Source: Nocardia iowensis
Lineage (GTDB): Bacteria > Actinomycetota > Actinomycetes > Mycobacteriales > Mycobacteriaceae
Assembly: GCF_019222765.1 (NCBI RefSeq)
Contig: NZ_CP078145.1
Span: 5,456,001 to 5,520,000, forward strand
Direction of reading: 5' to 3'
Length of the DNA stretch: 64,000 nucleotides
Of this stretch, positions 1 through 64,000 are shown piece after piece; within the stretch, counting starts at the first letter, position 1; each line of letters begins with the position of its first letter. Under the pieces are notes generated by a model. The model ran no database searches and had not been told where the DNA came from. It saw nothing but the letters and a program-made list of their open reading frames with translations. Made by a program: the position numbers and the translations under genes.

Positions 1-534
1 GTTGGCGAGCAAGGCGAAGTCATAGGTGGAAGCCCGTCCGGCATCGTCGCCGAAATATTCTGCGGCGGCGAGCAATTCGAGGGCTGTGCGGTGCTCGTTG
101 AAGATCGCCTCGGAGCCGCTGTACAGGATGGACGCGCCCGGCTGACCGATCATGGGCGGGATGGCCATGATGCCACCGTCGAGGTAGTCGATGCCGTGCT
201 CGGCCGCCCAGGTGGCCAGCTCGCGGGCCTCGTTGGGGGCGGTGCTGGTCAGATTGATCACCTGCCTGCCGGACAGTTCGTCGACCACGGGGTCGAGAGT
301 GGTGTGCACGGAGGCGTGGTCGAACAGGACGACGATGATCGGCCCGCCCGCCTGCACCGCCTCGGCAACCGACGGGGTGCTGACCGCCCCGGCCGCGCCG
401 AGGTCGGTGTCCTTGCCGGGGGTGCGGTTCCACACCGTCGTCGGATGGCCGCCCTTCAGCAGCGTGGCGGCCAGCGCCTGGCCCATCGCGCCTAGTCCGA
501 GGACCGTCACCGGGGTGTTCGTGGTTTCCGCCAT
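1..534 (-). CDS. NAD(P)-dependent 6-phosphogluconate-dehydrogenase-like / imine-reductase-like protein, C-terminus cut by the window edge
   Basis: The frame is open from the ATG at 534 to the window edge, giving 178 residues. The N-terminus holds a Rossmann motif (VLGLGAMGQALA), followed by NRTPGK, the family signature NLTSTAPNEA and the substrate-region motif DGGIMAIPPMIG. These place it with NAD(P)-binding 6PGDH-like oxidoreductases, a group that includes imine reductases; the substrate is unknown. An AAGGAG sits about 9 bases before the ATG. It is clearly paralogous to the gene at 40172-41041, including the MAIPP motif. It is divergent from an HxlR regulator across a palindrome, so that regulator probably controls it. 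The C-terminal helical domain lies outside the window. Confidence 0.85.
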   Translation of the reverse strand, partial: MAETTNTPVTVLGLGAMGQALAATLLKGGHPTTVWNRTPGKDTDLGAAGAVSTPSVAEAVQAGGPIIVVLFDHASVHTTLDPVVDELSGRQVINLTSTAPNEARELATWAAEHGIDYLDGGIMAIPPMIGQPGASILYSGSEAIFNEHRTALELLAAAEYFGDDAGRASTYDFALLAN

Positions 535-616
535 TGCGGGGTCAACTCCTTGGAAGTTCGTGAACAGGATGGTCAGCGCGCTGAAACCAACCCTGCTCGT
601 TGCCCGCGATGGCGAC

Positions 617-643
617 AAGTACCTACTATTTGGTCCGGTACTT
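617..643. promoter_or_regulatory. Candidate HxlR operator between divergent genes
   Basis: AAGTACC at 617-623 and its exact reverse complement GGTACTT at 637-643 flank a 13-base spacer in the 145-bp intergenic region between the dehydrogenase (minus) and the HxlR gene (plus). HxlR proteins are dimeric winged-helix repressors or activators that commonly act on an adjacent divergent gene. The assignment to this regulator is inference. Confidence 0.5.
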
Positions 644-679
644 ACCAATGGGTGTGTGAACAGGTAGCGAGGTCGGGCG

Positions 680-1039
680 TTGGGCGAAAAGAGATCTGGA
701 CCATACTTCTGCGGCATCGACGCCGCGATGGACGTGATCGGCGGCAAATGGAAAGCACTGATCCTGTGGGAGCTGGAGAACTACGGAGTCCGCCGCTTCG
801 GCGAACTCCGCCGCGGCCTGCCCGGCGTCTCGGAGAAGATGCTGATCCAGCAGCTGCGCGAGTTGGAGGAGGACGGCATCGTCACACGCGAGGTCTATCG
901 CGAGGTGCCGCCGCGGGTCGAATACCAACTCACCGAGCTGGGCACTGCCCTCAACCGCGCCCTCGAACCCCTCGGCGACTGGGGTCGTGACCGCATCGAG
1001 CGCATCGGCGCCAACCGCGTGCATCCGGTGACCACCTGA
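680..1039 (+). CDS. HxlR-family transcriptional regulator
   Basis: 119 residues, the usual size for an HxlR winged-helix protein. The N-terminal CGIDAAMDVIGGKWK stretch (Cys about residue 11, GGKW about 21-24) and the central FGELRRGLPGVSEKML recognition region are hallmarks of the family, followed by the wing around REVPPRVEYQLTELG. An in-frame stop at 665-667 leaves TTG at 680 as the earliest plausible start; the next is ATG at residue 17, which would cut the conserved N-terminus. It is divergent from the imine-reductase-like gene. HxlR proteins often sense electrophiles or quinones, but nothing here shows the ligand. The 264 bases after its stop show no gene. Confidence 0.9.
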   Translation: MGEKRSGPYFCGIDAAMDVIGGKWKALILWELENYGVRRFGELRRGLPGVSEKMLIQQLRELEEDGIVTREVYREVPPRVEYQLTELGTALNRALEPLGDWGRDRIERIGANRVHPVTT

Positions 1040-1303
1040 CCCTGCCAGCGGTCAGTGCCCGGTGGAACGGTTGTGGCGGAAGGTATTTACACCGCCGGGT
1101 GCCGCCGTCAGTGGAGTCGAGCTGAGCGGCAACAGCCACACCTGCTGAGCGGGAAAGTCGCCAACCAGCCGAGTACGGGCCGGATATACACGCGCACGGT
1201 GGCCCCAACGTTTCGAGCCGCTACCCCCCGGGGTTCGATCAGTCGCAGCCAAGCAAAGTACCCGGCGCACTGACGGACCAGCCGACGAGTAGTGATGGGG
1301 TGA

Positions 1304-1684
1304 CTATTCGTCCCTCCGCGAGTGCGTCCGCATTGTGTATCCAACACACGCCACGAGGCTGTCTTCGCCGTCCGATTTGAGCGCCAGGCATTTCACCCGA
1401 TTCCAATCCGATTCCGGCAGGTCAGCAAAGCGTAAAATATCTTCGGCCTGCGATTCATCGGCTATGGCGAGTGTGAGTGGGTCGTAGTGTGTTTTGAGTT
1501 TCATCGCGATCACGTTGTGGAACTTCAGAACTATGAAATCGCTATCCGAATTCCTGCCAACGCTTCGTATTTCGAGTTCAGAATGACTGACCGAGTAGCG
1601 CCACGGCTTGAACTTTCTGTCGAAAAAAACTGGCAGGGATTCATTCAACCGTTCACCTTCATTCTGAGGTGAATGGATTGTCAT
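1304..1684 (-). CDS. Candidate immunity protein of the RHS toxin
   Basis: 126 residues with no family I recognise. Its ATG at 1684 lies inside the last codons of the RHS toxin gene (26-bp overlap), so the two are transcribed and probably translated together. Size, position directly after a variable toxin C-terminus, and visibly lower GC than the surrounding DNA all fit an immunity gene that travelled with its toxin tip. It has no signal peptide or membrane segment, so a cytoplasmic neutraliser is expected. The role is inferred from context only. Confidence 0.6.
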   Translation of the reverse strand: MTIHSPQNEGERLNESLPVFFDRKFKPWRYSVSHSELEIRSVGRNSDSDFIVLKFHNVIAMKLKTHYDPLTLAIADESQAEDILRFADLPESDWNRVKCLALKSDGEDSLVACVGYTMRTHSRRDE

Positions 1685-4600
1685 AACGACTTCCGTTTCT
1701 GTAGAAGAACACCTTGGACCACGAGCTCCGATTATCTTGGATAAAGCTTAGTTCCCACGGCGTTGCGTGTCCATCGAAGATAGGATCGAGCCCCCGAGCT
1801 GCCTGGGAGGACGCGATCCATTGGGCATCGTCCATGCCGTCCAAATTGAAGTGAATTGGCGTCTGACCATCGCGAACGTAGGCTTTGAACTCGTTGACCC
1901 AGTCTTCACCGCCAGACGGCCAATCATGGTAGGACTTGGCTCCGACAGCCTCAGCGAAGTTTTGCAGTGTGAGTGGATCCCCGTCCAATTCGCTGAAGCC
2001 GAGCGCAATGCCGCAGCTCTCCGGAGTCAATCCTAGGGGGTCGCTCCAGGTGGTGGGGTTGTGGGGGTAGATGTTCGGGTTCGGGGCCGGCGCTAGTCCG
2101 AGGGGGTCTTGGGTGAGGAATCGGGCGGTTGCGGGGTCGTAGGTGCGGTGCAGGTTGTAGTGCAGCCCTGTCTCTGGGTCGTGGATTTGACCGGGGAAGC
2201 GCAGCGGCGTGCTGACGGGGCCATGCCAGGTGGTGTTGCCCCACAGGTCCGCGGTCGCGGTGGCTACGGTGTGGGCGGTATCGGGCTCGATCAATTCGAC
2301 GGGCGTGCCGACCAGGTCGGTGACAATGGCGTAGAACTCGTGATCGATGCTGTTCTGATCGGTGGTTTGACTGATCGGGGTATAGGAGTCGGGCTGGTAA
2401 TGCCAGCGGGTGACCGCGGCGGCAGTGACTTGCTCGATGAGATGCGTGCCGTCCCAGGTGTAGTCGACGCGTTCAAGAACAGCCCCGTCGTTGGACAATA
2501 GCTGCTTGGTCGTGCGGCGGCCGAGTGCGTCGTAGGTGTAGTGCCACCACTGCCGATCCGGTGTCCAGACATCGGTGAGCTGGTCGAAGCTGTTATAGCG
2601 ATAGAACCAGGTCTCGGATTTGCGCGAGAGCCGCGTGCGGGTCTTGCGGATCAGCCGTCCGGATTCGTCGTAGTAATAGCGGGTTCGCCCGTCACGGATA
2701 AGCAGGTTGTCGCGGTACTCGCGCCGCTGCCCGAGTGTCCCCTGCTGAGGGGGCGCACCAGGACTGTCGTCGTGAACGCCCTGGTGCTCATCGACAGCGG
2801 ACAGGGTCGCGGTGATGTTGCTCAACGGGTCGTAGGCGTACTGCTCGGTCACAGTGCTGTTGCGCAGGACAGTGGTGATGCGGCCGAGCGGGTCGAGATC
2901 GTAGGCCCGTTCGATCACATCGGCCTCGGGCCGGGCGGTACGGTGGCCGACGAGGTATCCGTCTGGGCGGTAGGTGAATTCGTCGCGCCGCAGTTGATAG
3001 GGTGCCGGGCGGGTGGACTGGCCCATGTCGAGGGACAGGGCTTGCGCGGGGAAGGCGATTACCGCTTGGTCCAAGGTGCGGCCGGCCTCGGTGAGATTTC
3101 GGGTAACCGCGACTTCACCGGTGCGCCAACCGGTTAGGCGTCCGAGGGGGTCGTAGCTGAAGGAAACCTCGTGGTTGTCGGTGCTGAGACTGTCGAGGCG
3201 GCCGACGATGTCGTGGTGCCAGGCAGTGGTGGCGCCGGAGGGGGTAGTTCGGTGGGTTCGATTGCCCCGCTGGTCGTACTCGAACAGCATCGGCTGCTGC
3301 CCGTCCAGCTGCTCGGAGGCGATCTTTCTGGTTGCGGTGTAGGCGAATTCGAGGGTATGCGTCGTGTCCGCGCCGATGCCATTGACAGCTGTCAGGACTG
3401 CGCCAGCGGGATTGTAGGTGTAGCGGATCCAGGTGTCGTCGGCGGCGATCTCGGTGAGGCGGCCGAGGATGTCATGGCGGTGGCTGCGGGTGATGCCCGT
3501 CGGCGGTGTGACGGTGGCGACCCGCCCCACCCTGTCATGGGTGTATCGGGTTGTGGCACCGGAATAGTCGGTTTCGGCGGTCAGCCGCCCAGCCCTGTCG
3601 TATGTGTAACTCCAACTTTGGCCGAGCGGGTTCTGCACGGCCGTGAGCCGACGCTCGGTGTCCCAGGTAAACCGAGTGACCGAACCCGCGGGGTCGGTGC
3701 GGGTCTGCGGGAGATCGAAAGCGCCGTAGGTGAATCGGGTTATGCCACCGGCGCGGTCGGTGTGGGCGAGTACGTTGCCCTCACCGTCGTAGGTCCAGGA
3801 TTCGGAGTGGCCGTCGGGATCGGTTCTGCGGAGCAGTTTTCCGGTTGGTGACCACTCGTAGTGCGTTACCGCGCCGATCGAGTCGATGATCTGTGTCGGG
3901 CGTCCTGCGGCGTCGCGCTGGATCTGGGTGATCGCGCCGTGTGGCGCGGTGATTCGGACCGGTAGTCCGGCCGGGTTCACCTGGACTACGGTGCGTGCGC
4001 CGTTGGATTCGACGATCGTGGCGATGGCGCCGTTGGCGTGGTAGGTGAATTCGGTGCGGTCCCCCGCCGGGTCGATCATCGCGGACAGGTTGCCGTCCTC
4101 GGACCACTCGCGCTGCCAGATCGCGCCGTCCGGGGTGGTGATCTTGGTGGGGCGGTTTCGCCACAGGTATTCGATGAGGGTGGCGTTTCCGTCGGGGCGG
4201 GTGATTTTCGCCGGATCACCCGCGCCGTTGTAGAAGTAGGTGGTCTTCGCTCCGTCAGGGCCGGTGACGCTCAACGGTTTTCGGTCGGCGTTGTAGTCGA
4301 TGTGGGTGCGGCCACCGGTGGGGTCCATGATGTCGCGGAGTTGTAATTCGCGGTCGAAACCGTGGGTGGTGACCGCGCCGCGGGAGTCGGTGACGGTGGT
4401 GAAACGTCCGGTGCCGTCGGGGAGCGGCAGATAGTCGAAGTCGGAGTTCAGGATTCCGTCGGTACCGCGTTGGAAGACCACGCGGCCGGACTCGTCGTAG
4501 GTGTTGACCATCTGGTTGCCGTTGGAATCGGTCCATGACGTCATCCGATGGTCGGCGTCGTAGGTGTAGCGGGTGGTTGCGGCCGCGGCGTCGGTGACGG

Positions 4601-7600
4601 CGACCAAAAGGCCTGCGGCGTAGGTGAATTCTATTATGGGCGTGGCATATTCGCCGAGGTCTGGATTGTCGGTGATGAGTGACAGGCCGGTGATGCGCCC
4701 GTGGTCCGAATGGATTCGGACGCGGTATCCACCCGAGTGGGTGACTTCGGTCGGCACGCCGTCGGCGTCGTAGTGGAAGCGGACGCGGTTGTGGTGGCGG
4801 TCGGTGATGGCCGAGATCGCGTAGTTGCCGAGGCGGGCTTCGATGCCGTCGAGGCCTAGTTCGGGGGCGAAATGCCAGATCAATTCGCGGCGCTGGTCCC
4901 ATACGCGGTAGCCGCCGGAGTCGGTTCGGGTCAACGACCATTGCTGGCCCTCGCTGAGCGGGTGCACGGGGACCCCGACCTCGGCGTGTGGGTAGGCCAG
5001 CATCATGCCGTCTTCACCGATGAACGTTACGCCCGCATCCTCGATGACCAGCCGGACATCCAGGGTGGCCGACCAGGAAGGGCCGAACCAGCGACCGAAT
5101 CGGTAGTTCGAGTGGTGAGCGCGCCGCAGTACCAGCGGCAGCACACCCGGCAGTGCGAGATCTGTTTCGGGAAGCAGGAATTCGCCGGTGCTGATATCTA
5201 CCGGGTCGGTGGAACAGGTCTTCTGCTCCGGCGTGCGATCGGATTCCGAACCCGACTCGCGAGCCTGCTCGTGCGCGTTGCGGTCGGCGACTGCGCGGTC
5301 TTGCGGCGTCGGGTTGTCGGAGTCGTGGTCGGGTCGTGGTTCCCGATCGGGGTCGGAGTCTCGGTCAGACTTCGGGTCATGGTCGGACTTCGGATCACGG
5401 TCCGACTCAGGGTCACGATCGGACTTCGGATCACGGTCGGACTTCGGATCACGGTCCGACTCAGGGTCACGATCGGACTTCGGATCACGGTCGGACTTCG
5501 GATCACGGTCCGACTCAGGGTCACGATCGGACTTCGGATCACGGTCGGACTTCGGATCACGGTCCGACTCAGGGTCACGATCGGACTTCGGATCACGATC
5601 GGACTTCGGATCACGATCAGACTTCGAGTCACGATCCCGTGGTGGGTCTTCCGGACCCCGCGGACGGTCGTGCCCATCACCGCGATCGCGCGTTCGGTCC
5701 GGATCATGATGCGGGGTACGCGGATTCGCGTCGTCAGGTCCTCGGCGAGGTTCCGGATCCGATCGCCGCGGTGCATCCGGGTCGGACCGGGTGGACGGAT
5801 CGGCGTGCGCGCGTTGCGGCGTATGGTCCGGAGTCGGACGACCGGTTGCGGGCGAATGAGGTTGCGTGCGGGCCGCCGGTGACGACTGCGGATCGGCCCG
5901 GACGGCGGCCACGGGTTCGCGGCTGGGGGTTTCCCTTGGCGTGGGGTCCGGATGCACACGTGTTGCGGGTTCGGGGCGCACGTGCGGCCTGGATTCCGGT
6001 TGCGTGCGCGGGGTGGTCGCCGGGTCGCCATGTGGACGGGTAGCAGGCGACGGGTCGGCGTGTGGGCGGGTCGGCGACGACGAGTCCGGTTGTGTGCGCG
6101 GTGTCGGACTGTCGGCGTGGGTGACCGGACTGTGCCACCCTGGCGTCGGGGCCGGATCAGTGCGTCCCGCGGGCGTGGTATCGGGATCGGTGCGCGGCGT
6201 CGGCGTGCCGTCATCGCGTCCGCCGGGTGACTGGTCCGAGTCGGGGCGATTGACGGGCGACTGGTCCGGATCTGGGCGCCCAGCGGGCGTGTGGTCGGGG
6301 TCCGGTCGAACCGGCTGTGCCGCATCGGGATTCGTCCTCGGCGTGCCGTCCGAATCGGGCGATGGGCGATCAGCATCCGGCCGTTGGGTGGGCGTCGGAT
6401 CGGGATCCGCGTGCGAAGCCGGTCCCGGATCGTGGCGTGATTCCGGTGTCGGATCCGCATCCGGACGGGCAGTCGGGTTCGGATCGGCCTCCGTGCGCGG
6501 TGTGGAATCGGGGTCGGTGCGGGAGGTGGGGGAAGGATCGGTGCGTGTTGCCGGGTCGGGCTCGGTTCGCGACGTCGGCGTGGGATCAGACTCCGAACGC
6601 GACGTCGGCGTCGGGTCAGAGTCCGAACGCGAGGTCGGCGTCGGATCAGGATTGGCCCGCGGCGTGGGATCGGGATCAGCCCGCGGCGTCGGATCAGGAT
6701 CAACACGCGGCGTCGGCGTGGAGTCCGACTGCGGCCGAGAAGCCAAGTCAGGATCGGGATCCGGACGCGGTGTGGGCGTCGGATCCGGATCCGCGCGGTT
6801 ACCAGCGGGCTCGGTGCGCGGCGACGGATCGGGGTCGGACCGCGGCGACGGGTCCGGATCGGCACGCGGCGCCTGGTCTGGATCAGGACGCGAACTGGGC
6901 GTCGGATCGGGGTCCGAATGCGGCGTGGGGTCAGGTTCGGGTTCGGGTTCCGAACGCTGCCGCGGCGCCGGATCGGGTTCGGCACGCGTGTCCGGATTGT
7001 TCGCCGGCGACTCCGAGCGTTGCGGACTCGATTGCTCCGGCGTCGTCGACGGACCATCGCCCGTGTCGGCTCTCGGCGCGGGCGATTCCGGCCGACTGCT
7101 CGCATCGACCGGATTCGTCGGCGTCGGCCTGGTATCGGAATGCGGTGCCGGACCGGCACTCGGGCTCTCCGGCGTTGGTGTCTGCCCCACCCGTCCCTGC
7201 GGTTCGGTGGGCAGCCGTCGCCCGAGGTCACCGGCGTCGTCGGCGAAACGGGTGAGCCTGGACGCGTCGGTGATCTTCTTCAGCGCGCTGACCCCGAGCT
7301 TGGCGCTACCGGCACCGCCGGTAGCGGCGGTCAGCAGCGCGTCGCCGGTCAGCGCACCGAGGAATTCGAACGGATTGCGGCGCGCGTCGGACAATATCGC
7401 CGACACCGTGGCACCCGGATCGGCCGCTGCGACAACCAATCCCGTGCCGAGGTTGGAGAGTCCAGCGGCGTACTCGGCCGGGTGGGTCAGGTTGTAGATG
7501 TCGGTCGGATTGACCTGCCGGGCGAACTGGACGAGCCCGGTGAGGCTGGTGAGCAGACCTGCGGAGAAGTTCAACGCCCCGTGCTCGAGCACCCCACCCA

Positions 7601-8366
7601 AGTCCGAGATGTTGGCCATCCACCGTTCGGTGAACGGCGGCTCCTTCGGCGCCTTCTCGGTGGCCGCCGCGAACGCGCTGACCGCGACGGAAGCGCCGTT
7701 GTCACGTTGTGTTCGCGCGCCGCGCAGGATCTCGCGCGCCTGGTTGCGCATCGATGTCCAGGTGTCGACCAGCGGGGTCTGCGCCTGCTGTTCCCCGGAA
7801 AGCGAGTTCCACCAGGTCTTTTGCCTGCGTTCCTCGGCGTCGGCGGCCTTCCATTTATCGATCGCGTCCGCGGCCTTGCTCTGCGCGGTTTTCACCTCGT
7901 TGTGCCAGGCATCCATGGCCTTGGCGGCCGCGGTCATCGCGTCGGCACCCTCGAACCACAGCTTCGGTTGTTTGTCGTAGACCTCGTTGAACGCGTCCGC
8001 ACCCGCACCGACCCAGTCGGCGGCGTCGATCTGCTTGAGGGCCTGGCCGGTGGAGTCGATCGCACTGGCCATCTTCTTCAAGGTATCTGCGGTGGAGCTG
8101 ATTTCGGCGGGTTCGCCGCGGATCAACTCTTTGGGGTCTTCCGTCTCGCCGAGTTCCTCCTCATCGACATTGCCACCGGTGCCCGAGGCGATGTTGTCGC
8201 CGAGGTCGTCGAGGCCCTCCCCCAGGCTGTCGAGGCCGATCGCTTTCGCCCCGTCGCCGAGTACGTCCAACCCGGCGTCCGCGAGCTGACCGGCACCCTC
8301 GACGACCGATTCGACACCCTTCTCGATCGCGTCGCCGACATCATTGATGAAATCGCCGAGCCCCAA
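1659..8366 (-). CDS. RHS/YD-repeat polymorphic toxin with T7SS-type N-terminal region
   Basis: 2235 residues from TTG at 8366. An upstream extension of the frame would run through the preceding gene; this TTG lies two bases after that gene's stop, with a G-rich stretch as ribosome site. Order of parts: helical N-terminus resembling secreted WXG/T7SS toxins (about 1-390); an Asp/Pro/Thr/Arg-rich disordered linker (about 390-905) ending in tandem SDRDPK/E repeats (about 909-1006); a DUF6531-like start (STDPVDISTGEF, about 1050); YD repeats (about 1150-2050); the RHS core end (RFLTQDPLGL then YPHNPTTWSDPLGL, about 2080-2110); and a 125-residue variable tip. The tip contains YHDWP, HFNLDG, WEL and a terminal NPF-type motif, a pattern I associate with RHS tips of unknown activity. 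Likely exported and involved in interbacterial competition. Confidence 0.88.
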   Translation of the reverse strand: MGLGDFINDVGDAIEKGVESVVEGAGQLADAGLDVLGDGAKAIGLDSLGEGLDDLGDNIASGTGGNVDEEELGETEDPKELIRGEPAEISSTADTLKKMASAIDSTGQALKQIDAADWVGAGADAFNEVYDKQPKLWFEGADAMTAAAKAMDAWHNEVKTAQSKAADAIDKWKAADAEERRQKTWWNSLSGEQQAQTPLVDTWTSMRNQAREILRGARTQRDNGASVAVSAFAAATEKAPKEPPFTERWMANISDLGGVLEHGALNFSAGLLTSLTGLVQFARQVNPTDIYNLTHPAEYAAGLSNLGTGLVVAAADPGATVSAILSDARRNPFEFLGALTGDALLTAATGGAGSAKLGVSALKKITDASRLTRFADDAGDLGRRLPTEPQGRVGQTPTPESPSAGPAPHSDTRPTPTNPVDASSRPESPAPRADTGDGPSTTPEQSSPQRSESPANNPDTRAEPDPAPRQRSEPEPEPDPTPHSDPDPTPSSRPDPDQAPRADPDPSPRSDPDPSPRTEPAGNRADPDPTPTPRPDPDPDLASRPQSDSTPTPRVDPDPTPRADPDPTPRANPDPTPTSRSDSDPTPTSRSESDPTPTSRTEPDPATRTDPSPTSRTDPDSTPRTEADPNPTARPDADPTPESRHDPGPASHADPDPTPTQRPDADRPSPDSDGTPRTNPDAAQPVRPDPDHTPAGRPDPDQSPVNRPDSDQSPGGRDDGTPTPRTDPDTTPAGRTDPAPTPGWHSPVTHADSPTPRTQPDSSSPTRPHADPSPATRPHGDPATTPRTQPESRPHVRPEPATRVHPDPTPRETPSREPVAAVRADPQSSPAARTQPHSPATGRPTPDHTPQRAHADPSTRSDPDAPRRSDPEPRRGPDDANPRTPHHDPDRTRDRGDGHDRPRGPEDPPRDRDSKSDRDPKSDRDPKSDRDPESDRDPKSDRDPKSDRDPESDRDPKSDRDPKSDRDPESDRDPKSDRDPKSDRDPESDRDPKSDHDPKSDRDSDPDREPRPDHDSDNPTPQDRAVADRNAHEQARESGSESDRTPEQKTCSTDPVDISTGEFLLPETDLALPGVLPLVLRRAHHSNYRFGRWFGPSWSATLDVRLVIEDAGVTFIGEDGMMLAYPHAEVGVPVHPLSEGQQWSLTRTDSGGYRVWDQRRELIWHFAPELGLDGIEARLGNYAISAITDRHHNRVRFHYDADGVPTEVTHSGGYRVRIHSDHGRITGLSLITDNPDLGEYATPIIEFTYAAGLLVAVTDAAAATTRYTYDADHRMTSWTDSNGNQMVNTYDESGRVVFQRGTDGILNSDFDYLPLPDGTGRFTTVTDSRGAVTTHGFDRELQLRDIMDPTGGRTHIDYNADRKPLSVTGPDGAKTTYFYNGAGDPAKITRPDGNATLIEYLWRNRPTKITTPDGAIWQREWSEDGNLSAMIDPAGDRTEFTYHANGAIATIVESNGARTVVQVNPAGLPVRITAPHGAITQIQRDAAGRPTQIIDSIGAVTHYEWSPTGKLLRRTDPDGHSESWTYDGEGNVLAHTDRAGGITRFTYGAFDLPQTRTDPAGSVTRFTWDTERRLTAVQNPLGQSWSYTYDRAGRLTAETDYSGATTRYTHDRVGRVATVTPPTGITRSHRHDILGRLTEIAADDTWIRYTYNPAGAVLTAVNGIGADTTHTLEFAYTATRKIASEQLDGQQPMLFEYDQRGNRTHRTTPSGATTAWHHDIVGRLDSLSTDNHEVSFSYDPLGRLTGWRTGEVAVTRNLTEAGRTLDQAVIAFPAQALSLDMGQSTRPAPYQLRRDEFTYRPDGYLVGHRTARPEADVIERAYDLDPLGRITTVLRNSTVTEQYAYDPLSNITATLSAVDEHQGVHDDSPGAPPQQGTLGQRREYRDNLLIRDGRTRYYYDESGRLIRKTRTRLSRKSETWFYRYNSFDQLTDVWTPDRQWWHYTYDALGRRTTKQLLSNDGAVLERVDYTWDGTHLIEQVTAAAVTRWHYQPDSYTPISQTTDQNSIDHEFYAIVTDLVGTPVELIEPDTAHTVATATADLWGNTTWHGPVSTPLRFPGQIHDPETGLHYNLHRTYDPATARFLTQDPLGLAPAPNPNIYPHNPTTWSDPLGLTPESCGIALGFSELDGDPLTLQNFAEAVGAKSYHDWPSGGEDWVNEFKAYVRDGQTPIHFNLDGMDDAQWIASSQAARGLDPIFDGHATPWELSFIQDNRSSWSKVFFYRNGSRYDNPFTSE
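5349..5640. repeat. 18-bp / 54-bp in-frame tandem repeat inside the RHS gene
   Basis: A unit of the type TCGGACTTCGGATCACGG (18 bp) is repeated back to back. Every third unit differs (GACTCAGGG), making a 54-bp higher-order repeat. On the minus strand it encodes SDRDPK-SDRDPK-SDRDPE. The middle copies are nearly identical at DNA level and the edge copies are degenerate, which suggests recent copy-number change by slippage or recombination. Repeat length keeps the frame. Confidence 0.9.
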
Positions 8367-8368
8367 AG

Positions 8369-8986
8369 CTATTGCCCCCCTGACTCCTTCATGATGTCGG
8401 CGGCCGTCTTCGAGGCACCGGTGTTCCAGCCGGGCGTCTCGCCGGTGGCGAGGCCACTCAACGGGCTGACATTCGCCAACGCCTGTGGGCCGACCGCCTC
8501 GATCACCTTCATGTTCGTTTGCATCGTCTGCCCCGCCTTCTGGAACGACTCCGCACTGTAGTCCGCGTTGCGTATGTGGTTGAAGGCGTTGTCGGAGAAG
8601 GTATCTCCCCACGACCGCGAGGTGATCTGTTCGTCGGACAGGTGTGGGTTACCGGCCAGGTGCGTCCACATCTTCTTCAAGGTGCCCTCGGCCTTGGAGT
8701 CCATCTCGTGATAGCGACCTGCCGCGAGGCCGAGGGTTCGCGCGATCGAGTTGCCCGCCTGCACGAGTGCGCGCACACCCCACGACCAGCGCTCGGTGAA
8801 CTCCTCGAAGGTCTTCTGCACCGTGTGCTTGCCTGCCTCCATTGTCGACAAGGTCAACAACGAGAAACCGCGCCCCATGTTGCCCGTTTCACCGATGCCC
8901 ATATTCGACAGCTCACCGATGGTCGACTCGATCCCCTTCGCGGCTTGTACCAGCACCGCAGGGTCCACCTTCACCTGCTGTGTCAT
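8369..8986 (-). CDS. WXG100-like T7SS-associated helical protein, partner of the RHS toxin
   Basis: 205 residues, predicted mostly helical, beginning MTQQVKVDPAVLVQAAKGIE, which resembles ESX/WXG100-type N-terminal helices. A Trp-rich turn, ERWSWG, lies about residue 65 where a WXG turn would fall, and a second helical half follows. In actinobacterial toxin operons such proteins usually form the secretion partner or chaperone of the downstream toxin. The stop is two bases before the RHS start and 22 bases separate it from the SseB-like gene upstream, so the genes form one operon. It is longer than canonical 100-residue WXG100 proteins. Confidence 0.65.
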   Translation of the reverse strand: MTQQVKVDPAVLVQAAKGIESTIGELSNMGIGETGNMGRGFSLLTLSTMEAGKHTVQKTFEEFTERWSWGVRALVQAGNSIARTLGLAAGRYHEMDSKAEGTLKKMWTHLAGNPHLSDEQITSRSWGDTFSDNAFNHIRNADYSAESFQKAGQTMQTNMKVIEAVGPQALANVSPLSGLATGETPGWNTGASKTAADIMKESGGQ

Positions 8987-9008
8987 GACCGGCCTCCCGA
9001 TTCTGTTG

Positions 9009-9395
9009 TTACTCGGTCACATCGGGCGGAAATGCCATCGGCGCCGACCCCACGACGTCGACAGTGACGCCGGTCGGCTGATCGCGTGTTTCGGCGTAAG
9101 CGAGCAGGCGCCACCCGGACAATGAATGATATCGATACTCCCGGTCGGCGTCGATGCCGCCGTCGGCCAGATAACCACGAGCCATCATGTATCGGGCGTA
9201 CTCCTCGATGCTGGTGAAGGCGCACAACCAGTCGATGCCACCGAATTGCGAAACATACACGCGCTCGTCATCGGTCACCGGCACCAGCAGGGCAGCCTCC
9301 CGAAATGCGGCCAGCAGGGCGTCGGGTTGACCGAAGCCCGCATAGAACGCGGCTATTTCACTGCGCAGAGCGGCCCGGCCGTCGCCATCCCCCAC
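9009..9395 (-). CDS. SseB-like domain protein, first gene of the toxin operon
   Basis: 128 residues starting at GTG 9395 behind a strong GAGGAGGAGG. The core (LLVPVTDDERVYVSQFGG, then AFTSIEEYARYM) resembles the SseB-like fold, in which a small protein is turned into an 'LxVxxxxG / AFTS' module found beside WXG100 and toxin genes in actinobacteria. It heads the minus-strand operon of helical protein, RHS toxin and immunity gene. A chaperone or adaptor role in toxin export is plausible but not shown by the sequence. Confidence 0.6.
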   Translation of the reverse strand: MGDGDGRAALRSEIAAFYAGFGQPDALLAAFREAALLVPVTDDERVYVSQFGGIDWLCAFTSIEEYARYMMARGYLADGGIDADREYRYHSLSGWRLLAYAETRDQPTGVTVDVVGSAPMAFPPDVTE

Positions 9396-9518
9396 GGACC
9401 TCCTCCTCGGTATGTATAGTCCGCTGAACGGAGCACATCATAGTTTACCCGCATGACTGGCGTTTTTCCGCAGGACCAGTATCTGCCATTGCCCATAATT
9501 CCTGTGGCACAGCCGGGC

Positions 9519-10259
9519 TCAGCGAGCGTCGATGAAATCACCGATCAGATCGGCGATCATCGCTGCACCCCTGCTGTTCTGGTGGACGAAGTCGGTCGTC
9601 AGCTCCAGCCCGTGCAGCCTGGCGATGTCGTCGAGGGACCGCCCCATCAGCAAGCGGTGCCGCGCGAAGACGCGCGCACGGAAAGCCGAGTCGTCGCGAT
9701 ATGGAATACATTGACGCGACCTGACCGATCGCAGATGCTCGATCTGCCGCTCGTACAGCGGCAGATACGCGACACCGTATGCGGCGGCGGTTTCCTTGAC
9801 CACCCGGCTGAACAAGCGCGTCGTCCGCGCGGGCAGGGAGTCCAATTCCTGGCCGAGCACCGGCAAGGACAGCAGGGCGATCCGGGCGTTGGTCTCCTCC
9901 AGCAGCCGCTGGGTGATGGCGGACAGGTTCTCCCGATAATCGCCGATCGTCGGCATGGTCGGCAGCTTCCTGCGGCGCATCGACGCCAAAGCGTTGTCTT
10001 CACTCAGACTGCACCAGGCGTCGTTACTGCCGATCAGCACGGTCGCGATATCCGGTTGCTGCTCGATGATGGCGTCGAGGCGGGCCAACAGGCTGTAGGA
10101 ATGGTCGCCGTTGACGCCTGCGCGGATAAATGTCATCAGACGTCCCTCGTTACGTGCCCGCAACATCGCGATGTAGTCCGCACTGTACTGACCAGAGGTG
10201 ATACTGTCCCCGGCGCAGACCACAGTAGTGTCGAGAGTGCGAGTTCCGGATCTTGGCAC
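9519..10259 (-). CDS. SGNH/GDSL-family hydrolase
   Basis: 246 residues. Block I (CAGDSITSG, Ser about 19), a block II Gly (GVNGDHS), block III (IGSNDA) and a late Asp/His pair (DFVHQN, about 227) are all visible, so an esterase or lipase of the SGNH superfamily is well supported. I chose GTG at 10259 because GAGGAG lies six bases before it; an in-frame ATG at 10325 would add 22 poorly conserved residues and overlap the divergent AraC start. No signal peptide is seen, suggesting an intracellular enzyme. Substrate unknown. Confidence 0.85.
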   Translation of the reverse strand: MPRSGTRTLDTTVVCAGDSITSGQYSADYIAMLRARNEGRLMTFIRAGVNGDHSYSLLARLDAIIEQQPDIATVLIGSNDAWCSLSEDNALASMRRRKLPTMPTIGDYRENLSAITQRLLEETNARIALLSLPVLGQELDSLPARTTRLFSRVVKETAAAYGVAYLPLYERQIEHLRSVRSRQCIPYRDDSAFRARVFARHRLLMGRSLDDIARLHGLELTTDFVHQNSRGAAMIADLIGDFIDAR

Positions 10260-10323
10260 CGTGTTCTCCTCTGTCCCCCACCATGTCTCGACGCAGCCAC
10301 GTCCCTTGGCTAGCCTCTCAGTC

Positions 10324-11112
10324 ATGACGGTTGCGCCGCTTCCGAAAACGTGCGGTGATCGACGACCGGTAATGTTCGTCCGCCCAAGCCATGTCTGTTA
10401 TATCGGTCCGGACCTGACCGTCGCCGCGCACGCCACCTCGGTCGCTGTCCTCGGTGTCGGCTTGGACGCGCCGCTCGTCTTCCGGGCGCCCGGGCACGGG
10501 CCGACGACAACAGGCAGCGCGTTCGCTCCCGCACGGGCCGTGCACTCGATGCTCGCATCGGAGGGGCGGATCATGTTGCTCTTCATCGACCCGGCCGGGA
10601 CGCCGATCGCCCCCGTTGCCGCGGCGATGCGCTCCTTCACCGGCCCCTTCGGTTTCGAGCACCAGCACGAGCGCGAACTCATTGCCGCGTGCGACAACAA
10701 CTGCGATCCAGGAGCCCTACTGCGGCGTGCCGGAGTCCCCGCACCGGAAAGCGTGGACCCGCGGATCATCCAGCTGGCCGCGGCGATCCGGCGGGACCCC
10801 GTCCGGGTGTTCCACGCCGAGGAGACCGCCGCTCGACTGGGACTGTCGGCCTCGCATTTCCTGCGCCTGTTCGGGCGGAGCACCGGCACCACCTTCCGCC
10901 GCTACCAGCAGTGGGCACGCCTACGGCAGGTGGTTCATGGCATCGCGGCGGGCCACGATCTGTCCCGCTGCGCGGTGGATGCGGGCTTCGCCTCCCCGTC
11001 GCACTTCAGCGATACCTTCCGCAAGACATTCGGACTGTCCGCTACCGCCATGCTGGACTCGGGGGTCCGCTTCGATCTCGAAATGGACGACCTTCCGCCA
11101 TCGAACCCGTGA
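10324..11112 (+). CDS. AraC-family transcriptional regulator
   Basis: 262 residues from ATG 10324. The C-terminal third carries two helix-turn-helix motifs: AARLGLSASHFLRLFGRSTG and the typical second one, CAVDAGFASPSHFSDTFRKTFG, ending the AraC domain. The N-terminal half is a short sensor region of no clear family. A longer frame back to 10198 would overlap the divergent SGNH gene and is not needed. The neighbours are an SGNH hydrolase (divergent) and an arginase-family gene (convergent, two bases away), either of which could be a target, most simply the hydrolase. Confidence 0.87.
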   Translation: MTVAPLPKTCGDRRPVMFVRPSHVCYIGPDLTVAAHATSVAVLGVGLDAPLVFRAPGHGPTTTGSAFAPARAVHSMLASEGRIMLLFIDPAGTPIAPVAAAMRSFTGPFGFEHQHERELIAACDNNCDPGALLRRAGVPAPESVDPRIIQLAAAIRRDPVRVFHAEETAARLGLSASHFLRLFGRSTGTTFRRYQQWARLRQVVHGIAAGHDLSRCAVDAGFASPSHFSDTFRKTFGLSATAMLDSGVRFDLEMDDLPPSNP

Positions 11113-11113
11113 C

Positions 11114-12073
11114 TCACCTATCAGCGGACTCCGGAGTGCCGGACAGGGATTCCGCGAGATAGTCGACGATGCGGTGAGCATGGCGCCGGTCGCTGTCGAG
11201 ATCGGGGTTGTAGATGGTCAATGTCATTCCGACACAACCGGGTTGGATGGCGGCGTCGGTTATGGCCGTGAGGTCCGACCAGTCGAGACCGCCCGGTTGC
11301 GGATAGTCCACGGCAGGCATCGCGGCGGTCGACAGCACGTCCAGGTCGACATGCAGCCACCAGGCAGAGCCTCGGCGACGGAACCGGCCTACGGCGATTT
11401 CCGTTGGTACGGCAGCTTTTTCGTGCAGATCGCGGTCGGTGAGCAGGGCGATGGTCGAGGCGAGCGAAGGCACTCCGTCCGCCTGCAACTCGGCCGCGTC
11501 GCGTGGGCCAAGGGCGACGACCCGGGTCGGGTCGAGGGCGGGCAGTTGATCGGCCAGCTCAGGAGGAAGCCGAGCGTCGGTACCGGCCAGCGCGAGGCCG
11601 AGTTCACAGTCCGCCGCTTCGCCGGTGGTGCTTCGCTTCGGCGGCCAGGCGTCCTCGTGCCCGTCCACGAAGACCAGCGCGACGTCATCGAGCACGTCTT
11701 GGGCGCCGCGCAAGGCACCCAACAGCACGGGGCAGTCACCACCGAGCACCAGGGGGAACTCCCCCGCCTCGATGCTCGCCGCGACCGCAGAGCGGACGGA
11801 TGTGGTTGTCGCGGTGAGGGATTCCTGCGCCAGTAGCCCGCTCTCCGGGTCGCGCGATGGACTGGGCGTGCCGACATCGACGTCGCCGATATCGCGTACG
11901 TCGCCACGGTGGGCGCGAAGCGCGTCGAGGAGGCCGGCTGCGCGCAGTCCAGCTGGCGCCTTCGCCACCCCGCCGGTTGTCCCGGCGGAGTTGAACGGTG
12001 CGCCGATCACGGTCAGCAGTGGGTGGCCCTCGCATTCCTGCTCGCTCGGCGAGGCCAAGCGGAAGGTTCGCAC
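11114..12073 (-). CDS. Arginase / ureohydrolase family protein
   Basis: 319 residues from GTG 12073 with AAGGAGG about five bases upstream. Binuclear metal motifs are present: GGDC about residue 111, FVDGHEDAW with the DxHxD pattern, and HVDLDVLS with DxD. The first motif has Cys where classical arginases have His (GGDH), a variant also seen in some bacterial members. Members hydrolyse arginine, agmatine, guanidinobutyrate or formiminoglutamate; the sequence does not decide between these. A monocistronic unit, tail to tail with the AraC gene. Confidence 0.85.
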   Translation of the reverse strand: MRTFRLASPSEQECEGHPLLTVIGAPFNSAGTTGGVAKAPAGLRAAGLLDALRAHRGDVRDIGDVDVGTPSPSRDPESGLLAQESLTATTTSVRSAVAASIEAGEFPLVLGGDCPVLLGALRGAQDVLDDVALVFVDGHEDAWPPKRSTTGEAADCELGLALAGTDARLPPELADQLPALDPTRVVALGPRDAAELQADGVPSLASTIALLTDRDLHEKAAVPTEIAVGRFRRRGSAWWLHVDLDVLSTAAMPAVDYPQPGGLDWSDLTAITDAAIQPGCVGMTLTIYNPDLDSDRRHAHRIVDYLAESLSGTPESADR

Positions 12074-12170
12074 CGAGGCCTCCTTGCTTCGAGGGTAACT
12101 CTCCGTCCACCGCCCGCTGCGATGCGGATCACATCTGCCTATTGAATGTGGCCCGCCTTGATGCTAAACA

Positions 12171-12202
12171 TTGTGGCACGCAACGCAATACACGTTGCAC
12201 AA
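12171..12202. promoter_or_regulatory. Candidate operator upstream of the sugar ABC operon
   Basis: GCAACG at 12180-12185 and CGTTGC at 12193-12198 form an inverted repeat with a 7-base spacer. TTGTG (12171-12175) and CACAA (12198-12202) form an outer pair, and a further GCAAC follows at 12206-12210. The cluster lies 40-70 bp before the binding-protein start, where a LacI- or GntR-type repressor would act. No such regulator gene is adjacent, so the cognate protein is unknown. Confidence 0.4.
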
Positions 12203-12240
12203 TACGCAACATGCTATGGGCGGGACCCCGAAGGACCTTG

Positions 12241-13560
12241 ATGCTGCATCGTGAATTCCGGCCGAGAGCCGTTGGCGGGTCCGTGCGACGCGCACTCACC
12301 TTCGGAGCCGCACTGTTCCTGCTCGCCGGGTGCGCACCGGTGCAATCCGGACCGGCCGGGTCCGGCGGTGATGAGCGGACCGGCACCGTACGGGTCTGGC
12401 TTTTCGACGAAGCGAACCGCGCGCCGAAGGAAACCGTGGTCAACGAGGCGATCGCGGAGTTCCGGGCGACTCGGCCGAATGTCGAAGTGGACGTGCAATG
12501 GGTGCCCGTCGCCGGCCGCGCGGAGAAGTTCGCGGGCGCCTTCAACGATCCGGCCAGCGCACCGGACCTCGCCGAATTCGGCAATACCGACTTGGCCGGC
12601 TACGCCGTCACCGGCGCGTTCGCCGATCTCGGCGACGATCTCGCGTCCTGGCCGGAGGGTAAGGACATCGACCCTTCGGTCCTGGAAACCGCGAAATCCG
12701 GCGGCAAGATCTATGGATTGCCCTGGTACACCGGTATGCGCGCGCTGTACTACCGCACCGACGTCTTCGCCGAACTGGGCTTGCGGCCACCGGCCACGCT
12801 GGCCGAACTGACCGACACCGCCCGCCGCATCCGCGCGAAACGGCCTGACCTGTACGGCATTTCGGTCGGCGGCAAGTACACCTACGCCATGTTGCCGTTC
12901 CTCTGGGCGCACGGCGGCGAGATCGCCGAATACGACGGCACGATGTGGAACTCCACGGTGAACTCGGATCGGGCGACGGAAGGGATCATCCGATACGCCG
13001 AGCTGATCCACGACGATATCTGTCCGGCCGCACAGTGCGCCGACTTCACCGGCACCCAGAGCGTGCAAGCGTTCGCGGGCGGCAAGGCCGCGATGACCAT
13101 CGGCGGCGACTTCAGCCGCAAGGCGATGGATCAGGGTGCGGTCAAGGACAAATACGCGGTGATGCCCCTGCCGGGTACCGAAACAGGTTCGATCGCACCG
13201 GCATTCGCGGGCGGAAATCTGCTCGGAGTCTTCCGCGCGAGTATGCGGCGGGGTCTCGCGATGGACTTCGTGGAATTACTCGGTAGCGCGAAGTATCAGG
13301 AAAAAATGTACCTGGCGATGGGGAACCTGCCGACGCTGTCCGGTGTGCAGCAGAAGCTCGCGGCGAACGACCCGTTCCTCGCGCCGTTCGTCGAAACGCT
13401 CAGGGCCGGGACGAAGTTCGTACCCAGCACACCGGCGTGGTCGAAGATCGACAGCCAGAACGTGCTGCCGACCGCGGTGCAGCAGATCGCCACCGGGGCC
13501 AAGCAACCATCGGCGGCGCTCGCCGCGGCAGCCGCCGCGATGAACAAGGCATTCAGGTAG
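12241..13560 (+). CDS. Carbohydrate ABC transporter substrate-binding lipoprotein
   Basis: 439 residues. An N-terminal signal with Arg residues and the lipobox LLAGC (Cys about residue 31) marks a lipoprotein. The body has the extracellular solute-binding type 1 pattern (VRVWLFDEANRAPKETV, EFGNTDLAGYAVTGAFADL, GLPWYTGMRALYYRTD). ATG 12241 follows AAGGA; GTG about 12282 just before RRALTFG is an alternative giving a shorter signal. It is the first gene of an importer operon with two permeases and a GH20 hexosaminidase, so GlcNAc- or chito-oligosaccharides are the likely cargo. No ATPase gene is present; a shared MsiK-type ATPase encoded elsewhere is typical of this class. Confidence 0.88.
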   Translation: MLHREFRPRAVGGSVRRALTFGAALFLLAGCAPVQSGPAGSGGDERTGTVRVWLFDEANRAPKETVVNEAIAEFRATRPNVEVDVQWVPVAGRAEKFAGAFNDPASAPDLAEFGNTDLAGYAVTGAFADLGDDLASWPEGKDIDPSVLETAKSGGKIYGLPWYTGMRALYYRTDVFAELGLRPPATLAELTDTARRIRAKRPDLYGISVGGKYTYAMLPFLWAHGGEIAEYDGTMWNSTVNSDRATEGIIRYAELIHDDICPAAQCADFTGTQSVQAFAGGKAAMTIGGDFSRKAMDQGAVKDKYAVMPLPGTETGSIAPAFAGGNLLGVFRASMRRGLAMDFVELLGSAKYQEKMYLAMGNLPTLSGVQQKLAANDPFLAPFVETLRAGTKFVPSTPAWSKIDSQNVLPTAVQQIATGAKQPSAALAAAAAAMNKAFR

Positions 13561-13566
13561 GCGCAC

Positions 13567-14526
13567 ATGGCAATTCAGGAACGGCCGGTCACCATCCCGG
13601 CACCGCGTATAACACCGAAACCGCGGCGCATCCGCCGGGATACGGTTGCCGCCTGGCTATACCTCGCCCCGGCGGGGATCCTGCTCGCCGCCGTACTGGT
13701 CTATCCGATCTACCAGATCGTGCTGATCTCGTTCTACGACTACGGCCAGGCGCAGGCGACGGGCGCCGCGCCATTGGAATTCATCGGCTTCGGCAACTAT
13801 CGCGAACTCCTCGCCGACAGCCAGTTCTGGATCGTGCTCGCCAACACCTTCGGGTTCGGCGCGGTCTGCGTGGTCGGCGGGCTGGTGGTCGGCACGGCGC
13901 TGGCCGTGCTCGCCACTCGGGTCCGCGCGGTGCCGCGAATGCTGCTGTTCCTCGCGGCGCTCGGGGCGTGGGCGACTCCCGCGATGGCGGGTTCCTACGT
14001 CTGGCTCTTCCTGTTCGACGCCGACTTCGGTGTCGTCAATGAAGCGCTCTCCGGTCTCGGGTTCCGTTCGATGGACGGCCATTCGTGGACCTTCGGGACC
14101 CTCAGCGCGTTCGGACTGGTTGCCGCCGAGGTGATCTGGTGTTCGTTCCCGTTCGTCATGGTGACCATGTACGCGGGCATCAAAGCGATACCGGAGGAAG
14201 TGCTGGAGGCCGCGGCACTGGACGGCGCTTCGGCGTGGCGGGCGGCGCGCTCGGTGATCCTGCCGATGCTGCGGCCGCTGCTGCTGATCGCCACAATTCA
14301 ATCGATCATCTGGGACTTCAAAGTGTTCACCCAGATCTACGTCATGACCAATGGCGGCGGTGTCGCCGGGCGCAACCTGGTGCTGAATGTCTACGCCTAT
14401 CAAAAGGCCTTCGCCGGGCAGGAATACGGGCTCGGCTCAGCGATCGGAGTGCTGATGACACTGTTGCTGTTGTCGATCACCGGGCTCTATGTCCGGTCCC
14501 AGCGCAGGAGCACGCCGTGGCAGTGA
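13567..14526 (+). CDS. Carbohydrate ABC transporter permease, MalF type
   Basis: 319 residues with six membrane segments, the first about 29-51. The EAA-loop consensus for ATPase contact is seen at about 217-237 (EEVLEAAALDGASAWRAARS). It starts seven bases after the binding-protein stop. It is one half of the membrane channel with the next gene. The last codons overlap the start of the following permease, so expression is coupled. Confidence 0.9.
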   Translation: MAIQERPVTIPAPRITPKPRRIRRDTVAAWLYLAPAGILLAAVLVYPIYQIVLISFYDYGQAQATGAAPLEFIGFGNYRELLADSQFWIVLANTFGFGAVCVVGGLVVGTALAVLATRVRAVPRMLLFLAALGAWATPAMAGSYVWLFLFDADFGVVNEALSGLGFRSMDGHSWTFGTLSAFGLVAAEVIWCSFPFVMVTMYAGIKAIPEEVLEAAALDGASAWRAARSVILPMLRPLLLIATIQSIIWDFKVFTQIYVMTNGGGVAGRNLVLNVYAYQKAFAGQEYGLGSAIGVLMTLLLLSITGLYVRSQRRSTPWQ

Positions 14527-15386
14527 AACCGTTGCGCCGCACCCCACGCAAGCCCGGTCGGCTTGTCGCCGAGATGATTACGGTGGTGATCGCGGGGTTC
14601 GTCGCCTTCCCGCTGTACTGGATGGTGCTCTCGGCGCTCAAACCGCCGGGCGAGATCCAATCGGCGGGTCCGAAACCGTGGACCCTGACGCCGAGCCTGG
14701 ACAGCTTCACCCGGGTGCTCTCGATGAACGGTTTCGGCCGGTTCTTCCTCAATAGCTTGCTGATTGCCGTTGTGGTGGTGCTGCTTTCGCTGGTGTTGTC
14801 GTTCCTGTCCGCAGTGGCGCTGACCCGGTTCCGGTTCCGTGGCCGGACGGTGCTGCTGGTAATGATCCTGGTTGCCCAGATGGTTCCCGTTGAGGCGCTG
14901 ACGATTCCGCTGTTCTTCCTGATGCGCTCGATCGGCGGCACCGTCCCGGCGCTCGGTCTGAACGAACTCGGCTCGATCATGCTGGTGGATCTGGTGTTCA
15001 GCCTGCCGCTGGCCATCTGGTTGCTGCGCGGGTTCGTCGCAGCGGTGCCGATCGAGCTCGAAGAAGCGGCGAAACTCGATGGTGCGAGCCGTCTTCGGTT
15101 CGCGTGGCAGATCCTGCTCCCGCTGGTGGCGCCCGGGCTGGTGTCGGTCAGCGTGCTGTCGTTCATCCACGCGTGGAACGACTTCCTGTTCGCCAAAACG
15201 TTCATCATCTCCAAAACCGAGAATCAGACACTGCCGCAGGCGATCCTGGTGTTCTTCAAGCCGGAGGACACCGATTGGGGCGCGGTCATGGCGGCCTCGA
15301 CATTGATGACCATTCCGGCCCTGGTGCTGTTCGTGCTGGTACAGCGGAAACTGGTCTCCGGGCTCGGCGGGGCGGTGAAGGGCTGA
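14517..15386 (+). CDS. Carbohydrate ABC transporter permease, MalG type
   Basis: 289 residues with six membrane segments and the EAA loop at about 180-197 (IELEEAAKLDGASRLRF). GTG 14517 is chosen because AGGAG lies six bases before it; GTG 14523 is also possible. The start lies inside the upstream permease gene, giving a short overlap. It pairs with that permease to form the importer channel. Confidence 0.9.
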   Translation: MAVKPLRRTPRKPGRLVAEMITVVIAGFVAFPLYWMVLSALKPPGEIQSAGPKPWTLTPSLDSFTRVLSMNGFGRFFLNSLLIAVVVVLLSLVLSFLSAVALTRFRFRGRTVLLVMILVAQMVPVEALTIPLFFLMRSIGGTVPALGLNELGSIMLVDLVFSLPLAIWLLRGFVAAVPIELEEAAKLDGASRLRFAWQILLPLVAPGLVSVSVLSFIHAWNDFLFAKTFIISKTENQTLPQAILVFFKPEDTDWGAVMAASTLMTIPALVLFVLVQRKLVSGLGGAVKG

Positions 15387-15387
15387 T

Positions 15388-16806
15388 ATGCCGGGTTTCG
15401 ACACGCTGCTCCCCCGTCCGGTCTCGGTGACCCCGCTGCCCGGTGTTTGTTCCTGGCCCGCCGAACTCGACGTCCGCACCGATCCCGGCCTGCCGCCCGA
15501 GGGCTATCGGCTGGAGATCGCGCCGACCGGCATTACGCTCACCGCCGCGGATCTCGCGGGCCGGACCCACGCGCAGCAGACACTGCGCCAACTCGCCGGG
15601 CCGGACGCCTTCCGTGCCGCACCCATCGGTACGAGCGAGCACACTGTGCCGTGCGGTGTGGTGACGGATCACCCCAGATTCCGTTGGCGCGGTTGCCTGC
15701 TCGACGTGGCGCGGAACTTTCGCACCAAGGCTGAGGTCCTCCGATTCATCGATCTGCTGTCGGTGCACAAACTCAATGTGCTGCACCTGCATCTGACCGA
15801 CGACCAAGGTTGGCGGATCGACGTCCCGGACTTCCCTAGACTGACCGAAATCGCGTCGTGGCGAAGGGAATCGATGGTCGGACGGCACGACGGTCCGGAA
15901 CGCGACGGTCGCCCGCACGGTGGTTTCTACACCACCGACGACCTGCGTGAGATCGTCGCGTACGCGGCCGAGCGGTCGATCACCGTGGTGCCGGAGATCG
16001 ATGTCCCCGGCCATGCTCGCGCGGTGATCGCCGCGTATCCCGAGCTCGGACCGGAACCCGAAACGCCTTGGGAGGTATGGACTTCCTGGGGTGTCAGCAC
16101 CGCGTTGCTGGAGCCGACGGCTTATACGACGGACTTCTTCCGCCGCGTCTTCGATCACGTGTTGACGGTGTTTCCCTCGCCGGTCATCGGTATCGGTGGT
16201 GACGAGGTGCCCGGCGCGACTCCGGCGCACGGCCGTCTGGTCGCCGAGCTGGCGGCGTACCTGGCCGAGCGCGGCCGACGGGCGTTCGGCTGGGACGAGG
16301 TGCTCGACGCCGGAGCGCTACCGCCGATGGTGATCGGCGCATGGCGCGACCAAGCGGCGGCCGCTCGGGCGGCGCTGGCGGGTCACGATGTCGTGTTGTG
16401 CCCGGAAGAACATGTCTACCTGGACCATCGGCAGTCGGATCACCCCGATGAGCCGATCCCGGTCGGCTATCTGCGGACGCTCGAAGACATGTACCGCTAC
16501 GAGCCCGAGTCGGACGAACCACGCGTCCTCGGTGTCCAAGCGCAGTTGTGGAGTGAGCATCTGGATTCGGTGCGGCGGGTGGACTATGCCGCCTTTCCCC
16601 GGCTGTGCGCTATCGCCGAAGTCGCTTGGAGCCCGGCGAATCGGGACTTCGCGGAGTTCCTACCGCGGCTGCGCGACCACCATCTCCCCCGTCTCGACGC
16701 GCTCGGCGTCGAATACCGCCCGGTCGATGGGCCGCGTCCCTGGCAAACCCGTCCCGATGTTCCGCCGACGGCACATCGACCGACGCAACTGAAGCTGCGT
16801 CGTTAG
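15388..16806 (+). CDS. Family GH20 beta-N-acetylhexosaminidase
   Basis: 472 residues. After a small N-terminal domain, the catalytic barrel begins about residue 95 (RFRWRGCLLDVARNF). Key motifs are HLHLTDDQGWRI (about 133-145), PEIDVPGHA, and the catalytic Asp-Glu pair in IGGDEVPG (about 268-274), as in retaining GH20 enzymes using substrate-assisted catalysis. There is no signal peptide, so it is probably cytoplasmic and trims imported chito-oligosaccharide-like sugars. It starts two bases after the permease stop and is part of the same operon. Some GH20 enzymes act on other N-acetylhexosaminides. Confidence 0.9.
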   Translation: MPGFDTLLPRPVSVTPLPGVCSWPAELDVRTDPGLPPEGYRLEIAPTGITLTAADLAGRTHAQQTLRQLAGPDAFRAAPIGTSEHTVPCGVVTDHPRFRWRGCLLDVARNFRTKAEVLRFIDLLSVHKLNVLHLHLTDDQGWRIDVPDFPRLTEIASWRRESMVGRHDGPERDGRPHGGFYTTDDLREIVAYAAERSITVVPEIDVPGHARAVIAAYPELGPEPETPWEVWTSWGVSTALLEPTAYTTDFFRRVFDHVLTVFPSPVIGIGGDEVPGATPAHGRLVAELAAYLAERGRRAFGWDEVLDAGALPPMVIGAWRDQAAAARAALAGHDVVLCPEEHVYLDHRQSDHPDEPIPVGYLRTLEDMYRYEPESDEPRVLGVQAQLWSEHLDSVRRVDYAAFPRLCAIAEVAWSPANRDFAEFLPRLRDHHLPRLDALGVEYRPVDGPRPWQTRPDVPPTAHRPTQLKLRR

Positions 16807-16811
16807 CGGTC

Positions 16812-17735
16812 CTATTGGCAGGTGTCGAACTCGTCGCGCATCCTGCGCTGGACGGTGAGGGCCGGTCCGCTGAGGGCGTCGTCGAAGACGGTGGGAATGG
16901 AATAGTCGCAGCCAGCGGCGTGGACGAAGCCTTCGTTGGCTTTTCCGTCGGTGTAGAAGAAGAGCCATGTCCACCTCAGGCGCAGGGGGTGGTCGGTGGT
17001 CGGGCCCAATTTCTTTACGGTGTCGGCGAGTTGGTCGTAGGCGAGGTCGGGGTCGAAGGTCGACGGCACCCTGTTGCGCACCGACAGCTCGCTGACGTAG
17101 CTGTCTTCGATAACGACCATCATGGTGGCCAAGGGGATTTCGGACAGCTGGCGGCGAAGCTCTGCCTCCCGTTCGGCGGATAACGGTAGGTCGACGCTCC
17201 ACTGTCCATGCTCGGTCGTCTCGATCGAGACATGAGCGGCCGTTGTGGCGCCGATCATCGCTCGGATCGCAGCGAGCGGTTCGGCCGTGCTGGTCTTCCC
17301 ATCCGAGACGGAGATCGCCGGTGTGGGGCGCACATCCCAGAAGATCCCCCCATCGGGCACTGATGCCGTGTACTGGCGGACGTTTCGGATCGCATCGAGG
17401 AAAGGGGCGACCTCGAAATACTTGGTGGTGCCGACCCTCGCTCTGTCGCCGACGACCAATTCGATGCTTCGGTCTCTTAAGCCGCCGAAATTGCGAAGGA
17501 GCTCCTTGATGCGGTTGATGACGTCACTGATCTGCGGCTCGGTCGCGTCGGGCAGGTGTGCGCCGAGTCGGAAGTAGTGGTCCCCGAGAAAGAAGTCGCT
17601 GACGTAGGCCACATCGACACTCTGCACCCCCGGCATAGCCGAGATTTCCTTCTCGAGCCTTTCGGCTTCGGCGCGGTAGTCGGTCAACAGCGAGGAGCAG
17701 GCGGTGAGGACGAGCGCGGCGACGGCGGCGAGCAC
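16812..17735 (-). CDS. Putative lipoprotein of unknown function
   Basis: 307 residues from GTG 17735, or 321 from a non-standard ATT at 17777. A hydrophobic stretch ends in LVLTAC, a lipobox. From GTG there are only about a dozen residues before the Cys and no positive n-region. Fourteen codons upstream an ATT follows GAGGAG at good spacing and would supply the missing Arg-containing n-region, so the true start may be ATT 17777. The mature protein begins with a short amphipathic region (YRAEAERLEKEISAMPG), and two internal halves look loosely similar (MPGVQSVDVAYVSD versus IPLATMMVVIEDSYVSE). No enzyme motif is visible. Confidence 0.75.
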   Translation of the reverse strand: MLAAVAALVLTACSSLLTDYRAEAERLEKEISAMPGVQSVDVAYVSDFFLGDHYFRLGAHLPDATEPQISDVINRIKELLRNFGGLRDRSIELVVGDRARVGTTKYFEVAPFLDAIRNVRQYTASVPDGGIFWDVRPTPAISVSDGKTSTAEPLAAIRAMIGATTAAHVSIETTEHGQWSVDLPLSAEREAELRRQLSEIPLATMMVVIEDSYVSELSVRNRVPSTFDPDLAYDQLADTVKKLGPTTDHPLRLRWTWLFFYTDGKANEGFVHAAGCDYSIPTVFDDALSGPALTVQRRMRDEFDTCQ

Positions 17736-17866
17736 GGCACACCGTGCAGTCCTGAAAGCTGTTATCAGCGTGCGAATCGTACTGACTCCTCTACGTTTTC
17801 GCCGAATGCTACCTCGCCCGACCGGTCCACGGAGCGGAGGGCGCGGCCGCCTCGCGCCGGTCCGAT

Positions 17867-18748
17867 TCAGGGCCTGAGCCGGTGGAATGCCGCCAGCCGA
17901 TCGCGGTGGTATTCGAGGTCGTCCTCGTCGTGCACCACGCCGCGAGCGACCGCGATACCGAAATACACTGCCTCCCGGCGCAATCGGTGTCGCATCAGCT
18001 GCGCGAGCGCGAGGTCGTCCAGGGGTTCCGCTGTGCCACCCTCGGCGTGGTAGGCGTCCACGAACGTTCGCGCGTGGCCGAGGTCATATCCCAGCTCATC
18101 CGCGAATTCCAAGGCGGCCGAGGCCAGTTCGACCTCCGGCGGGCCGATCAGGGCCTCGTCCCAGTCGAGTACGGCCGTGACGTGCCCGTGGTGAGCGAGC
18201 AGGTTGCCTTCGTAGTAGTCGCCGTGCAGTGGCTGCGGGCGGGCCGTCCGGGTGAACTCGGCCAACCAGCGGTCCAACTCGGGATCCGGCAGCTCCGCCG
18301 ACGGCTCGCCATCGAGCCCGATCTCCAGGAACGACCGCGCGGGTCGCGACGGCGGACGGTAATCGGCCAGCGCGCGGTGCACGCGCGCCAGCAGCCTTGC
18401 CGCCTCGCCGAACTGCACTGGATCCTCGCTACTGACCCACTGTCCTTCGATCAACGGCCACACCGTGATCGGGCGCCCCGCGACCATCTCGACCGTCGAA
18501 CCATCCGCACGCGGCAGCGGTGCCACGGCCTCCGGCACCGCGCGAGCGGCCGCAACGGCGACACCATTGCACCACTCGACCTCGGCGGGGTCCCGGTCGA
18601 GTGCACCGATCCGCACCACCACCTCACCGACCCGGTAGGCCGCCGACTCCTCCCCGCCGTGCAACCGCACGCCGTCGCCCTTGAATCCCCATTCGGCCGC
18701 AACAGCGGCTCGGATGTCCTCGGTCAGCGGAATGTCGACATAAACCAC
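17867..18748 (-). CDS. Aminoglycoside phosphotransferase (APH)-family kinase-like protein
   Basis: 293 residues. The Brenner-type catalytic motif LHGDYYEGNLL (about 183-193) and the metal-binding VLDWDEA (about 202-208) identify the APH/choline-kinase fold. The N-terminal nucleotide loop is poor. Substrates of such stand-alone actinobacterial members are usually unknown; homology alone does not imply drug resistance. The start is GTG 18748. It lies between a lipoprotein gene and a TetR gene, all on the minus strand but with separate gaps of about 90-130 bp. Confidence 0.85.
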   Translation of the reverse strand: MVYVDIPLTEDIRAAVAAEWGFKGDGVRLHGGEESAAYRVGEVVVRIGALDRDPAEVEWCNGVAVAAARAVPEAVAPLPRADGSTVEMVAGRPITVWPLIEGQWVSSEDPVQFGEAARLLARVHRALADYRPPSRPARSFLEIGLDGEPSAELPDPELDRWLAEFTRTARPQPLHGDYYEGNLLAHHGHVTAVLDWDEALIGPPEVELASAALEFADELGYDLGHARTFVDAYHAEGGTAEPLDDLALAQLMRHRLRREAVYFGIAVARGVVHDEDDLEYHRDRLAAFHRLRP

Positions 18749-18845
18749 GCGTCAACTTCTACCAGCGCGGGCAAGCAGGACGCAGCTCGATTTCCGACAC
18801 GCATGTGCCCGCGGATCAACCCTGTGCCGATCCGCCTGACGGGAC

Positions 18846-19457
18846 CTACCGGGCGTGTGCTTCGAGGTAGCGCGCGATGGCCAGTTTGCCTTCGGCGATT
18901 ACCGCGCTGTCGCCACCGGGCATTGACCGGTAAGCGACCTCTATGATCCGGTCGCCGAGTTCCATCGCCAATTCGGTGACCAGCGGATCGAGATCGTCCG
19001 GCAATAGCCCGCAGTCGATGAGCATCCGACGGACCATGTCCGCGAACCGCTTTCGATGATCACGCGCGTCGGCGAATTCGCCGCGCGCCCGGCGGGCGTA
19101 GTACAGCGCTACCAGTTCCGGATGTGCGCGGTAGTGGATTCGATGCAGTTCGACGATCTGGTCGACCGCGGCGGCGATCGTGTCGGCGGTAACCGCCGCC
19201 AACCGGTCCGGCATTTCGTCGTCCAACCGGTCGGTGCTGCGCAGGGCCAACTCTTCGAGCAACGCCTCTCTGTTGGTGAAGAACTGGTACAGCGTGGCAA
19301 CTGAGACGCCCGCGCGCGCCGCTACCGCACGGGTGTTGACCGCGGCCATGCCACCCTCAGTCAGCAGCTCCAGCGCGGCGGCGAGGATGCGCTCGACCCG
19401 CTGCCGGCTGCGTTCCTGAACGGGCTCGCGTCGGCGAAGTCGGCGTTCGGTCGGCAC
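18846..19457 (-). CDS. TetR-family transcriptional regulator
   Basis: 203 residues. The N-terminal DNA-binding helix-turn-helix is clear (ILAAALELLTEGGMAAVNTR then AGVSVATLYQFFTNREALLE, about 25-68), preceded by a basic tail, with a ligand-binding C-terminal domain. It is divergent from the lipase gene at 19551 and a 21-bp palindrome lies between the two starts, so it most likely represses the lipase and itself. The ligand is unknown; a fatty acid or lipid would fit the neighbour. Confidence 0.9.
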   Translation of the reverse strand: MPTERRLRRREPVQERSRQRVERILAAALELLTEGGMAAVNTRAVAARAGVSVATLYQFFTNREALLEELALRSTDRLDDEMPDRLAAVTADTIAAAVDQIVELHRIHYRAHPELVALYYARRARGEFADARDHRKRFADMVRRMLIDCGLLPDDLDPLVTELAMELGDRIIEVAYRSMPGGDSAVIAEGKLAIARYLEAHAR

Positions 19458-19483
19458 TTCGTCATCCTGTCACGAATCAGCCA

Positions 19484-19504
19484 AACATGAACAATGTTTA
19501 TGTT
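19484..19504. promoter_or_regulatory. TetR operator between regulator and lipase genes
   Basis: AACATGAACA at 19484-19493, one central base, then TGTTTATGTT at 19495-19504: a 21-bp palindrome with a single mismatch. It lies 26 bp before the TetR start and 46 bp before the lipase start. Length and symmetry fit a TetR dimer-of-dimers site, and it would cover promoters on both strands. Confidence 0.7.
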
Positions 19505-19550
19505 AGGCTCCGGTTCGAGCATCGTTCACGGGGGAAGTTGTGGATCGACC

Positions 19551-20471
19551 ATGAGACACGCACGCTTACTGACCGCGGTTGCCGCCGCATTCGCGCTGGC
19601 CACCGCGCCGCAGGCGCACGCCGATCAGCTACCCGTCCGGTATGGCAACAGTGAGATGGTCCGGATCGCCCAAACCGATTGGGATGGGCCGGTTCCCGGC
19701 GCAAACGACTTCGGGTGCAAGCCCACGCCGGAACATCCAAAGCCGATCATCCTCGTCGGCTCCACATTCCTTTCGGACGCGGTGAACTGGACCGCGATCG
19801 CTCCCTACCTGCACAACCAGGGGTACTGCGTGTTCACCCTCGACTACGGGCGCACGATGTACAACGTCGCGCCAGGGCTCAATGGCATGGACCCGATCCC
19901 GATGTCGGCGACCGAGGTCGACCGGTTCGTGGACCAGGTTCTCGATGCGACCGGAACCTCGCAGGTCGACTTCGTCGCGCATTCCCAGGGCGGCGTGGTG
20001 ACCCGCTACTACCTCAATGAACTCGGCGGTGTACACAAGGCCGATCAGGTGGTCCTGCTTTCCTCGCCGTACACCCTCACCGGCCCGCCGCTCGACCTCA
20101 CCGCCATCGGCCGCTCGACGATTCCGAAGCCGCTCTACGACGCCATCCTCTACAACGGCGCAGTGCCGCCCCTCGGCCTCGGGTTGCTCGACCCATGGTC
20201 GGTGGGCAAGGCCCAAGTGCTGCAACCCACTCTCCGCTACATCCAAATCACCGACGCCGCCGACGAGCTCGGGCTTTTCGGCGGTATGCGGGTACCGGAC
20301 GGCGCTCGCAACGCCAGCACCCACTACATCAATGACGTCTGCCCGACCGACCTGTCACAGCACTTCGCCCAACCGTACTCACCGACCGCGGTCGCGATGA
20401 TCGGCAACGCCCTCGACGCGAGACACCCGGTGACACCGCCGTGCACAATCGTCCCGTTGTACTCGTTCTGA
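19551..20471 (+). CDS. Secreted triacylglycerol lipase / alpha-beta hydrolase
   Basis: 306 residues from ATG 19551. A signal peptide (about 1-24, cut near APQAHA-DQ) points to export. The lipase signature is AHSQGG with Ser about 146, preceded by YCVFTLDYGR. A motif GCKPTPEHPKPIILVG is shared with the lipase at 21623 (ACKPDDAHPRPVVLVHG), so the two are paralogs. An Asp and the C-terminal His (ASTHYINDVC) could complete the triad. A longer frame from 19494 would begin inside the operator and is rejected. Probably repressed by the divergent TetR. Likely acts on host or environmental lipids. Confidence 0.88.
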   Translation: MRHARLLTAVAAAFALATAPQAHADQLPVRYGNSEMVRIAQTDWDGPVPGANDFGCKPTPEHPKPIILVGSTFLSDAVNWTAIAPYLHNQGYCVFTLDYGRTMYNVAPGLNGMDPIPMSATEVDRFVDQVLDATGTSQVDFVAHSQGGVVTRYYLNELGGVHKADQVVLLSSPYTLTGPPLDLTAIGRSTIPKPLYDAILYNGAVPPLGLGLLDPWSVGKAQVLQPTLRYIQITDAADELGLFGGMRVPDGARNASTHYINDVCPTDLSQHFAQPYSPTAVAMIGNALDARHPVTPPCTIVPLYSF

Positions 20472-20512
20472 TCGCGCGCCTGGCCAGTCACCGGCCCTAC
20501 CGCCATCTGGCG

Positions 20513-20529
20513 TAATACGCGCGTATTAT
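20513..20529 (+). promoter_or_regulatory. Operator-promoter of the toxin-antitoxin pair
   Basis: TAATACGCGCGTATTA at 20513-20528 is a perfect 16-bp palindrome. TATTAT at 20524-20529 inside its right half matches an actinobacterial -10 box. Transcription would then start about 20536, at or just before the GTG 20538, giving an almost leaderless mRNA. A ribbon-helix-helix antitoxin bound here would block its own promoter. Confidence 0.6.
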
Positions 20530-20537
20530 GTGGAGTT

Positions 20538-20816
20538 GTGGGTTTCGAGTGGCCTGATTGGGCGCTGGACATGCTCATCGGGATCTCTCCGAACGAGGTG
20601 ATGCAGGTGCTGACCAAGCAGCGACGGTGGCCACGGCGTGGGCGCGGTACCGCGGGCATGGAGATGCTGACGATCTGGGGGCGGACGGCGGCGGGTCGAC
20701 CGCTGATCGTCGGCCTGCGTCAGGCCGAGCCCTGGCAATGGCAGATCGTCGCCGCCCGAACGATGAGCCCGGAGCAGGTGGCCGAGTTCGAAAAGTGGGA
20801 ACAGGAGAACCAGTGA
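20538..20816 (+). CDS. BrnT-like toxin candidate
   Basis: 92 residues. The C-terminal half (WGRTAAGRPLIVGLRQAEPW then QWQIVAARTMSPEQVAEFE) follows the BrnT/RelE-like pattern of two strands followed by an R-x-M-x-x-E helix. The N-terminus (GFEWPDWALDMLIGISPNEV) matches the usual FEWD...HGI start loosely. BrnT proteins are ribonuclease toxins paired with an RHH antitoxin encoded immediately downstream, exactly the arrangement here. The basic linker (RRWPRRGRG) could contact RNA. The GTG start is set by the promoter position. Activity is inferred. Confidence 0.6.
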   Translation: MGFEWPDWALDMLIGISPNEVMQVLTKQRRWPRRGRGTAGMEMLTIWGRTAAGRPLIVGLRQAEPWQWQIVAARTMSPEQVAEFEKWEQENQ

Positions 20817-21148
20817 TGGGCGACAACAACTTTCCGTCCACACCCCGGGGCGTGGACGAATTGATGGACAGCCTCGTCTTCGACGACGCACCGGTGCCCG
20901 AAGCCGACGTGCCGCCCCCGTTGACGCCCGGCGAGGACATCATGGTGGTGCGGTCCCTGCGCATACCCCTCGACATGGACCAGGCGATCAAGGCCGAAGC
21001 TCGAGCCCGGGGCATCACCATGAGCGAACTCATCCGCGACTGGCTCGCTATCGAACTCGCCGCCCTCGCCGACGATCAGCCCATCTCCCGCGCCGACGCG
21101 CTGCGCGCCCTCGCCGGTGTACGCCCGATCCACCACCGCGCCAGTTGA
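20816..21148 (+). CDS. Ribbon-helix-helix (CopG/BrnA-like) antitoxin candidate
   Basis: 110 residues from ATG 20816, which overlaps the toxin stop (TGATG) with AGGAG about ten bases upstream. The middle has an RHH pattern (MVVRSLRIPLDMDQAIKAEA then GITMSELIRDWLA, about 42-80), with an acidic, Pro-rich N-terminus (about 15-40) that could wrap the toxin. The toxin gene comes first, as in brnTA. It is predicted to bind the 20513 palindrome. Which protein neutralises which is inferred from family and order. Confidence 0.65.
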   Translation: MGDNNFPSTPRGVDELMDSLVFDDAPVPEADVPPPLTPGEDIMVVRSLRIPLDMDQAIKAEARARGITMSELIRDWLAIELAALADDQPISRADALRALAGVRPIHHRAS

Positions 21149-21535
21149 CTACCGCGCCGACTCCGGCGCACGAACGATGGCCCGCGCAGCTTCCGGCGCC
21201 TCGGCACAACCGTGCCGATACAACCGTGTGAATACCCTGCGTCTTGGCCGCACCCATCCTCATGACCTGCTGATACGCAGGCACAAACGACCCGATGGCA
21301 AATTTGTGCCGACGGTCCAACCGCCCGTTCACGCCCTCGCACGTGCCCCGCAACAACGCGCATTCGACACTGCTGAACAGCTGAAACGTTGCGTGAACTA
21401 TGGGTGAGGAAATCACCGCCGTGACAAGGCGATCCGGTCGCCGACCGGCCGCGCACTCCGCACCGCCGACAGCAGCGTCACGGGCGTGAAAGTAGTCACG
21501 GCAAATTTCTGGCGAATTGCCTTTACTCTTCCCTC
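21149..21535. other. Gene-poor region between the antitoxin and the second lipase
   Basis: Open frames here have no recognisable family, no convincing ribosome site and poor codon pattern. No RNA gene, repeat or insertion sequence is visible. It may hold debris from the event that placed the toxin-antitoxin pair between two paralogous lipases. Confidence 0.4.
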
Positions 21536-21555
21536 AACTGGTCGTACGACCAGTT
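21536..21555. promoter_or_regulatory. Perfect 20-bp palindromic operator upstream of the second lipase
   Basis: AACTGGTCGTACGACCAGTT is a perfect palindrome 67 bp before the lipase start. The TGGTC/GACCA half-sites resemble GntR/FadR-type operators, though the centre is wider than in FadR sites. No regulator gene is adjacent, so a trans-acting repressor is implied. Confidence 0.6.
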
Positions 21556-21622
21556 TCTGTCGATAACGGCAGTCACCTCCCATACACCTGTGCGATGCAC
21601 CCCTCCTCCTAGGAACCAGCAA

Positions 21623-22654
21623 ATGAGAAGCATCCTCCGTTCGCCGCGCATCGCCGTGGCGATCATGGCAGCCGCGATTGTCGGATCAGGGCTGAATGCC
21701 GCGGTGGCCATTGGGGATCCGGGGCCGGTCTCGGAAACGCACTCCGCCGACACCGTCGGGTACGGCCCGGTGCTGACCGACGAGGCCGCGGCCTTCGCCT
21801 ACGGACTCGTCAATCCGGACGTGGCTCCGCAGGGCGCCAACAACTGGGCGTGCAAGCCCGACGACGCCCACCCGCGCCCGGTTGTGCTGGTGCACGGCAC
21901 CTGGGCCAGTGCCTTCGGTGCCTACTCCTACATGTCGCCGCAGCTCGCCAAGGCGGGCTATTGCGTTTTCACGTTCAACTACGGACGTGCCAACGTCGCA
22001 GGCGCCGGACTGAACCAACCCACGATCGGCGCCACCGGCTACATCGAGGATTCGGCGAAGCAGCTCGCCGCCTTCGTCGATCGGGTGCTCGCCGCCACCG
22101 GCACCGGCCAGGTCGACATGATCGGACACTCGCAGGGTGGCGTAGTGGCACGCCAGTACCTGAAGTTCGAGGGCGGCGCGGACGCGAACGATCCCGCGGC
22201 GAACAAGGTGAAGAAGCTCATCACCTACGGCGCCACCAATCACGGCACCACGCTCAGCGGTCTCGGCAGCCTGCTCGGCGTCTTCAAGAACACGATGGGA
22301 CTGGACCTTTCGACGCCCACCGAGGCGCTGATCGGCCACGCGGGTATTCAGCAGCTCATCGGATCGCCGGTGCTGACCAGGCTGAACGAGGGCGGTGACA
22401 CGATGCCCGGCATCGACTACACCATTGTCGCCGACCGCTACGACGAGGTGTCCAGCCCATTCACCCGCACCTACCTGACGGCAGGCCCCGACGCGACCGT
22501 CGACGACGTCCTCCTGCAAGACGGTTGCTCGCAGGACATCTCCGATCACAATTCGATGCTCTACTCCCCCCGCGCGGTCTCCATCGCCCTGCGCGCACTC
22601 GACCCGGTCGCACACCCCACCGAAGTCTGCGCCGCCAATCCCTGGCTCCTCTGA
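21623..22654 (+). CDS. Secreted lipase / alpha-beta hydrolase
   Basis: 343 residues from ATG 21623, with AGGAA about seven bases upstream. A signal peptide ends about residue 31. VVLVHGTWAS supplies the oxyanion region, YCVFTFNYGR follows, and IGHSQGG (Ser about 173) is the nucleophile elbow. DYTIVADRYDEVSSP and DHNSMLYSP probably carry Asp and His of the triad. It matches the bacterial triacylglycerol lipase group of mycobacteria and nocardiae and is paralogous to the gene at 19551. It is transcribed alone, from under the 21536 palindrome to the terminator at 22665. Confidence 0.9.
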   Translation: MRSILRSPRIAVAIMAAAIVGSGLNAAVAIGDPGPVSETHSADTVGYGPVLTDEAAAFAYGLVNPDVAPQGANNWACKPDDAHPRPVVLVHGTWASAFGAYSYMSPQLAKAGYCVFTFNYGRANVAGAGLNQPTIGATGYIEDSAKQLAAFVDRVLAATGTGQVDMIGHSQGGVVARQYLKFEGGADANDPAANKVKKLITYGATNHGTTLSGLGSLLGVFKNTMGLDLSTPTEALIGHAGIQQLIGSPVLTRLNEGGDTMPGIDYTIVADRYDEVSSPFTRTYLTAGPDATVDDVLLQDGCSQDISDHNSMLYSPRAVSIALRALDPVAHPTEVCAANPWLL

Positions 22655-22664
22655 ATGAACGCGG

Positions 22665-22693
22665 AAGGCCCCGATTCAACAGAGCGGGGCCTT
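22665..22693. terminator. Bidirectional terminator between lipase and sigma-factor genes
   Basis: AAGGCCCCG (22665-22673) and CGGGGCCTT (22685-22693) form a perfect 9-bp stem with an 11-base loop, followed by TCTTC on the plus strand. It sits between the convergent stops at 22654 and 22711. Confidence 0.8.
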
Positions 22694-22710
22694 CTTCGCG
22701 TGCGCCGAGC

Positions 22711-23529
22711 TCAGTCGGCGAGCGCCTGCTCGCGCAATCCCAGTAGGGTCGTCGACAGAATTCTGGAGACCTGCATCTGCGAGACACCGAGGATTTCCGC
22801 GATCTCGGATTGGGTCTTCCATTCGAAGAATCGCATGACGAGGACGCGGGTCTGCTCGTCGGGTAAGTCGGCGAGCAGCGGCCGCGCGGTGAGGGTGTCC
22901 TCCACCTGACAGTAGGACGGGTCGACGGCCCCTAGGGTTTCGAGCAGTGGCACCGCCCCATTTCCGGTGTCGTCCTCGGCGGCCGCGTAGATCGAGTCGG
23001 AGTTGTAGGCGTTGCCTGCCATCAGTGCCCGATCGACATCGTCCGGACACACCCGCAGCGCCTCGGCGATTTCCTCGGCCGTTGGTGTCCGGCCGGTGCG
23101 CTGGGCAAACGATTCGATGGCGGGCCCGAGTTCGAGATGCAACTCCTTGTCCCGCCGTGGCACCCGCACACCCCAGGTGTAGTCCCGGAAATGCCTGCGC
23201 ACCTCGCCCATGATGGTCGGCACCGCGAAGGAAAGGAACGGCGAGCCGCGGGAGACGTCGTATCGGTTGATCGCGCGCAACAGTCCCACTCGCGCGACTT
23301 GCAGCAGATCGTCGAATTCTTCGCCGCGCCCGGCATATCGGCACGCGATATGCTCGGCCAACGGCAAGCACATATGAATGATCTCGTCCCGCACCTCTGC
23401 TCGATGCGGATCGTCGTGCGGTAGCGAAGCCAGCTTGTCGAACCAGGGCTCGATATTGTCGTAACTGTCACCACCGGTGCGCGATTGCCGTGTCGTCGTT
23501 TTGCTGCCCGCTGCGAATGCGGTTCCCAT
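22711..23529 (-). CDS. SigB/SigF/SigG-type alternative sigma factor
   Basis: 272 residues. Region 2 (EEFDDLLQVARVGLLRAINRYD then FLSFAVPTIMGEVRRHFRD), the linker VRVPRRDKEL, region 3 (TPTAEEIAEALRVCPDDV) and region 4 (LPDEQTRVLVMRFFEWKTQSEIAEILGVSQMQVSRI) are all present, as in the stress and sporulation sigma-F family. The start is ATG 23529 behind GAGGAGG. No anti-sigma or anti-anti-sigma gene adjoins, unlike many sigF operons, so any control partner is encoded elsewhere. Confidence 0.93.
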   Translation of the reverse strand: MGTAFAAGSKTTTRQSRTGGDSYDNIEPWFDKLASLPHDDPHRAEVRDEIIHMCLPLAEHIACRYAGRGEEFDDLLQVARVGLLRAINRYDVSRGSPFLSFAVPTIMGEVRRHFRDYTWGVRVPRRDKELHLELGPAIESFAQRTGRTPTAEEIAEALRVCPDDVDRALMAGNAYNSDSIYAAAEDDTGNGAVPLLETLGAVDPSYCQVEDTLTARPLLADLPDEQTRVLVMRFFEWKTQSEIAEILGVSQMQVSRILSTTLLGLREQALAD

Positions 23530-23546
23530 CCGGCCTCCTCACACAA

Positions 23547-23572
23547 TTTCCCATGTCGCGTGAGGTCGGAAC
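23547..23572 (-). promoter_or_regulatory. Possible sigma-F-type promoter of the sigma-factor gene
   Basis: On the minus strand GTTCC (23572-23568) and GGGAAA (23552-23547) are separated by 15 bases, close to the GTTT-N14-16-GGGTA pattern of SigB/SigF promoters, just upstream of the sigma gene. This would allow autoregulation. The match is imperfect. Confidence 0.35.
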
Positions 23573-23812
23573 AGCATCGGCGGAAGCGATCACCGCTACC
23601 GAGAAGCCTTGCCGCAGCTTGCTATTCCCGAATCGCCGCGCACGGAAACCACTGTCCGCCTCGGCCTTGTTCTCTCGTCCCGACCAGCACATTTCCAGCA
23701 TCAGCTCGCTGCACGACGGCATCAAGGGGCCGAGTGGCACTCGGTTTCGGGACCAAAGCCCCGGGTCCTCCGGCTGCGGGAGGCGATGCTGCCCGCCTTG
23801 CATCGTTTTTCG

Positions 23813-23829
23813 CTAGAGCTCCGCTCTAG
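23813..23829. promoter_or_regulatory. Palindromic operator before the saccharopine-dehydrogenase-like gene
   Basis: CTAGAGC at 23813-23819, TCC, GCTCTAG at 23823-23829: a perfect 7-bp inverted repeat. TAGTAT at 23835-23840 is a fair -10 box for the gene at 23847, so the palindrome overlaps the promoter core. The regulator is not adjacent; a TetR or MarR protein would fit. The rest of the 317-bp gap from 23530 shows no gene. Confidence 0.55.
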
Positions 23830-23846
23830 TGAAGTAGTATCGTGGC

Positions 23847-24791
23847 ATGACCCGAAAGAGCATGAACGTGTTGGTCCTGGGCGGCTATGGAGCGGTCGGC
23901 GCGCACTTGGTGCGACTACTGCGGGCGGACGGGATGGTGGCGCGGGCCGCCGGACGGGACAGCACGCGAGCGGACGTGGTACTCGACTTCTCCGATGTGA
24001 ACGGTTACGAGGCCGCGTTGAACGACGCGGCCGTCGTGGTCAATTGCGCGGGCGGTGAGGACCTTCGACTCGCCCAGGTCTGCGCGAGCCGTGGGATTCC
24101 GTTCCTCGATATCTCGGCAACCACCGAATACGTTCAGGGACTGGAGAAGATCGCTGGTCCGGTGCTGCTCGGCGTCGGGTTGGCACCTGGCCTGACCACC
24201 CTGCTCGCCGTGGACGCCTTGTCCGGGAACCACGGCCCGGTCGACATCATGATCGGCCTCGGATCCGGTGAGCACCACGGCCCCGCCGCGACAGCCTGGA
24301 CGTATCACCTACTCGGACAACGCTTCCCTGACCCCGACGGCACCACCGTCCGCAACTTCACCGGGCCGGTCCGCTTCGAGGTTCCGAAAGAGTCCGGCTA
24401 CCGGCCTGCCCGCGCCCTGCGTGCCGACTTCGCCGACCAGCACCGCCTCACCCGCGAATTCGGTGTCCCGGTACGCAGCTATCTGAGACTGGACTCCCGC
24501 CTCGCCACCGCCGGGCTCGGTCTGCTCACCCGTGCGCCCGTGCTCCGTCCGCTCGTGCCGAAACACCTGCCCGGCAGCGATAAATGGGTCGCACTCGCCC
24601 GCTCGGCGGACGGTTCCATGCGCTGGGCGGCGGGCCGTGGCCAGTCGCTGGCGACGGCCGTGGTCGCGACGGCGGCCGTCCGGGCGGTGGTAGCGCACCC
24701 GCTCGCCACCCCCACCTGGATCCACGAAATCCTCGAACTCGCCGACCTCCGGAATATTTTGCGCGACAACCAAATCACGCTCAACTACTGA
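23847..24791 (+). CDS. Saccharopine-dehydrogenase-like NAD(P)-binding protein
   Basis: 314 residues. The N-terminus has a Rossmann motif (VLVLGGYGAVGAHLVRLL, about 8-25), then RDSTRADVVLDFSD and VVVNCAGGEDL, the pattern of stand-alone saccharopine-dehydrogenase-like reductases. A conserved GLAPGLTTLLA segment follows (about 112-122). Members act as uncharacterised oxidoreductases, some in lipid metabolism; no reaction can be assigned. The ATG lies seven bases after a -10 box, so the mRNA is leaderless or nearly so. Confidence 0.8.
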   Translation: MTRKSMNVLVLGGYGAVGAHLVRLLRADGMVARAAGRDSTRADVVLDFSDVNGYEAALNDAAVVVNCAGGEDLRLAQVCASRGIPFLDISATTEYVQGLEKIAGPVLLGVGLAPGLTTLLAVDALSGNHGPVDIMIGLGSGEHHGPAATAWTYHLLGQRFPDPDGTTVRNFTGPVRFEVPKESGYRPARALRADFADQHRLTREFGVPVRSYLRLDSRLATAGLGLLTRAPVLRPLVPKHLPGSDKWVALARSADGSMRWAAGRGQSLATAVVATAAVRAVVAHPLATPTWIHEILELADLRNILRDNQITLNY

Positions 24792-24852
24792 TCGGAAAAC
24801 ACGGGCCCAAGGCGCAACATAACAGTGCCGCACTGGCTTTCACCCCCGTTCG

Positions 24853-25701
24853 TCAAGCGAGTGCGATGCCCGCGATAGCGGCTGCGGCGAGAACAAGCCC
24901 GAGTACCTGCGCGCGACTGACCCGTTCGCGCAACACGGTGAGCCCGAGCACGACCGGAATGACCGGATAGAGCGCCGCCAGCACCACGGCAATGGCAAGC
25001 AGCTGTTGCCAGGTGGCCCAGGTGTACAGCGCGATGGCGATGGTGCCGAGCGCTCCGGTACCGAGCGCACCGAGCAACACCCGAGGACGCATGTGCAGCG
25101 CCGCGTGCGCGCCCACCGCGAGCGGCACGATCGCGATCACCGAGGCGAACCGGCTGGCGACCAGCGGCCAGAGCCCGGCAGCCGAGTCGACCCTGGCCAG
25201 TGCGATGAATTGCAAAGCGAACCCGGCCCCCGCGATCAGCCCGTCGACGCTGCCTCCGCTGACGCTCCCCTCGCCGTCCCCCTCGCCCGCCGACCGAGAG
25301 ACCAGCCACAGCGCGGGCATGGCAACGACAATGCCCGCCCAGCTCAGCGACGACGGCCGTTCCCCCAGCAACAGCACACCGACCAGCACCGGCAGCATCA
25401 GGGCACCCACGTCGCTCAACGGGACCACCACGCTCAACCGTCCGCGGCTGACCCCGCGGTACAGGAAGGTGACGCCGAGCCCCGTTCCGATCCCGGACAA
25501 CGCACCCCACGCGAGCGCGGACACGGTGACCGACGATGCGGGGACCAATGGTGCGACCGCCAAGATCAGCACACTGCCACCGAGTTGCGCGTACAACGCC
25601 ACCGCCGTGGCGTCGGCGCGACGAGCGAGCAGCGCGCTCAGGAAATGCGTCGTGCCGAAGAATGCGGCCGAAGCCAACGCCAGCAGCTCGCCCGCTCCCA
25701 T
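24853..25701 (-). CDS. EamA-family (DMT superfamily) membrane transporter
   Basis: 282 residues with about ten membrane segments in two EamA repeats (about 1-135 and 150-282), split by an acidic Gly/Ser/Glu-rich loop (GEGDGEGSVSGGS). The second-repeat motif YPVIPVVLGLTVLRERVS is typical. It probably exports small metabolites or amino-acid-like compounds; the substrate is unknown. It is divergent from the GH92 gene over 276 bp in which no further gene is visible. Confidence 0.87.
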   Translation of the reverse strand: MGAGELLALASAAFFGTTHFLSALLARRADATAVALYAQLGGSVLILAVAPLVPASSVTVSALAWGALSGIGTGLGVTFLYRGVSRGRLSVVVPLSDVGALMLPVLVGVLLLGERPSSLSWAGIVVAMPALWLVSRSAGEGDGEGSVSGGSVDGLIAGAGFALQFIALARVDSAAGLWPLVASRFASVIAIVPLAVGAHAALHMRPRVLLGALGTGALGTIAIALYTWATWQQLLAIAVVLAALYPVIPVVLGLTVLRERVSRAQVLGLVLAAAAIAGIALA

Positions 25702-25977
25702 ATCCGATTCCTCTCAGCGTGGCCGGTCGAGTCGTCCGCGCGCACGCAGCCGATCTTGTACTGCTCCTGCATAACCGGCCTCGCGGTCTCGAAACACCGT
25801 CCTCCCCTTCGTGGCCAACGCGAGGGCAGCCGGAAACCACCAACCGGTTCGGCCGCCGTGCCGACGGTGAGCGGGAAAAGCGCAGATCAGCGGCGTGTCG
25901 GCGGCTGCGGCGGACGCGCGAGATGCCAGGATGGGCAAGCACAGGGCAACATTGTCGGACGCTCGCCGAGGAGAGGT

Positions 25978-28278
25978 ATGTCGCGTCGCCGTCTTGTCGG
26001 CATCGTTGTTCCCCTGTTGCTTCCCTTGATTCCCGTTGTCGCGCAGGCCGAGACGGTGGCCGATTCCAGTAGGCACGTGAATCCCTTTATCGGAACGCAG
26101 GACGGTGGCCCCGATTTCGGGCACGGCGGCGGCGCGGGAATGACATTTCCCGGCGCGGTCACGCCATTCGGGATGATGCAGTGGAGCCCGGACACGGTGC
26201 GCACCGCCGGTGGCGGCTACAAGTACGAGGACAACCGGCTGTACGGGTTCTCGATGACGCACATCTCCGGCCCCGGATGTACCGGCGCACAAGACTTTCC
26301 GGTCCTCCCGATCTCCGGGACGATCGGCCGCTCACCGGCCGTCGACGGCGCCGGTTACGTTCAGACCTTCGATCACGCGAACGAGCAGGCCAGCCCCGGC
26401 TACTACCGGGTCACCACCGACAGCGGCGTGGAAACCGAACTGACCGCCTCGACCCGGGCCGGAATCGCCCGCTTCACCTTCCCGCCGGGCAAGCCGGGCA
26501 CGCTGCTGCTCGACGTCACCGGCTCGGTCAACGGCGTCGACGACGCCGAGGTCACCATCGACGGCAACACCGTGTCCGGCTGGGCGCACACGGGCGGATT
26601 CTGTGGCGCGCGCAGCCGGTACCGGGTCTACTTCCATGCCACCTTCGACCGCCCGATCACCGCGTCCGGCAGCTGGCAGGACAACGTCATCAAGCCGGGC
26701 ACGACCACCACCCGCGGCGCGGCGCCGACCCGGCGCACGAACTCCGGCGAGATCGCGAGCAACGGCCACGGGACCGGCGTCTTCCTGCAGTTCGACTCCG
26801 ATCAGCCGGTGCAGATGCGCACCGGCCTGTCCTACGTCAGCATCGACGGCGCCCGCGGCAATCTCGCCGCCGAAATCGCCGAGAAGGATTTCGACACCGT
26901 CCGCGTGGACGCGCGCGAGGCCTGGCGACGCAGGCTCGATCAGATCCAGGTGGCCGGCGGCGATCCGGATCGGTTGCGTACCTTCTATTCCGCGCTCTAC
27001 CACGTGTTCCTGCAGCCCTACATCTTCGATGATGTCGACGGCAGCTACACCGGATTCGACGGGGAGGTACACCGGGTTCGCCCCGGCCACCACTACTACG
27101 CCACCTTCTCCGGCTGGGACATCTACCGCAGCCACACGCAGTTGCTCGCCTGGCTGGCACCCGACGTCGCCGCCGACATCGCCCAATCGATGTACGACAA
27201 CGCGCACGTCCTCGGCGACGTGTGGGACCGCTGGTCGCACCAGAACACCATCACCGGGGTGATGAACGGCGACCCGTACCACTCGATCATCGCCAGCACG
27301 TACGCCTTCGGGGCCCGCGACTTCGATGCGCAGGGGGCGTTGGCCTCGATGGTCGCGGGCGCCGAGCGCGTCGGCGAGAAGTCCGGGTACACCGAAAGAC
27401 CGGGCAACGACCAATATCAGCGGCTCGGCTGGGTGCCCGGCCAGGTGTCCGACACCCTCGAATACACCATCGCCGACTTCGGCATAGCCCAGCTGGCCGA
27501 CCGGTTGACCGACCGCGCGACCCACGACAAATTCCTGCGCCGCGCACAGGGGTGGCGACATCTGTTCAACCCGCTCACCGGCTGGCTGCAACCCCGCTCC
27601 GCCGAGGGCTTCTTCGGCCTGCTGTTCGACCCGGCCGGCACCGACGGATATGTGGAAGGCAATGGCGCGCAATATCATTGGATGGCCTTCCACGACGTAC
27701 GCACGCTCTTCCAACTGATGGGCGGCAACGAAAGGGCGGCCGCGCGGCTGGATACCTTCTTCACCCAGTTGAACGCGGGCCCGCACGCGCCGTACGCCTA
27801 CCTCGGCAACGAGCCGTCCCTGCAAACGCCGTGGTTGTACGCGTGGGCCGGGCGGCCGGACCGGACCCAGGACGTCGTCCGCCGGGCGCGCACCGAATTG
27901 TTCGGTCCGAGTCCGAACGGCTTGGCGGGTAACGACGACCTCGGCACCATGTCGGCCTGGTATGTCTGGGCCTCGCTCGGCGTCTATCCGGTGATACCGG
28001 GCCGTGCGGAACTATTCGTCCATGGACCGGCCTTCACGAAGGCGGTGATCCGCCGCTCCTCGAGTGAAGAGATCATTATCAACGCCCCCGAAGCCACCGA
28101 GGACGCCCCCTACATTCGCGGATTGCGGGTCGACGGCGAGAACACCACGAAGGCCTGGCTACCCGAATCCTTCGTCAGCTCCGGTCGTCGCCTCGACTTC
28201 ACCATGGGCGCGGAACCCGACCCGCTGTTCGGCACCGCCGACGCCGACGCACCGCCGTCGTTCTCCCTGCCCAAGTAG
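25978..28278 (+). CDS. Secreted family GH92 glycosidase (alpha-mannosidase type)
   Basis: 766 residues from ATG 25978 behind GAGGAGAGGT. A signal peptide (about 1-24) precedes the mature start. GH92 signatures are VNPFIGTQDGG near the N-terminus, GMMQWSPDT, GYKYEDNRLYGFSMTHISGPGC, YATFSGWDIYRSH, GNGAQYHWMAFHD and GNDDLGTMSAWYVW near residue 645. The family contains Ca-dependent exo-acting alpha-mannosidases. An exported enzyme could trim mannan or mannosylated glycans. A longer frame from 25006 is non-coding by composition and is rejected. Confidence 0.92.
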   Translation: MSRRRLVGIVVPLLLPLIPVVAQAETVADSSRHVNPFIGTQDGGPDFGHGGGAGMTFPGAVTPFGMMQWSPDTVRTAGGGYKYEDNRLYGFSMTHISGPGCTGAQDFPVLPISGTIGRSPAVDGAGYVQTFDHANEQASPGYYRVTTDSGVETELTASTRAGIARFTFPPGKPGTLLLDVTGSVNGVDDAEVTIDGNTVSGWAHTGGFCGARSRYRVYFHATFDRPITASGSWQDNVIKPGTTTTRGAAPTRRTNSGEIASNGHGTGVFLQFDSDQPVQMRTGLSYVSIDGARGNLAAEIAEKDFDTVRVDAREAWRRRLDQIQVAGGDPDRLRTFYSALYHVFLQPYIFDDVDGSYTGFDGEVHRVRPGHHYYATFSGWDIYRSHTQLLAWLAPDVAADIAQSMYDNAHVLGDVWDRWSHQNTITGVMNGDPYHSIIASTYAFGARDFDAQGALASMVAGAERVGEKSGYTERPGNDQYQRLGWVPGQVSDTLEYTIADFGIAQLADRLTDRATHDKFLRRAQGWRHLFNPLTGWLQPRSAEGFFGLLFDPAGTDGYVEGNGAQYHWMAFHDVRTLFQLMGGNERAAARLDTFFTQLNAGPHAPYAYLGNEPSLQTPWLYAWAGRPDRTQDVVRRARTELFGPSPNGLAGNDDLGTMSAWYVWASLGVYPVIPGRAELFVHGPAFTKAVIRRSSSEEIIINAPEATEDAPYIRGLRVDGENTTKAWLPESFVSSGRRLDFTMGAEPDPLFGTADADAPPSFSLPK

Positions 28279-28409
28279 GCCGTCCCGCACCGGTGATTGA
28301 TTCTGTCATCGGACGTTAGACGGGTTGTCGATGCTACGGAATCCCTTCTGCTGAGGGCAATCTGGCCCGCGCACCGCCTGGCGCGCTCACTATTGATACG
28401 GGCGGGAGG

Positions 28410-29765
28410 ATGAAGGTCGCGGCGGTGGATGATGTGAGCAATATTGTCGGGTTGGTCGAGCGGATCGACGCGTTTCCGACGGTGGACGAACTGAGCGGAT
28501 TTGTCGACAAGTTGGTCCACGCAGTGCCGGATCGGGTGACGGTCACCGAGATCGGTAGATCTCGCGGCGGCGACCCGATTCGGGATGTACGGGTGGGGTC
28601 CGGTGTCCGGCAGGTGCTGGTGGTCGGGAATCCACATCCGAACGAACCGATCGGGATGGCGACGATTCGGCACCTGCTCGGCAGGCTGACCCGGGACGAC
28701 GCGCAGACCCTCGGAGCCACGTGGCACTTCGTGCTGTGCCTGGATCCCGACGGGACCCGGCTCAACGAAGGCTGGTTCGCCGGGGAACGGACCAGAACGG
28801 GCGTGGCGCGCGGTTTCTACCGGCCACCCGCCGCCGAGCAACCGGAGTGGTGCTTCCCGACCAGTTGGCGTGGCACCCACGTCGGCGCGCCGATGCCCGA
28901 AACGCTGGCGCTGATGCGCTTGATCGATCGGACGCGGCCCGCACTGATCGTGTCGCTGCACAATGCCGATTTCGGCGGCGGGTTCTTCTACACCACCGGC
29001 GGCGATCGCGAATATTGGACTGGGCTCACCGACCAGCTCGCCGCGGCGGGTGTGCCGACCTATAACGGCGAACCCGACGTGCCCGGCGCGCGCACCTGGG
29101 CGCCGGGTGTCTTCGAACTGCCGTTGTTCCAGCGGATAGCCGAGACATTGGCCGCCGAAGGCGTCGAACCGTTGGCGATGATGTACGGCGGCGGAATTCG
29201 TGACTACGCGGCCGCCTACGGGACCGCCCTGCTGGTGTGTGAATTGCCGCTGTGGGTGGATCCGCGCGTCACCGACCACGCGCCGAGCGGGCGTCCGCTG
29301 GCCGGCGTGTTGGGTTGCACCGCACGCTCTTACGAGGAGATCGCCGACATCGTCTGCGGCTCGCTCGGCCGAATCGCCGACCGGCTGAACGGGTCCAGTC
29401 CGTTCGAGCGAGCACTGACCGACATGGTGCGAGCCCTGCGCGGGAACGCAACGGCCAAACGATCCGTCACCGAGACCCGGCAAGCGAGCCGCGGCGAGAT
29501 CTTCATCGAAGAGTACGTGTGGGTCGGGGTGGCCCGGCTGCGCGCCGGCGGCATGCTGCTGCGACTACTCGACGAAACCGGCCGGGACGGGTCGGCCGCC
29601 GTTGCCGCGGAGCGCGCCCGATTCGGCGCGATCTTCGAAAGATGGTGCGCCGACATCGAAACCAACGCGCCGGGCCGACCCATTCCGGTGCACCGCCTGG
29701 TCACGATCCAATCGATGGCGATCGTCACCGCGGTGACCCGGCTCGGGCACGGCCTGCCGATCTGA
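28410..29765 (+). CDS. M14-family zinc carboxypeptidase-like protein
   Basis: 451 residues. Zinc ligands fit GNPHPNEPIG (His about 76, Glu about 79) and SLHNADFG (His about 183); LCLDPDGTRLNEGW carries the substrate Asn/Arg region; VCELPLWVDP (Glu about 277) is the likely catalytic base. The C-terminal 150 residues form an added helical region. There is no signal peptide. GGAGG abuts the ATG directly, which is too close for normal use, so GTG 28425 or leaderless initiation is possible. Peptide substrate unknown. Confidence 0.82.
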   Translation: MKVAAVDDVSNIVGLVERIDAFPTVDELSGFVDKLVHAVPDRVTVTEIGRSRGGDPIRDVRVGSGVRQVLVVGNPHPNEPIGMATIRHLLGRLTRDDAQTLGATWHFVLCLDPDGTRLNEGWFAGERTRTGVARGFYRPPAAEQPEWCFPTSWRGTHVGAPMPETLALMRLIDRTRPALIVSLHNADFGGGFFYTTGGDREYWTGLTDQLAAAGVPTYNGEPDVPGARTWAPGVFELPLFQRIAETLAAEGVEPLAMMYGGGIRDYAAAYGTALLVCELPLWVDPRVTDHAPSGRPLAGVLGCTARSYEEIADIVCGSLGRIADRLNGSSPFERALTDMVRALRGNATAKRSVTETRQASRGEIFIEEYVWVGVARLRAGGMLLRLLDETGRDGSAAVAAERARFGAIFERWCADIETNAPGRPIPVHRLVTIQSMAIVTAVTRLGHGLPI

Positions 29766-29823
29766 ACGCAGGCGCGGCCCTCCATCGGAAAATGGGTTGC
29801 CCCGCTGCGCCGTCTACACCACC

Positions 29824-30339
29824 ATGCCGGTGGTGCAGGTTGCCACGATCCGCTCAGGGCTGGAGCTGAGATCCCTCCTACCCGGCGACGGGTCCGCCTA
29901 CGCGGATCTCCTCCGTTCCAGTGCCGAGCATCTCACGAGACACGGCGACTATGTCGACGCGGTCGCGGCCCCCGCCGACGTCCACGCAGCGGCCTTCGCC
30001 GAGCTCGACCCGCGGCATAATTTCGGCATCTACGAAAACGACCTCCTCGTCGGCAGTGTCGAATTGGTTCCGCACGACCCGCCGAAGTTCGGACTCGGCT
30101 ACCTACTTGCCCACAGCGCCTGCGGCCGCGGTATCGCCACCCTCGCGGTGCACGCTGCCGCCGGACACGCACGATCCACCCACATTGCGACCGACCTCTT
30201 CGCCGGAGTAACCCACGGCAACCACAAGAGCGTCGCCGTACTTCAGCGCGTAGGTTTCGCCCGCATCGCCACCTTCGAAACGTACGCCCGCTACCACCTC
30301 GACCTGGCTCGCCTGCCCGCTCTCCCGGGCCACCCGTGA
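29824..30339 (+). CDS. GNAT-family N-acetyltransferase
   Basis: 171 residues. The arrangement LRSLLPGDGSAYADLL, then LGYLLAHSACGRGIATLAVHA (acetyl-CoA loop, about 98-118), and GNHKSVAVLQRVGFARIATFETY (about 134-157) is the Rim-type GNAT fold. ATG 29824 is preferred to an upstream TTG at 29797. It ends just before a strong terminator. The substrate, which may be a protein N-terminus or a small amine, cannot be read from the sequence. Confidence 0.85.
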   Translation: MPVVQVATIRSGLELRSLLPGDGSAYADLLRSSAEHLTRHGDYVDAVAAPADVHAAAFAELDPRHNFGIYENDLLVGSVELVPHDPPKFGLGYLLAHSACGRGIATLAVHAAAGHARSTHIATDLFAGVTHGNHKSVAVLQRVGFARIATFETYARYHLDLARLPALPGHP

Positions 30340-30348
30340 AACCCCCCT

Positions 30349-30383
30349 CGAGCGGGACATCACTGAGCTTGATGTCCCGCTCG
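30349..30383. terminator. Bidirectional hairpin terminator
   Basis: CGAGCGGGACATCA (30349-30362) pairs perfectly with TGATGTCCCGCTCG (30370-30383) around a 7-base loop, a 14-bp stem. It fills the gap between the convergent stops of the GNAT gene (30339) and the siderophore-binding gene (30387). No long U-run is present, as is common in actinobacteria. Confidence 0.8.
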
Positions 30384-30386
30384 TGG

Positions 30387-31391
30387 CTAGTTGACGCCGG
30401 TGGCCTTGGCGACGTCGGTGAGCATTTGATCGGCGGCCTGAATGCCGATGCCGGACATCCAGGTCTCATCGGGGACCTCGATGGCCTTGCCGTTTTTCAC
30501 CGCGCGGAGATCCCGCCAGACGGGGCTGGTGGTCACCGGACCCTTCTCGGTCTTGCCCGGATCATCGATGGTGGCGACGAAGATGAGGTCCGCGTCAGCC
30601 TGATCGATCTGCTCGGGGCTGACCTCCTTCATGATCTTCTTCGGATCCGTGGAGATCTGCGAAGCGGGGCGCGGCAGGCCGATATCGGCCAGCACCACAC
30701 CGCTGAAGGAGTTGCTCTGGTACAGCCGGGTCGGCCCGGCGAGGAACCGGACGACCGAGACGGTGGGCAGCACGCCGTTGTTCTTCGCCTTGATGGCGTC
30801 GCCGAGCGCGCGAGCGCGGCCCTCGTAGCTCTTCAGCGCGTCCGCGGCCTGCTGGTCGAGGCCGAGCGCCTTGCCGTGCACCGCGAGGTTCTCTTTCCAA
30901 GGGCCACCGGTGGTTTCGGTGAACACGGTCGGCGCGATGCCGCTGAGCTTGCTGTAGATCTTCTCGTGCCGGACCTTGGAGGACAGGATCAGGTCGGGCT
31001 TCAGCGAGGCGATCCGTTCGAGGTTCGGCTCGAGCAGCGGACCGACATCGGTCACTCCGCCGACCTTGTCTGCCAGATACTCCGGGAACCCGCCCTTGGT
31101 CTTGGTGTGCGGGATGACCGCGCCGACCGGCTTGATGCCGAGCAGGGTGACCGAGTCCAACTCGGCGGTGTCGAGCACCACCACCCGCTTGGGCACGTGC
31201 GGGATGGTCACCTGCCCCATCAGGGTGTCGAGGGTGCGCGGGAAGCTGGCCGAATCTGCCGCGGACACCGCGGAATCCGTGCTGGTGGTGTTGTTTCCGC
31301 AGGCGGTGAGGCCGGACAGACCCACTGCCGCGACAAAGGTCGCGATACCGATTCGACCGAACCCGCGGGCGCGGAATCGACGTGTGGACAT
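30387..31391 (-). CDS. Iron-siderophore ABC transporter substrate-binding lipoprotein
   Basis: 334 residues. Signal peptide with RRFRARGFGRIG and lipobox LTAC (Cys about residue 31). The FecB/FepB pattern follows: PKRVVVLDTAELDSVTLLGI, LLEPNLERIASLKPDLILSS, and a C-terminal helical lobe. It binds a ferric siderophore at the outer face of the membrane. It is the last gene of the four-gene operon, 64 bp after the ATPase gene. Confidence 0.93.
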   Translation of the reverse strand: MSTRRFRARGFGRIGIATFVAAVGLSGLTACGNNTTSTDSAVSAADSASFPRTLDTLMGQVTIPHVPKRVVVLDTAELDSVTLLGIKPVGAVIPHTKTKGGFPEYLADKVGGVTDVGPLLEPNLERIASLKPDLILSSKVRHEKIYSKLSGIAPTVFTETTGGPWKENLAVHGKALGLDQQAADALKSYEGRARALGDAIKAKNNGVLPTVSVVRFLAGPTRLYQSNSFSGVVLADIGLPRPASQISTDPKKIMKEVSPEQIDQADADLIFVATIDDPGKTEKGPVTTSPVWRDLRAVKNGKAIEVPDETWMSGIGIQAADQMLTDVAKATGVN

Positions 31392-31455
31392 GTTCAGTCC
31401 CTCATCTCTTGGAGTGGTGCATCAGCTCGAGCGAGGCGACGCAGTGGATGGCCGC

Positions 31456-32346
31456 TCAGGCGCGAGCGGCGGTCAATCGGGCAGTCCGGCTGCGCGGAAT
31501 CACCAGCGGGGTACCGGTTTCCGGGTCGGGCATCACCAGGCAGTCGACACCGAAGACGGTGCGGACCAACTCGGCGTCGAGCACCTCGGCGGGTGGCCCG
31601 GCGGCGGCGAGCCGCCCGTCGTGCAGCACCACCAGGTGGTCGGCGTAGCGGGCGGCCTGGCCGAGGTCGTGCAGCACCATCACGACCGTGCGGCCCGCTT
31701 CGGCGTGCAGGTCGGCGACCAGGTCGAGGACGTCGAGTTGGTGGCGCAGGTCGAGGAACGTCGTCGGCTCGTCGAGCAGCAGCAGATCGGTGTCCTGTGC
31801 CAGCGCCAACGCGATCCAGGCGCGTTGCCGTTGACCGCCGGAGAGTCGATCGACCTGCTGGTCGCGCAGTTCGGTGGTGCCGGTGCGGCGCAACGCATCC
31901 TCGACGGCCGACTGGTCGGTGGCCGACCAGGGCCGCAGCAACCGCTGATGCGGATAGCGGCCCAGCCGTACCAGCGCCTCGACCGTGATGGCCTCCGGCG
32001 TGATCGGCTGCTGTGGCAGCAGGCCCATCCGTAAGGCCAACGTCCGGGCCGACATTCGGTGGATATCGGCGCCGTCGAGGGTGACCGTGCCGCCGGACGG
32101 ACGCAGCAGCCGAGTGAGGCCGCGCAGCAGGGTGGACTTGCCGCAGGCATTCGGACCGACGATGGCGGTCACCGAATTGCCGGGCAGCACGAGGTCGAGC
32201 CCATCGATCACGACTCGGTCTCCGTAACGCAGATCGATTGCCTGCGCGGCCAATTCGTTGCGCTGCGGGCTACCAGCGACGCCGTCACTCGCGCGGTCCG
32301 GTTCGTCCGGTCGTTGCGCGCGGGCTGCTTCGCGCTTGTCACTCAT
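31456..32346 (-). CDS. Iron-siderophore ABC transporter ATP-binding protein
   Basis: 296 residues. Walker A GPNACGKST (about 64-72), Q-loop region LLPQQP, signature LSGGQRQRAWIA, Walker B DLLLLDEPTTFLD and switch His (VLHDLG) are all present. An N-terminal extension of about 30 charged residues (SDKREAARAQRPDEPDRASD) precedes the domain. The Walker A has Ala-Cys where Gly-Ser/Ala is common, as in many FecE proteins. Its ATG overlaps the stop of the upstream permease (ATGA), indicating coupling. Confidence 0.95.
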   Translation of the reverse strand: MSDKREAARAQRPDEPDRASDGVAGSPQRNELAAQAIDLRYGDRVVIDGLDLVLPGNSVTAIVGPNACGKSTLLRGLTRLLRPSGGTVTLDGADIHRMSARTLALRMGLLPQQPITPEAITVEALVRLGRYPHQRLLRPWSATDQSAVEDALRRTGTTELRDQQVDRLSGGQRQRAWIALALAQDTDLLLLDEPTTFLDLRHQLDVLDLVADLHAEAGRTVVMVLHDLGQAARYADHLVVLHDGRLAAAGPPAEVLDAELVRTVFGVDCLVMPDPETGTPLVIPRSRTARLTAARA

Positions 32347-33428
32347 GCGGTCCTCCTGGCGACGGGCGAGCTCTCGCGGAGCATCAGAATGAGCAACCAC
32401 GGGGCGCCGACGGTGGCGGTGACGACACCGACGGGCAACCCCTCGATCGGCAGCGCGTGCTGCACGATCAAGTCGCAGACGAGCAGCAGCGTCGCACCGG
32501 CGAGGCCGGTGACGGCGAGCGTGACGGCGGTGGGCGGGCCGACCAGCCGCCGGACGAGATGCGGAACCGCCAGCGCCACAAAGGCGATCGGCCCGGTGAG
32601 GGCGGCGGCCAGGGCGGCGAGCGCGATGGTGGACACCAGCAGCGCAAGGCGGGAGTAGGAGACGCGGACCCCGAGGGTGCCCGCCGACTCGTCCCCGAGA
32701 TCGAGCACCGCCAGCGTCCGATATTGCAGATACAGCAGCGTCAGCACCAGCAGGCACGCCACCGCCGCGCCCTGGATCTCCGGCCACGTGCGCCCGTAGA
32801 GCGAGCCGGTGGTCCATTGCACGGCCGACCCGGCGAGTTCCCGCGGGAAACGCACCACCATCAGATTCACCGCGGCGGCCAACCCGGCCTGCACGGCCAA
32901 TCCGACCAGCACCAGGCGGGTGACCGGCAGTCCGGAACGCCAGCCGAGCACGCCGAGCAGCACGGCGGCGAGCATCCCACCGCCGAGTGCGCCCAGCGGG
33001 ATGAACGACTGGCTCGCGCCGAGAGCGAGGACTAGCACCGCTCCGAAGGACGCGCCGCCGGTCACTCCCATCACGTCGGGTGAGGCCAGTGGGTTGCGGA
33101 ACAGTCGTTGCAGCACGGCACCCGCGGTGGCCAGCCCCGCGCCCGCGAGCAGCGCAGCCGCCAAGCGTGGGGCGCGGAACTCCTGGACGATGTACACCTC
33201 GCCCTGATCGCCGAAGCCGAGCGCGGCGCGCAACGCGGTGGCCGCCGACATGTCCACTTCGCCGAGGCTGAGGGCAACGGTCGAGAGCACGGCAATCGCC
33301 GCCGCGCACACCGCGCCGATCAGGATCGCGCGCCTGCGCTGGCGCACCCGGACATCCGATGGACCGAGTTCAGACGGCTGGGAACGCACTGTCATTCGAC
33401 CGTTCCGCAACGGGGCGTCGTCGATCAT
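32343..33428 (-). CDS. Iron-siderophore ABC transporter permease
   Basis: 361 residues from ATG 33428, which overlaps the stop of the upstream permease by four bases. FecCD-type permease with about nine to ten membrane segments; conserved pieces include FRAPRLAAALLAGAGLATAG, RNPLASPDVMGVTGGASFG and GPIAFVALAVPHLVRRLVG, the last being the coupling-helix region. It forms a heterodimer with the next permease. Confidence 0.94.
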   Translation of the reverse strand: MIDDAPLRNGRMTVRSQPSELGPSDVRVRQRRRAILIGAVCAAAIAVLSTVALSLGEVDMSAATALRAALGFGDQGEVYIVQEFRAPRLAAALLAGAGLATAGAVLQRLFRNPLASPDVMGVTGGASFGAVLVLALGASQSFIPLGALGGGMLAAVLLGVLGWRSGLPVTRLVLVGLAVQAGLAAAVNLMVVRFPRELAGSAVQWTTGSLYGRTWPEIQGAAVACLLVLTLLYLQYRTLAVLDLGDESAGTLGVRVSYSRLALLVSTIALAALAAALTGPIAFVALAVPHLVRRLVGPPTAVTLAVTGLAGATLLLVCDLIVQHALPIEGLPVGVVTATVGAPWLLILMLRESSPVARRTA

Positions 33429-34438
33429 CGCGCCGTCCGCCGAGCGAGTACGGCGAGCAGCGGCGCACCGAGGAATGCGGTGACGATGCCGACCTCCAGC
33501 TCGGAGGGCCGGGCGATGAGCCTGCCGAGGATGTCGGCGCTGAGCAACAGCACGGGCCCGGCGATCAGGCACCCCGGCACCAGCAGGCGATGGTCGTTGC
33601 CAAGCACCAGCCGAACCAAATGCGGCGCGGCCAGCCCGATGAAGGCGATCGGCCCGGCCACGGCGACCGCGGAACCCGCGAGCAATACCACCGCCACCAT
33701 GCCCGCCAGCCGAATGCGGCCCACCGGCATGCCGAGTGCCTCAGCTGCTTCGTCACCGAGCGCGAGGGTATTGAGGGCAGGCGCGATCGCCAGACCGATC
33801 ACCGCGCCGACCAGCAGCGTGGGCAGCATCGGAACGAGCACGTCGACGTCGCGTTCGGCGATGGATCCGGCCAGCCAGAAGCGGGCCTCGTCCAAGGTGC
33901 GTTCACTGAACAGCAGCACCGCCGACGTCCACGACACGAGGACCAGCTGCAAGACGGTGCCGCCGAGCACCAGGCGGACCGGATCCAGGTCCCCCGCCCG
34001 CCGCCCGAGCGTCAGCGTGAACAGCGCGGCGCAGGCGGCCCCGACGAACGCGAACCCCAGGTACTCGACGGGGCGGGTCAAGTGCAGTGCGTAGATGGCG
34101 ATGACCACGGCAAGCCCGGCGCCCGCGTTGATGCCGAGGGTAGTCGGCGCGGCGAGCGGGTTGCGGGTGATGCCCTGGACGACGACACCCGCGAGCCCGA
34201 GCGCCGCGCCCACCGCGAGACCGACGAGGGTGCGCGGCAGTCGCATGCCGGTGACCACCATGGCGTCGCGGCTGCCACCGTCGCCGAGCAGTGCCTGCAC
34301 GACGGTGCCCAGCGGGACCGAACGGGCGCCGAGGGCCAGGCTCAACACAACGCACAGCAGCAGCGCGGCAAACCCGAGCATCAGCATCGGGATTCGGCGC
34401 GGCACTGCGGCCGTGCGGGTGGTGTCGGCGGAGGTCAC
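33425..34438 (-). CDS. Iron-siderophore ABC transporter permease, first gene of operon
   Basis: 337 residues from GTG 34438. A longer frame to TTG 34477 would translate through the iron box at 34450-34468 and is rejected. FecCD signatures are MRLPRTLVGLAVGAALGLAG, RNPLAAPTTLGINAGAGLAV and GPIAFIGLAAPHLVRLVLG. It is the promoter-proximal gene of a unit running permease, permease, ATPase, binding protein. Expression should be iron-repressed through the adjacent IdeR-type box. Confidence 0.92.
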   Translation of the reverse strand: MTSADTTRTAAVPRRIPMLMLGFAALLLCVVLSLALGARSVPLGTVVQALLGDGGSRDAMVVTGMRLPRTLVGLAVGAALGLAGVVVQGITRNPLAAPTTLGINAGAGLAVVIAIYALHLTRPVEYLGFAFVGAACAALFTLTLGRRAGDLDPVRLVLGGTVLQLVLVSWTSAVLLFSERTLDEARFWLAGSIAERDVDVLVPMLPTLLVGAVIGLAIAPALNTLALGDEAAEALGMPVGRIRLAGMVAVVLLAGSAVAVAGPIAFIGLAAPHLVRLVLGNDHRLLVPGCLIAGPVLLLSADILGRLIARPSELEVGIVTAFLGAPLLAVLARRTAR

Positions 34439-34449
34439 GGGACGAGAGC

Positions 34450-34468
34450 TTAAGTTAGCGATACCTAA
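34450..34468 (-). promoter_or_regulatory. IdeR/DtxR-type iron box
   Basis: On the minus strand TTAGGTATCGCTAACTTAA matches the consensus TTAGGTTAGGCTAACCTAA at 15 of 19 positions and keeps both outer half-sites. It lies 12 bp upstream of the first siderophore-permease start. IdeR with ferrous iron would repress the operon. It could also influence the divergent small gene at 34619. Confidence 0.8.
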
Positions 34469-34618
34469 GTTTGTCAATGCGGGCGCGGTCTTGTGATGTC
34501 CACCTCGTCCGGTTTCGCCACCGAGGCGTATTGACGGCTACGGCGCCCGAACCAAGGGCGCACGCGGCGATTTTCCCGTCACGGTTTCGTAACGGCGCCC
34601 AGTGGGTATCACAGAAGC

Positions 34619-34816
34619 ATGACATCGACGGATCACCGACCAGCCCGGATCGCCGGCGTGGAGCCGGGGACCGCGGTACTGGCATTCGCTACGTGCCTTG
34701 CCTTTTCGATCGGCATCGCCGCTCTTACGCAGTCTGCGGTCACCACGGTCCTCGCGTGCGCCAGCATCGCGGCCGGACTCGCACTCGTACTATCCATCCT
34801 CCCGCACAAGGCTTGA
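34619..34816 (+). CDS. Small two-helix membrane protein
   Basis: 65 residues: a short polar N-terminus, then two hydrophobic stretches (about 18-38 and 42-60) and a basic end (LPHKA). No known family. The ribosome site is weak (AGAAG). Small double-span proteins of this kind are common in actinobacteria as single genes. It lies between the iron operon and the SnoaL-like gene; function unknown, and a chance frame cannot be fully excluded. Confidence 0.5.
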   Translation: MTSTDHRPARIAGVEPGTAVLAFATCLAFSIGIAALTQSAVTTVLACASIAAGLALVLSILPHKA

Positions 34817-34917
34817 CCCTTCTCGCCTCCGCCGCCCTGCGCGCCTTCGACTATTGATTCCCGGGCTCGACCCTGGTGGCATAGCGCCAAGAGGATCGGC
34901 GCAATTCGGAGGCAAAC

Positions 34918-35364
34918 ATGCTGTCCCTGCAAGAGATTTCGGACCGCCTGGAGATCCAGGACCTCATGGTCCGGTACTCCCACGCCGTTGACACCGGCCA
35001 GTGGGATCGGCTGGATGACATCTTCACCGCCGACGCGCACATCGACTACACGGCGATGGGCGGACCGGCCGGCGACGTGGCGGCGACGAAGGAATTCCTC
35101 GCCGCCATGTTGCCGAATTTCCCCGCGTTCCAACATTTGATCAGCAACTCATCGATCATCCTCGACGGCGACACCGCCACTGGACGGACCATGTGTCACA
35201 ACCCGATGCTGCTGTCCGGCGGGGACGGACCGGCGAGCCTCATGCTGTGCGGTCTCTGGTACCTCGACACATTCGCGCGCGTCGACGGCCAGTGGCGCAT
35301 CGCGCGGCGGGTCGAGGAGAAGAGCTACATGTTCGTCGCGCAGGCGCTTCCCGGCACGAGCTGA
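34918..35364 (+). CDS. SnoaL-like / NTF2-fold protein
   Basis: 148 residues of an NTF2-like cone fold: SDRLEIQDLMVRYSHAVDTG, WDRLDDIFTADAHIDYTAMG, an internal ISNSSIILDGDTATGRTMCH and WYLDTFARVDGQWRIARRVE. Asp/Tyr/His positions match SnoaL_4-type members that act as dehydratases, isomerases or ligand-binding proteins. An AGGCAA-type site precedes ATG 34918. No pathway partner is adjacent, so the reaction is unknown. Confidence 0.85.
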   Translation: MLSLQEISDRLEIQDLMVRYSHAVDTGQWDRLDDIFTADAHIDYTAMGGPAGDVAATKEFLAAMLPNFPAFQHLISNSSIILDGDTATGRTMCHNPMLLSGGDGPASLMLCGLWYLDTFARVDGQWRIARRVEEKSYMFVAQALPGTS

Positions 35365-35386
35365 ATCGGTTGCGGGCCACTGCTTC

Positions 35387-36268
35387 TCAGCCGACTATCG
35401 GTAGCCCGCGTTCCTCCGCGAGGCCGCTCAGCGCCTCCTGCATGATGCCGGTGACGTACTCGTAGGCCGCCTCCACATCCAACTCCGGACCGAGCTCCGC
35501 ACGCAGATCGATCGGTGGCAGGAATTCGACGGTGACCTTACTCGGCAACGGAATATGACCGGCGAGATCACCGATGTTGAGGCCCCACGGCAGGGCGAGC
35601 GAAATCGGAAAGACCTTCAGCCGCATCATCTGATCCAGCCGGAGGAACCGAGCGAGCCGGTCCCCACGGGTCAGCATCAACGCGGTCTGCTGGGCACCGA
35701 TATTGACCATCGGCACGATGGGCACCTTCTCGTCCCAGGCCAACCGGAGAAACCCGGTCCGGCCAGCGAAGTCGATCTGGTCTTCCTCCCAGGTCGGGCG
35801 GTGCACCTCCCAGTCGCCACCGGGATACACCAGCACCACCGCTCCGTCGCGCAACACCTGCCGAGCGCTGTCCGGGTTCGCACCCACCGTCCCGAAGCGG
35901 CGCAGCAGCGTGCCGATGACCGGATAGGCCATCACCATGTCGTGGGCCAGCTGATAGAACGGGCGGTGCGGGCCGAACCGCCGCACGAACGCCAAGGTCG
36001 CCACCAGCACCTCGGGTGAGACGTTGCCGCCGGAATGATTGCCGACCAACAGGACCGGGCCCTCGTCCGGGATCCGCTCGAGGCCACGGACCTCCGCCCG
36101 GAAATACAGCCGCGCGAACAGCCAACCGGGACCCACCGTGTCGATGATGAATTCGGGATCCCGGTCGGCCGGGTCGGGCGACGGGACCCGCGCCTTCAGC
36201 TGCCGGCCGACCCAGTCGGTCAGCTGGTCGATCCGGTCGGTCGGCAATCGAAACAAATTCATGGGCAA
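35387..36268 (-). CDS. Lysophospholipid acyltransferase-family (PlsC-like) protein
   Basis: 293 residues. VLLVGNHSGGNVSPEVLV (about 71-88) takes the place of the NHxxxxD acyltransferase motif, with FPEG-like VYPGGDWEVHRP (about 149-160) as block III and IVPMVNIGAQQT as block IV. The Asp four residues after the His is replaced by an SGGN-type sequence, a known variant in diacylglycerol/phytol-type acyltransferases. Start is ATG 36268 or 36262. It probably acylates a lipid acceptor at the membrane. Confidence 0.82.
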   Translation of the reverse strand: MPMNLFRLPTDRIDQLTDWVGRQLKARVPSPDPADRDPEFIIDTVGPGWLFARLYFRAEVRGLERIPDEGPVLLVGNHSGGNVSPEVLVATLAFVRRFGPHRPFYQLAHDMVMAYPVIGTLLRRFGTVGANPDSARQVLRDGAVVLVYPGGDWEVHRPTWEEDQIDFAGRTGFLRLAWDEKVPIVPMVNIGAQQTALMLTRGDRLARFLRLDQMMRLKVFPISLALPWGLNIGDLAGHIPLPSKVTVEFLPPIDLRAELGPELDVEAAYEYVTGIMQEALSGLAEERGLPIVG

Positions 36269-36287
36269 CGCCTTCCGTCGGTGACGT

Positions 36288-36992
36288 CTATTGTTCGATC
36301 ACCAACAGCCGATGGAAGAAGCCCCGATAGCCGCGCAGGGCTTGGCGCAGCTCCTCGGTATCCGCCTCGTGCAACCCGGCGCACCGTTCCTCGAGCACGC
36401 GCTTGCGTTCCGCGTAGGCGGTGGTCAATTGATAGATGACGTCCGCGACGATCTTGTCGGCCTGGGTCACCGCGTCGCGCGGATTGTCGACGAAGGCACC
36501 CTGCACCTCGCGCCACTGCGTGCGGAGGCGGTCGACCTCGGAGTCGGTGAACAGTGGCGTGCCGACGTCATCCAACGAAGCCTTTTGCTGCTCAGCACCG
36601 TTCGCGGCCACGGCGGTTTGATCCGGCTCGGTGTCCGCGGTCGCGGTGGTCTCCTGATCCGCGTCAGCGTCACCGCTGGTGGCGATCACGTGATCCGGCT
36701 CGGCGTCGTGCTGTGGCGCGGTCTCCGCGCCGTACTCGGTTGCGGTCGCTGGTTCGGTACCGTAGTCCGTCGTCTTCGCGTGCTCCGATTCGGCAACGTT
36801 CTCCGACGCATGCACTTGGTCGTCAGCCTGCTTCTCCGAGCGGGCGCTGGTCTCTGATTCTGTTGCGGTCCAAGCGTTCTCGGCGTGGCCCGGCCCTTCA
36901 TCCCACGTCGAAGCCCGCGCTTCCCGCTCACTCATCGGGACATCCTCGGTGGGCTTATCTGAGTGCACGGTGCGTTCGTATTCGGTGCTCAT
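36288..36992 (-). CDS. Acidic protein with C-terminal helical domain shared with its neighbour
   Basis: 234 residues. The first 145 are disordered and rich in Glu, Asp, Thr and Ala. The C-terminal 90 form a helical domain starting LFTDSEVDRLRTQWREVQGA and FVDNPRDAVTQADKIV. A similar W-x-E-V-Q-x-x-F-x-D-x-P-x-x-A-x-x-x-A-D pattern occurs in the upstream gene, so the pair shares a domain. Its ATG overlaps the neighbour's stop (ATGA). No named family is known to me; the partner's membrane anchor suggests a membrane-associated complex. Confidence 0.7.
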   Translation of the reverse strand: MSTEYERTVHSDKPTEDVPMSEREARASTWDEGPGHAENAWTATESETSARSEKQADDQVHASENVAESEHAKTTDYGTEPATATEYGAETAPQHDAEPDHVIATSGDADADQETTATADTEPDQTAVAANGAEQQKASLDDVGTPLFTDSEVDRLRTQWREVQGAFVDNPRDAVTQADKIVADVIYQLTTAYAERKRVLEERCAGLHEADTEELRQALRGYRGFFHRLLVIEQ

Positions 36993-37564
36993 GACAGTGC
37001 CTTCTTGTCGTGCTCGGTCTTCTTGTCGTCGGTGGCGCCATTCAGCAAGTCCTGGAACAGGTCCCGGTAGTGCACGATGGCGGTACGCCGGTCCTCGGTC
37101 GACACCTCGGCGCCGGCCGGACGGGTCGCGATCTCGTGCGCGGCCCGGTAGTGGCCGAGCGGTTCCGCGTGCTCGACGGACAGGTCGGCGACCTGCTGAT
37201 CGAAATCCTCGGTGGGATAACCACGTTGGGCCATCACCGTGGTCAGCAGGCGATCGGCGGCCTGCAGGGCCTCGGCCGGATCATCGATGAACTGTTCCTG
37301 CACCTCGACCCACTGCGCGGTGTAGAGCTGCTTCTGTTCCGGCGTCAGCTCGCGCAATTCGAGTTCGGCATGCCGCCGCTCGCGTTCGGCCAGTTCGCGT
37401 TCCGCCGCGCGACGGTCCTCGTGTTCCTGTACCGTCCGGTCGTATTCCGGCCCGAACCGGCTCCGCAGTCGCTGCCTGCGCACCATCGGCCAGACCAGTA
37501 AGGCGATGGCCACCACTGCGAGGACCACCAGAACGATCACCGCGATCAACACCCCAGACGACAC
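36989..37564 (-). CDS. Membrane-anchored helical protein, partner of the acidic protein
   Basis: 191 residues from GTG 37564, chosen because AAGGAGG lies five bases upstream; a longer frame to 37684 lacks such a site. One N-terminal membrane helix (about 4-27) is followed by a charged coiled-coil-like stretch (TVQEHEDRRAAERELAERER, about 48-67) and a C-terminal helical domain (WVEVQEQFIDDPAEALQAAD). The domain matches that of the coupled downstream gene. The cytoplasmic part could recruit the acidic protein to the membrane. Function unknown. Confidence 0.75.
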   Translation of the reverse strand: MSSGVLIAVIVLVVLAVVAIALLVWPMVRRQRLRSRFGPEYDRTVQEHEDRRAAERELAERERRHAELELRELTPEQKQLYTAQWVEVQEQFIDDPAEALQAADRLLTTVMAQRGYPTEDFDQQVADLSVEHAEPLGHYRAAHEIATRPAGAEVSTEDRRTAIVHYRDLFQDLLNGATDDKKTEHDKKALS

Positions 37565-37719
37565 CTGAACCTCCTTGCCGAGCCGGTCGTATCGGACAGG
37601 GAATGCCTCGGCGGCGAGGTTCCAAACTCTTGATCTCTCTTCGATGTCATCCACTGGGATCGCCCGATGCCCAGGCGTTTCCACCGCCGACCGCGCCGAG
37701 CGGAAAAGGCACGCGCGAG

Positions 37720-37908
37720 TCAGGCCAGGCGCAGCGCCTCGACGGGGCAGCTGTCGATCGCGAGTTGCAGAAGGTCATGATCGTTGTCGTCGACGGAGTC
37801 TGTACGCGGTGCGACGATTCCGTCGTCGCCGACGCGGAACAGATTGGGCGCCAAAGCTTCACACATACCGTGCCCGTCGCAGCGGGTGCGGTCGGCGACG
37901 ATCCTCAC
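37720..37908 (-). CDS. [3Fe-4S] ferredoxin paired with the P450
   Basis: 62 residues. Cluster ligands follow the pattern C-D-G-H-G-M-C near the N-terminus and SCPVEAL near the C-terminus, with His in place of the second Cys, typical of single-cluster actinobacterial P450 ferredoxins. GTG 37908 overlaps the P450 stop by four bases (GTGA), so the two are translationally coupled. It should carry electrons from a reductase, not present here, to the P450. Confidence 0.9.
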   Translation of the reverse strand: MRIVADRTRCDGHGMCEALAPNLFRVGDDGIVAPRTDSVDDNDHDLLQLAIDSCPVEALRLA

Positions 37909-39374
37909 GACGGCAGCCGTTCCAAGCGGATGGGCAGGCCGTCGGCGGGCATGGGTCCAGTGCCCGCGACGAGCGGGACCTGATAGCCCGGCCGCACGGA
38001 CCAGCGGTAGCGCAGCAACATCTGATGCAGCACGGCTTTGACGGTCATGCCGCCGAAGTACAGGCCGATGCATTTGTGGGCGCCGCCGCCGAACGGCGCC
38101 CAGGCGAGCCGGTGCGATTTGTCCTCGCGGCGCTCGGCCGCGAACCGCTCCGGGTCGAACACATCGGGGTCGTGCCAGTAGTCGTCGGTGCGCATCATCG
38201 GGTACGAACCGACCATGATCAGCGTGCCTTTCGGCACGTAGTAGCCGAGCAGCTCAGTATCCCTGGTGGTTTCGCGAACCTGTTGGGCCACCGGCGAATA
38301 CAAGCGCAGCGTCTCCTTGAACGCCAGATCCAGTCCGGGCAGCCGGTCGAGATCGCCGTAGTCGAGGGCTGGTTTGCCGAGGGCGCGGGATTCCGCGCGC
38401 AGCCGGTCCTGCCAGTCCGGGTGGCGGGCGAGTTCGTAGGCCAGCATCGACGCGGCGATGGTGCTGGTGTCGTGCGCGGCCATCATCACGAAGATCATGT
38501 GCTCGATGACCTCCTGATCCGAGAAGGCGTGCCCCTCGTCGGTCTCGGCGTGGCACAGCACGCTGAACAAGTCGGAGCCGTCGCCCGCGCGCTTGGCGGG
38601 CAGCTCGCGCCGGAAGTACTCGGCGAGAATTCGCCTGCCGCGTATCCCGCGGGACCACACGCCGCCCGGCACATCGGCCCGGATCAGCGCGGTCGCGCCG
38701 TGCACCGCGTCCTCGAAAGCCCTTGCCAGCACCGTACTTTCGGGGCCGATCTCGGCTCCGGCGAAGACCTCGGTGGCCTGCTCCAGCAGGATCTGCTTGA
38801 TCGCGTCGTAGAGCGGGAAGTGCGCGGCGGGCCGCCATCCGGTGACGCCACGGGTGATGCGCGGCGTCGTCAACGCCAGGTACCCGATCAGCTTCGGCCG
38901 CGTGAACGCCTGTTGCATGATGCGGCGATGGAACAGGTGCTCGTCGAAATCGCGCAACAGCAATCCGCCGCGAAAGAACGGGCCGATCAGGAACTCCCAG
39001 CCGCGCTGCGCCGAGAAGACTTTGTCGCGGTCCATCAGCACGGCCTCGATCGCAGCGGGGCTGCCGACGCAGACCACAGGGCGACCAAGGATGCCCATCC
39101 AATTCACCGGTCCGAAACGTTCGAACCGGTTGCGCGACAAGATGATCGGATCACTCAACGCGTGCAGGGTGTAGCCGATGCCCGGCACGCCGAAGTCCCC
39201 GAGCACCGGTCGTAACCCACTGCCCGGCGGCGGCTGTGCCAGCGGACGCGCGCTGGACGGGTAGCGGTCGGCGACCCGAGCGCCGAAGGCCTGCGCGCGT
39301 TTCGCGATCCGGGCACGCAGGTGGCGGACATCCCCATGGACATCAGTGATTTTCGGGGGAACGAGAAGACTCAT
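37905..39374 (-). CDS. Cytochrome P450, CYP136-like
   Basis: 489 residues from ATG 39374. P450 marks are the I-helix AAHDTST, the K-helix KETLR, the PERF-type DPERFAAERR and the heme loop FGGGAHKCIG (Cys about 435). The N-terminal PPPGSGLRPVLGDFG and the GPFFRGGLLLRDFDEHLFHR segment resemble mycobacterial CYP136. In M. tuberculosis CYP136 also sits beside a TetR gene, as here. Substrate unknown; a lipid or sterol-like compound is plausible. It is coupled to the ferredoxin gene. Confidence 0.92.
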   Translation of the reverse strand: MSLLVPPKITDVHGDVRHLRARIAKRAQAFGARVADRYPSSARPLAQPPPGSGLRPVLGDFGVPGIGYTLHALSDPIILSRNRFERFGPVNWMGILGRPVVCVGSPAAIEAVLMDRDKVFSAQRGWEFLIGPFFRGGLLLRDFDEHLFHRRIMQQAFTRPKLIGYLALTTPRITRGVTGWRPAAHFPLYDAIKQILLEQATEVFAGAEIGPESTVLARAFEDAVHGATALIRADVPGGVWSRGIRGRRILAEYFRRELPAKRAGDGSDLFSVLCHAETDEGHAFSDQEVIEHMIFVMMAAHDTSTIAASMLAYELARHPDWQDRLRAESRALGKPALDYGDLDRLPGLDLAFKETLRLYSPVAQQVRETTRDTELLGYYVPKGTLIMVGSYPMMRTDDYWHDPDVFDPERFAAERREDKSHRLAWAPFGGGAHKCIGLYFGGMTVKAVLHQMLLRYRWSVRPGYQVPLVAGTGPMPADGLPIRLERLPS

Positions 39375-39415
39375 GCCGGTGGTCCCTTCGCGACGCTGCG
39401 ACCCCTCGACCATAT

Positions 39416-39433
39416 CGGAAACGCACGTTTCCG
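39416..39433. promoter_or_regulatory. TetR operator between P450 and regulator genes
   Basis: CGGAAACGCACGTTTCCG is a perfect 18-bp palindrome (two-base centre CA) 42 bp from both the P450 start and the TetR start. It is the obvious binding site for the divergent TetR protein. Confidence 0.75.
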
Positions 39434-39475
39434 TAAACAGTTGTTTCCCGACTTCTCTTGTGCGAGGCTGCTCGG

Positions 39476-40135
39476 GTGACCCGAGCATTCAGCGGCACCT
39501 ACCGTGGCACGTCGACCGCCGAGCGCCGGGAAGATCGACGCAGGCGGTTGCTCGATGCCGCACTCGATATCGTCGGCACCCAGGGCCTGTCGGCGATGAC
39601 CGTTCGCGGCGTCTGCGAGCAGGCTCGCGTCGGTCCCCGCTTCTTCTACGAGGCCTTCCCCGATCTGGACGGCCTCGCGTCCGAGCTACTGCTGGAAATT
39701 CAGGACGCCGCGCTGGACCGGGCCCGCGCCGCCGTCGTCGACACCGCGGGTGCGCCCGCCGACAAGATCCGCGCAGGCGTCGCCGCACTCATCATCGAAC
39801 TCACCGACGACCCACGCCGTGCCAAGATCATCTTTGCCCAGGCGTACGGCAACGAAGCCCTGATGCGCACCCGCTTCGCGGGCATGCGCCGGGTCGCCGA
39901 CGTCATCATCGAACAAACCCGGCTGGTGCTCGCCCTGCCCGCGGGCCACGACACCGCCGTCGCCGCGACCTCGCAACTGATCACCGGCGGTGCCGCGGAA
40001 CTCGTCCTCGTCTGGCTCGACGGCGGTCTCGACGTGGATCGCGACGGCCTGATCGACCTGCTCGCCGACTTCACCATCGCGATGGTCGACCGGATCCCCG
40101 GTGTCGCCGGACGCTTGTCGGCCGGTTCCGGATAG
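39476..40135 (+). CDS. TetR-family transcriptional regulator of the P450 unit
   Basis: 219 residues from GTG 39476. N-terminal basic tail (AERREDRRRRL), helix-turn-helix (LDAALDIVGTQGLSAMTVRG then QARVGPRFFYEAFPDLDGL, about 28-70), and an all-helical sensor domain. It is divergent from the CYP136-like/ferredoxin pair over a perfect palindrome. By position it corresponds to the TetR gene next to CYP136 in mycobacteria. Confidence 0.9.
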   Translation: MTRAFSGTYRGTSTAERREDRRRRLLDAALDIVGTQGLSAMTVRGVCEQARVGPRFFYEAFPDLDGLASELLLEIQDAALDRARAAVVDTAGAPADKIRAGVAALIIELTDDPRRAKIIFAQAYGNEALMRTRFAGMRRVADVIIEQTRLVLALPAGHDTAVAATSQLITGGAAELVLVWLDGGLDVDRDGLIDLLADFTIAMVDRIPGVAGRLSAGSG

Positions 40136-40171
40136 GCCAGTCAACTGGATTCCGGTGCCGGATCGGGCGTT

Positions 40172-41041
40172 TCAGGGTTTGCCGAATTCCTCGATCAGCA
40201 CGGGATATTGCTCCGCGCCGTGCCCGGCGGCGATCGAGCGGTCGGCCATCGCCTTGATCAACTTCGGCAGTTCGGCGTTGACACCCAATGCCTCACTCTC
40301 CTCGATCAGGTGCGCCATCGTCCGCGCGTCGCCCTCCAGGGCCGACACCTCGGCCGGGAAGGACCCGCTGTCGATCTGTTCGGCGTACCCGGGCAGCCAT
40401 TCGGCCACCCCGGCGGCGATCTGCCGCGCGAACGGCGCGTACGTCACGGCGTCGACACCGGCCGTTCGGAGCATGGCGGTGCCATGGAGCCAGGCGTTCA
40501 GGACGCTCCACATCATGGTCAGGCCCGCCCCGTCGTACAGGGACGCCAGCCCATGATCGGCGCCGAGGTAGGTAACGGTGCCGAGCGCGTCGAGCGTCGA
40601 CTTGTGCGCTTCGAAGTCCGACTGCGGGCCGCTGTGCAGAATCACCGCCTCGGCGGTCCCGATGGCAGGCGGGATGGCCATGATGGCGCCGTCCAAGTAG
40701 CGAGCGCCGCGCTGCTCGGTCCATCGGGCGGCTTCTCGGGCCTGGGCCGAGTTGCCCGAGGTCAGGTTGAGCAACATCGTGCCGTTCAGGTCGATGTCGC
40801 TCGCGCCGAGCAGTTCGCGCATGGCCTGGTAGTCGGTGACGCAGACGATGGTCAGGGAACTCGCCTGGAGAGCGTCGCCGACCGCTGACGCCAGCCGTGC
40901 ACCCTCGGCCACCAACTGGTCGGCCTTGGCGGCCGTCCGGTTCCACACGATTGTGGGATGTCCGGCTTTCAGAAACGCGCCGGCGAGCGCCTGGCCCATC
41001 AGGCCGAGTCCGATGACTGTCACGGGTGCTTTGTTGTCCAT
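40172..41041 (-). CDS. NAD(P)-dependent 6PGDH-like / imine-reductase-like dehydrogenase
   Basis: 289 residues. Rossmann motif VIGLGLMGQALAGAFLKAGH, NRTAAKADQL, NLTSGNSAQA, DGAIMAIPPAIG, then a helical domain with YDGAGLTMMWSVLNAW. Paralogous to the gene at 1-534. I chose ATG 41041 over 41062 because the MerR-type promoter upstream would start transcription within a base or two of 41041, giving a leaderless mRNA. Members reduce imines or beta-hydroxy acids; which one is not shown. Probably activated by the divergent MerR protein. Confidence 0.87.
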   Translation of the reverse strand: MDNKAPVTVIGLGLMGQALAGAFLKAGHPTIVWNRTAAKADQLVAEGARLASAVGDALQASSLTIVCVTDYQAMRELLGASDIDLNGTMLLNLTSGNSAQAREAARWTEQRGARYLDGAIMAIPPAIGTAEAVILHSGPQSDFEAHKSTLDALGTVTYLGADHGLASLYDGAGLTMMWSVLNAWLHGTAMLRTAGVDAVTYAPFARQIAAGVAEWLPGYAEQIDSGSFPAEVSALEGDARTMAHLIEESEALGVNAELPKLIKAMADRSIAAGHGAEQYPVLIEEFGKP

Positions 41042-41048
41042 GGCAGCA

Positions 41049-41079
41049 TCATCAACGTTCATACCGGTGTGAAGGTCAA
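41049..41079 (-). promoter_or_regulatory. MerR-type promoter with 19-bp spacer and central dyad
   Basis: On the minus strand TTGACC (41079-41074) and TGATGA (41054-41049) are exactly 19 bp apart. Between and overlapping them lies the dyad ACGTTCATACC / GGTGTGAAGGT (41055-41076, two mismatches). Over-long spacing with an operator between the boxes is the hallmark of promoters activated by DNA-distorting MerR proteins. The target is the dehydrogenase. Confidence 0.7.
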
Positions 41080-41091
41080 GTGAGGGTTTCG

Positions 41092-41493
41092 ATGCGGATC
41101 GGGGAATTGAGTCGCCGGACGGGCGTCAACGCCCATCAGTTGCGCTACTACGAGGCGAACGGCCTGCTGGCGGCAGACCGTGGCGCGAACGGCTACCGCG
41201 AGTACGACGAGCACGCCGTGCTGCGGGTGCAGCAGATCCGGCACCTGCTCGGTGCCGGACTGTCCTCCGAGGACATCGCGTACCTGTTGCCCTGCGCGGT
41301 CGGCGAGGCCCCTGAGCTGCCCGGGTGCCCCGAACTGCTGGCCGCGATGCGGTCACGCCTGCGCCGACTGGACGATCAGCTGGCCCGGCTCGCTCGATCC
41401 CGTAGCGCTCTCGCCGACTACATCGATGCGGCCGAGCGAACCGGCAGCGAGACCTATCCCCCCTTCTACGACCTGGAGCCCATCTCCGCCTGA
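41092..41493 (+). CDS. MerR-family transcriptional regulator
   Basis: 133 residues from ATG 41092. The winged helix (MRIGELSRRTGVNAHQLRYY) and wing (DRGANGYREYDEHAVLRVQQ) are canonical, followed by a dimerisation helix and a short C-terminus containing two Cys (LLPCAVGEAPELPGCPELL), about 60 and 74. Those residues could sense oxidants or electrophiles, but metal or drug sensing is not excluded. It is divergent from the dehydrogenase over the 19-bp-spacer promoter. Confidence 0.9.
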   Translation: MRIGELSRRTGVNAHQLRYYEANGLLAADRGANGYREYDEHAVLRVQQIRHLLGAGLSSEDIAYLLPCAVGEAPELPGCPELLAAMRSRLRRLDDQLARLARSRSALADYIDAAERTGSETYPPFYDLEPISA

Positions 41494-41510
41494 GCAGGCG
41501 CTCGGAACCG

Positions 41511-42449
41511 CTAAGCGCTTGCTACCGCGCTCGATTCGAAAAACGCGGTCAGCTCACGCACCATCTGGCCGGGTTGCTCTTCGGGGATGTAGTGGCCGCT
41601 GCCCTTGATCTCGACGACCCTGATGTCGGTCCCTTTATCCGCCGACATCTGTTGGCGCAGTGCCGGATACGACTCCTCCCCCGCCAAGGTCAGGATCGGC
41701 ACCGTCACCGGCGCGTAGTCCGCGAGATCGGCGATGTCCTGGCGCATCGTCTGATACCAGCCGTTGCCCGCGCGGATGGCGTCGGGGGAATCGTAGGCGT
41801 GCGCGTAGATGCGCCGCGCCTCTTCTTCCACCGACGCCTGATCGACCAGCATGTGCCCGTACAGCCAATCGATCACCAACCGAAAGCGATCGGCCAGCAG
41901 CTGTTCGGGGAGTTCGCGCAATTGATTGAAGGCGAACCACCAGGGATAGCCGCCGCGCCCGTGCTCGAGTGCCGCCGCTTGATCGTCGCTGCCCGGCAGC
42001 ATGGTGATGGCCTGCCAGGCGGCATCCGGGACGCCCATGTCCACGGTGACCAACCGCCGCACCGACTCCGGGAAATTGGCGGCCAGGTGATAGCCCAGCG
42101 ACGCGCCGATATCGTGCCCGGCGACGAACGCGGACCGGTGCCCGAGCTGCCGGATCAATTCGTGAATGTCGCGCGCCATGGTCTTCTTGTCGTAGCCTGC
42201 GGCCGGTTTGGCCGAGCCGCCCATGCCGCGCAGATCGACGGCGGTCACCCGATAGCGAAGAGCCAACTCCGGCAATATTTTCCGGAACTGCCACCAGGTC
42301 TGCGGCCAGCCGCCCAGCAGGATCAACGGCTCGCCCGCACCACCGGTGACGTGGTGCAGGCGGGTGCCGTTGACCTCGGCGTAGGCGCTGGTGAAGTCGC
42401 CGTCCAGCGAGGCGGCCAGCTCGGCATCGGTCGGAACGTTGTGTGTCAC
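41511..42449 (-). CDS. Alpha/beta hydrolase, epoxide-hydrolase-like
   Basis: 312 residues from GTG 42449. LLGGWPQTWWQFRKILPEL provides the HGxP-like oxyanion region, AGHDIGASLGYHLA the nucleophile elbow (Asp rather than Ser, as in epoxide hydrolases and dehalogenases), and GSGHYIPEEQP the catalytic His. The cap region has Tyr residues (IYAHAYDSP, NGWYQTM). The start lies just downstream of a motif also found before the TetR gene at 42555-43133, so this regulator probably controls it. An upstream extension to 42512 would cross that motif and is rejected. Confidence 0.86.
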   Translation of the reverse strand: MTHNVPTDAELAASLDGDFTSAYAEVNGTRLHHVTGGAGEPLILLGGWPQTWWQFRKILPELALRYRVTAVDLRGMGGSAKPAAGYDKKTMARDIHELIRQLGHRSAFVAGHDIGASLGYHLAANFPESVRRLVTVDMGVPDAAWQAITMLPGSDDQAAALEHGRGGYPWWFAFNQLRELPEQLLADRFRLVIDWLYGHMLVDQASVEEEARRIYAHAYDSPDAIRAGNGWYQTMRQDIADLADYAPVTVPILTLAGEESYPALRQQMSADKGTDIRVVEIKGSGHYIPEEQPGQMVRELTAFFESSAVASA

Positions 42450-42465
42450 AGGAGGATCCTTTTCT

Positions 42466-42480
42466 TGAATGATCGGTCCA
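42466..42480. promoter_or_regulatory. Shared TetR site, copy upstream of the hydrolase
   Basis: TGAATGATCGGTCCA, the reverse complement of TGGACCGATCATTCA, differs at one base from the site at 43154-43168. It lies 17 bp before the hydrolase start. Confidence 0.6.
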
Positions 42481-42554
42481 GTAAATGGACATAGCGATGC
42501 CCGACGGAACAATGTGGTGCCCGAACGGCGGTGTGGTGCAGAACGACCGACGGC

Positions 42555-43133
42555 TCAGCCGAGCAGGGTCAGCGCCTGCTCAACCGTGTCATCGAGAAAG
42601 CGACGCCGGACCGGAGTCTTGCCGACAACGCGAATCCCCTGGAGGAGCGTCACGATGAATCTGGCCAGTGCGACCGGGTCCCGATCCGCCGACAACTCCC
42701 CCTGCGCACGCGCCCGCAGCAAAGCGCTCGTGAGCACGGTCTCCATGGTTTCCAAACCGGAGGCGACCAGTCGGCGCGCGCCTTCATCAGAGGGGAGCTC
42801 GACCGCGGTGTTGGTCATCAGGCAGCCTTTTCGCGATTCGTCGGCGAGCGAGGTCTCGGCGTACCAGCGCACCAGCGCGCGAACCGCCGCCAACGCCGAC
42901 CCGGGCACGGAGAGTTGGTCGAGCAATCCCGCCCGAGTGTCTTCCGCGTAGCGTTCCAGCGCTTTGAGATACAACTCTCGCTTGCCGCCGAACGCGCCGT
43001 AGATGCTGCCGCGCCCGAGCTGCAGATGGTCGACCAGGTCCTGCATGGAGGTCGCCTCGTAGCCCTGCCGCCAGAACAGCTCCATCGCCGTCCGCAGTGC
43101 CGCGTCCGGATCGAATTCCTTCGTTCTGCCCAC
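42555..43133 (-). CDS. TetR-family transcriptional regulator
   Basis: 192 residues. Helix-turn-helix region FDPDAALRTAMELFWRQGYE then LQLGRGSIYGAFGGKRELYL (about 7-58), with a C-terminal domain of the TetR_C type containing KGCLMTNTAVEL, typical of NemR/AcrR-like regulators. A single Cys (about 105) in that motif could sense electrophiles. It lies downstream-adjacent to the hydrolase promoter, and both its own upstream region and the hydrolase upstream region carry the same 15-bp motif. Confidence 0.9.
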   Translation of the reverse strand: MGRTKEFDPDAALRTAMELFWRQGYEATSMQDLVDHLQLGRGSIYGAFGGKRELYLKALERYAEDTRAGLLDQLSVPGSALAAVRALVRWYAETSLADESRKGCLMTNTAVELPSDEGARRLVASGLETMETVLTSALLRARAQGELSADRDPVALARFIVTLLQGIRVVGKTPVRRRFLDDTVEQALTLLG

Positions 43134-43153
43134 GAGGCAAAGACTACTTCATT

Positions 43154-43168
43154 TGGACCGATCGTTCA
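43154..43168. promoter_or_regulatory. Shared TetR site, copy upstream of the TetR gene
   Basis: TGGACCGATCGTTCA lies 20 bp before the TetR start. The centre CGATCG and flanking TTTGGAC/TTCAAA are partly symmetric. Two near-identical copies, one per promoter, support autoregulation plus control of the hydrolase. Confidence 0.6.
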
Positions 43169-43221
43169 AAAATAGTGGTTGTCGCTGGCTTTGCGACCGA
43201 GTGATCCCTTACGCTTGGTTC

Positions 43222-43299
43222 ATGAACGCGTGCAGGCGATTTCTTCGCCCCCGGCCGACAGTCGGCCGCGGGGTCTGCTGCGTGCGTTCGCTCACGTAG
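43222..43299 (+). CDS. Possible leader peptide before the PheS-like gene
   Basis: ATG 43222 opens a 25-codon frame encoding MNACRRFLRPRPTVG and ending VCCVRSLT, with two adjacent Cys codons late in the frame. A strong hairpin lies inside it at 43252-43268. Cys-rich upstream ORFs act as attenuators in actinobacteria, so it may control the gene at 43364. Evidence is only position and codon content; it may be chance. Confidence 0.25.
   Translation: MNACRRFLRPRPTVGRGVCCVRSLT
43252..43268 (+). promoter_or_regulatory. GC-rich hairpin in the leader of the PheS-like gene
   Basis: CGGCCGAC (43252-43259) and GTCGGCCG (43261-43268) are perfect complements, forming a seven- to eight-pair stem with a tiny loop and a further CCC/GGG pairing outside after one mismatch. 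It sits about 95 bases before the gene start. It may be an attenuator or a pausing element. Confidence 0.4.
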
Positions 43300-43363
43300 T
43301 TCCTGTGGCCGTCGGCGGTTCGGGGGGGTTCACCGAATCCGACTGGCTACCAAAGGAACTCAC

Positions 43364-44479
43364 ATGTCTTCCTATCTCACTCCGCTGGACCTGTCGCGGG
43401 CGCTTGCCGTGCGCGACCTGAGCGACGCCGCGCAGGGACCGCACGCCATGCAGGCTCTGCTGAACCGGACCATCGACGCGCTGGCCGACGCCTGGGCGTC
43501 GACGGTGCACATCGTCCGCAACTCGCCGATCGTCGCCGTCGTCGACAACTACGACAAGCTCGGCTACGACCCGTCCGACATCACCCGCGATACGCGCTAC
43601 ACCCGATATCTCAGCCCGACAGTGATGTTGCGCAGCCACACCACCGCCGACATCCCCGAGACGCTGCGGCGCTACGCCGGTGTGGCGACCGAAGTCGACG
43701 AGCTCATCGTCGTGCCCGGGCTGACCTACCGCAGAGACGTCGTCGATCGCATCCACGTGGGCGAACCGCACCAAGTCGATCTATGGCGATTGCGGTCCAG
43801 GCCGGACACCGGCGACCACGAGGTGAACGAGATGGTCGCCCGCCTGGTCGAGGCGGTGCTGCCCGGCGCCGAATGGCGCACGACGCCCGCACAACACCCC
43901 TACACCGCCCTGGGGCGGCAAGTGGACGTGCGATTGGGTGCCGACTGGCTGGAACTCGCCGAATGCGGCCTCATCGCCGAACACGTCCTCGTCGGCGCCG
44001 GGTTGGACCCCGCCCGCTGGTCGGGCACCGCGCTAGGTATGGGCCTGGACCGAGCCCTGATGCTGTGCAAGGGAATTCCCGATATCCGCTACCTCAGATC
44101 GGATAACCCGCGCATCGCCGACCAGCTGCGCGACCTCTCGCCGTGGCGGCCGGTCTCGATGCTGCCGCCGATTCGCCGCGACCTGTCGGTGGTGATCGCC
44201 GACGACACCGATGACGAGACCCTCGGCGACACCGTGCGAAAAGTACTGCACGATCGAGCCGATGACATCGAGTCCGTGCTCGTATCGGCTCGGACACCAT
44301 GGGCCGAGCTCTCCGAGCAGGCGCGGGACCGTCTCGGCATCGTGCCGGGGCAAACGAATGCCGTTGTGCGGCTGATTCTCCGGCCGTTGGCACGCACGCT
44401 CACCGACCAGGAAGCCAACGCGATCCGCAACGAGGTGTACCGCGCGATACATGTCGGCCCACTACTGGAGCTTGCATGA
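43364..44479 (+). CDS. srmL: PheS-like class II ligase ('PheS-related mystery ligase', SrmL type)
   Basis: 371 residues. The class II aminoacyl-tRNA-synthetase core of PheRS alpha is visible: DKLGYDPSDITRDTRYTRYL then LRSHTTADIP (motif 2 region, about 67-100), PYTALGRQVDVRLGADWLEL, and motif 3 in GTALGMGLDRALMLCKGIPD (about 222-241). The C-terminal 95 residues form an FDX-ACB-like domain (IRRDLSVVIADD to IHVGP) as at the end of PheT. No PheT core is present. I match this layout to the uncharacterised actinobacterial PheS-related ligase family. It probably activates an amino acid, and whether tRNA is charged is unknown. Confidence 0.8.
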   Translation: MSSYLTPLDLSRALAVRDLSDAAQGPHAMQALLNRTIDALADAWASTVHIVRNSPIVAVVDNYDKLGYDPSDITRDTRYTRYLSPTVMLRSHTTADIPETLRRYAGVATEVDELIVVPGLTYRRDVVDRIHVGEPHQVDLWRLRSRPDTGDHEVNEMVARLVEAVLPGAEWRTTPAQHPYTALGRQVDVRLGADWLELAECGLIAEHVLVGAGLDPARWSGTALGMGLDRALMLCKGIPDIRYLRSDNPRIADQLRDLSPWRPVSMLPPIRRDLSVVIADDTDDETLGDTVRKVLHDRADDIESVLVSARTPWAELSEQARDRLGIVPGQTNAVVRLILRPLARTLTDQEANAIRNEVYRAIHVGPLLELA

Positions 44480-44562
44480 TCGGGGACACCAGTTTTCGTG
44501 GCTGTCGGGCAGACCGGGTGCGCTGTTAGCGTAGAGGTCTTCATCAAGGTGAAGTGGGCGAA

Positions 44563-44605
44563 GGAGGCCGGGATCACGGCTGGGACAACGGGATTCCGGC
44601 CCTCC
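44563..44605. terminator. Possible hairpin terminator between convergent genes
   Basis: GGAGGCCGG (44563-44571) and CCGGCCCTCC (44596-44605) pair with one bulged base in the gap between the PheS-like stop and the topoisomerase stop. No U-run follows, so a terminator role is tentative. Confidence 0.35.
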
Positions 44606-44633
44606 TGAGCTGGGCAAGGGGATGAGCAGCGGG

Positions 44634-45644
44634 TCATTTGGCCTTGCGTAGCAGCCGAATCACCGCCCGGTCGACCAGTTCGCGGCGCTCGTCGTCCGAA
44701 GCGGCCCGTCGCGCGCGCCGCAATGCCGCGGCAATCGTCGATCCGTTCTCGAATGCCGTCACCACCCGCGGATCGACATACGAGTTGCGGGCCACCGTTG
44801 GTGTGTTGCCGAGGGCTGCCGCAACATCTTCCATCACCTTCTTCGCCACTGCCTTGCGACCACGTTGCGACGTGGGGCATTCGGCCGAAGCGAAGTCCGC
44901 CGCCGCCAGCACCGTCGCCTGCCAGGTCCGCAGATCTTTGGCGCTGCAGTCGCAGCACGCCAGTTCCCGGAAGCGGAGATTGATGTCCTCGGCGTGTAGT
45001 TCGCGATAACCGGTCCCGTTGCGATAAACGAGCAGTCGCGGCGAGCCGGATCGGCAGCGCCGCAGCGCCCGAACAGCTTTGGCAACCAGCGGTTCGGTGA
45101 CGCGAACCCGTCGCCGGATACCGCCCTTGGCCGGATAGTCGAACAGCATCTCGTCGCCGGACAACCGCACCTGCTCACGCAGCAGCGTGGCGACGCCACG
45201 GGTACCGTTCTCCTCCGCGTATTCCTCACCGCCGACCCGGAATACGCCGCGATCCAGCAGTTCGATCGCGACCGCCTCGGCCCGGTGCTTGCCGAGCCCC
45301 GGGTCGGCCAGATCCGCGCGCACCTGTCGTCGCACTTCGGGTAGCCGCGCGGCGAGTTCGAGTACCCGGTCGAACTTCTCCTCGTCCCGCTCCTTGCGCC
45401 ACTGCTCGTGGTACAGATACTGCCGACGGCCCGCCACGTCCACCCCGACCGCCTGCACGTGACCGTTGGGGTGCGGACAGATCCACACCTTGCGCCAGGC
45501 CGGCGGAATCACCAAAGACTTGATGCGATCGAGCGTTTCGTCGTCGGTCACCGCCGCACCGTCGGTCGTGACATAGGAGAAACCGCGGCCGCGCCGGACC
45601 CTGGTGAGGCCGGGGCCGTAGATGGTGCTGCGGCGCAAGCGCAT
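44634..45644 (-). CDS. DNA topoisomerase IB
   Basis: 336 residues from ATG 45644, with GAGGGG upstream. The N-terminal domain begins STIYGPGLTRVRRGRGFSYV; PPAWRKVWICPHPNGHVQAV contacts DNA; the catalytic part has KDLRTWQATVLAA and the active-site Tyr about 289 in NTPTVARNSYVDP, with Arg/Lys residues of the tyrosine-recombinase-like site upstream. Poxvirus-type bacterial TopIB relaxes supercoils without ATP. A much longer frame to 45899 has no family match upstream. It follows a stress-protein gene. Confidence 0.93.
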   Translation of the reverse strand: MRLRRSTIYGPGLTRVRRGRGFSYVTTDGAAVTDDETLDRIKSLVIPPAWRKVWICPHPNGHVQAVGVDVAGRRQYLYHEQWRKERDEEKFDRVLELAARLPEVRRQVRADLADPGLGKHRAEAVAIELLDRGVFRVGGEEYAEENGTRGVATLLREQVRLSGDEMLFDYPAKGGIRRRVRVTEPLVAKAVRALRRCRSGSPRLLVYRNGTGYRELHAEDINLRFRELACCDCSAKDLRTWQATVLAAADFASAECPTSQRGRKAVAKKVMEDVAAALGNTPTVARNSYVDPRVVTAFENGSTIAAALRRARRAASDDERRELVDRAVIRLLRKAK

Positions 45645-45675
45645 CGGGCTGCCATCCCCTCGGTTCGAGACGGGA

Positions 45676-45703
45676 GATGGGCGAGGCTGACGCCCCGCCC
45701 ATC
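45676..45703. promoter_or_regulatory. Hairpin between stress-protein and topoisomerase genes
   Basis: GATGGGCG (45676-45683) and CGCCCATC (45696-45703) are perfect complements around a 12-base loop, between the KGG gene stop and the topoisomerase start. It may attenuate read-through from the stress gene. Confidence 0.4.
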
Positions 45704-45717
45704 GGCTGCTTTTCGGA

Positions 45718-45915
45718 TTACCGGTTCTGGTGGCTGTGTTCGCCGCCGAGCCGCTTGGCGGCGGTCGGTTGCGCCGCGGCGCCCTTCTTGCCTGCCTCGC
45801 TGGCACGCTTGGGATCGTTGTCGAAGCTGCCGCTGCTCGCCTTGCCACCCTGGCTGGCGATCTTGCGTTGCTGCTCTGCGTCCATGGCGGCAAAGCCACG
45901 TGGGGCGTCGGCCAT
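45718..45915 (-). CDS. KGG/Con-10-type general stress protein
   Basis: 65 residues from ATG 45915, placed seven bases after AAGGAGG. It is hydrophilic and disordered, with the KGG-type units RKIASQGGKASSGSF and RASEAGKKGAAA. Such proteins (GsiB and Con-10-like) are induced by desiccation, osmotic or sigma-B/F stress and probably act as hydrophilic protectants. The 5' ATG at 45921 is too close to the ribosome site. It may be co-transcribed with topoisomerase IB. Confidence 0.85.
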   Translation of the reverse strand: MADAPRGFAAMDAEQQRKIASQGGKASSGSFDNDPKRASEAGKKGAAAQPTAAKRLGGEHSHQNR

Positions 45916-46011
45916 GTGCATCCCTCCTTGCCTCGGGTAATTCTGTCGGCGACGGCGGTGTGCCGTCACTGACGCCCTACCCGGGGATCCCGGCAGCAAA
46001 CAACCCGGTGG

Positions 46012-47286
46012 TCAGGATTGGTGTTGCGGCACCAGTGCCGGCACTGGTTCTCGCGTGGGAGCGGCCCGGCGGCCTGCGACGAAGTACAGCGCGACGAGCA
46101 GCACGCTGAACCACACATAGGTGTTGCCGATGATGTGTTGCCATGGCGTCCACTCGGTTTCGCGATGCTCGCCGTCGGGCAGCCAGTTCTGCGGGCCGTA
46201 CACGAAGACCGCCGTGATGACGGCGATGGTCACCGACCAGCCGATGGCCCGACGGCGCGGCAACCGGGTGGCGTAGCCGATGGCGGCCAGCAATGCCGGG
46301 GCGATCCAGACCCAGTGGTGCGACCAGGAAATCGGCGAGAACAGCAGTGTGAAGACCGCGTTGAAGGCCAGCGCGAGCGGCGGGAAGTCGGTCGCGCGCC
46401 GCATGGCCGCGATCACCAGCACCAGCAGCGCGGCGCCGAGAATCAGCCACAGTCCGGTGAACGCGGGCTCGGGCACCTTCAGCCGGGCCAGCATGGCCTG
46501 GATCGACTGGTTCGTGTGGAACGCCGAACCGCTCAAGCCGGACACATTGCCCATTCCGCCGAACCAGTACTTCGCGGAGTCGTGCGGCAGCACGGCAAAG
46601 CCGAGCAAGGTGGCCGCCGCACCGGTCGCCGCGGCCGTCGCCGCCGACTTGTAGTCGCGGCGCACCAGGAAATACAGCACGAAGGCCGCCGGGGTCAGCT
46701 TGATGGCGGCGGCGACACCGATCAGCATGCCGCGCCGCCAGCGCGGCTTCTCGGTGAGGCAGTCGGCGGCGACCAACGCCATCAGCAGCAGGTTCACCTG
46801 ACCGAAGTTCAGCGTCGAATGGATCGGCTCCAGCAGTAGGCCGAGCGGGGTCGCGCACGCGGTCGCAAGCAGTGCGAGTCCGCGCTGCCCCGCCGTGGGC
46901 CAAATCTGCCGGGCAACCAGGTACAGGGTGAGCGCGAGCGCGGCCACGGACGAGACGAAGAAGGTGAATGCGGCCGCATTCCACGGCAGCAGAGCGAACG
47001 GGCTCAACGCCAGCGCGGCGAACGGCGGATAGATGAACGGCAAGCCCGCGCCGATGGTGGTCTGCGGCAACTGGCCGTACATGTCGTTGCCTTGACGCAA
47101 TGCGTCCACCCCGAGGCGATAGACCTGCAGGTCGATGAACCCGCCGGTGATCTCGTCGAGCGGCCAGACGGGCAACAGCAGACAAAACGCGGCAAACGCG
47201 ATGGACAGCGCCGGTGCCAGCCATACCACGACGCCGAGTCGACGGTTCTTGGCTTCCGGCTCAACGCGGGTGGTGACACTACTCAT
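46012..47286 (-). CDS. GT87-family polyprenyl-phosphate-mannose-dependent mannosyltransferase
   Basis: 424 residues with about eleven membrane segments. The first external loop has GGFIDLQVYRLGVDAL, with the acidic catalytic residue of GT-C enzymes, followed by PFIYPPFAALALSPFALLPW and the conserved LNFGQVNLLLMALV. This is the DUF2029/GT87 pattern of alpha-1,2-mannosyltransferases such as PimE and Rv2181, which extend phosphatidylinositol mannosides or lipoarabinomannan outside the membrane. Which one is not decided by the sequence. Confidence 0.88.
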   Translation of the reverse strand: MSSVTTRVEPEAKNRRLGVVVWLAPALSIAFAAFCLLLPVWPLDEITGGFIDLQVYRLGVDALRQGNDMYGQLPQTTIGAGLPFIYPPFAALALSPFALLPWNAAAFTFFVSSVAALALTLYLVARQIWPTAGQRGLALLATACATPLGLLLEPIHSTLNFGQVNLLLMALVAADCLTEKPRWRRGMLIGVAAAIKLTPAAFVLYFLVRRDYKSAATAAATGAAATLLGFAVLPHDSAKYWFGGMGNVSGLSGSAFHTNQSIQAMLARLKVPEPAFTGLWLILGAALLVLVIAAMRRATDFPPLALAFNAVFTLLFSPISWSHHWVWIAPALLAAIGYATRLPRRRAIGWSVTIAVITAVFVYGPQNWLPDGEHRETEWTPWQHIIGNTYVWFSVLLVALYFVAGRRAAPTREPVPALVPQHQS

Positions 47287-47294
47287 CCGCGGCG

Positions 47295-47300
47295 ACTATA
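47295..47300 (-). promoter_or_regulatory. -10 box for a leaderless GT87 mRNA
   Basis: On the minus strand TATAGT (47300-47295) ends eight bases before the ATG at 47286, placing the transcript start at or next to the start codon. Confidence 0.5.
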
Positions 47301-47405
47301 CCGGTACACCAGGTGAGAAGGGCATTCGAGGGCGTCCGGCGTGAGCGCGGGCAAAACGGGTAACTCGGCAGCAGTTTCCCCCGCCCGAAGGAGGTCGACC
47401 CAGTC

Positions 47406-48038
47406 ATGAGCGCGTTGACAGCCGTAGCGCTGGTGTGCAGTTTGAAGAAGTCCCCGGAGCCGTCGAGCAGCGAACTGCTGGCCGGGCAGGTGTTGGACGA
47501 ATTGGAACGATACGGGGTGGTCGGCCGGGTGGTCCGGGTGGTCGACTACGACGTGCGTCCAGGGGTGAGCGCCGACGAGGGCGACGGCGATGCGTGGCCG
47601 ATGCTGCGCGCACAGATCGCGGCCGCCGACATCCTGCTCGTCGCGACGCCCACCTGGGTGGGGCACATGTCATCGGTGGCGCAGCGGGTGCTGGAGCGGC
47701 TCGACGCGGAGCTGTCGGAGACCGATGACGAGGGCAGGCCGAGCATGGTCGGCAAGGTCGCGATCGCCGCGGTGGTCGGCAACGAGGACGGCGCGCACAA
47801 GATCATCGCGGATCTGTTCCAGGCGTTGAACGACATCGGGTTCACCATTCCCGCACAGGGCGGCACCTACTGGAACGGTCAGGCGATGGGCTCCGTCGAC
47901 TATCAGGATCTGTACGAGACCCCCGAGGACGTCCAGCGGACGAACGGCGCGGTCGCCCGCAATGCCGCGCACCTGGCCGGATTGCTGCGTGCCGAAGCGT
48001 ACCCCCCTTACGCGCGGGAAGCTCAGGAGGCGAAATGA
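47406..48038 (+). CDS. Flavodoxin-fold NAD(P)H-dependent oxidoreductase-like protein
   Basis: 210 residues behind AAGGAGG. The flavodoxin-like fold is indicated by VALVCSLKKSPEPSSSELLA (FMN phosphate loop), ATPTWVGHMSSVAQRVLERL and AAVVGNEDGAHKIIADLFQA with GGTYWNG (FMN-binding). WrbA/NADPH-FMN-reductase families share this. Its stop overlaps the UdgX start (ATGA), so an operon with the DNA-repair gene is likely. It may protect against redox stress linked to DNA damage, but this is inference. Confidence 0.85.
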   Translation: MSALTAVALVCSLKKSPEPSSSELLAGQVLDELERYGVVGRVVRVVDYDVRPGVSADEGDGDAWPMLRAQIAAADILLVATPTWVGHMSSVAQRVLERLDAELSETDDEGRPSMVGKVAIAAVVGNEDGAHKIIADLFQALNDIGFTIPAQGGTYWNGQAMGSVDYQDLYETPEDVQRTNGAVARNAAHLAGLLRAEAYPPYAREAQEAK

Positions 48039-48664
48039 AGGCGCCGGGGGCCGCCGAATTCGTCCCCGACGGAGCGGATCTGGCGACCCTCCAGGAGGCG
48101 TCGTGCGGCTGCCGGGGTTGCGATCTCTACCGGGACGCGACGCAGACAGTGTTCGGCGAAGGCCCCGACAACGCGACCGTCGTCATGGTCGGTGAGCAGC
48201 CGGGCGATCAGGAGGACCGGCAGGGGCATCCGTTCGTCGGCCCCGCTGGTCACCTGCTCGACCGCGCGCTGGACGAGGCCGGTATCGACCGTGCCACCGT
48301 CTATCTGACCAATGCCGTCAAGCATTTCAAGTTCGTCGAGCGGGGCAAGCGGCGGATCCACAAGCAGCCGGGCCGTACCGAGATCGTCGCCTGCTCGGCC
48401 TGGCTGACCGCCGAGTTGTCGCTCCTGCGGCCGGAATTGGTGGTGTGCCTCGGCGCGATCGCCGCGCAGGCGGTGGTCGGACCCTCGTTCAAGGTCAGTC
48501 AGCAACGCGGGCAAGTCATTTCGATGGCGGACTATCGGGTGATCGCCACGGTGCATCCGTCTGCGGTGCTGCGCGCACCGGACCGTACCGAGGCATACGC
48601 GCAGTTCGTCGCCGATTTGCGGCAGGTCAGCGCCGAGATGGGAAAGCGGGCGAGCTCCGGATGA
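48035..48664 (+). CDS. udgX: UdgX-type uracil-DNA glycosylase
   Basis: 209 residues. Motif A GEQPGDQEDRQGHPFVGPAG (about 52-71) belongs to family 4/5-like UDGs. The UdgX-specific loop KRRIHKQPGRTE (about 103-114) with its His is decisive: in mycobacterial UdgX that His forms a covalent bond with the uracil site in DNA. HPSAVLR (about 173-179) is the last motif. Cys residues in CGCRGCDLY, ACSAWL and VCLG are suited to a 4Fe-4S cluster. It is coupled to the flavodoxin-like gene. Confidence 0.95.
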   Translation: MKAPGAAEFVPDGADLATLQEASCGCRGCDLYRDATQTVFGEGPDNATVVMVGEQPGDQEDRQGHPFVGPAGHLLDRALDEAGIDRATVYLTNAVKHFKFVERGKRRIHKQPGRTEIVACSAWLTAELSLLRPELVVCLGAIAAQAVVGPSFKVSQQRGQVISMADYRVIATVHPSAVLRAPDRTEAYAQFVADLRQVSAEMGKRASSG

Positions 48665-48693
48665 GTGTCACCGAGGCGTGGTAGGAAAGGCGA

Positions 48694-49086
48694 ATGAGCG
48701 CTGACATAGATCCGGAACTCATCGAACTGGCCACCAAGCTGTTCGATTTCGCTCGCCAGGGTGACGCCGCCGCGCTGGCCACCTATCTGGATGCCGGCGT
48801 CCCCGCGGATCTCACCAACGACGCGGGCGACACCCTCCTCATGCTCGCCACCTATCACGGTCATCGTGATGCCGTCGCGGCGCTGCTCGACCGGGACGCC
48901 GACCCGAACCGCGCCAACGACAAGGGGCAAACCCCATTGGCCGGTGCGGTTTTCAAGGGTGAGACCGAGATCGCGCGAATACTCGTCGAGTGCGGCGCCG
49001 ACCCGGACGCGGGCACCCCGTCGGCCCGCGACGCCGCCGTCATGTTCGGCAAGGCCGACCTGCTCGAGCTGTTCGCCGACTACTGA
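48694..49086 (+). CDS. Ankyrin-repeat protein
   Basis: 130 residues, almost entirely about three ankyrin repeats: DLTNDAGDTLLMLATYHGHR, ANDKGQTPLAGAVFKGETEI and ARDAAVMFGKADLLELFADY. Such small bacterial ankyrin proteins usually bind another protein; in katA-ankB-like arrangements they aid redox enzymes. Here it follows UdgX by 29 bp and may be in that operon. Partner unknown. Confidence 0.88.
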   Translation: MSADIDPELIELATKLFDFARQGDAAALATYLDAGVPADLTNDAGDTLLMLATYHGHRDAVAALLDRDADPNRANDKGQTPLAGAVFKGETEIARILVECGADPDAGTPSARDAAVMFGKADLLELFADY

Positions 49087-49153
49087 GCGCGCAGGAATTT
49101 CGTCACTCGCTCCATGGTTACCCGGATGAAAACCGACCACTGGAGGCAACGAC

Positions 49154-49594
49154 GTGACCGATCCCAACAGCCCCGACTTCGACCGAAAAAGCTTCAACGA
49201 GCAGGTGATCGACGAGTTCCGCGCCAACGCGGGCAAGGTCGGCGGCATGTTCGAAGGCGCGGCCATGGTGCTGATCACGACCACCGGCGCCAAGTCGGGC
49301 CGCCGCATCACCAATCCACTGGTCTATCTGCCCGACGGCGACCGAATCGTGCTCATCGCCTCCAACGGCGGCGCCGACAAGCACCCGGCCTGGTACCACA
49401 ATCTCCGGGCCAACCCTGAGCTCACCGTCGAGATCGGCACCGAACGGTACGCGGCGAAAGCCGAGGAGGTGTCCGGCGCCGAACGCGACGCGCTGTACGC
49501 CAGGATGGTCGAGATCATGCCGGGTTTCGGGGAGTACCAGGCCAAGACGTCGCGGGTAATCCCGGTCCTCGCGGTGTACCGGGAAGCGGCCTGA
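49154..49594 (+). CDS. Deazaflavin (F420)-dependent nitroreductase, Ddn-like
   Basis: 146 residues. The FDOR-A pattern is clear: GGMFEGAAMVLITTTGAKSGRR (start of the barrel), NPLVYLPDGDRIVLIASNGG, HPAWYHNLRANPELTVEIG and EIMPGFGEYQAKTSRVIPVL. In mycobacteria these reduce quinones and activate nitro-prodrugs with F420H2. The start GTG/ATG region places ATG at 49154; TGGAGG precedes it. Transcribed alone, apparently. Confidence 0.92.
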   Translation: MTDPNSPDFDRKSFNEQVIDEFRANAGKVGGMFEGAAMVLITTTGAKSGRRITNPLVYLPDGDRIVLIASNGGADKHPAWYHNLRANPELTVEIGTERYAAKAEEVSGAERDALYARMVEIMPGFGEYQAKTSRVIPVLAVYREAA

Positions 49595-49597
49595 GCG

Positions 49598-50971
49598 CTA
49601 CCGGCGCTCGCGCACCGCGGTGACCGCCTTGCGGGCCGCCACCAGCACGGGATCCCAGACCGGGGAAAACGGTGGTGCGTAACCGAGATCGAGAGCGGTC
49701 ATCTGGTCGACCGTCAGGTGCGCGGTGAGTGCGACGGCGGCGATGTCGACGCGCTTGCCCGCGCCCTCGCGGCCGACGATCTGCACACCGAGCAGGCGCC
49801 CGGTGTGCCGTTCGGCGATCATCTTCACCGTCATCGTCGCGGCGTCGGGGTAATAGCCCGCGCGGCTGGTCGATTCGATGGTGACGGCGACGAACTGCAA
49901 GCCCGAGGCCCGAGCGTCCTTCTCCCGCAGGCCGGTTCGCGCGACCTCCAGGTCGCAGACCTTGCTCACCGCGGTCCCGACGACACCAGGGAAGGTCGCG
50001 TACCCGCCACCGACATTCGCGCCGATGATCTGGCCGTGTTTGTTGGCGTGGGTACCGAGGGCGATATGGCGTTCGCGACCGGACACCAGATCGAGCACCT
50101 CGACGCAATCCCCACCGGCCCAAATGTTTTCGTGGCCGCGCACCCGCATGGCCAGATCGGTCAGCAGTCCGCCGTACTCCCCCAGCGGCAGGCCGGCGGC
50201 GCGAGCCAATTCCGTGTCCGGGCGTACCCCAATGCCGAGTACCACCACGTCCGCGGGATATTCGGCACTGTCGGTGACCACCGCGCTGACCCGGCCCTGC
50301 TCGTCGGTGCGGAGCTCGGTCACCTCGGCATTGCCGAACACCTTGATGCCCATGCCGCACATGGCATCCCGGACCAGCGCACCCATGTCCGGATCCATCG
50401 TCGACATGGGCTGCGGGCCACGATGAACCATCGTGACGTCGTAGCCGCGCTGAATCAGCGCCTCGGCCATCTCGACACCGATGTAGCCCGCACCGACCAC
50501 GACCGCGCGCTTGCCCTCGGTATGGTCGAGCGTATCGATGAGGGCCTGTCCGTCGTCGAGGGTCTGCACGCCGTGCACACCGGCCGCGTCGATGCCGGGC
50601 AGCGGCGGCCGGATCGGCCTGGCACCGGTGGCGATCACGAGTTTGTCGTAGCCCGTCCATGATTCGGTGCCGGACTCGAGATCACGGGCGCGCACCCGGC
50701 TGCCGGCGACGTCGATCTCGGTCACCTCGGTGCGCAGCCGCAGGTCGATATCGCGGGATCGGTGCTCCGCGGGCGTTCGGGCGATCAGCGCATCGCGTTC
50801 GGTCACATCGCCGCCGACCCAGTACGGGATTCCGCAGGCGGAGTACGAGGTGAACCGGCTGCGTTCGAAGACCACGATCGCCAGCTCGCTCGCGTCCTTC
50901 AGCCTGCGTGCCTGCGAAGCCGCCGACATCCCGGCCGCGTCACCACCGATGACAACCAGTCGATCGCTCAT
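49598..50971 (-). CDS. NAD(P)/FAD disulfide oxidoreductase, CoA-disulfide-reductase-like
   Basis: 457 residues from ATG 50971. FAD motif VVIGGDAAGMSAASQARRL; redox Cys in SYSACGIPYWVGGD (about 46) as a single-Cys CoADR/NADH-oxidase type; second dinucleotide motif VVVGAGYIGVEMAEALIQRG; and NIWAGGDCVEVLD at the FAD-ribityl region, then a dimerisation domain (GYYPDAATMTVKMIAERHTG). It may reduce CoA disulfide, a polysulfide or another small thiol disulfide, or O2. Confidence 0.9.
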   Translation of the reverse strand: MSDRLVVIGGDAAGMSAASQARRLKDASELAIVVFERSRFTSYSACGIPYWVGGDVTERDALIARTPAEHRSRDIDLRLRTEVTEIDVAGSRVRARDLESGTESWTGYDKLVIATGARPIRPPLPGIDAAGVHGVQTLDDGQALIDTLDHTEGKRAVVVGAGYIGVEMAEALIQRGYDVTMVHRGPQPMSTMDPDMGALVRDAMCGMGIKVFGNAEVTELRTDEQGRVSAVVTDSAEYPADVVVLGIGVRPDTELARAAGLPLGEYGGLLTDLAMRVRGHENIWAGGDCVEVLDLVSGRERHIALGTHANKHGQIIGANVGGGYATFPGVVGTAVSKVCDLEVARTGLREKDARASGLQFVAVTIESTSRAGYYPDAATMTVKMIAERHTGRLLGVQIVGREGAGKRVDIAAVALTAHLTVDQMTALDLGYAPPFSPVWDPVLVAARKAVTAVRERR

Positions 50972-51129
50972 ATGTCCCACGCTACGGCGACGCACCCGGC
51001 CACGGCCGGAGGGGGTCGCAGCGATTTGCCACGGTATTCCTGGTTGCCGTGCGGTTGACCCAGGTTTACTCCACACTGATCTTCTGGCAAACGCTGTGTG
51101 AGGGCAGTGTTTACACCCGGGAGCAGTAC

Positions 51130-52695
51130 ATGAGTGAACGACCGTCCCCGTCCGACGACGAACGTCGGCTCGCCGAACTCGGCTACAAACAAGAATTGGC
51201 CCGATCCTGGTCCGGATTCTCGAACTTCGCCATCAGCTTCACCATCGTCTCCATCCTGACCGGCGGATTGGCCAGTTACGGAATCGGTTTGGCCAACGGC
51301 GGCCCGATCACCATGGCCTGGGGCTGGCCGCTGGTCTCGCTCATGGTGCTGTTCGTCGGCATGGCGATGGCGGAGTTGGCTTCCGCGTACCCCACCTCCG
51401 GCGGGCTGTACTGGTGGGCGGCTCAGCTCGGCGGGCCGGTCTGGGGTTGGTTCACCGGGTGGTTCAATCTGATCGGCCAGATCGCGGTGACCGCGGCCAT
51501 CGATTACGGGGCGGCGATCTTCACCACCGTGGTGCTGAACGTGATCGGCATCGAGATCGGCACCGACCGGACCGCGATCTTCCTTGTTTTCCTGGTGATA
51601 CTGGTGTTGCACGCCGTGCTGAACGCGATAGGGCCGCATCTTTCCGCGGTGATCAACAATATCTCCGCGTGGTGGCATGTCGGCGGCGTCGCGATATTCG
51701 TGCTCGTGCTGACCTTCGGTGCGAACCAGCATCAGAGCGTCGGATTCGTGTTCACCGAAACCGTCGACAACAGCGCGGTCGGGTTCGGCGGCGTGGCCTT
51801 CAGCTTCCTGCTCGGCCTGTTGCACGCGCAGTACACGTTCACCGGGTACGACGCATCGGCGCACATGTCCGAGGAAACCCACGACGCCTCGCGGATGGCG
51901 GCGAAGGGCATCATCAATACCATCGTGGCGTCGGCGATCGCCGGATACCTGCTCATCATGGCGGTGACCTTCGCGATCCCGAATCTGGACGACGCGCTCG
52001 ATCCGACCAAGAACAGTGGCTACCCGGTGATCTACATCCTGGAGAATTCGCTGAATTCGTTCTGGTCCGGGCTGCTGCTGATCATCGCGGCGACCGCGCA
52101 ATTGTTCTGCGGGTACGCCTCGGTCACCTCGGCCTCGCGCATGCTGTTCGCCTTCTCCCGGGACGGCGCGGTGCCGGGATCGGCGCTCTGGTCGAAACTT
52201 TCGGCGCGAAAGGTGCCGGTCAACGCGGTGCTGTTCATCTCGTTCTTCGCGTTCGTGCTGCTGATTCCGTCCATGCTGGTGCCCGCCGCGAACGCACCCA
52301 CCGCCTACGCGGCCGCCACCTCGGTGGCCACCATCGGCCTCTACATCGCCTACGGCATTCCGATCCTGCTGCGCCAGCTGCACGGCTCCCGGTTCCAGAC
52401 CGGCCCTTGGCAACTCGGGCGCTGGTATCGCCCGGTCGGCGTGGTCGCGCTGCTGTGGATCGTGCTGATCAGCTTCCTGTTCATCCTCCCGATGGACGAC
52501 CGCGGCTACCCATGGAACAGCGAGTTCACCTGGAATACGGTCAATTACGCCCCGATCGCGTTGATCGGGGTGGTCGGCGCCATCGGCATCTGGTGGCTGG
52601 TTTCGGCCCGCACCTGGTTCACCGGACCGAAACGCACCGTCGAGGACGCGCCGGATGCCGGTGCGTCGGGCGACGAGACGACGGTCAAAGCCTGA
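51130..52695 (+). CDS. APC-family amino-acid / amine permease
   Basis: 521 residues from ATG 51130, GGGAGC upstream. About twelve membrane segments. The first is preceded by the BAT-type signature LGYKQELARSWSGFSNFAISF; SAYPTSGGLYWWAAQLGGP and FTGYDASAHMSEETHDASRM are typical of GABA/choline-type permeases of fungi and actinobacteria. It imports an amino acid or gamma-aminobutyrate-like compound. It is divergent from the CoADR-like gene, with a 158-bp gap. Confidence 0.9.
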   Translation: MSERPSPSDDERRLAELGYKQELARSWSGFSNFAISFTIVSILTGGLASYGIGLANGGPITMAWGWPLVSLMVLFVGMAMAELASAYPTSGGLYWWAAQLGGPVWGWFTGWFNLIGQIAVTAAIDYGAAIFTTVVLNVIGIEIGTDRTAIFLVFLVILVLHAVLNAIGPHLSAVINNISAWWHVGGVAIFVLVLTFGANQHQSVGFVFTETVDNSAVGFGGVAFSFLLGLLHAQYTFTGYDASAHMSEETHDASRMAAKGIINTIVASAIAGYLLIMAVTFAIPNLDDALDPTKNSGYPVIYILENSLNSFWSGLLLIIAATAQLFCGYASVTSASRMLFAFSRDGAVPGSALWSKLSARKVPVNAVLFISFFAFVLLIPSMLVPAANAPTAYAAATSVATIGLYIAYGIPILLRQLHGSRFQTGPWQLGRWYRPVGVVALLWIVLISFLFILPMDDRGYPWNSEFTWNTVNYAPIALIGVVGAIGIWWLVSARTWFTGPKRTVEDAPDAGASGDETTVKA

Positions 52696-52768
52696 GTGAA
52701 CAGCATTATCGGAACCGAAACGGCGGCGGATGCGGGGTTTGTCGGTGTCGGTCGCTAGGTTCGTCGGC

Positions 52769-53464
52769 ATGGAAAGGATCGACCCGGAACACGATCCGGC
52801 CATCGGACGGATTGTGTTTCCGGGAAACCCGTGGCCGACAGGGCACGCGATCGAGGAGTTCGCCTGGACCGGGCGGATCGACGAGAACGGCAATTTATGG
52901 TTCGATCTGCACCTGCGGTCGGCGGAATATGTCGCCGAAGCGTCCACGAAAGGCGCTGCGGGGACCGATGATTGGTCCTCGCCGGACGTGTGGCGGAACT
53001 ACGGCGCTTGCACGTTGTCCTCCACCTACTGGGGCGAGGACGACGGCACCGGGTTTCTCGCCGCCACACCCGGAAATCCATTTCAACTGAAAACGTTGAC
53101 GCCGCAACGTTTGACCGCCGATCCGCTGCCCCTCCTCGATATCGATCAACTCGAATATCTGGCCTTCAATATCTATCTACTCGGCCACGATTCCGTCGCC
53201 GACCAGGAGGTGTTCTTCACTCGCCGACCGGACGGCAGGCACGACATCGACTGGCACGGCCGCATCGCCCTCACCTGTGTCGGCGACATCGAATTCAGCC
53301 ATCGATTCCAGGCCGAAATCACCGCGACCCTCGATTACCTCCGCTACCCCACCTCGCTGTCGACCGTGGAGGCGCACGACCTGCTCCGCGCCGTCCTGGA
53401 CGCGCCGGAATTGTTCGAGACAGGACTTGTCGACGGGCAACCCGCGTGGGTGCCGAAACGTTAG
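52769..53464 (+). CDS. Hypothetical protein
   Basis: 231 residues from ATG 52769. No family I recognise. The composition is soluble, mixed alpha/beta, with a Trp-rich central part (DDWSSPDVWRNYGACTLSST) and a C-terminal helical end. A conserved-looking FPGNPWPTGHAIEEFAWTGR opens the protein. It has no signal peptide or membrane span. It may be an orphan housekeeping-type protein of Nocardia; context gives no clue. Confidence 0.75.
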   Translation: MERIDPEHDPAIGRIVFPGNPWPTGHAIEEFAWTGRIDENGNLWFDLHLRSAEYVAEASTKGAAGTDDWSSPDVWRNYGACTLSSTYWGEDDGTGFLAATPGNPFQLKTLTPQRLTADPLPLLDIDQLEYLAFNIYLLGHDSVADQEVFFTRRPDGRHDIDWHGRIALTCVGDIEFSHRFQAEITATLDYLRYPTSLSTVEAHDLLRAVLDAPELFETGLVDGQPAWVPKR

Positions 53465-53486
53465 CGTTCCCGCCGCGACCGATCGA

Positions 53487-53975
53487 CTACGCCGCCGAAT
53501 GTCCTGGCAGCACACAGGCGGTGTCGAGGCCGAGGACGCGATTGAGCCGGCCGAAGGCCAGCCAGGAGCCGATGCTCATGCTCAGTTCCACGACTTCGAC
53601 CTGAGAGTATTCGGCCAGCATCCTGGTCCAGAACTCATCATCGATACTGTGGTGGTCCAGGGCGTAGCGCTCGGCGTATTCGGCGGCGAGCCTGGTGCGT
53701 TCGTCGAAGGCTTCGGTGCTGCGCCAGTCAGTGACGGCGTCGGCGAATTCGGGCTCCACCTTGACGCCGTCGCGTTCGGTGCGCCAATCCTGGCAGAAGA
53801 GGCAGCCGTTGATCTGCGCGATGCGCAGGCGGGCGGCTTCGAATTCGCGCAATCCTAGGGTGCTGTGCGCATACACCGACATCGAGAACTGGGCGGCGGC
53901 GACGCCGATGCCCGGCACCATCTCGCCCCAGACGTAACCGATCGGGTCCTTGCCCTCGGGGATGTCGATGATCAT
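53487..53975 (-). CDS. AhpD / carboxymuconolactone-decarboxylase-like protein
   Basis: 162 residues. The redox motif CLFC with surrounding ARLRIAQINGCLFCQDWRTE (about 48-67) is the AhpD-type alkylhydroperoxidase signature with its CxxC disulfide, followed by a His (ALDHHSIDDEFW). It is coupled to the DapB-like gene (ATGA overlap), so the two probably serve one pathway or regulon. It may detoxify peroxides, though many CMD proteins have other roles. Confidence 0.87.
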   Translation of the reverse strand: MIIDIPEGKDPIGYVWGEMVPGIGVAAAQFSMSVYAHSTLGLREFEAARLRIAQINGCLFCQDWRTERDGVKVEPEFADAVTDWRSTEAFDERTRLAAEYAERYALDHHSIDDEFWTRMLAEYSQVEVVELSMSIGSWLAFGRLNRVLGLDTACVLPGHSAA

Positions 53976-55051
53976 GGGTGTTTCCTTCCGAGTTTGCCGA
54001 CTGCCGGACGCAGCGGAATATCGAGTGCGTCGTAGAGTCCGGGTTCGGCCGCGGCCAGCCAATCGATGGCACTCACCAAACGACCTACCGCAGTGGCGTT
54101 TCCGCCCGCGGCGCGGTTGCCGTTCTCGTCCGTCGCCTCAACGGTGACCTCGATGCGCGGGCGACCCTCGACGATCACGCGGTGCGCACCGTCGCCGTCG
54201 GCGGGCGCGGGCCACTCCGGCGCGCAGGACGGATGGATGCGGGTGACATGTTCGATGATGATGCGCGGCTCCCCCGCCACGATGCCCTGCACCTCGAACC
54301 GCACCGCGCCCTGGGTGCCCGCGGTGAACTCGCCCATCGACCGGGTGCTGATCGTGGCGTCCAGCGGCCGTCGCTCCAGGGTCTCCCGGATCTCGTCGAG
54401 TTCGACGCCGAGCGCACGCGCCATCAGTCGAATCTGCCCGCCCCACACCATGGTCGGCACACTCGGCGCGAGCATGGGTGGCTGATAATCCATCGGCTGC
54501 CCCATGCCGACGAGGTAGCGGACCGAGTCCGGTTGGTCGTAGCTGGAGTAGTCGAAGATCTCCTGGCAGCGGATCACGTCCACGGTGCCGCCGAGGCCGC
54601 TGATCAACAGCGGCAGTACATCATTGCCCCAGCCGGGGTCGACGCCGGAGACGAACAGGGAACCGCCGCCGTCCGCGATCGCGGCCAGCACCGGGTCGCG
54701 GACCTCCGCCGGTGCGTTGCGCGGGTCGTAGAGCGCGTACAGCGCGGGCGTGACGACCAGCGCTCCGGCCCGGATCGCCCGCACGATGTCGGCGAGTGCG
54801 TCGTCCGGGCGGATATCACCGGACGCCGCGTACACGACAGCGCGCGGACCCGATGCCAGCACCGCGTCGACGTCGTCGGTCGCCGCGACACCGAGGTGGT
54901 GGTCGAGGCCGCTCAGTTCACCGGCGTCGCGCCCGACCTTGTCCGGGTTGTGCACGAGCACGTTCGTGAGTTTCAGTGCCGGGTGTGCCTCGACGGCTCG
55001 AATGGCCGCCCGGCCGACATTGCCGGTGCCCCAGACCGCCGTGGAGATCAT
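53972..55051 (-). CDS. DapB-fold NAD(P)-dependent amine-dehydrogenase-like protein
   Basis: 359 residues from ATG 55051. AVWGTGNVGRAAIRAVEAH is the Rossmann motif; AVVYAASGD and SGVDPGWGNDVLPLLISGLG follow. This is the dihydrodipicolinate-reductase-like family that includes 2,4-diaminopentanoate dehydrogenase, common in mycobacteria next to AhpD-like genes. The substrate is probably a small amino ketone or related compound. The upstream palindrome may control the pair. Confidence 0.85.
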   Translation of the reverse strand: MISTAVWGTGNVGRAAIRAVEAHPALKLTNVLVHNPDKVGRDAGELSGLDHHLGVAATDDVDAVLASGPRAVVYAASGDIRPDDALADIVRAIRAGALVVTPALYALYDPRNAPAEVRDPVLAAIADGGGSLFVSGVDPGWGNDVLPLLISGLGGTVDVIRCQEIFDYSSYDQPDSVRYLVGMGQPMDYQPPMLAPSVPTMVWGGQIRLMARALGVELDEIRETLERRPLDATISTRSMGEFTAGTQGAVRFEVQGIVAGEPRIIIEHVTRIHPSCAPEWPAPADGDGAHRVIVEGRPRIEVTVEATDENGNRAAGGNATAVGRLVSAIDWLAAAEPGLYDALDIPLRPAVGKLGRKHP

Positions 55052-55229
55052 GCGGCGAGCGTAGCAAGCGCTTGGTCGGGTCGACCTGGTTATCGCGAAC
55101 CTGCTCAGCGCTCGTTTGCCAAGGGCTCGGTAGCGGCTGATTCCGGCACCAGGTAGGCTGTGAACATCTCCGGTACCGCGTGATTCGATCCGCGACCGCC
55201 CCTCCTCACAGAGTCCTCCCGAAGTTATC

Positions 55230-55246
55230 TGTAACCGTCGGTTACA
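55230..55246. promoter_or_regulatory. Palindromic operator upstream of the DapB-like/AhpD-like pair
   Basis: TGTAACCG T CGGTTACA is a perfect 17-bp palindrome, 179 bp before the DapB-like start. It is a TetR-like site; no regulator gene is adjacent. The rest of the 304-bp gap 55052-55355 shows no gene. Confidence 0.5.
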
Positions 55247-55355
55247 CATAAATCCGTTAGCCGCTCCCGAGTCGCCCATTCCCGACGACATGCCCACGAC
55301 GTGGCGTTTTCACCGTCGACAAGGCAGATCGCCCATTCGGCGACGCCTGACCAAC

Positions 55356-56078
55356 CTAGGGACAGGTGGACGACAGCGGCCCACCCCGCAATGCGGAGTC
55401 GATCAGTTGCTGCACCGCGCCGTCGACGAGCTGGTCGCCATGGGCAACACGTCGCCCGGCGCAGAACGATTGGACACTGGCGTTGGTCGCACCCGGCAGC
55501 GGAACGTTCTCGAACGCGATTTCGGTGTACAGGTGGTACGCGGGAAGTCCCGGCGGTATCGCGGGCGGGGCATTGAGATCGCGGATGAATTCCGACCACG
55601 GCAGCAGATCACGGCAACCCGGGTACCGGTCGGCGCACTCCAAGGCGAGCACGATCCCCAGCTCAGGTGTCCCGACATCGACATAGGTACCGACCTGCCC
55701 GAGACCGCCGAGGAACTTGATGTAGTGACGCTGGGCGAGCCCGCCCATGGAATGCCCGACCAGATCGACCCGCTCCGCACCGGTTTCCCGCCGAATCTCC
55801 GCGACCTGCTCGGCCACCGCCTGGGCGGACTCCGCGATCGGCGCGCTGCCGAACGGCGCGTTCTCGGTCGGATGGGCGCGCAGCACCATCCAGTAGGCGG
55901 TATACCCCCGCGAACCGAGCCACGTTCGCAAGACTTCCAATGGACCCACATCGGTGCCGATCCCGCCGATCACCAACACCGGATTCGCGCCGCCGGGAAC
56001 GGCACCGGCCGGTCCCACCCCGAAACCGGCTATCGCACAACACATCACCAAGATCACCCGGACGATCCGAACGAGCAT
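55356..56078 (-). CDS. Secreted lipase class 2-like alpha/beta hydrolase
   Basis: 240 residues from ATG 56078. A signal peptide (about 1-25, ending GPAGAVPGG) is followed by NPVLVIGGIGTDVGPLEVL (oxyanion region) and the nucleophile motif DLVGHSMGGLAQRHYIKFLG. A late His in RVAHGDQLVDGAVQQL likely completes the triad with Asp before it. It is related to the two other lipases in the window but shorter. Extensions to 56201 lack a ribosome site and are not needed. Confidence 0.86.
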   Translation of the reverse strand: MLVRIVRVILVMCCAIAGFGVGPAGAVPGGANPVLVIGGIGTDVGPLEVLRTWLGSRGYTAYWMVLRAHPTENAPFGSAPIAESAQAVAEQVAEIRRETGAERVDLVGHSMGGLAQRHYIKFLGGLGQVGTYVDVGTPELGIVLALECADRYPGCRDLLPWSEFIRDLNAPPAIPPGLPAYHLYTEIAFENVPLPGATNASVQSFCAGRRVAHGDQLVDGAVQQLIDSALRGGPLSSTCP

Positions 56079-56301
56079 GTAGACCGACCTGCCTTCAGAA
56101 ACGTTCACCAACCGCCGCCACGAACCTACCGCCCGCCACGGCCCACCGCCCGCCCCCGATTCCCCTGACACCCGCCCCAACGGCCAACTTTGCGTGTGCA
56201 ACGTTCCGAGGTGGGCGCGGGTAGATTTGGGGAGCTCGGGGATGCGCTGTGGGTGGTATTAGGCGTGGTGGTGCGTTAGTTTTCTAGCGAGAAGGGTGGT
56301 G

Positions 56302-56637
56302 ATGATGATGACGGCGAAACCAATGGCGCTCGGGTACCTGCGGCAGGACATCTCGGGTGCGCACCGAGCATGGGACGAGACCCAGATCCGTAGTCTCGCT
56401 AAGCGACTCGGGTACGACCTGGTCGACACCGTGGTACTCGGCTCGGACACCGACCACCGAATCCTGCACCTGCTCAACGTCGTCCGGACCAGTGGCGCCG
56501 AAGCGGTGATAGCCCCCTGCCTCGACCACCTGGACGGCACCGTCGACCCCCTGGTCGAAACGTGCGATGTGATCACCGTCCGCCCCGAAAATACCTACGC
56601 CCGCTGGGCCTTCCCCCGAGCCCAGGCCGACAACTGA
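56302..56637 (+). CDS. Resolvase-N-terminal-like small protein
   Basis: 111 residues from ATG 56302 (AAGG six bases upstream; GTG and ATG alternatives lie within nine bases). The start ALGYLRQDISGAHRAWDETQ then IRSLAKRLGYDLVDTVVLGS resembles the N-terminal catalytic fold of serine recombinases (GYxRxS...Q...L...G), but the catalytic Ser is replaced (YLRQD). The DNA-binding C-terminal domain is absent. I know similar short proteins in nocardiae. It is probably a repurposed domain rather than an active recombinase. Confidence 0.65.
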   Translation: MMMTAKPMALGYLRQDISGAHRAWDETQIRSLAKRLGYDLVDTVVLGSDTDHRILHLLNVVRTSGAEAVIAPCLDHLDGTVDPLVETCDVITVRPENTYARWAFPRAQADN

Positions 56638-56650
56638 GCCGCGTCCGCAC

Positions 56651-57208
56651 CTACGGACATTCGAGCAGCAGATCGGCGGCGCGGACGACGACTTCATGGC
56701 GGGTGTGCTCGTTGTGGTCGGCGGCGAGGAAGTGATTGCCGACGGCTAGGCAGAAAGCGAGCATGCTGCGGGCTTCGACCTCCGCCGGATCCGAATAGAG
56801 GCTGCCGAAGAGCTCGCGCGCGTAGGCCATGCGGTCGTTGTCGACGCGGCGCAGGCGTTCGGCGACCGCTTCGTCGCGACGGGCCCAGTCGCGGATGGCC
56901 AGGTCGATCGGCAGCATCCGATCGTTGGAGAAGGTGAGCAGTCCCGCGCGGCGGATCTTCGTTCGCGCGTCACCGCCCTCACGTTCCACCTGGGCCCGTA
57001 CCTCCTCGGTACTTTCCCGCTCCCAGGTGTCCAGCATTTCGTCCAGCAGTGCGTTCCGATCGGCGAAGTGGCCGTAGAAACCGCCCTTCGTGACGCCGAG
57101 CGCCTGCGCGAGGCTTTCGATGCGGACGGCATCGGGACCGCCGGTTGCCAGCGCCAGCAGGCCCTGCTCGATCCAACTGCTCCGTGGTGTGCGAGTGACG
57201 GCGACCAT
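56651..57208 (-). CDS. TetR-family transcriptional regulator
   Basis: 185 residues from ATG 57208. The helix-turn-helix is MVAVTRTPRSSWIEQGLLAL then ALGVTKGGFYGHFADRNALL (about 1-55), followed by a helical sensor domain of the TetR_C type. It is divergent from the monooxygenase-like gene at 57349, with a 16-bp palindrome in between at 57264. Confidence 0.9.
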   Translation of the reverse strand: MVAVTRTPRSSWIEQGLLALATGGPDAVRIESLAQALGVTKGGFYGHFADRNALLDEMLDTWERESTEEVRAQVEREGGDARTKIRRAGLLTFSNDRMLPIDLAIRDWARRDEAVAERLRRVDNDRMAYARELFGSLYSDPAEVEARSMLAFCLAVGNHFLAADHNEHTRHEVVVRAADLLLECP

Positions 57209-57263
57209 ACCTTCAGTATCGCCGACGGTGTTGACACTGGCGCACCGCACGTTACGATCGAAG

Positions 57264-57279
57264 TATACGGCACCGTATA
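57264..57279. promoter_or_regulatory. TetR operator before the ABM/DUF2867 pair
   Basis: TATACGG CA CCGTATA is a perfect palindrome (57264-57279), 56 bp from the TetR start and 70 bp from the monooxygenase-like start. It is the likely site of the divergent TetR protein. Confidence 0.7.
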
Positions 57280-57348
57280 TTTGAAAGCCATTGGGAAGTA
57301 AGCGAATTGCGAGGGCAACGGTGCCCTCGCCAGCGTCAGGAGCGCAAG

Positions 57349-57633
57349 ATGACCGTCGGTTTCGTGGCCTTTCACTACCCCGAGCCCGCCCATTTCGAGG
57401 AGTTCGTCGACCGGGTGCGCAAGGTCAGGGAGGTGATGGGGTCGGCGCCGGGATGCCTGGCCGTCGATTGCTGGGTCAGCGCCGAAGGCGACGCGGTGAT
57501 CTCGACCGGCCAGTGGGAATCCGAGGAAGCCTGCGCGGCATCATTCGCCGCCGTCGCGTCCGCCGACGTGGACGTCGCGTTCGACGAACGAGAATGCCGC
57601 CCGCGCCACATCGTCAAGCTGCTTTCCGTCTAG
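57349..57633 (+). CDS. Antibiotic-biosynthesis-monooxygenase-like (ABM) protein
   Basis: 94 residues from ATG 57349, CAGGAG upstream. A ferredoxin-like ABM fold: VGFVAFHYPEPAHFEEFVDRV, the centre PGCLAVDCWVSAEGDAVIST and the GQWESEEACAASFAAV helix. Such domains oxidise quinone-like or lipid substrates or merely bind them. It is in a two-gene unit with DUF2867, 13 bp apart, and a divergent TetR. Confidence 0.85.
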   Translation: MTVGFVAFHYPEPAHFEEFVDRVRKVREVMGSAPGCLAVDCWVSAEGDAVISTGQWESEEACAASFAAVASADVDVAFDERECRPRHIVKLLSV

Positions 57634-57646
57634 CAGGAGCGAGCAC

Positions 57647-58225
57647 ATGAAGCTGCCGAATACCGCGCACACCTCGCGCCCCTGGCGCATTCACGAACTC
57701 GCAGGCGATTTCGAGCTCGAAGACGTGTGGGCCCTACCCACGCCCGGGGGTCCCGACGACTTCTCGCGTCTGGTCCACCACATAGCGACCGGCAACGATT
57801 CGAACCAGTCCCCTGCCTACCGGATACTTTTCGCGATCCGCTGGAAGCTCGGAGCGCTACTCGGCTGGGACAAGGAGGACACCGGCATCGCCACCCGCGT
57901 CCCATCGCTGCGCGACCGTTTGCCCGCGGAGCTTCGCGACGCTCCACCCGGCCCGGCGTTCCAGAGCAAACCCTTCCACTCGGTCTTTTTGACCCAGGAC
58001 GAATGGGCCGCCGAAATCGCCAACAGCACCGTGCACGCGATAATGCACATCGGCTGGGTCCAGGACGAATCCGGCGGCTACCGCGGCCAAATGGCCGTCC
58101 TCGTCAAACCCAACGGCCTGTTCGGCAAGCTCTACATGGCCGCCATCCTGCCGTTCCGCTACCTACTCGTCTACCCAGCCCTCATGCGCACCGTCGAACG
58201 AGACTGGCAAGCCCAAACCGCCTAG
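57647..58225 (+). CDS. DUF2867 protein
   Basis: 192 residues matching the DUF2867 pattern: RPWRIHELAGDFELEDVWAL, LGALLGWDKEDTGIATRVPSL, QDEWAAEIANSTVHAIMHIG and a hydrophobic C-terminal region (LFGKLYMAAILPFRYLLVYP). Members are often found with short-chain dehydrogenases or as a domain on nucleoside-sugar epimerase-like proteins. Here it is the second gene of the TetR-controlled unit. Function unknown. Confidence 0.85.
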   Translation: MKLPNTAHTSRPWRIHELAGDFELEDVWALPTPGGPDDFSRLVHHIATGNDSNQSPAYRILFAIRWKLGALLGWDKEDTGIATRVPSLRDRLPAELRDAPPGPAFQSKPFHSVFLTQDEWAAEIANSTVHAIMHIGWVQDESGGYRGQMAVLVKPNGLFGKLYMAAILPFRYLLVYPALMRTVERDWQAQTA

Positions 58226-58240
58226 CTGCCCCGTTCGCTG

Positions 58241-58492
58241 CTACTTGTCGATGATTTCCAGGACGTCTCGCAGGGAGATCATCACGAAGGTGTCCTTGCC
58301 GTAGTTGATGGGGGTGCCGAGGTCCTTCGCGTAGCGGATTATGTCGTCGGGTTGGATATCTAGGTCGGCGGGCTCGTGCGGGCCCACCGCGATGACCTGG
58401 CCTTCTTGGCTGTCCGTAGTGGATTTATCGAGCGGCCGGACCAGTACCTGGTCATCGAGTGGCTGCACGTTTTCGGTACCGGCGGTCGTCAT
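58241..58492 (-). CDS. GroES-like co-chaperonin paralog
   Basis: 83 residues from ATG 58492. The GroES beta-barrel pattern is visible: VQPLDDQVLVRPLDKSTTDS, GQVIAVGPHEPADLDIQPDD, and a C-terminal DTFVMISLRDVLEIID with the usual hydrophobic strand. The mobile loop is shortened and lacks the hydrophobic IVL tripeptide, and there is no adjacent groEL, so it is probably a specialised paralog rather than the main groES. An extended frame to 58594 lacks a match. Confidence 0.75.
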   Translation of the reverse strand: MTTAGTENVQPLDDQVLVRPLDKSTTDSQEGQVIAVGPHEPADLDIQPDDIIRYAKDLGTPINYGKDTFVMISLRDVLEIIDK

Positions 58493-58801
58493 GTCCTTGC
58501 TCACCTCGACGTAGGAGTGCACGGCCCCAGGGTCCATGGACCGATTCGACGATACCTCGCAAGATATTGCCGCACTGTGGGTTTCGCGCGGCAAAGGGCG
58601 GATCGTCGTGATGTGTCTGGCCCGGGACGCGGGTTACGGGTCCGAGGCTACCGGGATGTTGCGGGACCGGTCGACGAGTCCGTCAGGCCTCTCGGCAGAA
58701 ACCTCCTGACGGCCTGACAACCTCCGGCTGACCGCCCGTTTCGCGGGATTTTTCCCGGCGAACGCCCGGTTTCGCGGGAGCGGCGGGGATACGATGCGCA
58801 G

Positions 58802-61054
58802 ATGGCGCACCCCGCCCCGCCGGTTCCGGGGGCGACGGTCGCATCGGACCGTTCGCCCGGAGGTTCGCGCGGCACCGGGGTGACCGAGGTGGTCGAACGG
58901 TTTGCCGAAGCGTGGCGCGAGGATGCCAGCCCGCCGGACCTGCGGGCCTATCTGCCGGACTCGCCCGCTATTCGGCGGGTGTCGTTGATCGAGTTGATCA
59001 AGGTCGATCTGGCCAATCGCTGGGGACGGGGCGCGGCGCCGAAACGTCTGGCGGAGTACGTGGCAGACCTGCCGGAACTGCGGACCTGGCCGCTGCCGCC
59101 GGATCTGATCTACGAGGAGTTCCACGTCCGGCGGCGGGCGGGCAGCTCGGTCCGGGTCGAGGAATACACCGCGGCGTATCCCGCACAGGCCGAACAACTT
59201 TCGGAGATGCTGGCGACGGACGACTATCACAGCACGATGATGTCGGCCGCCGAGCCGGTGCGGCTCGACGATATCGAGGCCGGGCAGAAGATCGACGACT
59301 TCGACCTGATGACCGGGCTCGGGCGCGGCGCCTTCGCGCGGGTATTCCTGGCGCGGCAACGGTCGATGCAGCGACTGGTAGCGGTGAAGATCTCCCGCGA
59401 CAAGGGCTCCGAGCCGCAGACTTTGGCGCAATTGGATCACGACTACATCGTTCGAGTCTTCGATCAGCGAGTCCTGGAGAGCCGCAAGTTGCGGCTGCTT
59501 TACATGCAGTATGTGCCGGGCGGGACGTTGTTCACCGTGCTCGAGCGGGTTCGGGTGACCCCACCGGAACAGCGCAACGGCACGCTGCTGCTCGATGTCA
59601 TCGACTCGGTGCTCGCCGGGAAGGGGGAGATCCGGCCGAGCGAATCACCGTTGCGGGCGGAACTGGCGACGCTGTCGTGGCCGGAAACCATTGCCTGGCT
59701 GGGGCGGCGGCTTGCCGAGGCGCTCGACTACGCGGGCAATGCCGGTGTGCTGCACCGCGATATCAAACCGGCGAACGTATTGCTCACCGCGGACGGCATT
59801 CCCAAGCTCGCCGACTTCAATATCAGCTTCAGCGGCAACGTTTCGGGAGACAGCCCGGTCGCCTACTTCGGTGGCTCGCTCGCCTACATGTCGCCCGAAC
59901 AGCTGGCGGCGGTGCATCCCGATCGGGCGAGCACGGCCGCGGATCTCGACACCCGCAGCGACCTCTACGCGCTCGCCGTTGTGCTGTGGGAATTGCTCAC
60001 CGGCCGAAAACCTTTCGACGACGACTCGGTGACCGGCGGCGATCGCACGGCGCTGGACGGCATGCTGGAGCGCCGCTCGGCGGGCCCGAATGCCCTGCCG
60101 TATCAAGATCTTCCGCCGGACTGTCCGGCGGCGCTGCGGCGGGCGCTGGTGCGCGCACTCGACCCGGACCCGGACAACCGCTGGCCGCGTGGCGCGGACA
60201 TGGCCCAGCAGTTGGAGGTCTGCCTCGACGCGAGGGCCCGTGACCTCGTCGATCCCCCGCCGACCAGTTGGCGGCTGCGGGCCCGGGTACTCATGCATCC
60301 GATCATGGCGCTCGCCATCGCCGTGCCGAACGCGCTGGCGATCTGGTACAGCTACAACCACAATCGGACACTGATCATCGGCAAGCTGGACGAGCAGGCA
60401 CAACACCGCTTCGACCAGATCGCGCTGACCACCTACGGGCTGTGCTTCCTGATCGGCTTCGTGGTCACCAACGTGCTGGTTGCCCAGCTGTGGTCGATTT
60501 CGCGCGGGCTGCGCAACGGAAAGTCCTACGACGCGGATACTCTGGCCCGTGCGCGCAGTGACACGTTACTGCTCGGCAAGCGAAATGTGCTGACCTGCTT
60601 CATGCTATGGGTCATCGCGGGGGTCGCGGTGCCGGTTTCCGTACAGGTCTCCGGAAACCACCTCACCGCCGAGTCCTACCTGCACTTCTTCATCACGCAG
60701 ATCGTCTGCGGCGCCATCGCGATGGCGTACCCGTACTTCATGGTCAATTTCTACGCGGTGCGCTCGCTGTATCCGATGTTCCTCCGGCACGGCGGGCTCG
60801 GCGCCAAGGACGCGCGGCGACTCCAGCAACTCGACCGGCGCAGCACCTACTTCCTCGCCATCGCCGCCGCCGTCCCGCTGCTCGGTGTCGCGGGCGCGAC
60901 CTTCATACCGCCCGAGGACATTCCGGCCGTCATCGTGGCCCTGCGGGTGCTGTGCCTTGGCAGCGCCCTCGCGTTCATCGGCGTGTATTGGCTCTTCCGC
61001 ATGCTGGAGAAGGATCTGGCCGCGCTGGAACGCATCGTCGCCCGCTCGGCTTGA
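58802..61054 (+). CDS. Membrane Ser/Thr protein kinase with DFN motif
   Basis: 750 residues. An N-terminal region (about 25-145; PPDLRAYLPDSP, LIELIKVDLANRW) precedes the kinase as in Planctomycete-type kinases. The kinase has GLGRGAFARVF (about 172), VAVKIS Lys (about 196), HRDIKPANVLL (about 318), DFN in LADFNISFSG (about 338) instead of DFG, and GGSLAYMSPEQL. About six membrane segments follow (about 497-735), including FMLWVIAGVAVPVSVQVSGN. The C-terminal membrane part is not a known receptor. An AGAUG-type site precedes the ATG. The kinase may be active, since DFN occurs in related bacterial kinases. Confidence 0.87.
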   Translation: MAHPAPPVPGATVASDRSPGGSRGTGVTEVVERFAEAWREDASPPDLRAYLPDSPAIRRVSLIELIKVDLANRWGRGAAPKRLAEYVADLPELRTWPLPPDLIYEEFHVRRRAGSSVRVEEYTAAYPAQAEQLSEMLATDDYHSTMMSAAEPVRLDDIEAGQKIDDFDLMTGLGRGAFARVFLARQRSMQRLVAVKISRDKGSEPQTLAQLDHDYIVRVFDQRVLESRKLRLLYMQYVPGGTLFTVLERVRVTPPEQRNGTLLLDVIDSVLAGKGEIRPSESPLRAELATLSWPETIAWLGRRLAEALDYAGNAGVLHRDIKPANVLLTADGIPKLADFNISFSGNVSGDSPVAYFGGSLAYMSPEQLAAVHPDRASTAADLDTRSDLYALAVVLWELLTGRKPFDDDSVTGGDRTALDGMLERRSAGPNALPYQDLPPDCPAALRRALVRALDPDPDNRWPRGADMAQQLEVCLDARARDLVDPPPTSWRLRARVLMHPIMALAIAVPNALAIWYSYNHNRTLIIGKLDEQAQHRFDQIALTTYGLCFLIGFVVTNVLVAQLWSISRGLRNGKSYDADTLARARSDTLLLGKRNVLTCFMLWVIAGVAVPVSVQVSGNHLTAESYLHFFITQIVCGAIAMAYPYFMVNFYAVRSLYPMFLRHGGLGAKDARRLQQLDRRSTYFLAIAAAVPLLGVAGATFIPPEDIPAVIVALRVLCLGSALAFIGVYWLFRMLEKDLAALERIVARSA

Positions 61055-61149
61055 TTTGCTGCGCCTTTCCCGGCTGCGGCGAGTACGGTATACCCCGCCG
61101 CAACAGCGCAGGGACGGCACGACGCTTTCGGCGGAAAGGCGGGCATTGC

Positions 61150-62346
61150 ATGAACGAGCCGTATTCGTCATGGGCTGCGCGGAATTCGCCCGAAGACCTA
61201 CCGCTCGCCGCCCGCTACCAGAGCGCCGACCCCATCGTGCTGCGCGGCAGCAAGGTCTACCCGATGTACACCGAGCAGGTCGGGCCCGCGCCGACGGCGG
61301 TCACCGTGACGCTGCTGTCCGCGGCGCCGCCGACCGGGCTGCGCGGTCTCGGCATGGGGCTGTCGGTCGTCGACGGCTACGTCGCGCTGAACGGTCGCCG
61401 GCTGGCCGGGGTGGACGTGTGGTCCGATGCCCTCGTCGGCGGCATCAGCTTCGACATCATCGGCACCGCCCCCGGCACCCTGGTGACCCTGACACCGGTC
61501 TGGGTCGACAGTTTCGGCGAACAAAAGTCCTGGGTCGGCAACTACGGCATCGTCATCGAGAACACGCCCGACGGCCGGATCGTCCTGTGGTGCAGCATCG
61601 GCGAGGGTCCAGCGAATTTCGCGAACCTCGTCGTCGAAGTGCGTACCGCGCCGGTCAAGCAGCACGCGCAGCCGGTGCCGCGGCCCGCCTTGGAAACACC
61701 ACTCCGTTCGGCGCCGAACCTACCGACCGACCCGAGCGGCGCCTACCCGTCGGCGACGCAGAACAGTGCCCATCCCCCGACCATGCAGTCCGCGCAGACC
61801 AATCCCGGGTACGCGCCGAGCGCGCAGCCGGTGCCGCTCGACGCGTATTCCCGTGTCACGCAGCCGCATCCGGCCCCGGTCGCGGACCCGCCCGCGCAAC
61901 CCGGTCCCACTCCCTACCTCGGCTCCGACGCCCAGTACGGTCCTGGTGTCCAGTCGGCGCCTACCCGACCCATGGTGCAACCCGCCACACAGACCGACGA
62001 GGAGCCCGCCCCGGACGCCAGCTATCGGACCGCCCTCTACGACCTCGGTGTCGCTATGTACAGCCGTGGTGAGGAAGACCAGGCGTGCGGTCTGTGGGCG
62101 CAAGCCGCCGACGCGGGTCACGCGGGCGCCGCCTACGACTTAGGTGTCGTGCACTTCCGCCGCGGCGACCTGGTGGACGCGGAACGGTGGTGGCGGGCCG
62201 CCGCGGACCGACGCGAACCGCGCGCGATGGCCGGACTCGCCGAACTCCTCGACCGGCAAGGCAATTACGCCGAGGCACGCGTCTGGCGGGCCTGCGCCGA
62301 CGAAGAACGCTCCACCAACGCCGATCAGTCCGTCGGGTCGAGTTGA
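61150..62346 (+). CDS. Beta-rich N-terminal protein with Sel1-like repeats
   Basis: 398 residues. The N-terminal 180 (PIVLRGSKVYPMYTEQVGPA, TVTLLSAAPPTGLRGLGMGL, WVGNYGIVIENTPDG) form a beta-rich domain of no clear family. A Pro/Gln/Ala-rich linker (about 180-285) leads to C-terminal Sel1-like repeats of about 36 residues (LYDLGVAMYSRGEEDQACGL, YDLGVVHFRRGDLVDAERWW, about 297-390). Its ATG is 95 bp after the kinase stop, so it may be a kinase substrate or adaptor. The 3' end overlaps the convergent NADAR gene by 22 bp. Confidence 0.75.
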   Translation: MNEPYSSWAARNSPEDLPLAARYQSADPIVLRGSKVYPMYTEQVGPAPTAVTVTLLSAAPPTGLRGLGMGLSVVDGYVALNGRRLAGVDVWSDALVGGISFDIIGTAPGTLVTLTPVWVDSFGEQKSWVGNYGIVIENTPDGRIVLWCSIGEGPANFANLVVEVRTAPVKQHAQPVPRPALETPLRSAPNLPTDPSGAYPSATQNSAHPPTMQSAQTNPGYAPSAQPVPLDAYSRVTQPHPAPVADPPAQPGPTPYLGSDAQYGPGVQSAPTRPMVQPATQTDEEPAPDASYRTALYDLGVAMYSRGEEDQACGLWAQAADAGHAGAAYDLGVVHFRRGDLVDAERWWRAAADRREPRAMAGLAELLDRQGNYAEARVWRACADEERSTNADQSVGSS

Positions 62347-62897
62347 CCACCGCGTAACTGCGCGCGAGCCTCCATCAACGCGAAACCAAGCAGGTTCAAC
62401 CCCTGCCACCGGGCAGGATCCTCGGCCCGCGGATCGTCGGCGGCCAGCCCGATACCCCAAACCCGGTCCACCGGACTGGCTTCGACCAGCACCCGCTCGC
62501 CCGTCCCGAGCAGATACTCCAGTAGCTCCGCGTGCTGCCCGAACTTCGCGACATTGCCGCGCACCACGATCTCGTATCGATGCGCGCTCCACACCTTCCC
62601 GTCGAATCCGCGCACCTCCCGCCCGAGCGCCTTCGCCGCCTTGGGTGTTTCCGCCGCAAGCACCCGTTCGGCATTCTCCTTGTCACCGAACAGCACGGCC
62701 TTGCCCCACATCATGTAGTGCTCGGCCGACGCGAAGGTGTTCCCGTCCACCGTGAACGATGCGAGCCACCACTGACTCAAACAACTCGCCCCGATCCGCC
62801 CGCCACGCTCCGGCTGATGCCCCCAGAAGAACAGATAGTCCAGCTTCTCGCCCGCAGTTGTCACCCTGACCAGGTCGCTCACCGAACGCAGGCTCAT
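62325..62897 (-). CDS. NADAR-family protein (YbiA-like)
   Basis: 190 residues from ATG 62897. NADAR/DUF1768 features are LDYLFFWGHQPERGGRIGAS near the start, SQWWLASFTVDGNTFASAEHYMMWGKAVLF (split here as SQWWLASFTVDG and AEHYMMWGKAVLFGD), KFGQHAELLEYLLGTGERVL and GIGLAADDPRAEDPARWQG. The family hydrolyses riboflavin intermediates or ADP-ribosylated nucleobases in DNA. No DarT-like partner is adjacent. It is convergent with the Sel1 gene. Confidence 0.9.
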   Translation of the reverse strand: MSLRSVSDLVRVTTAGEKLDYLFFWGHQPERGGRIGASCLSQWWLASFTVDGNTFASAEHYMMWGKAVLFGDKENAERVLAAETPKAAKALGREVRGFDGKVWSAHRYEIVVRGNVAKFGQHAELLEYLLGTGERVLVEASPVDRVWGIGLAADDPRAEDPARWQGLNLLGFALMEARAQLRGGQLDPTD

Positions 62898-62995
62898 GAT
62901 CAGAGTGTGCCCTACGGACCGCCACACCCGCCGCTGAATATCGGTGAGGGGCAGCGTACGGGCGGCGTTGTTTCCTCCGCCATAGAGTCCGAGTC

Positions 62996-63742
62996 GTGAA
63001 CAGACACATCTTCTTCGAGCGGCTACACAACTTCCGTGATCTCGGTGGCTACCCGACCGAAGACGGACAGCTGGTGCGATGGGGCCGTCTGTATCGCTCC
63101 GACTCGCTTGGCAAGCTGCACGGCGACGATTGGGAGCGCTTCCTGAAGCTGGACGTCACCACCGTCATCGATTTGCGCTACCCATGGGAGATCGATGCCA
63201 AAGGTCGCGTCCCCCACCACGAGTCACTCGCCTATCACAACCTCAGCATCGAGCACCGCCCCTACGACCAGGCCGCGCTCGGCAAGGACGTCGAGGTCGG
63301 CCCCTATCTCGCCGAGCGGTTCCTGGAGGTCGCCTACGACGGCGTCGAAGAACTGCGCCAGGCCATCGAGGTACTCGCCGTCGCGGACGGCCCGACGGTC
63401 TTCCACTGCGCGTCCGGCAAGGACCGCACCGGGCTGCTCGCCGCGCTCGTACTGGCCTTGCTCGGGGTATCCGAGGACGTGATCATCGAGGACTTCGCCC
63501 GCACCGAACTCGCCACCGAACGCCTGCTCGCGGACTGGCGCAGGGCGAATGCGGGCAAGGAGCCGAACTGGCCCGGATACGGGCGAGCGCCTGCTGAGGT
63601 GATGCGGCTGTTCCTGGCGGCTCTCGTGGCCGAACACGGATCGGTGCGCGGGTATACGGCGGACCTGCTCGGCACCGGCGACGACTTGGTCGCCGCCCTA
63701 CGGCGGAACCTGCTCGACTCGGACGAGGTCGCCCGCCGCTGA
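62996..63742 (+). CDS. Tyrosine-phosphatase-family (PtpB-like) protein
   Basis: 248 residues from GTG 62996. N-terminal motif LHNFRDLGGYPTEDGQLVRW GRLYRSDSL, then VIDLRYPWEIDAKGRVP and the active-site P-loop HCASGKDRTG (Cys about 137) found in mycobacterial PtpB-type and lipid phosphatases. It probably removes phosphate from phosphotyrosine, phosphoserine or phosphoinositide substrates. It is close to a Ser/Thr kinase gene, but on separate transcripts. Confidence 0.9.
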   Translation: MNRHIFFERLHNFRDLGGYPTEDGQLVRWGRLYRSDSLGKLHGDDWERFLKLDVTTVIDLRYPWEIDAKGRVPHHESLAYHNLSIEHRPYDQAALGKDVEVGPYLAERFLEVAYDGVEELRQAIEVLAVADGPTVFHCASGKDRTGLLAALVLALLGVSEDVIIEDFARTELATERLLADWRRANAGKEPNWPGYGRAPAEVMRLFLAALVAEHGSVRGYTADLLGTGDDLVAALRRNLLDSDEVARR

Positions 63743-63784
63743 TCAGGGGCGAATAATGCGGTGGCGGGAGGTGTGGGGCTGCGG

Positions 63785-63790
63785 TAGCTT
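63785..63790 (+). promoter_or_regulatory. -10 box of the short leaderless ORF
   Basis: TAGCTT fits the TANNNT pattern and ends six bases before ATG 63797, which puts the transcript start at the ATG. No clear -35 is visible. Confidence 0.4.
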
Positions 63791-63796
63791 GCGCGT

Positions 63797-63913
63797 ATGG
63801 GCGGTTCAGGGATGAACGGAGCGTGCGCGATCGGCGCGTACTACATTCGGCTGCGCGCGGAGGCCTGGGCTCTGCCAGCGCACCGCACGGCCACGGTGTC
63901 CCGACAGTTCTGA
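63797..63913 (+). CDS. 38-codon leaderless ORF at the window end
   Basis: The frame opens at ATG 63797 directly after a -10 box and ends at TGA 63911-63913. It encodes a basic, Tyr/Trp-containing peptide (GACAIGAYYIRLRAEAWALP then AHRTATVSRQF). No ribosome site is needed for leaderless initiation. A strong hairpin follows at 63926. It may be a leader peptide for a gene beyond the window, or a chance frame; I recognise no family. Confidence 0.4.
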   Translation: MGGSGMNGACAIGAYYIRLRAEAWALPAHRTATVSRQF

Positions 63914-63925
63914 TCGGGAGCTGCG

Positions 63926-63948
63926 CCGGCGGTCGATGAGACCGCCGG
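63926..63948 (+). terminator. Strong hairpin after the short ORF
   Basis: CCGGCGGTC (63926-63934) and GACCGCCGG (63940-63948) form a perfect 9-bp stem with a 5-base loop, 12 bp after the ORF stop. No U-run follows. It may be an attenuator or terminator acting on the downstream gene outside the window. Confidence 0.5.
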
Positions 63949-64000
63949 ATCTCTGTGCCCTGGCATGGGTCCGGGCGAATCACTTTTTCTGATTCGACCA

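Follow-up and report, generated by a model that had tools for sequence, protein, structure and literature searches.

The window, which is the whole 64-kb stretch of DNA that was analysed, carries on its minus strand a gene encoding an RHS protein, whose full open frame spans 1659..8612. The probable start is the TTG at 8366, which abuts the stop of an upstream EspC-like gene and gives a gene at 1659..8366 with a product of 2235 aa. From its N-terminus this protein contains a putative type VII secretion signal (T7SS_signal, PF21725, 7638..8324, E 4e-68) that occurs once in the whole 8.95-Mb genome, a DUF6531 domain (PF20148, 4992..5207) at the start of the RHS shell, RHS/YD repeats matched by PF05593 in 12 stretches, an RHS-associated core domain (TIGR03696, 2028..2246, E 1.3e-19) that marks the conserved core end, and a candidate toxin tip of 116 aa (IALGF...NPFTSE, 1662..2009, with the stop codon at 1659-1661). 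In the linker before the shell, a near-perfect 54-bp tandem array (5353-5636; 5 copies, 96% match, 18-bp sub-unit) encodes a Ser/Asp/Arg/Lys/Pro-rich repeat and is preceded by a long Asp-Pro-rich stretch.

Upstream on the same strand, genes encoding an EspC/WXG100-like small protein (PF10824, 8369..8986, E 2.6e-6) and an SseB-N-terminal-like protein (PF07179, 9009..9395, E 3.3e-6) were found, and together with the RHS gene they form a putative operon in which the SseB-like gene is the first. The EspC/WXG100-like protein is a possible co-secretion partner of the RHS protein, and delivery of the RHS protein is probably by a type VII route; RHS proteins are noted as candidate T7SS substrates, and ESX-4 is given as the T7SS of Nocardia, in the parts of PMC11217815 drawn on here. 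Downstream of the RHS gene, and on the same strand, lies an immunity-protein candidate of 126 aa (1304..1684). Beyond it, a divergent pair encodes an NAD-binding 6-phosphogluconate-dehydrogenase-like oxidoreductase (PF03446, 1-747, minus strand) and an HxlR-type regulator (PF01638, 680-1039, plus strand), whose link to the toxin is not evident.

The initial annotation had described a 26-bp overlap of the RHS gene with the next gene, and this overlap of the toxin 3' end with the immunity 5' end is present at 1659..1684 on the minus strand, provided that ATG 1684 is used as the start. The database version of the immunity protein (P0008) has 114 aa and begins at a TTG located 12 codons downstream, with which the overlap would vanish. 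Both starts are plausible, since GGAAG stands before ATG 1684 and GAAGGTGA before the TTG. Among the 14 places with an NPF- or SPF-ended tip, the window included, the overlap was 20-26 bp in 10, and the remaining four showed overlaps of 8 and 103 bp and gaps of 4 and 8 bp. Each ORF was taken from its first start codon in these counts, so that overlaps of up to 316 bp obtained in this way are not genuine gene overlaps. The overlap is probably in part forced by the common NPF-coding DNA.

The tip and its neighbour are clearly AT-richer than the body of the RHS gene, as had been claimed earlier: the GC content was 0.537 (GC3 0.612) for the tip and 0.505 (GC3 0.587) for the immunity candidate, compared with 0.647 (GC3 0.810) for the RHS core (2010-4700). 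None of the 2085 stretches of equal length in the RHS ORF upstream of the tip was as AT-rich as the tip, and in the 64-kb window this was the case for 9 of 1274 steps, seven of which, listed with GC <=0.53, start at 1301-1601, inside the module.

A recombination boundary was located at 2014..2038, where the likeness of the DNA to sister RHS cores is lost. In blastn comparisons with eight sister cores, the similarity ended at the core end, namely at 2032 in six, at 2038 in one and at 2014 in one. The core end was present in 78/148 genomes of the window's genus, and the tip in 3/150, these being the window itself, a 57-residue fragment (L009) and a distant relative (L010). A search of 60 relatives and 394 class genomes found the window's own tip and no other, and a six-frame search of 30 core loci detected the tip in the window's own locus (E 3.9e-47; runner-up 4.2) and in none of the 29 other loci fetched. 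The tails were read out at the 17 of these 30 loci that matched the tail pattern, and all 17 differed. The core at L057 is 83% identical to that of the window and carries an unrelated tip. The 57-residue tip fragment at L009, in another genome of the same genus, forms one part of a fusion with an EspC/WXG/PPE-like type VII protein (529-1725, plus strand), apparently a recombination scar.

The initial annotation had suggested looking for the tip on other RHS cores, and the tip was indeed found on other RHS, HINT-RHS and ALF carriers. The best two relatives by score are from Nocardia (76% and 73% identity), and in two other Nocardia the tip is borne by DUF6531-RHS proteins with no T7SS_signal match. 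HINT-RHS carriers were observed in Streptosporangium (with DNRLRE), Actinomadura, Spirillospora, Solwaraspora and Lentzea, and ALF-repeat proteins with no RHS match in Streptomyces hygroscopicus (with HINT) and S. orinoci, while the tips of Actinokineospora and Yinghuangia come after ends that were judged by eye to be HINT-like. The tip also occurs as short orphan ORFs (L015, L017, L021, L032), and it was not found in the plasmids searched. L017 and L032 are the same orphan tip/immunity cassette, at 64 kb (minus strand) and 9.20 Mb (plus strand) of one contig, a mirror orientation that would fit the terminal inverted repeats of a linear chromosome. At L043, a locus of the genus of G561, two different superfamily tips lie in tandem (2587-3276 and 1444-1833).

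At all 13 other places with an NPF- or SPF-ended tip, the first immunity profile detected a homologous small gene directly after the tip. Close homologs lacking an adjacent gene, which the initial annotation had named as counting against its reading, were thus not encountered among these places. In the whole superfamily, a homologous small gene was detected at 29/43 places and no homolog was detectable at 14/43; here all three profiles were used, the two later ones having been trained on earlier neighbours, and L029/L044 as well as the two tips of L043 were each merged as one place. The same immunity family is common to the window tip and to many Ntox27 tips (L033-L043). The predicted fold of the immunity protein is mostly beta. 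It had no match in Pfam, NCBIfam or PADLOC and two weak matches in PHROGs (E 0.087, 0.27). Together with 31 aligned relatives it matched no named Pfam immunity family and only three non-immunity families (best E 0.0087). DUF2152 was considered and rejected as the family identity, since the matches of 6/32 members, with a best E of 0.0087, were judged to be chance. Immunity profiles gave nothing meaningful by sequence against solved structures, and PIM7(Bc), the immunity protein of polymorphic toxin PT7 (PDB 8owu, chain E of which we take from the title to be the immunity protein), was 12% identical with no sequence match. At L024 (1484-2005) and L030 (1493-1987), immunity genes start with the last 27 and 21 tip residues, and these are orphan immunity genes with a tip remnant. 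That the overlapping gene encodes the cognate immunity protein of the tip, and that its family, which has no Pfam entry, also serves many Ntox27 tips, is well supported by these sequence relationships.

Of the features expected of an RHS polymorphic toxin, four were found in the window, namely RHS/YD repeats with a core end, a variable C-terminus on a conserved core, a putative secretion signal (PF21725 plus the EspC-like neighbour), and a putative cognate immunity gene directly downstream, the last of these recognised by homology and adjacency at the 13 other NPF/SPF-tip places. Very probably, the region is a toxin/immunity cassette that can be exchanged horizontally and that sits at the 3' end of the gene for a probably type-VII-secreted RHS protein. 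The mobile, swappable layout proposed in the initial annotation is in agreement with the DNA break at the core end, the 0/29 other core loci with the tip, the other carriers and the partner gene.

The motifs YHDWP, HFNLDG, WEL and NPF noted earlier were all found in the tip. The accompanying statement that its activity "has no name" has to be corrected, as the tip is a distant relative of the named family Ntox27 (PF15531), and a published prediction exists for the activity of that family. The tip had no direct family match in Pfam, NCBIfam, PHROGs or PADLOC, and against PF15531 none at E 1 or E 0.5. When the alignment was widened through the genus of L004 (18/392 genomes, that of L004 included), tips matching Ntox27 were reached, with Pfam Ntox27 matches for L026 (E 5.7e-8) and L029 (1.1e-16). 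A profile of 34 tips, including a few that themselves match PF15531, recovered at E <= 1e-3 the PF15531 loci L033-L054, which came from a separate family search (21/246 genomes), except for the 42-residue fragment L049. Taken one by one, 14 of the 42 tips in the alignment reach PF15531 at E 0.5 or better. The alignments A5 and A8 include some short metagenome ORFs. Sequence profiles of the tip and of Ntox27 gave nothing meaningful against solved structures. Two 128-aa proteins, P0035 and P0036 (E 1e-3 and 4e-3), with IALG...HFNL...TAWEL, no NPF end and no Pfam match, are possibly carrier-free relatives. The stretch around NLDG and TAWE of the tip may resemble the CD38/ADP-ribosyl cyclase family.

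The window tip shares with Ntox27 the L-D-G strand end, the TxWE motif and Trp37, and the HINT, RHS and ALF carriers of the tip superfamily match those in the 2012 Ntox27 table of Zhang et al. (PMC3482391), which in the part used here lists no immunity protein and places Ntox27 under predicted metal-independent RNase toxins with the motif D, E, RxW. It differs from Ntox27 in lacking the R of RxW (W-2 is E) and in ending in NPF, and its identity to three typical Ntox27 tips (L033, L035, L041) is 17-22%. Because of the missing PF15531 match and the missing R, the window tip is placed within the Ntox27 superfamily as a sister branch rather than as Ntox27 proper. No later activity or immunity partner for Ntox27/PF15531 was found in the open literature searched.

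Glu86 of the tip (codon 1752..1754, minus strand) is the proposed catalytic residue and the sole invariant column, being present in 42/42 aligned relatives. D57 is Asp in 32/42 and W37 is kept in 39/42, and no His, Lys or Arg is strongly conserved, the best basic column reaching 27/42. The AF2 model of the tip (pLDDT 92.6, pTM 0.86) has a weak likeness to nucleoside 2-deoxyribosyltransferases (NDTs, PF05014) and to TIR/SEFIR, which is below significance by Foldseek, and the viral fold library gave no significant match to the tip. For the chains 9ot1, 8spo, 8ifl and 8qbk, the domains are assigned by our own reading, helped by the titles. None of the 42 tips matched PF05014 or any TIR family in Pfam. 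With all tips pooled, a short motif around E86 lines up with the catalytic Glu of the NDTs, and the window branch alone does not reproduce the alignment. The motif-selected NDT set had been collected by means of a DNA pattern in which the motif is included, with rows L131 and L136 dropped before the first motif comparison, and the test was repeated with Pfam-selected NDTs (19 phylum-search loci plus L086 and L087, partial or weaker ones omitted), which again gave the alignment for the pooled tips. Three NDTs chosen without the motif gave no signal against the tips, and the TIR profile scored 15.6 against a shuffle maximum of 19.2, where the shuffles preserve column composition and not real-family structure and are a lenient null.

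On this suggestive evidence, the tip is tentatively read as a small NDT/TIR-type glycohydrolase that uses Glu86 on NAD(P)+ or nucleotides, a reading somewhat short of an even chance. The tip would be released into the cytoplasm of a competitor and act there as a small alpha/beta enzyme of the same kind as nucleoside deoxyribosyltransferases and TIR domains. With its Glu86, which would sit on the helix preceding the final pair of strands, it would cleave an N-glycosidic bond; NAD(P)+ is the likeliest substrate, and nucleosides or nucleotides are the alternative. In the producing cell, the immunity protein would bind the tip and block the site. Slightly more tentative is the extension to the whole Ntox27 superfamily, which may consist of minimal (about 115-150-aa) NDT/TIR-fold glycohydrolases acting on NAD(P)+ or nucleotides through one Glu rather than of RNases, with many members sharing one previously unlisted immunity family.

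The same toxin/immunity module might instead carry an RNase of the metal-independent kind that Zhang et al. predicted for Ntox27 (PMC3482391, in the section consulted), and the window tip does keep D57, E86 and W37, which we take to be the D, E and W residues in the motif published in 2012. The invariance of E86 alone, the lower conservation of D57 and of the best basic column, and the loss of the R of RxW argue against this, and the best VIA entries were not RNases, with the proviso that absence from the VIA list excludes nothing; an RNase is considered unlikely. A little less unlikely, and still rather doubtful, is a module whose tip is an enzyme with a different or novel fold, such as an ADP-ribosyl-cyclase-like NADase or a nucleic-acid base glycosidase; its likeness to NDT/TIR would then reflect a common alpha/beta arrangement. 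No significant fold match was obtained for the tip. ADP-ribosyl cyclase toxins, as portrayed in the portion of PMC12605009 used, rely on Trp and Glu, and the tip has a conserved Trp and one invariant Glu, but the site of these toxins contains two Glu. Finally, the tip could be a degenerate or non-toxic C-terminal cap with a small gene that is not its antidote, given that its toxicity is predicted and that, as the L009 fusion indicates, tip fragments occur. This is very improbable, since the window tip is of full length with the invariant Glu present, and tip and neighbour stay together at 13/13 other NPF/SPF-tip places and co-vary.

The analysis ties a new branch to Ntox27, provides a conserved immunity family and points to a single residue, Glu86. 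If the glycohydrolase reading is true, a small NDT/TIR-type enzyme would be added to the probably type-VII-delivered weapons of actinobacteria.

Compared by description, the window module resembles the Serratia Rhs NADase CT/immunity modules (PMC10539506, as far as the excerpted text goes) in its RHS carrier, exchangeable C-terminal toxin, immunity gene directly downstream, orphan immunity genes and proposed chemistry. In the Serratia modules, delivery is of type VI and the NAD(P)+ glycohydrolase activity has been demonstrated, whereas the window has a type VII signal and a predicted activity. The ADP-ribosyl cyclase toxins ARCtox/Tac1 are likewise presented, in the parts of PMC12605009 and PMC12356396 drawn upon, as small polymorphic toxins that deplete NAD(P)+, use Trp and Glu in the site and are paired with a cognate immunity protein, a number of them being T7SS-associated; set beside the window tip by description, they differ in having two active-site Glu and a CD38 fold.
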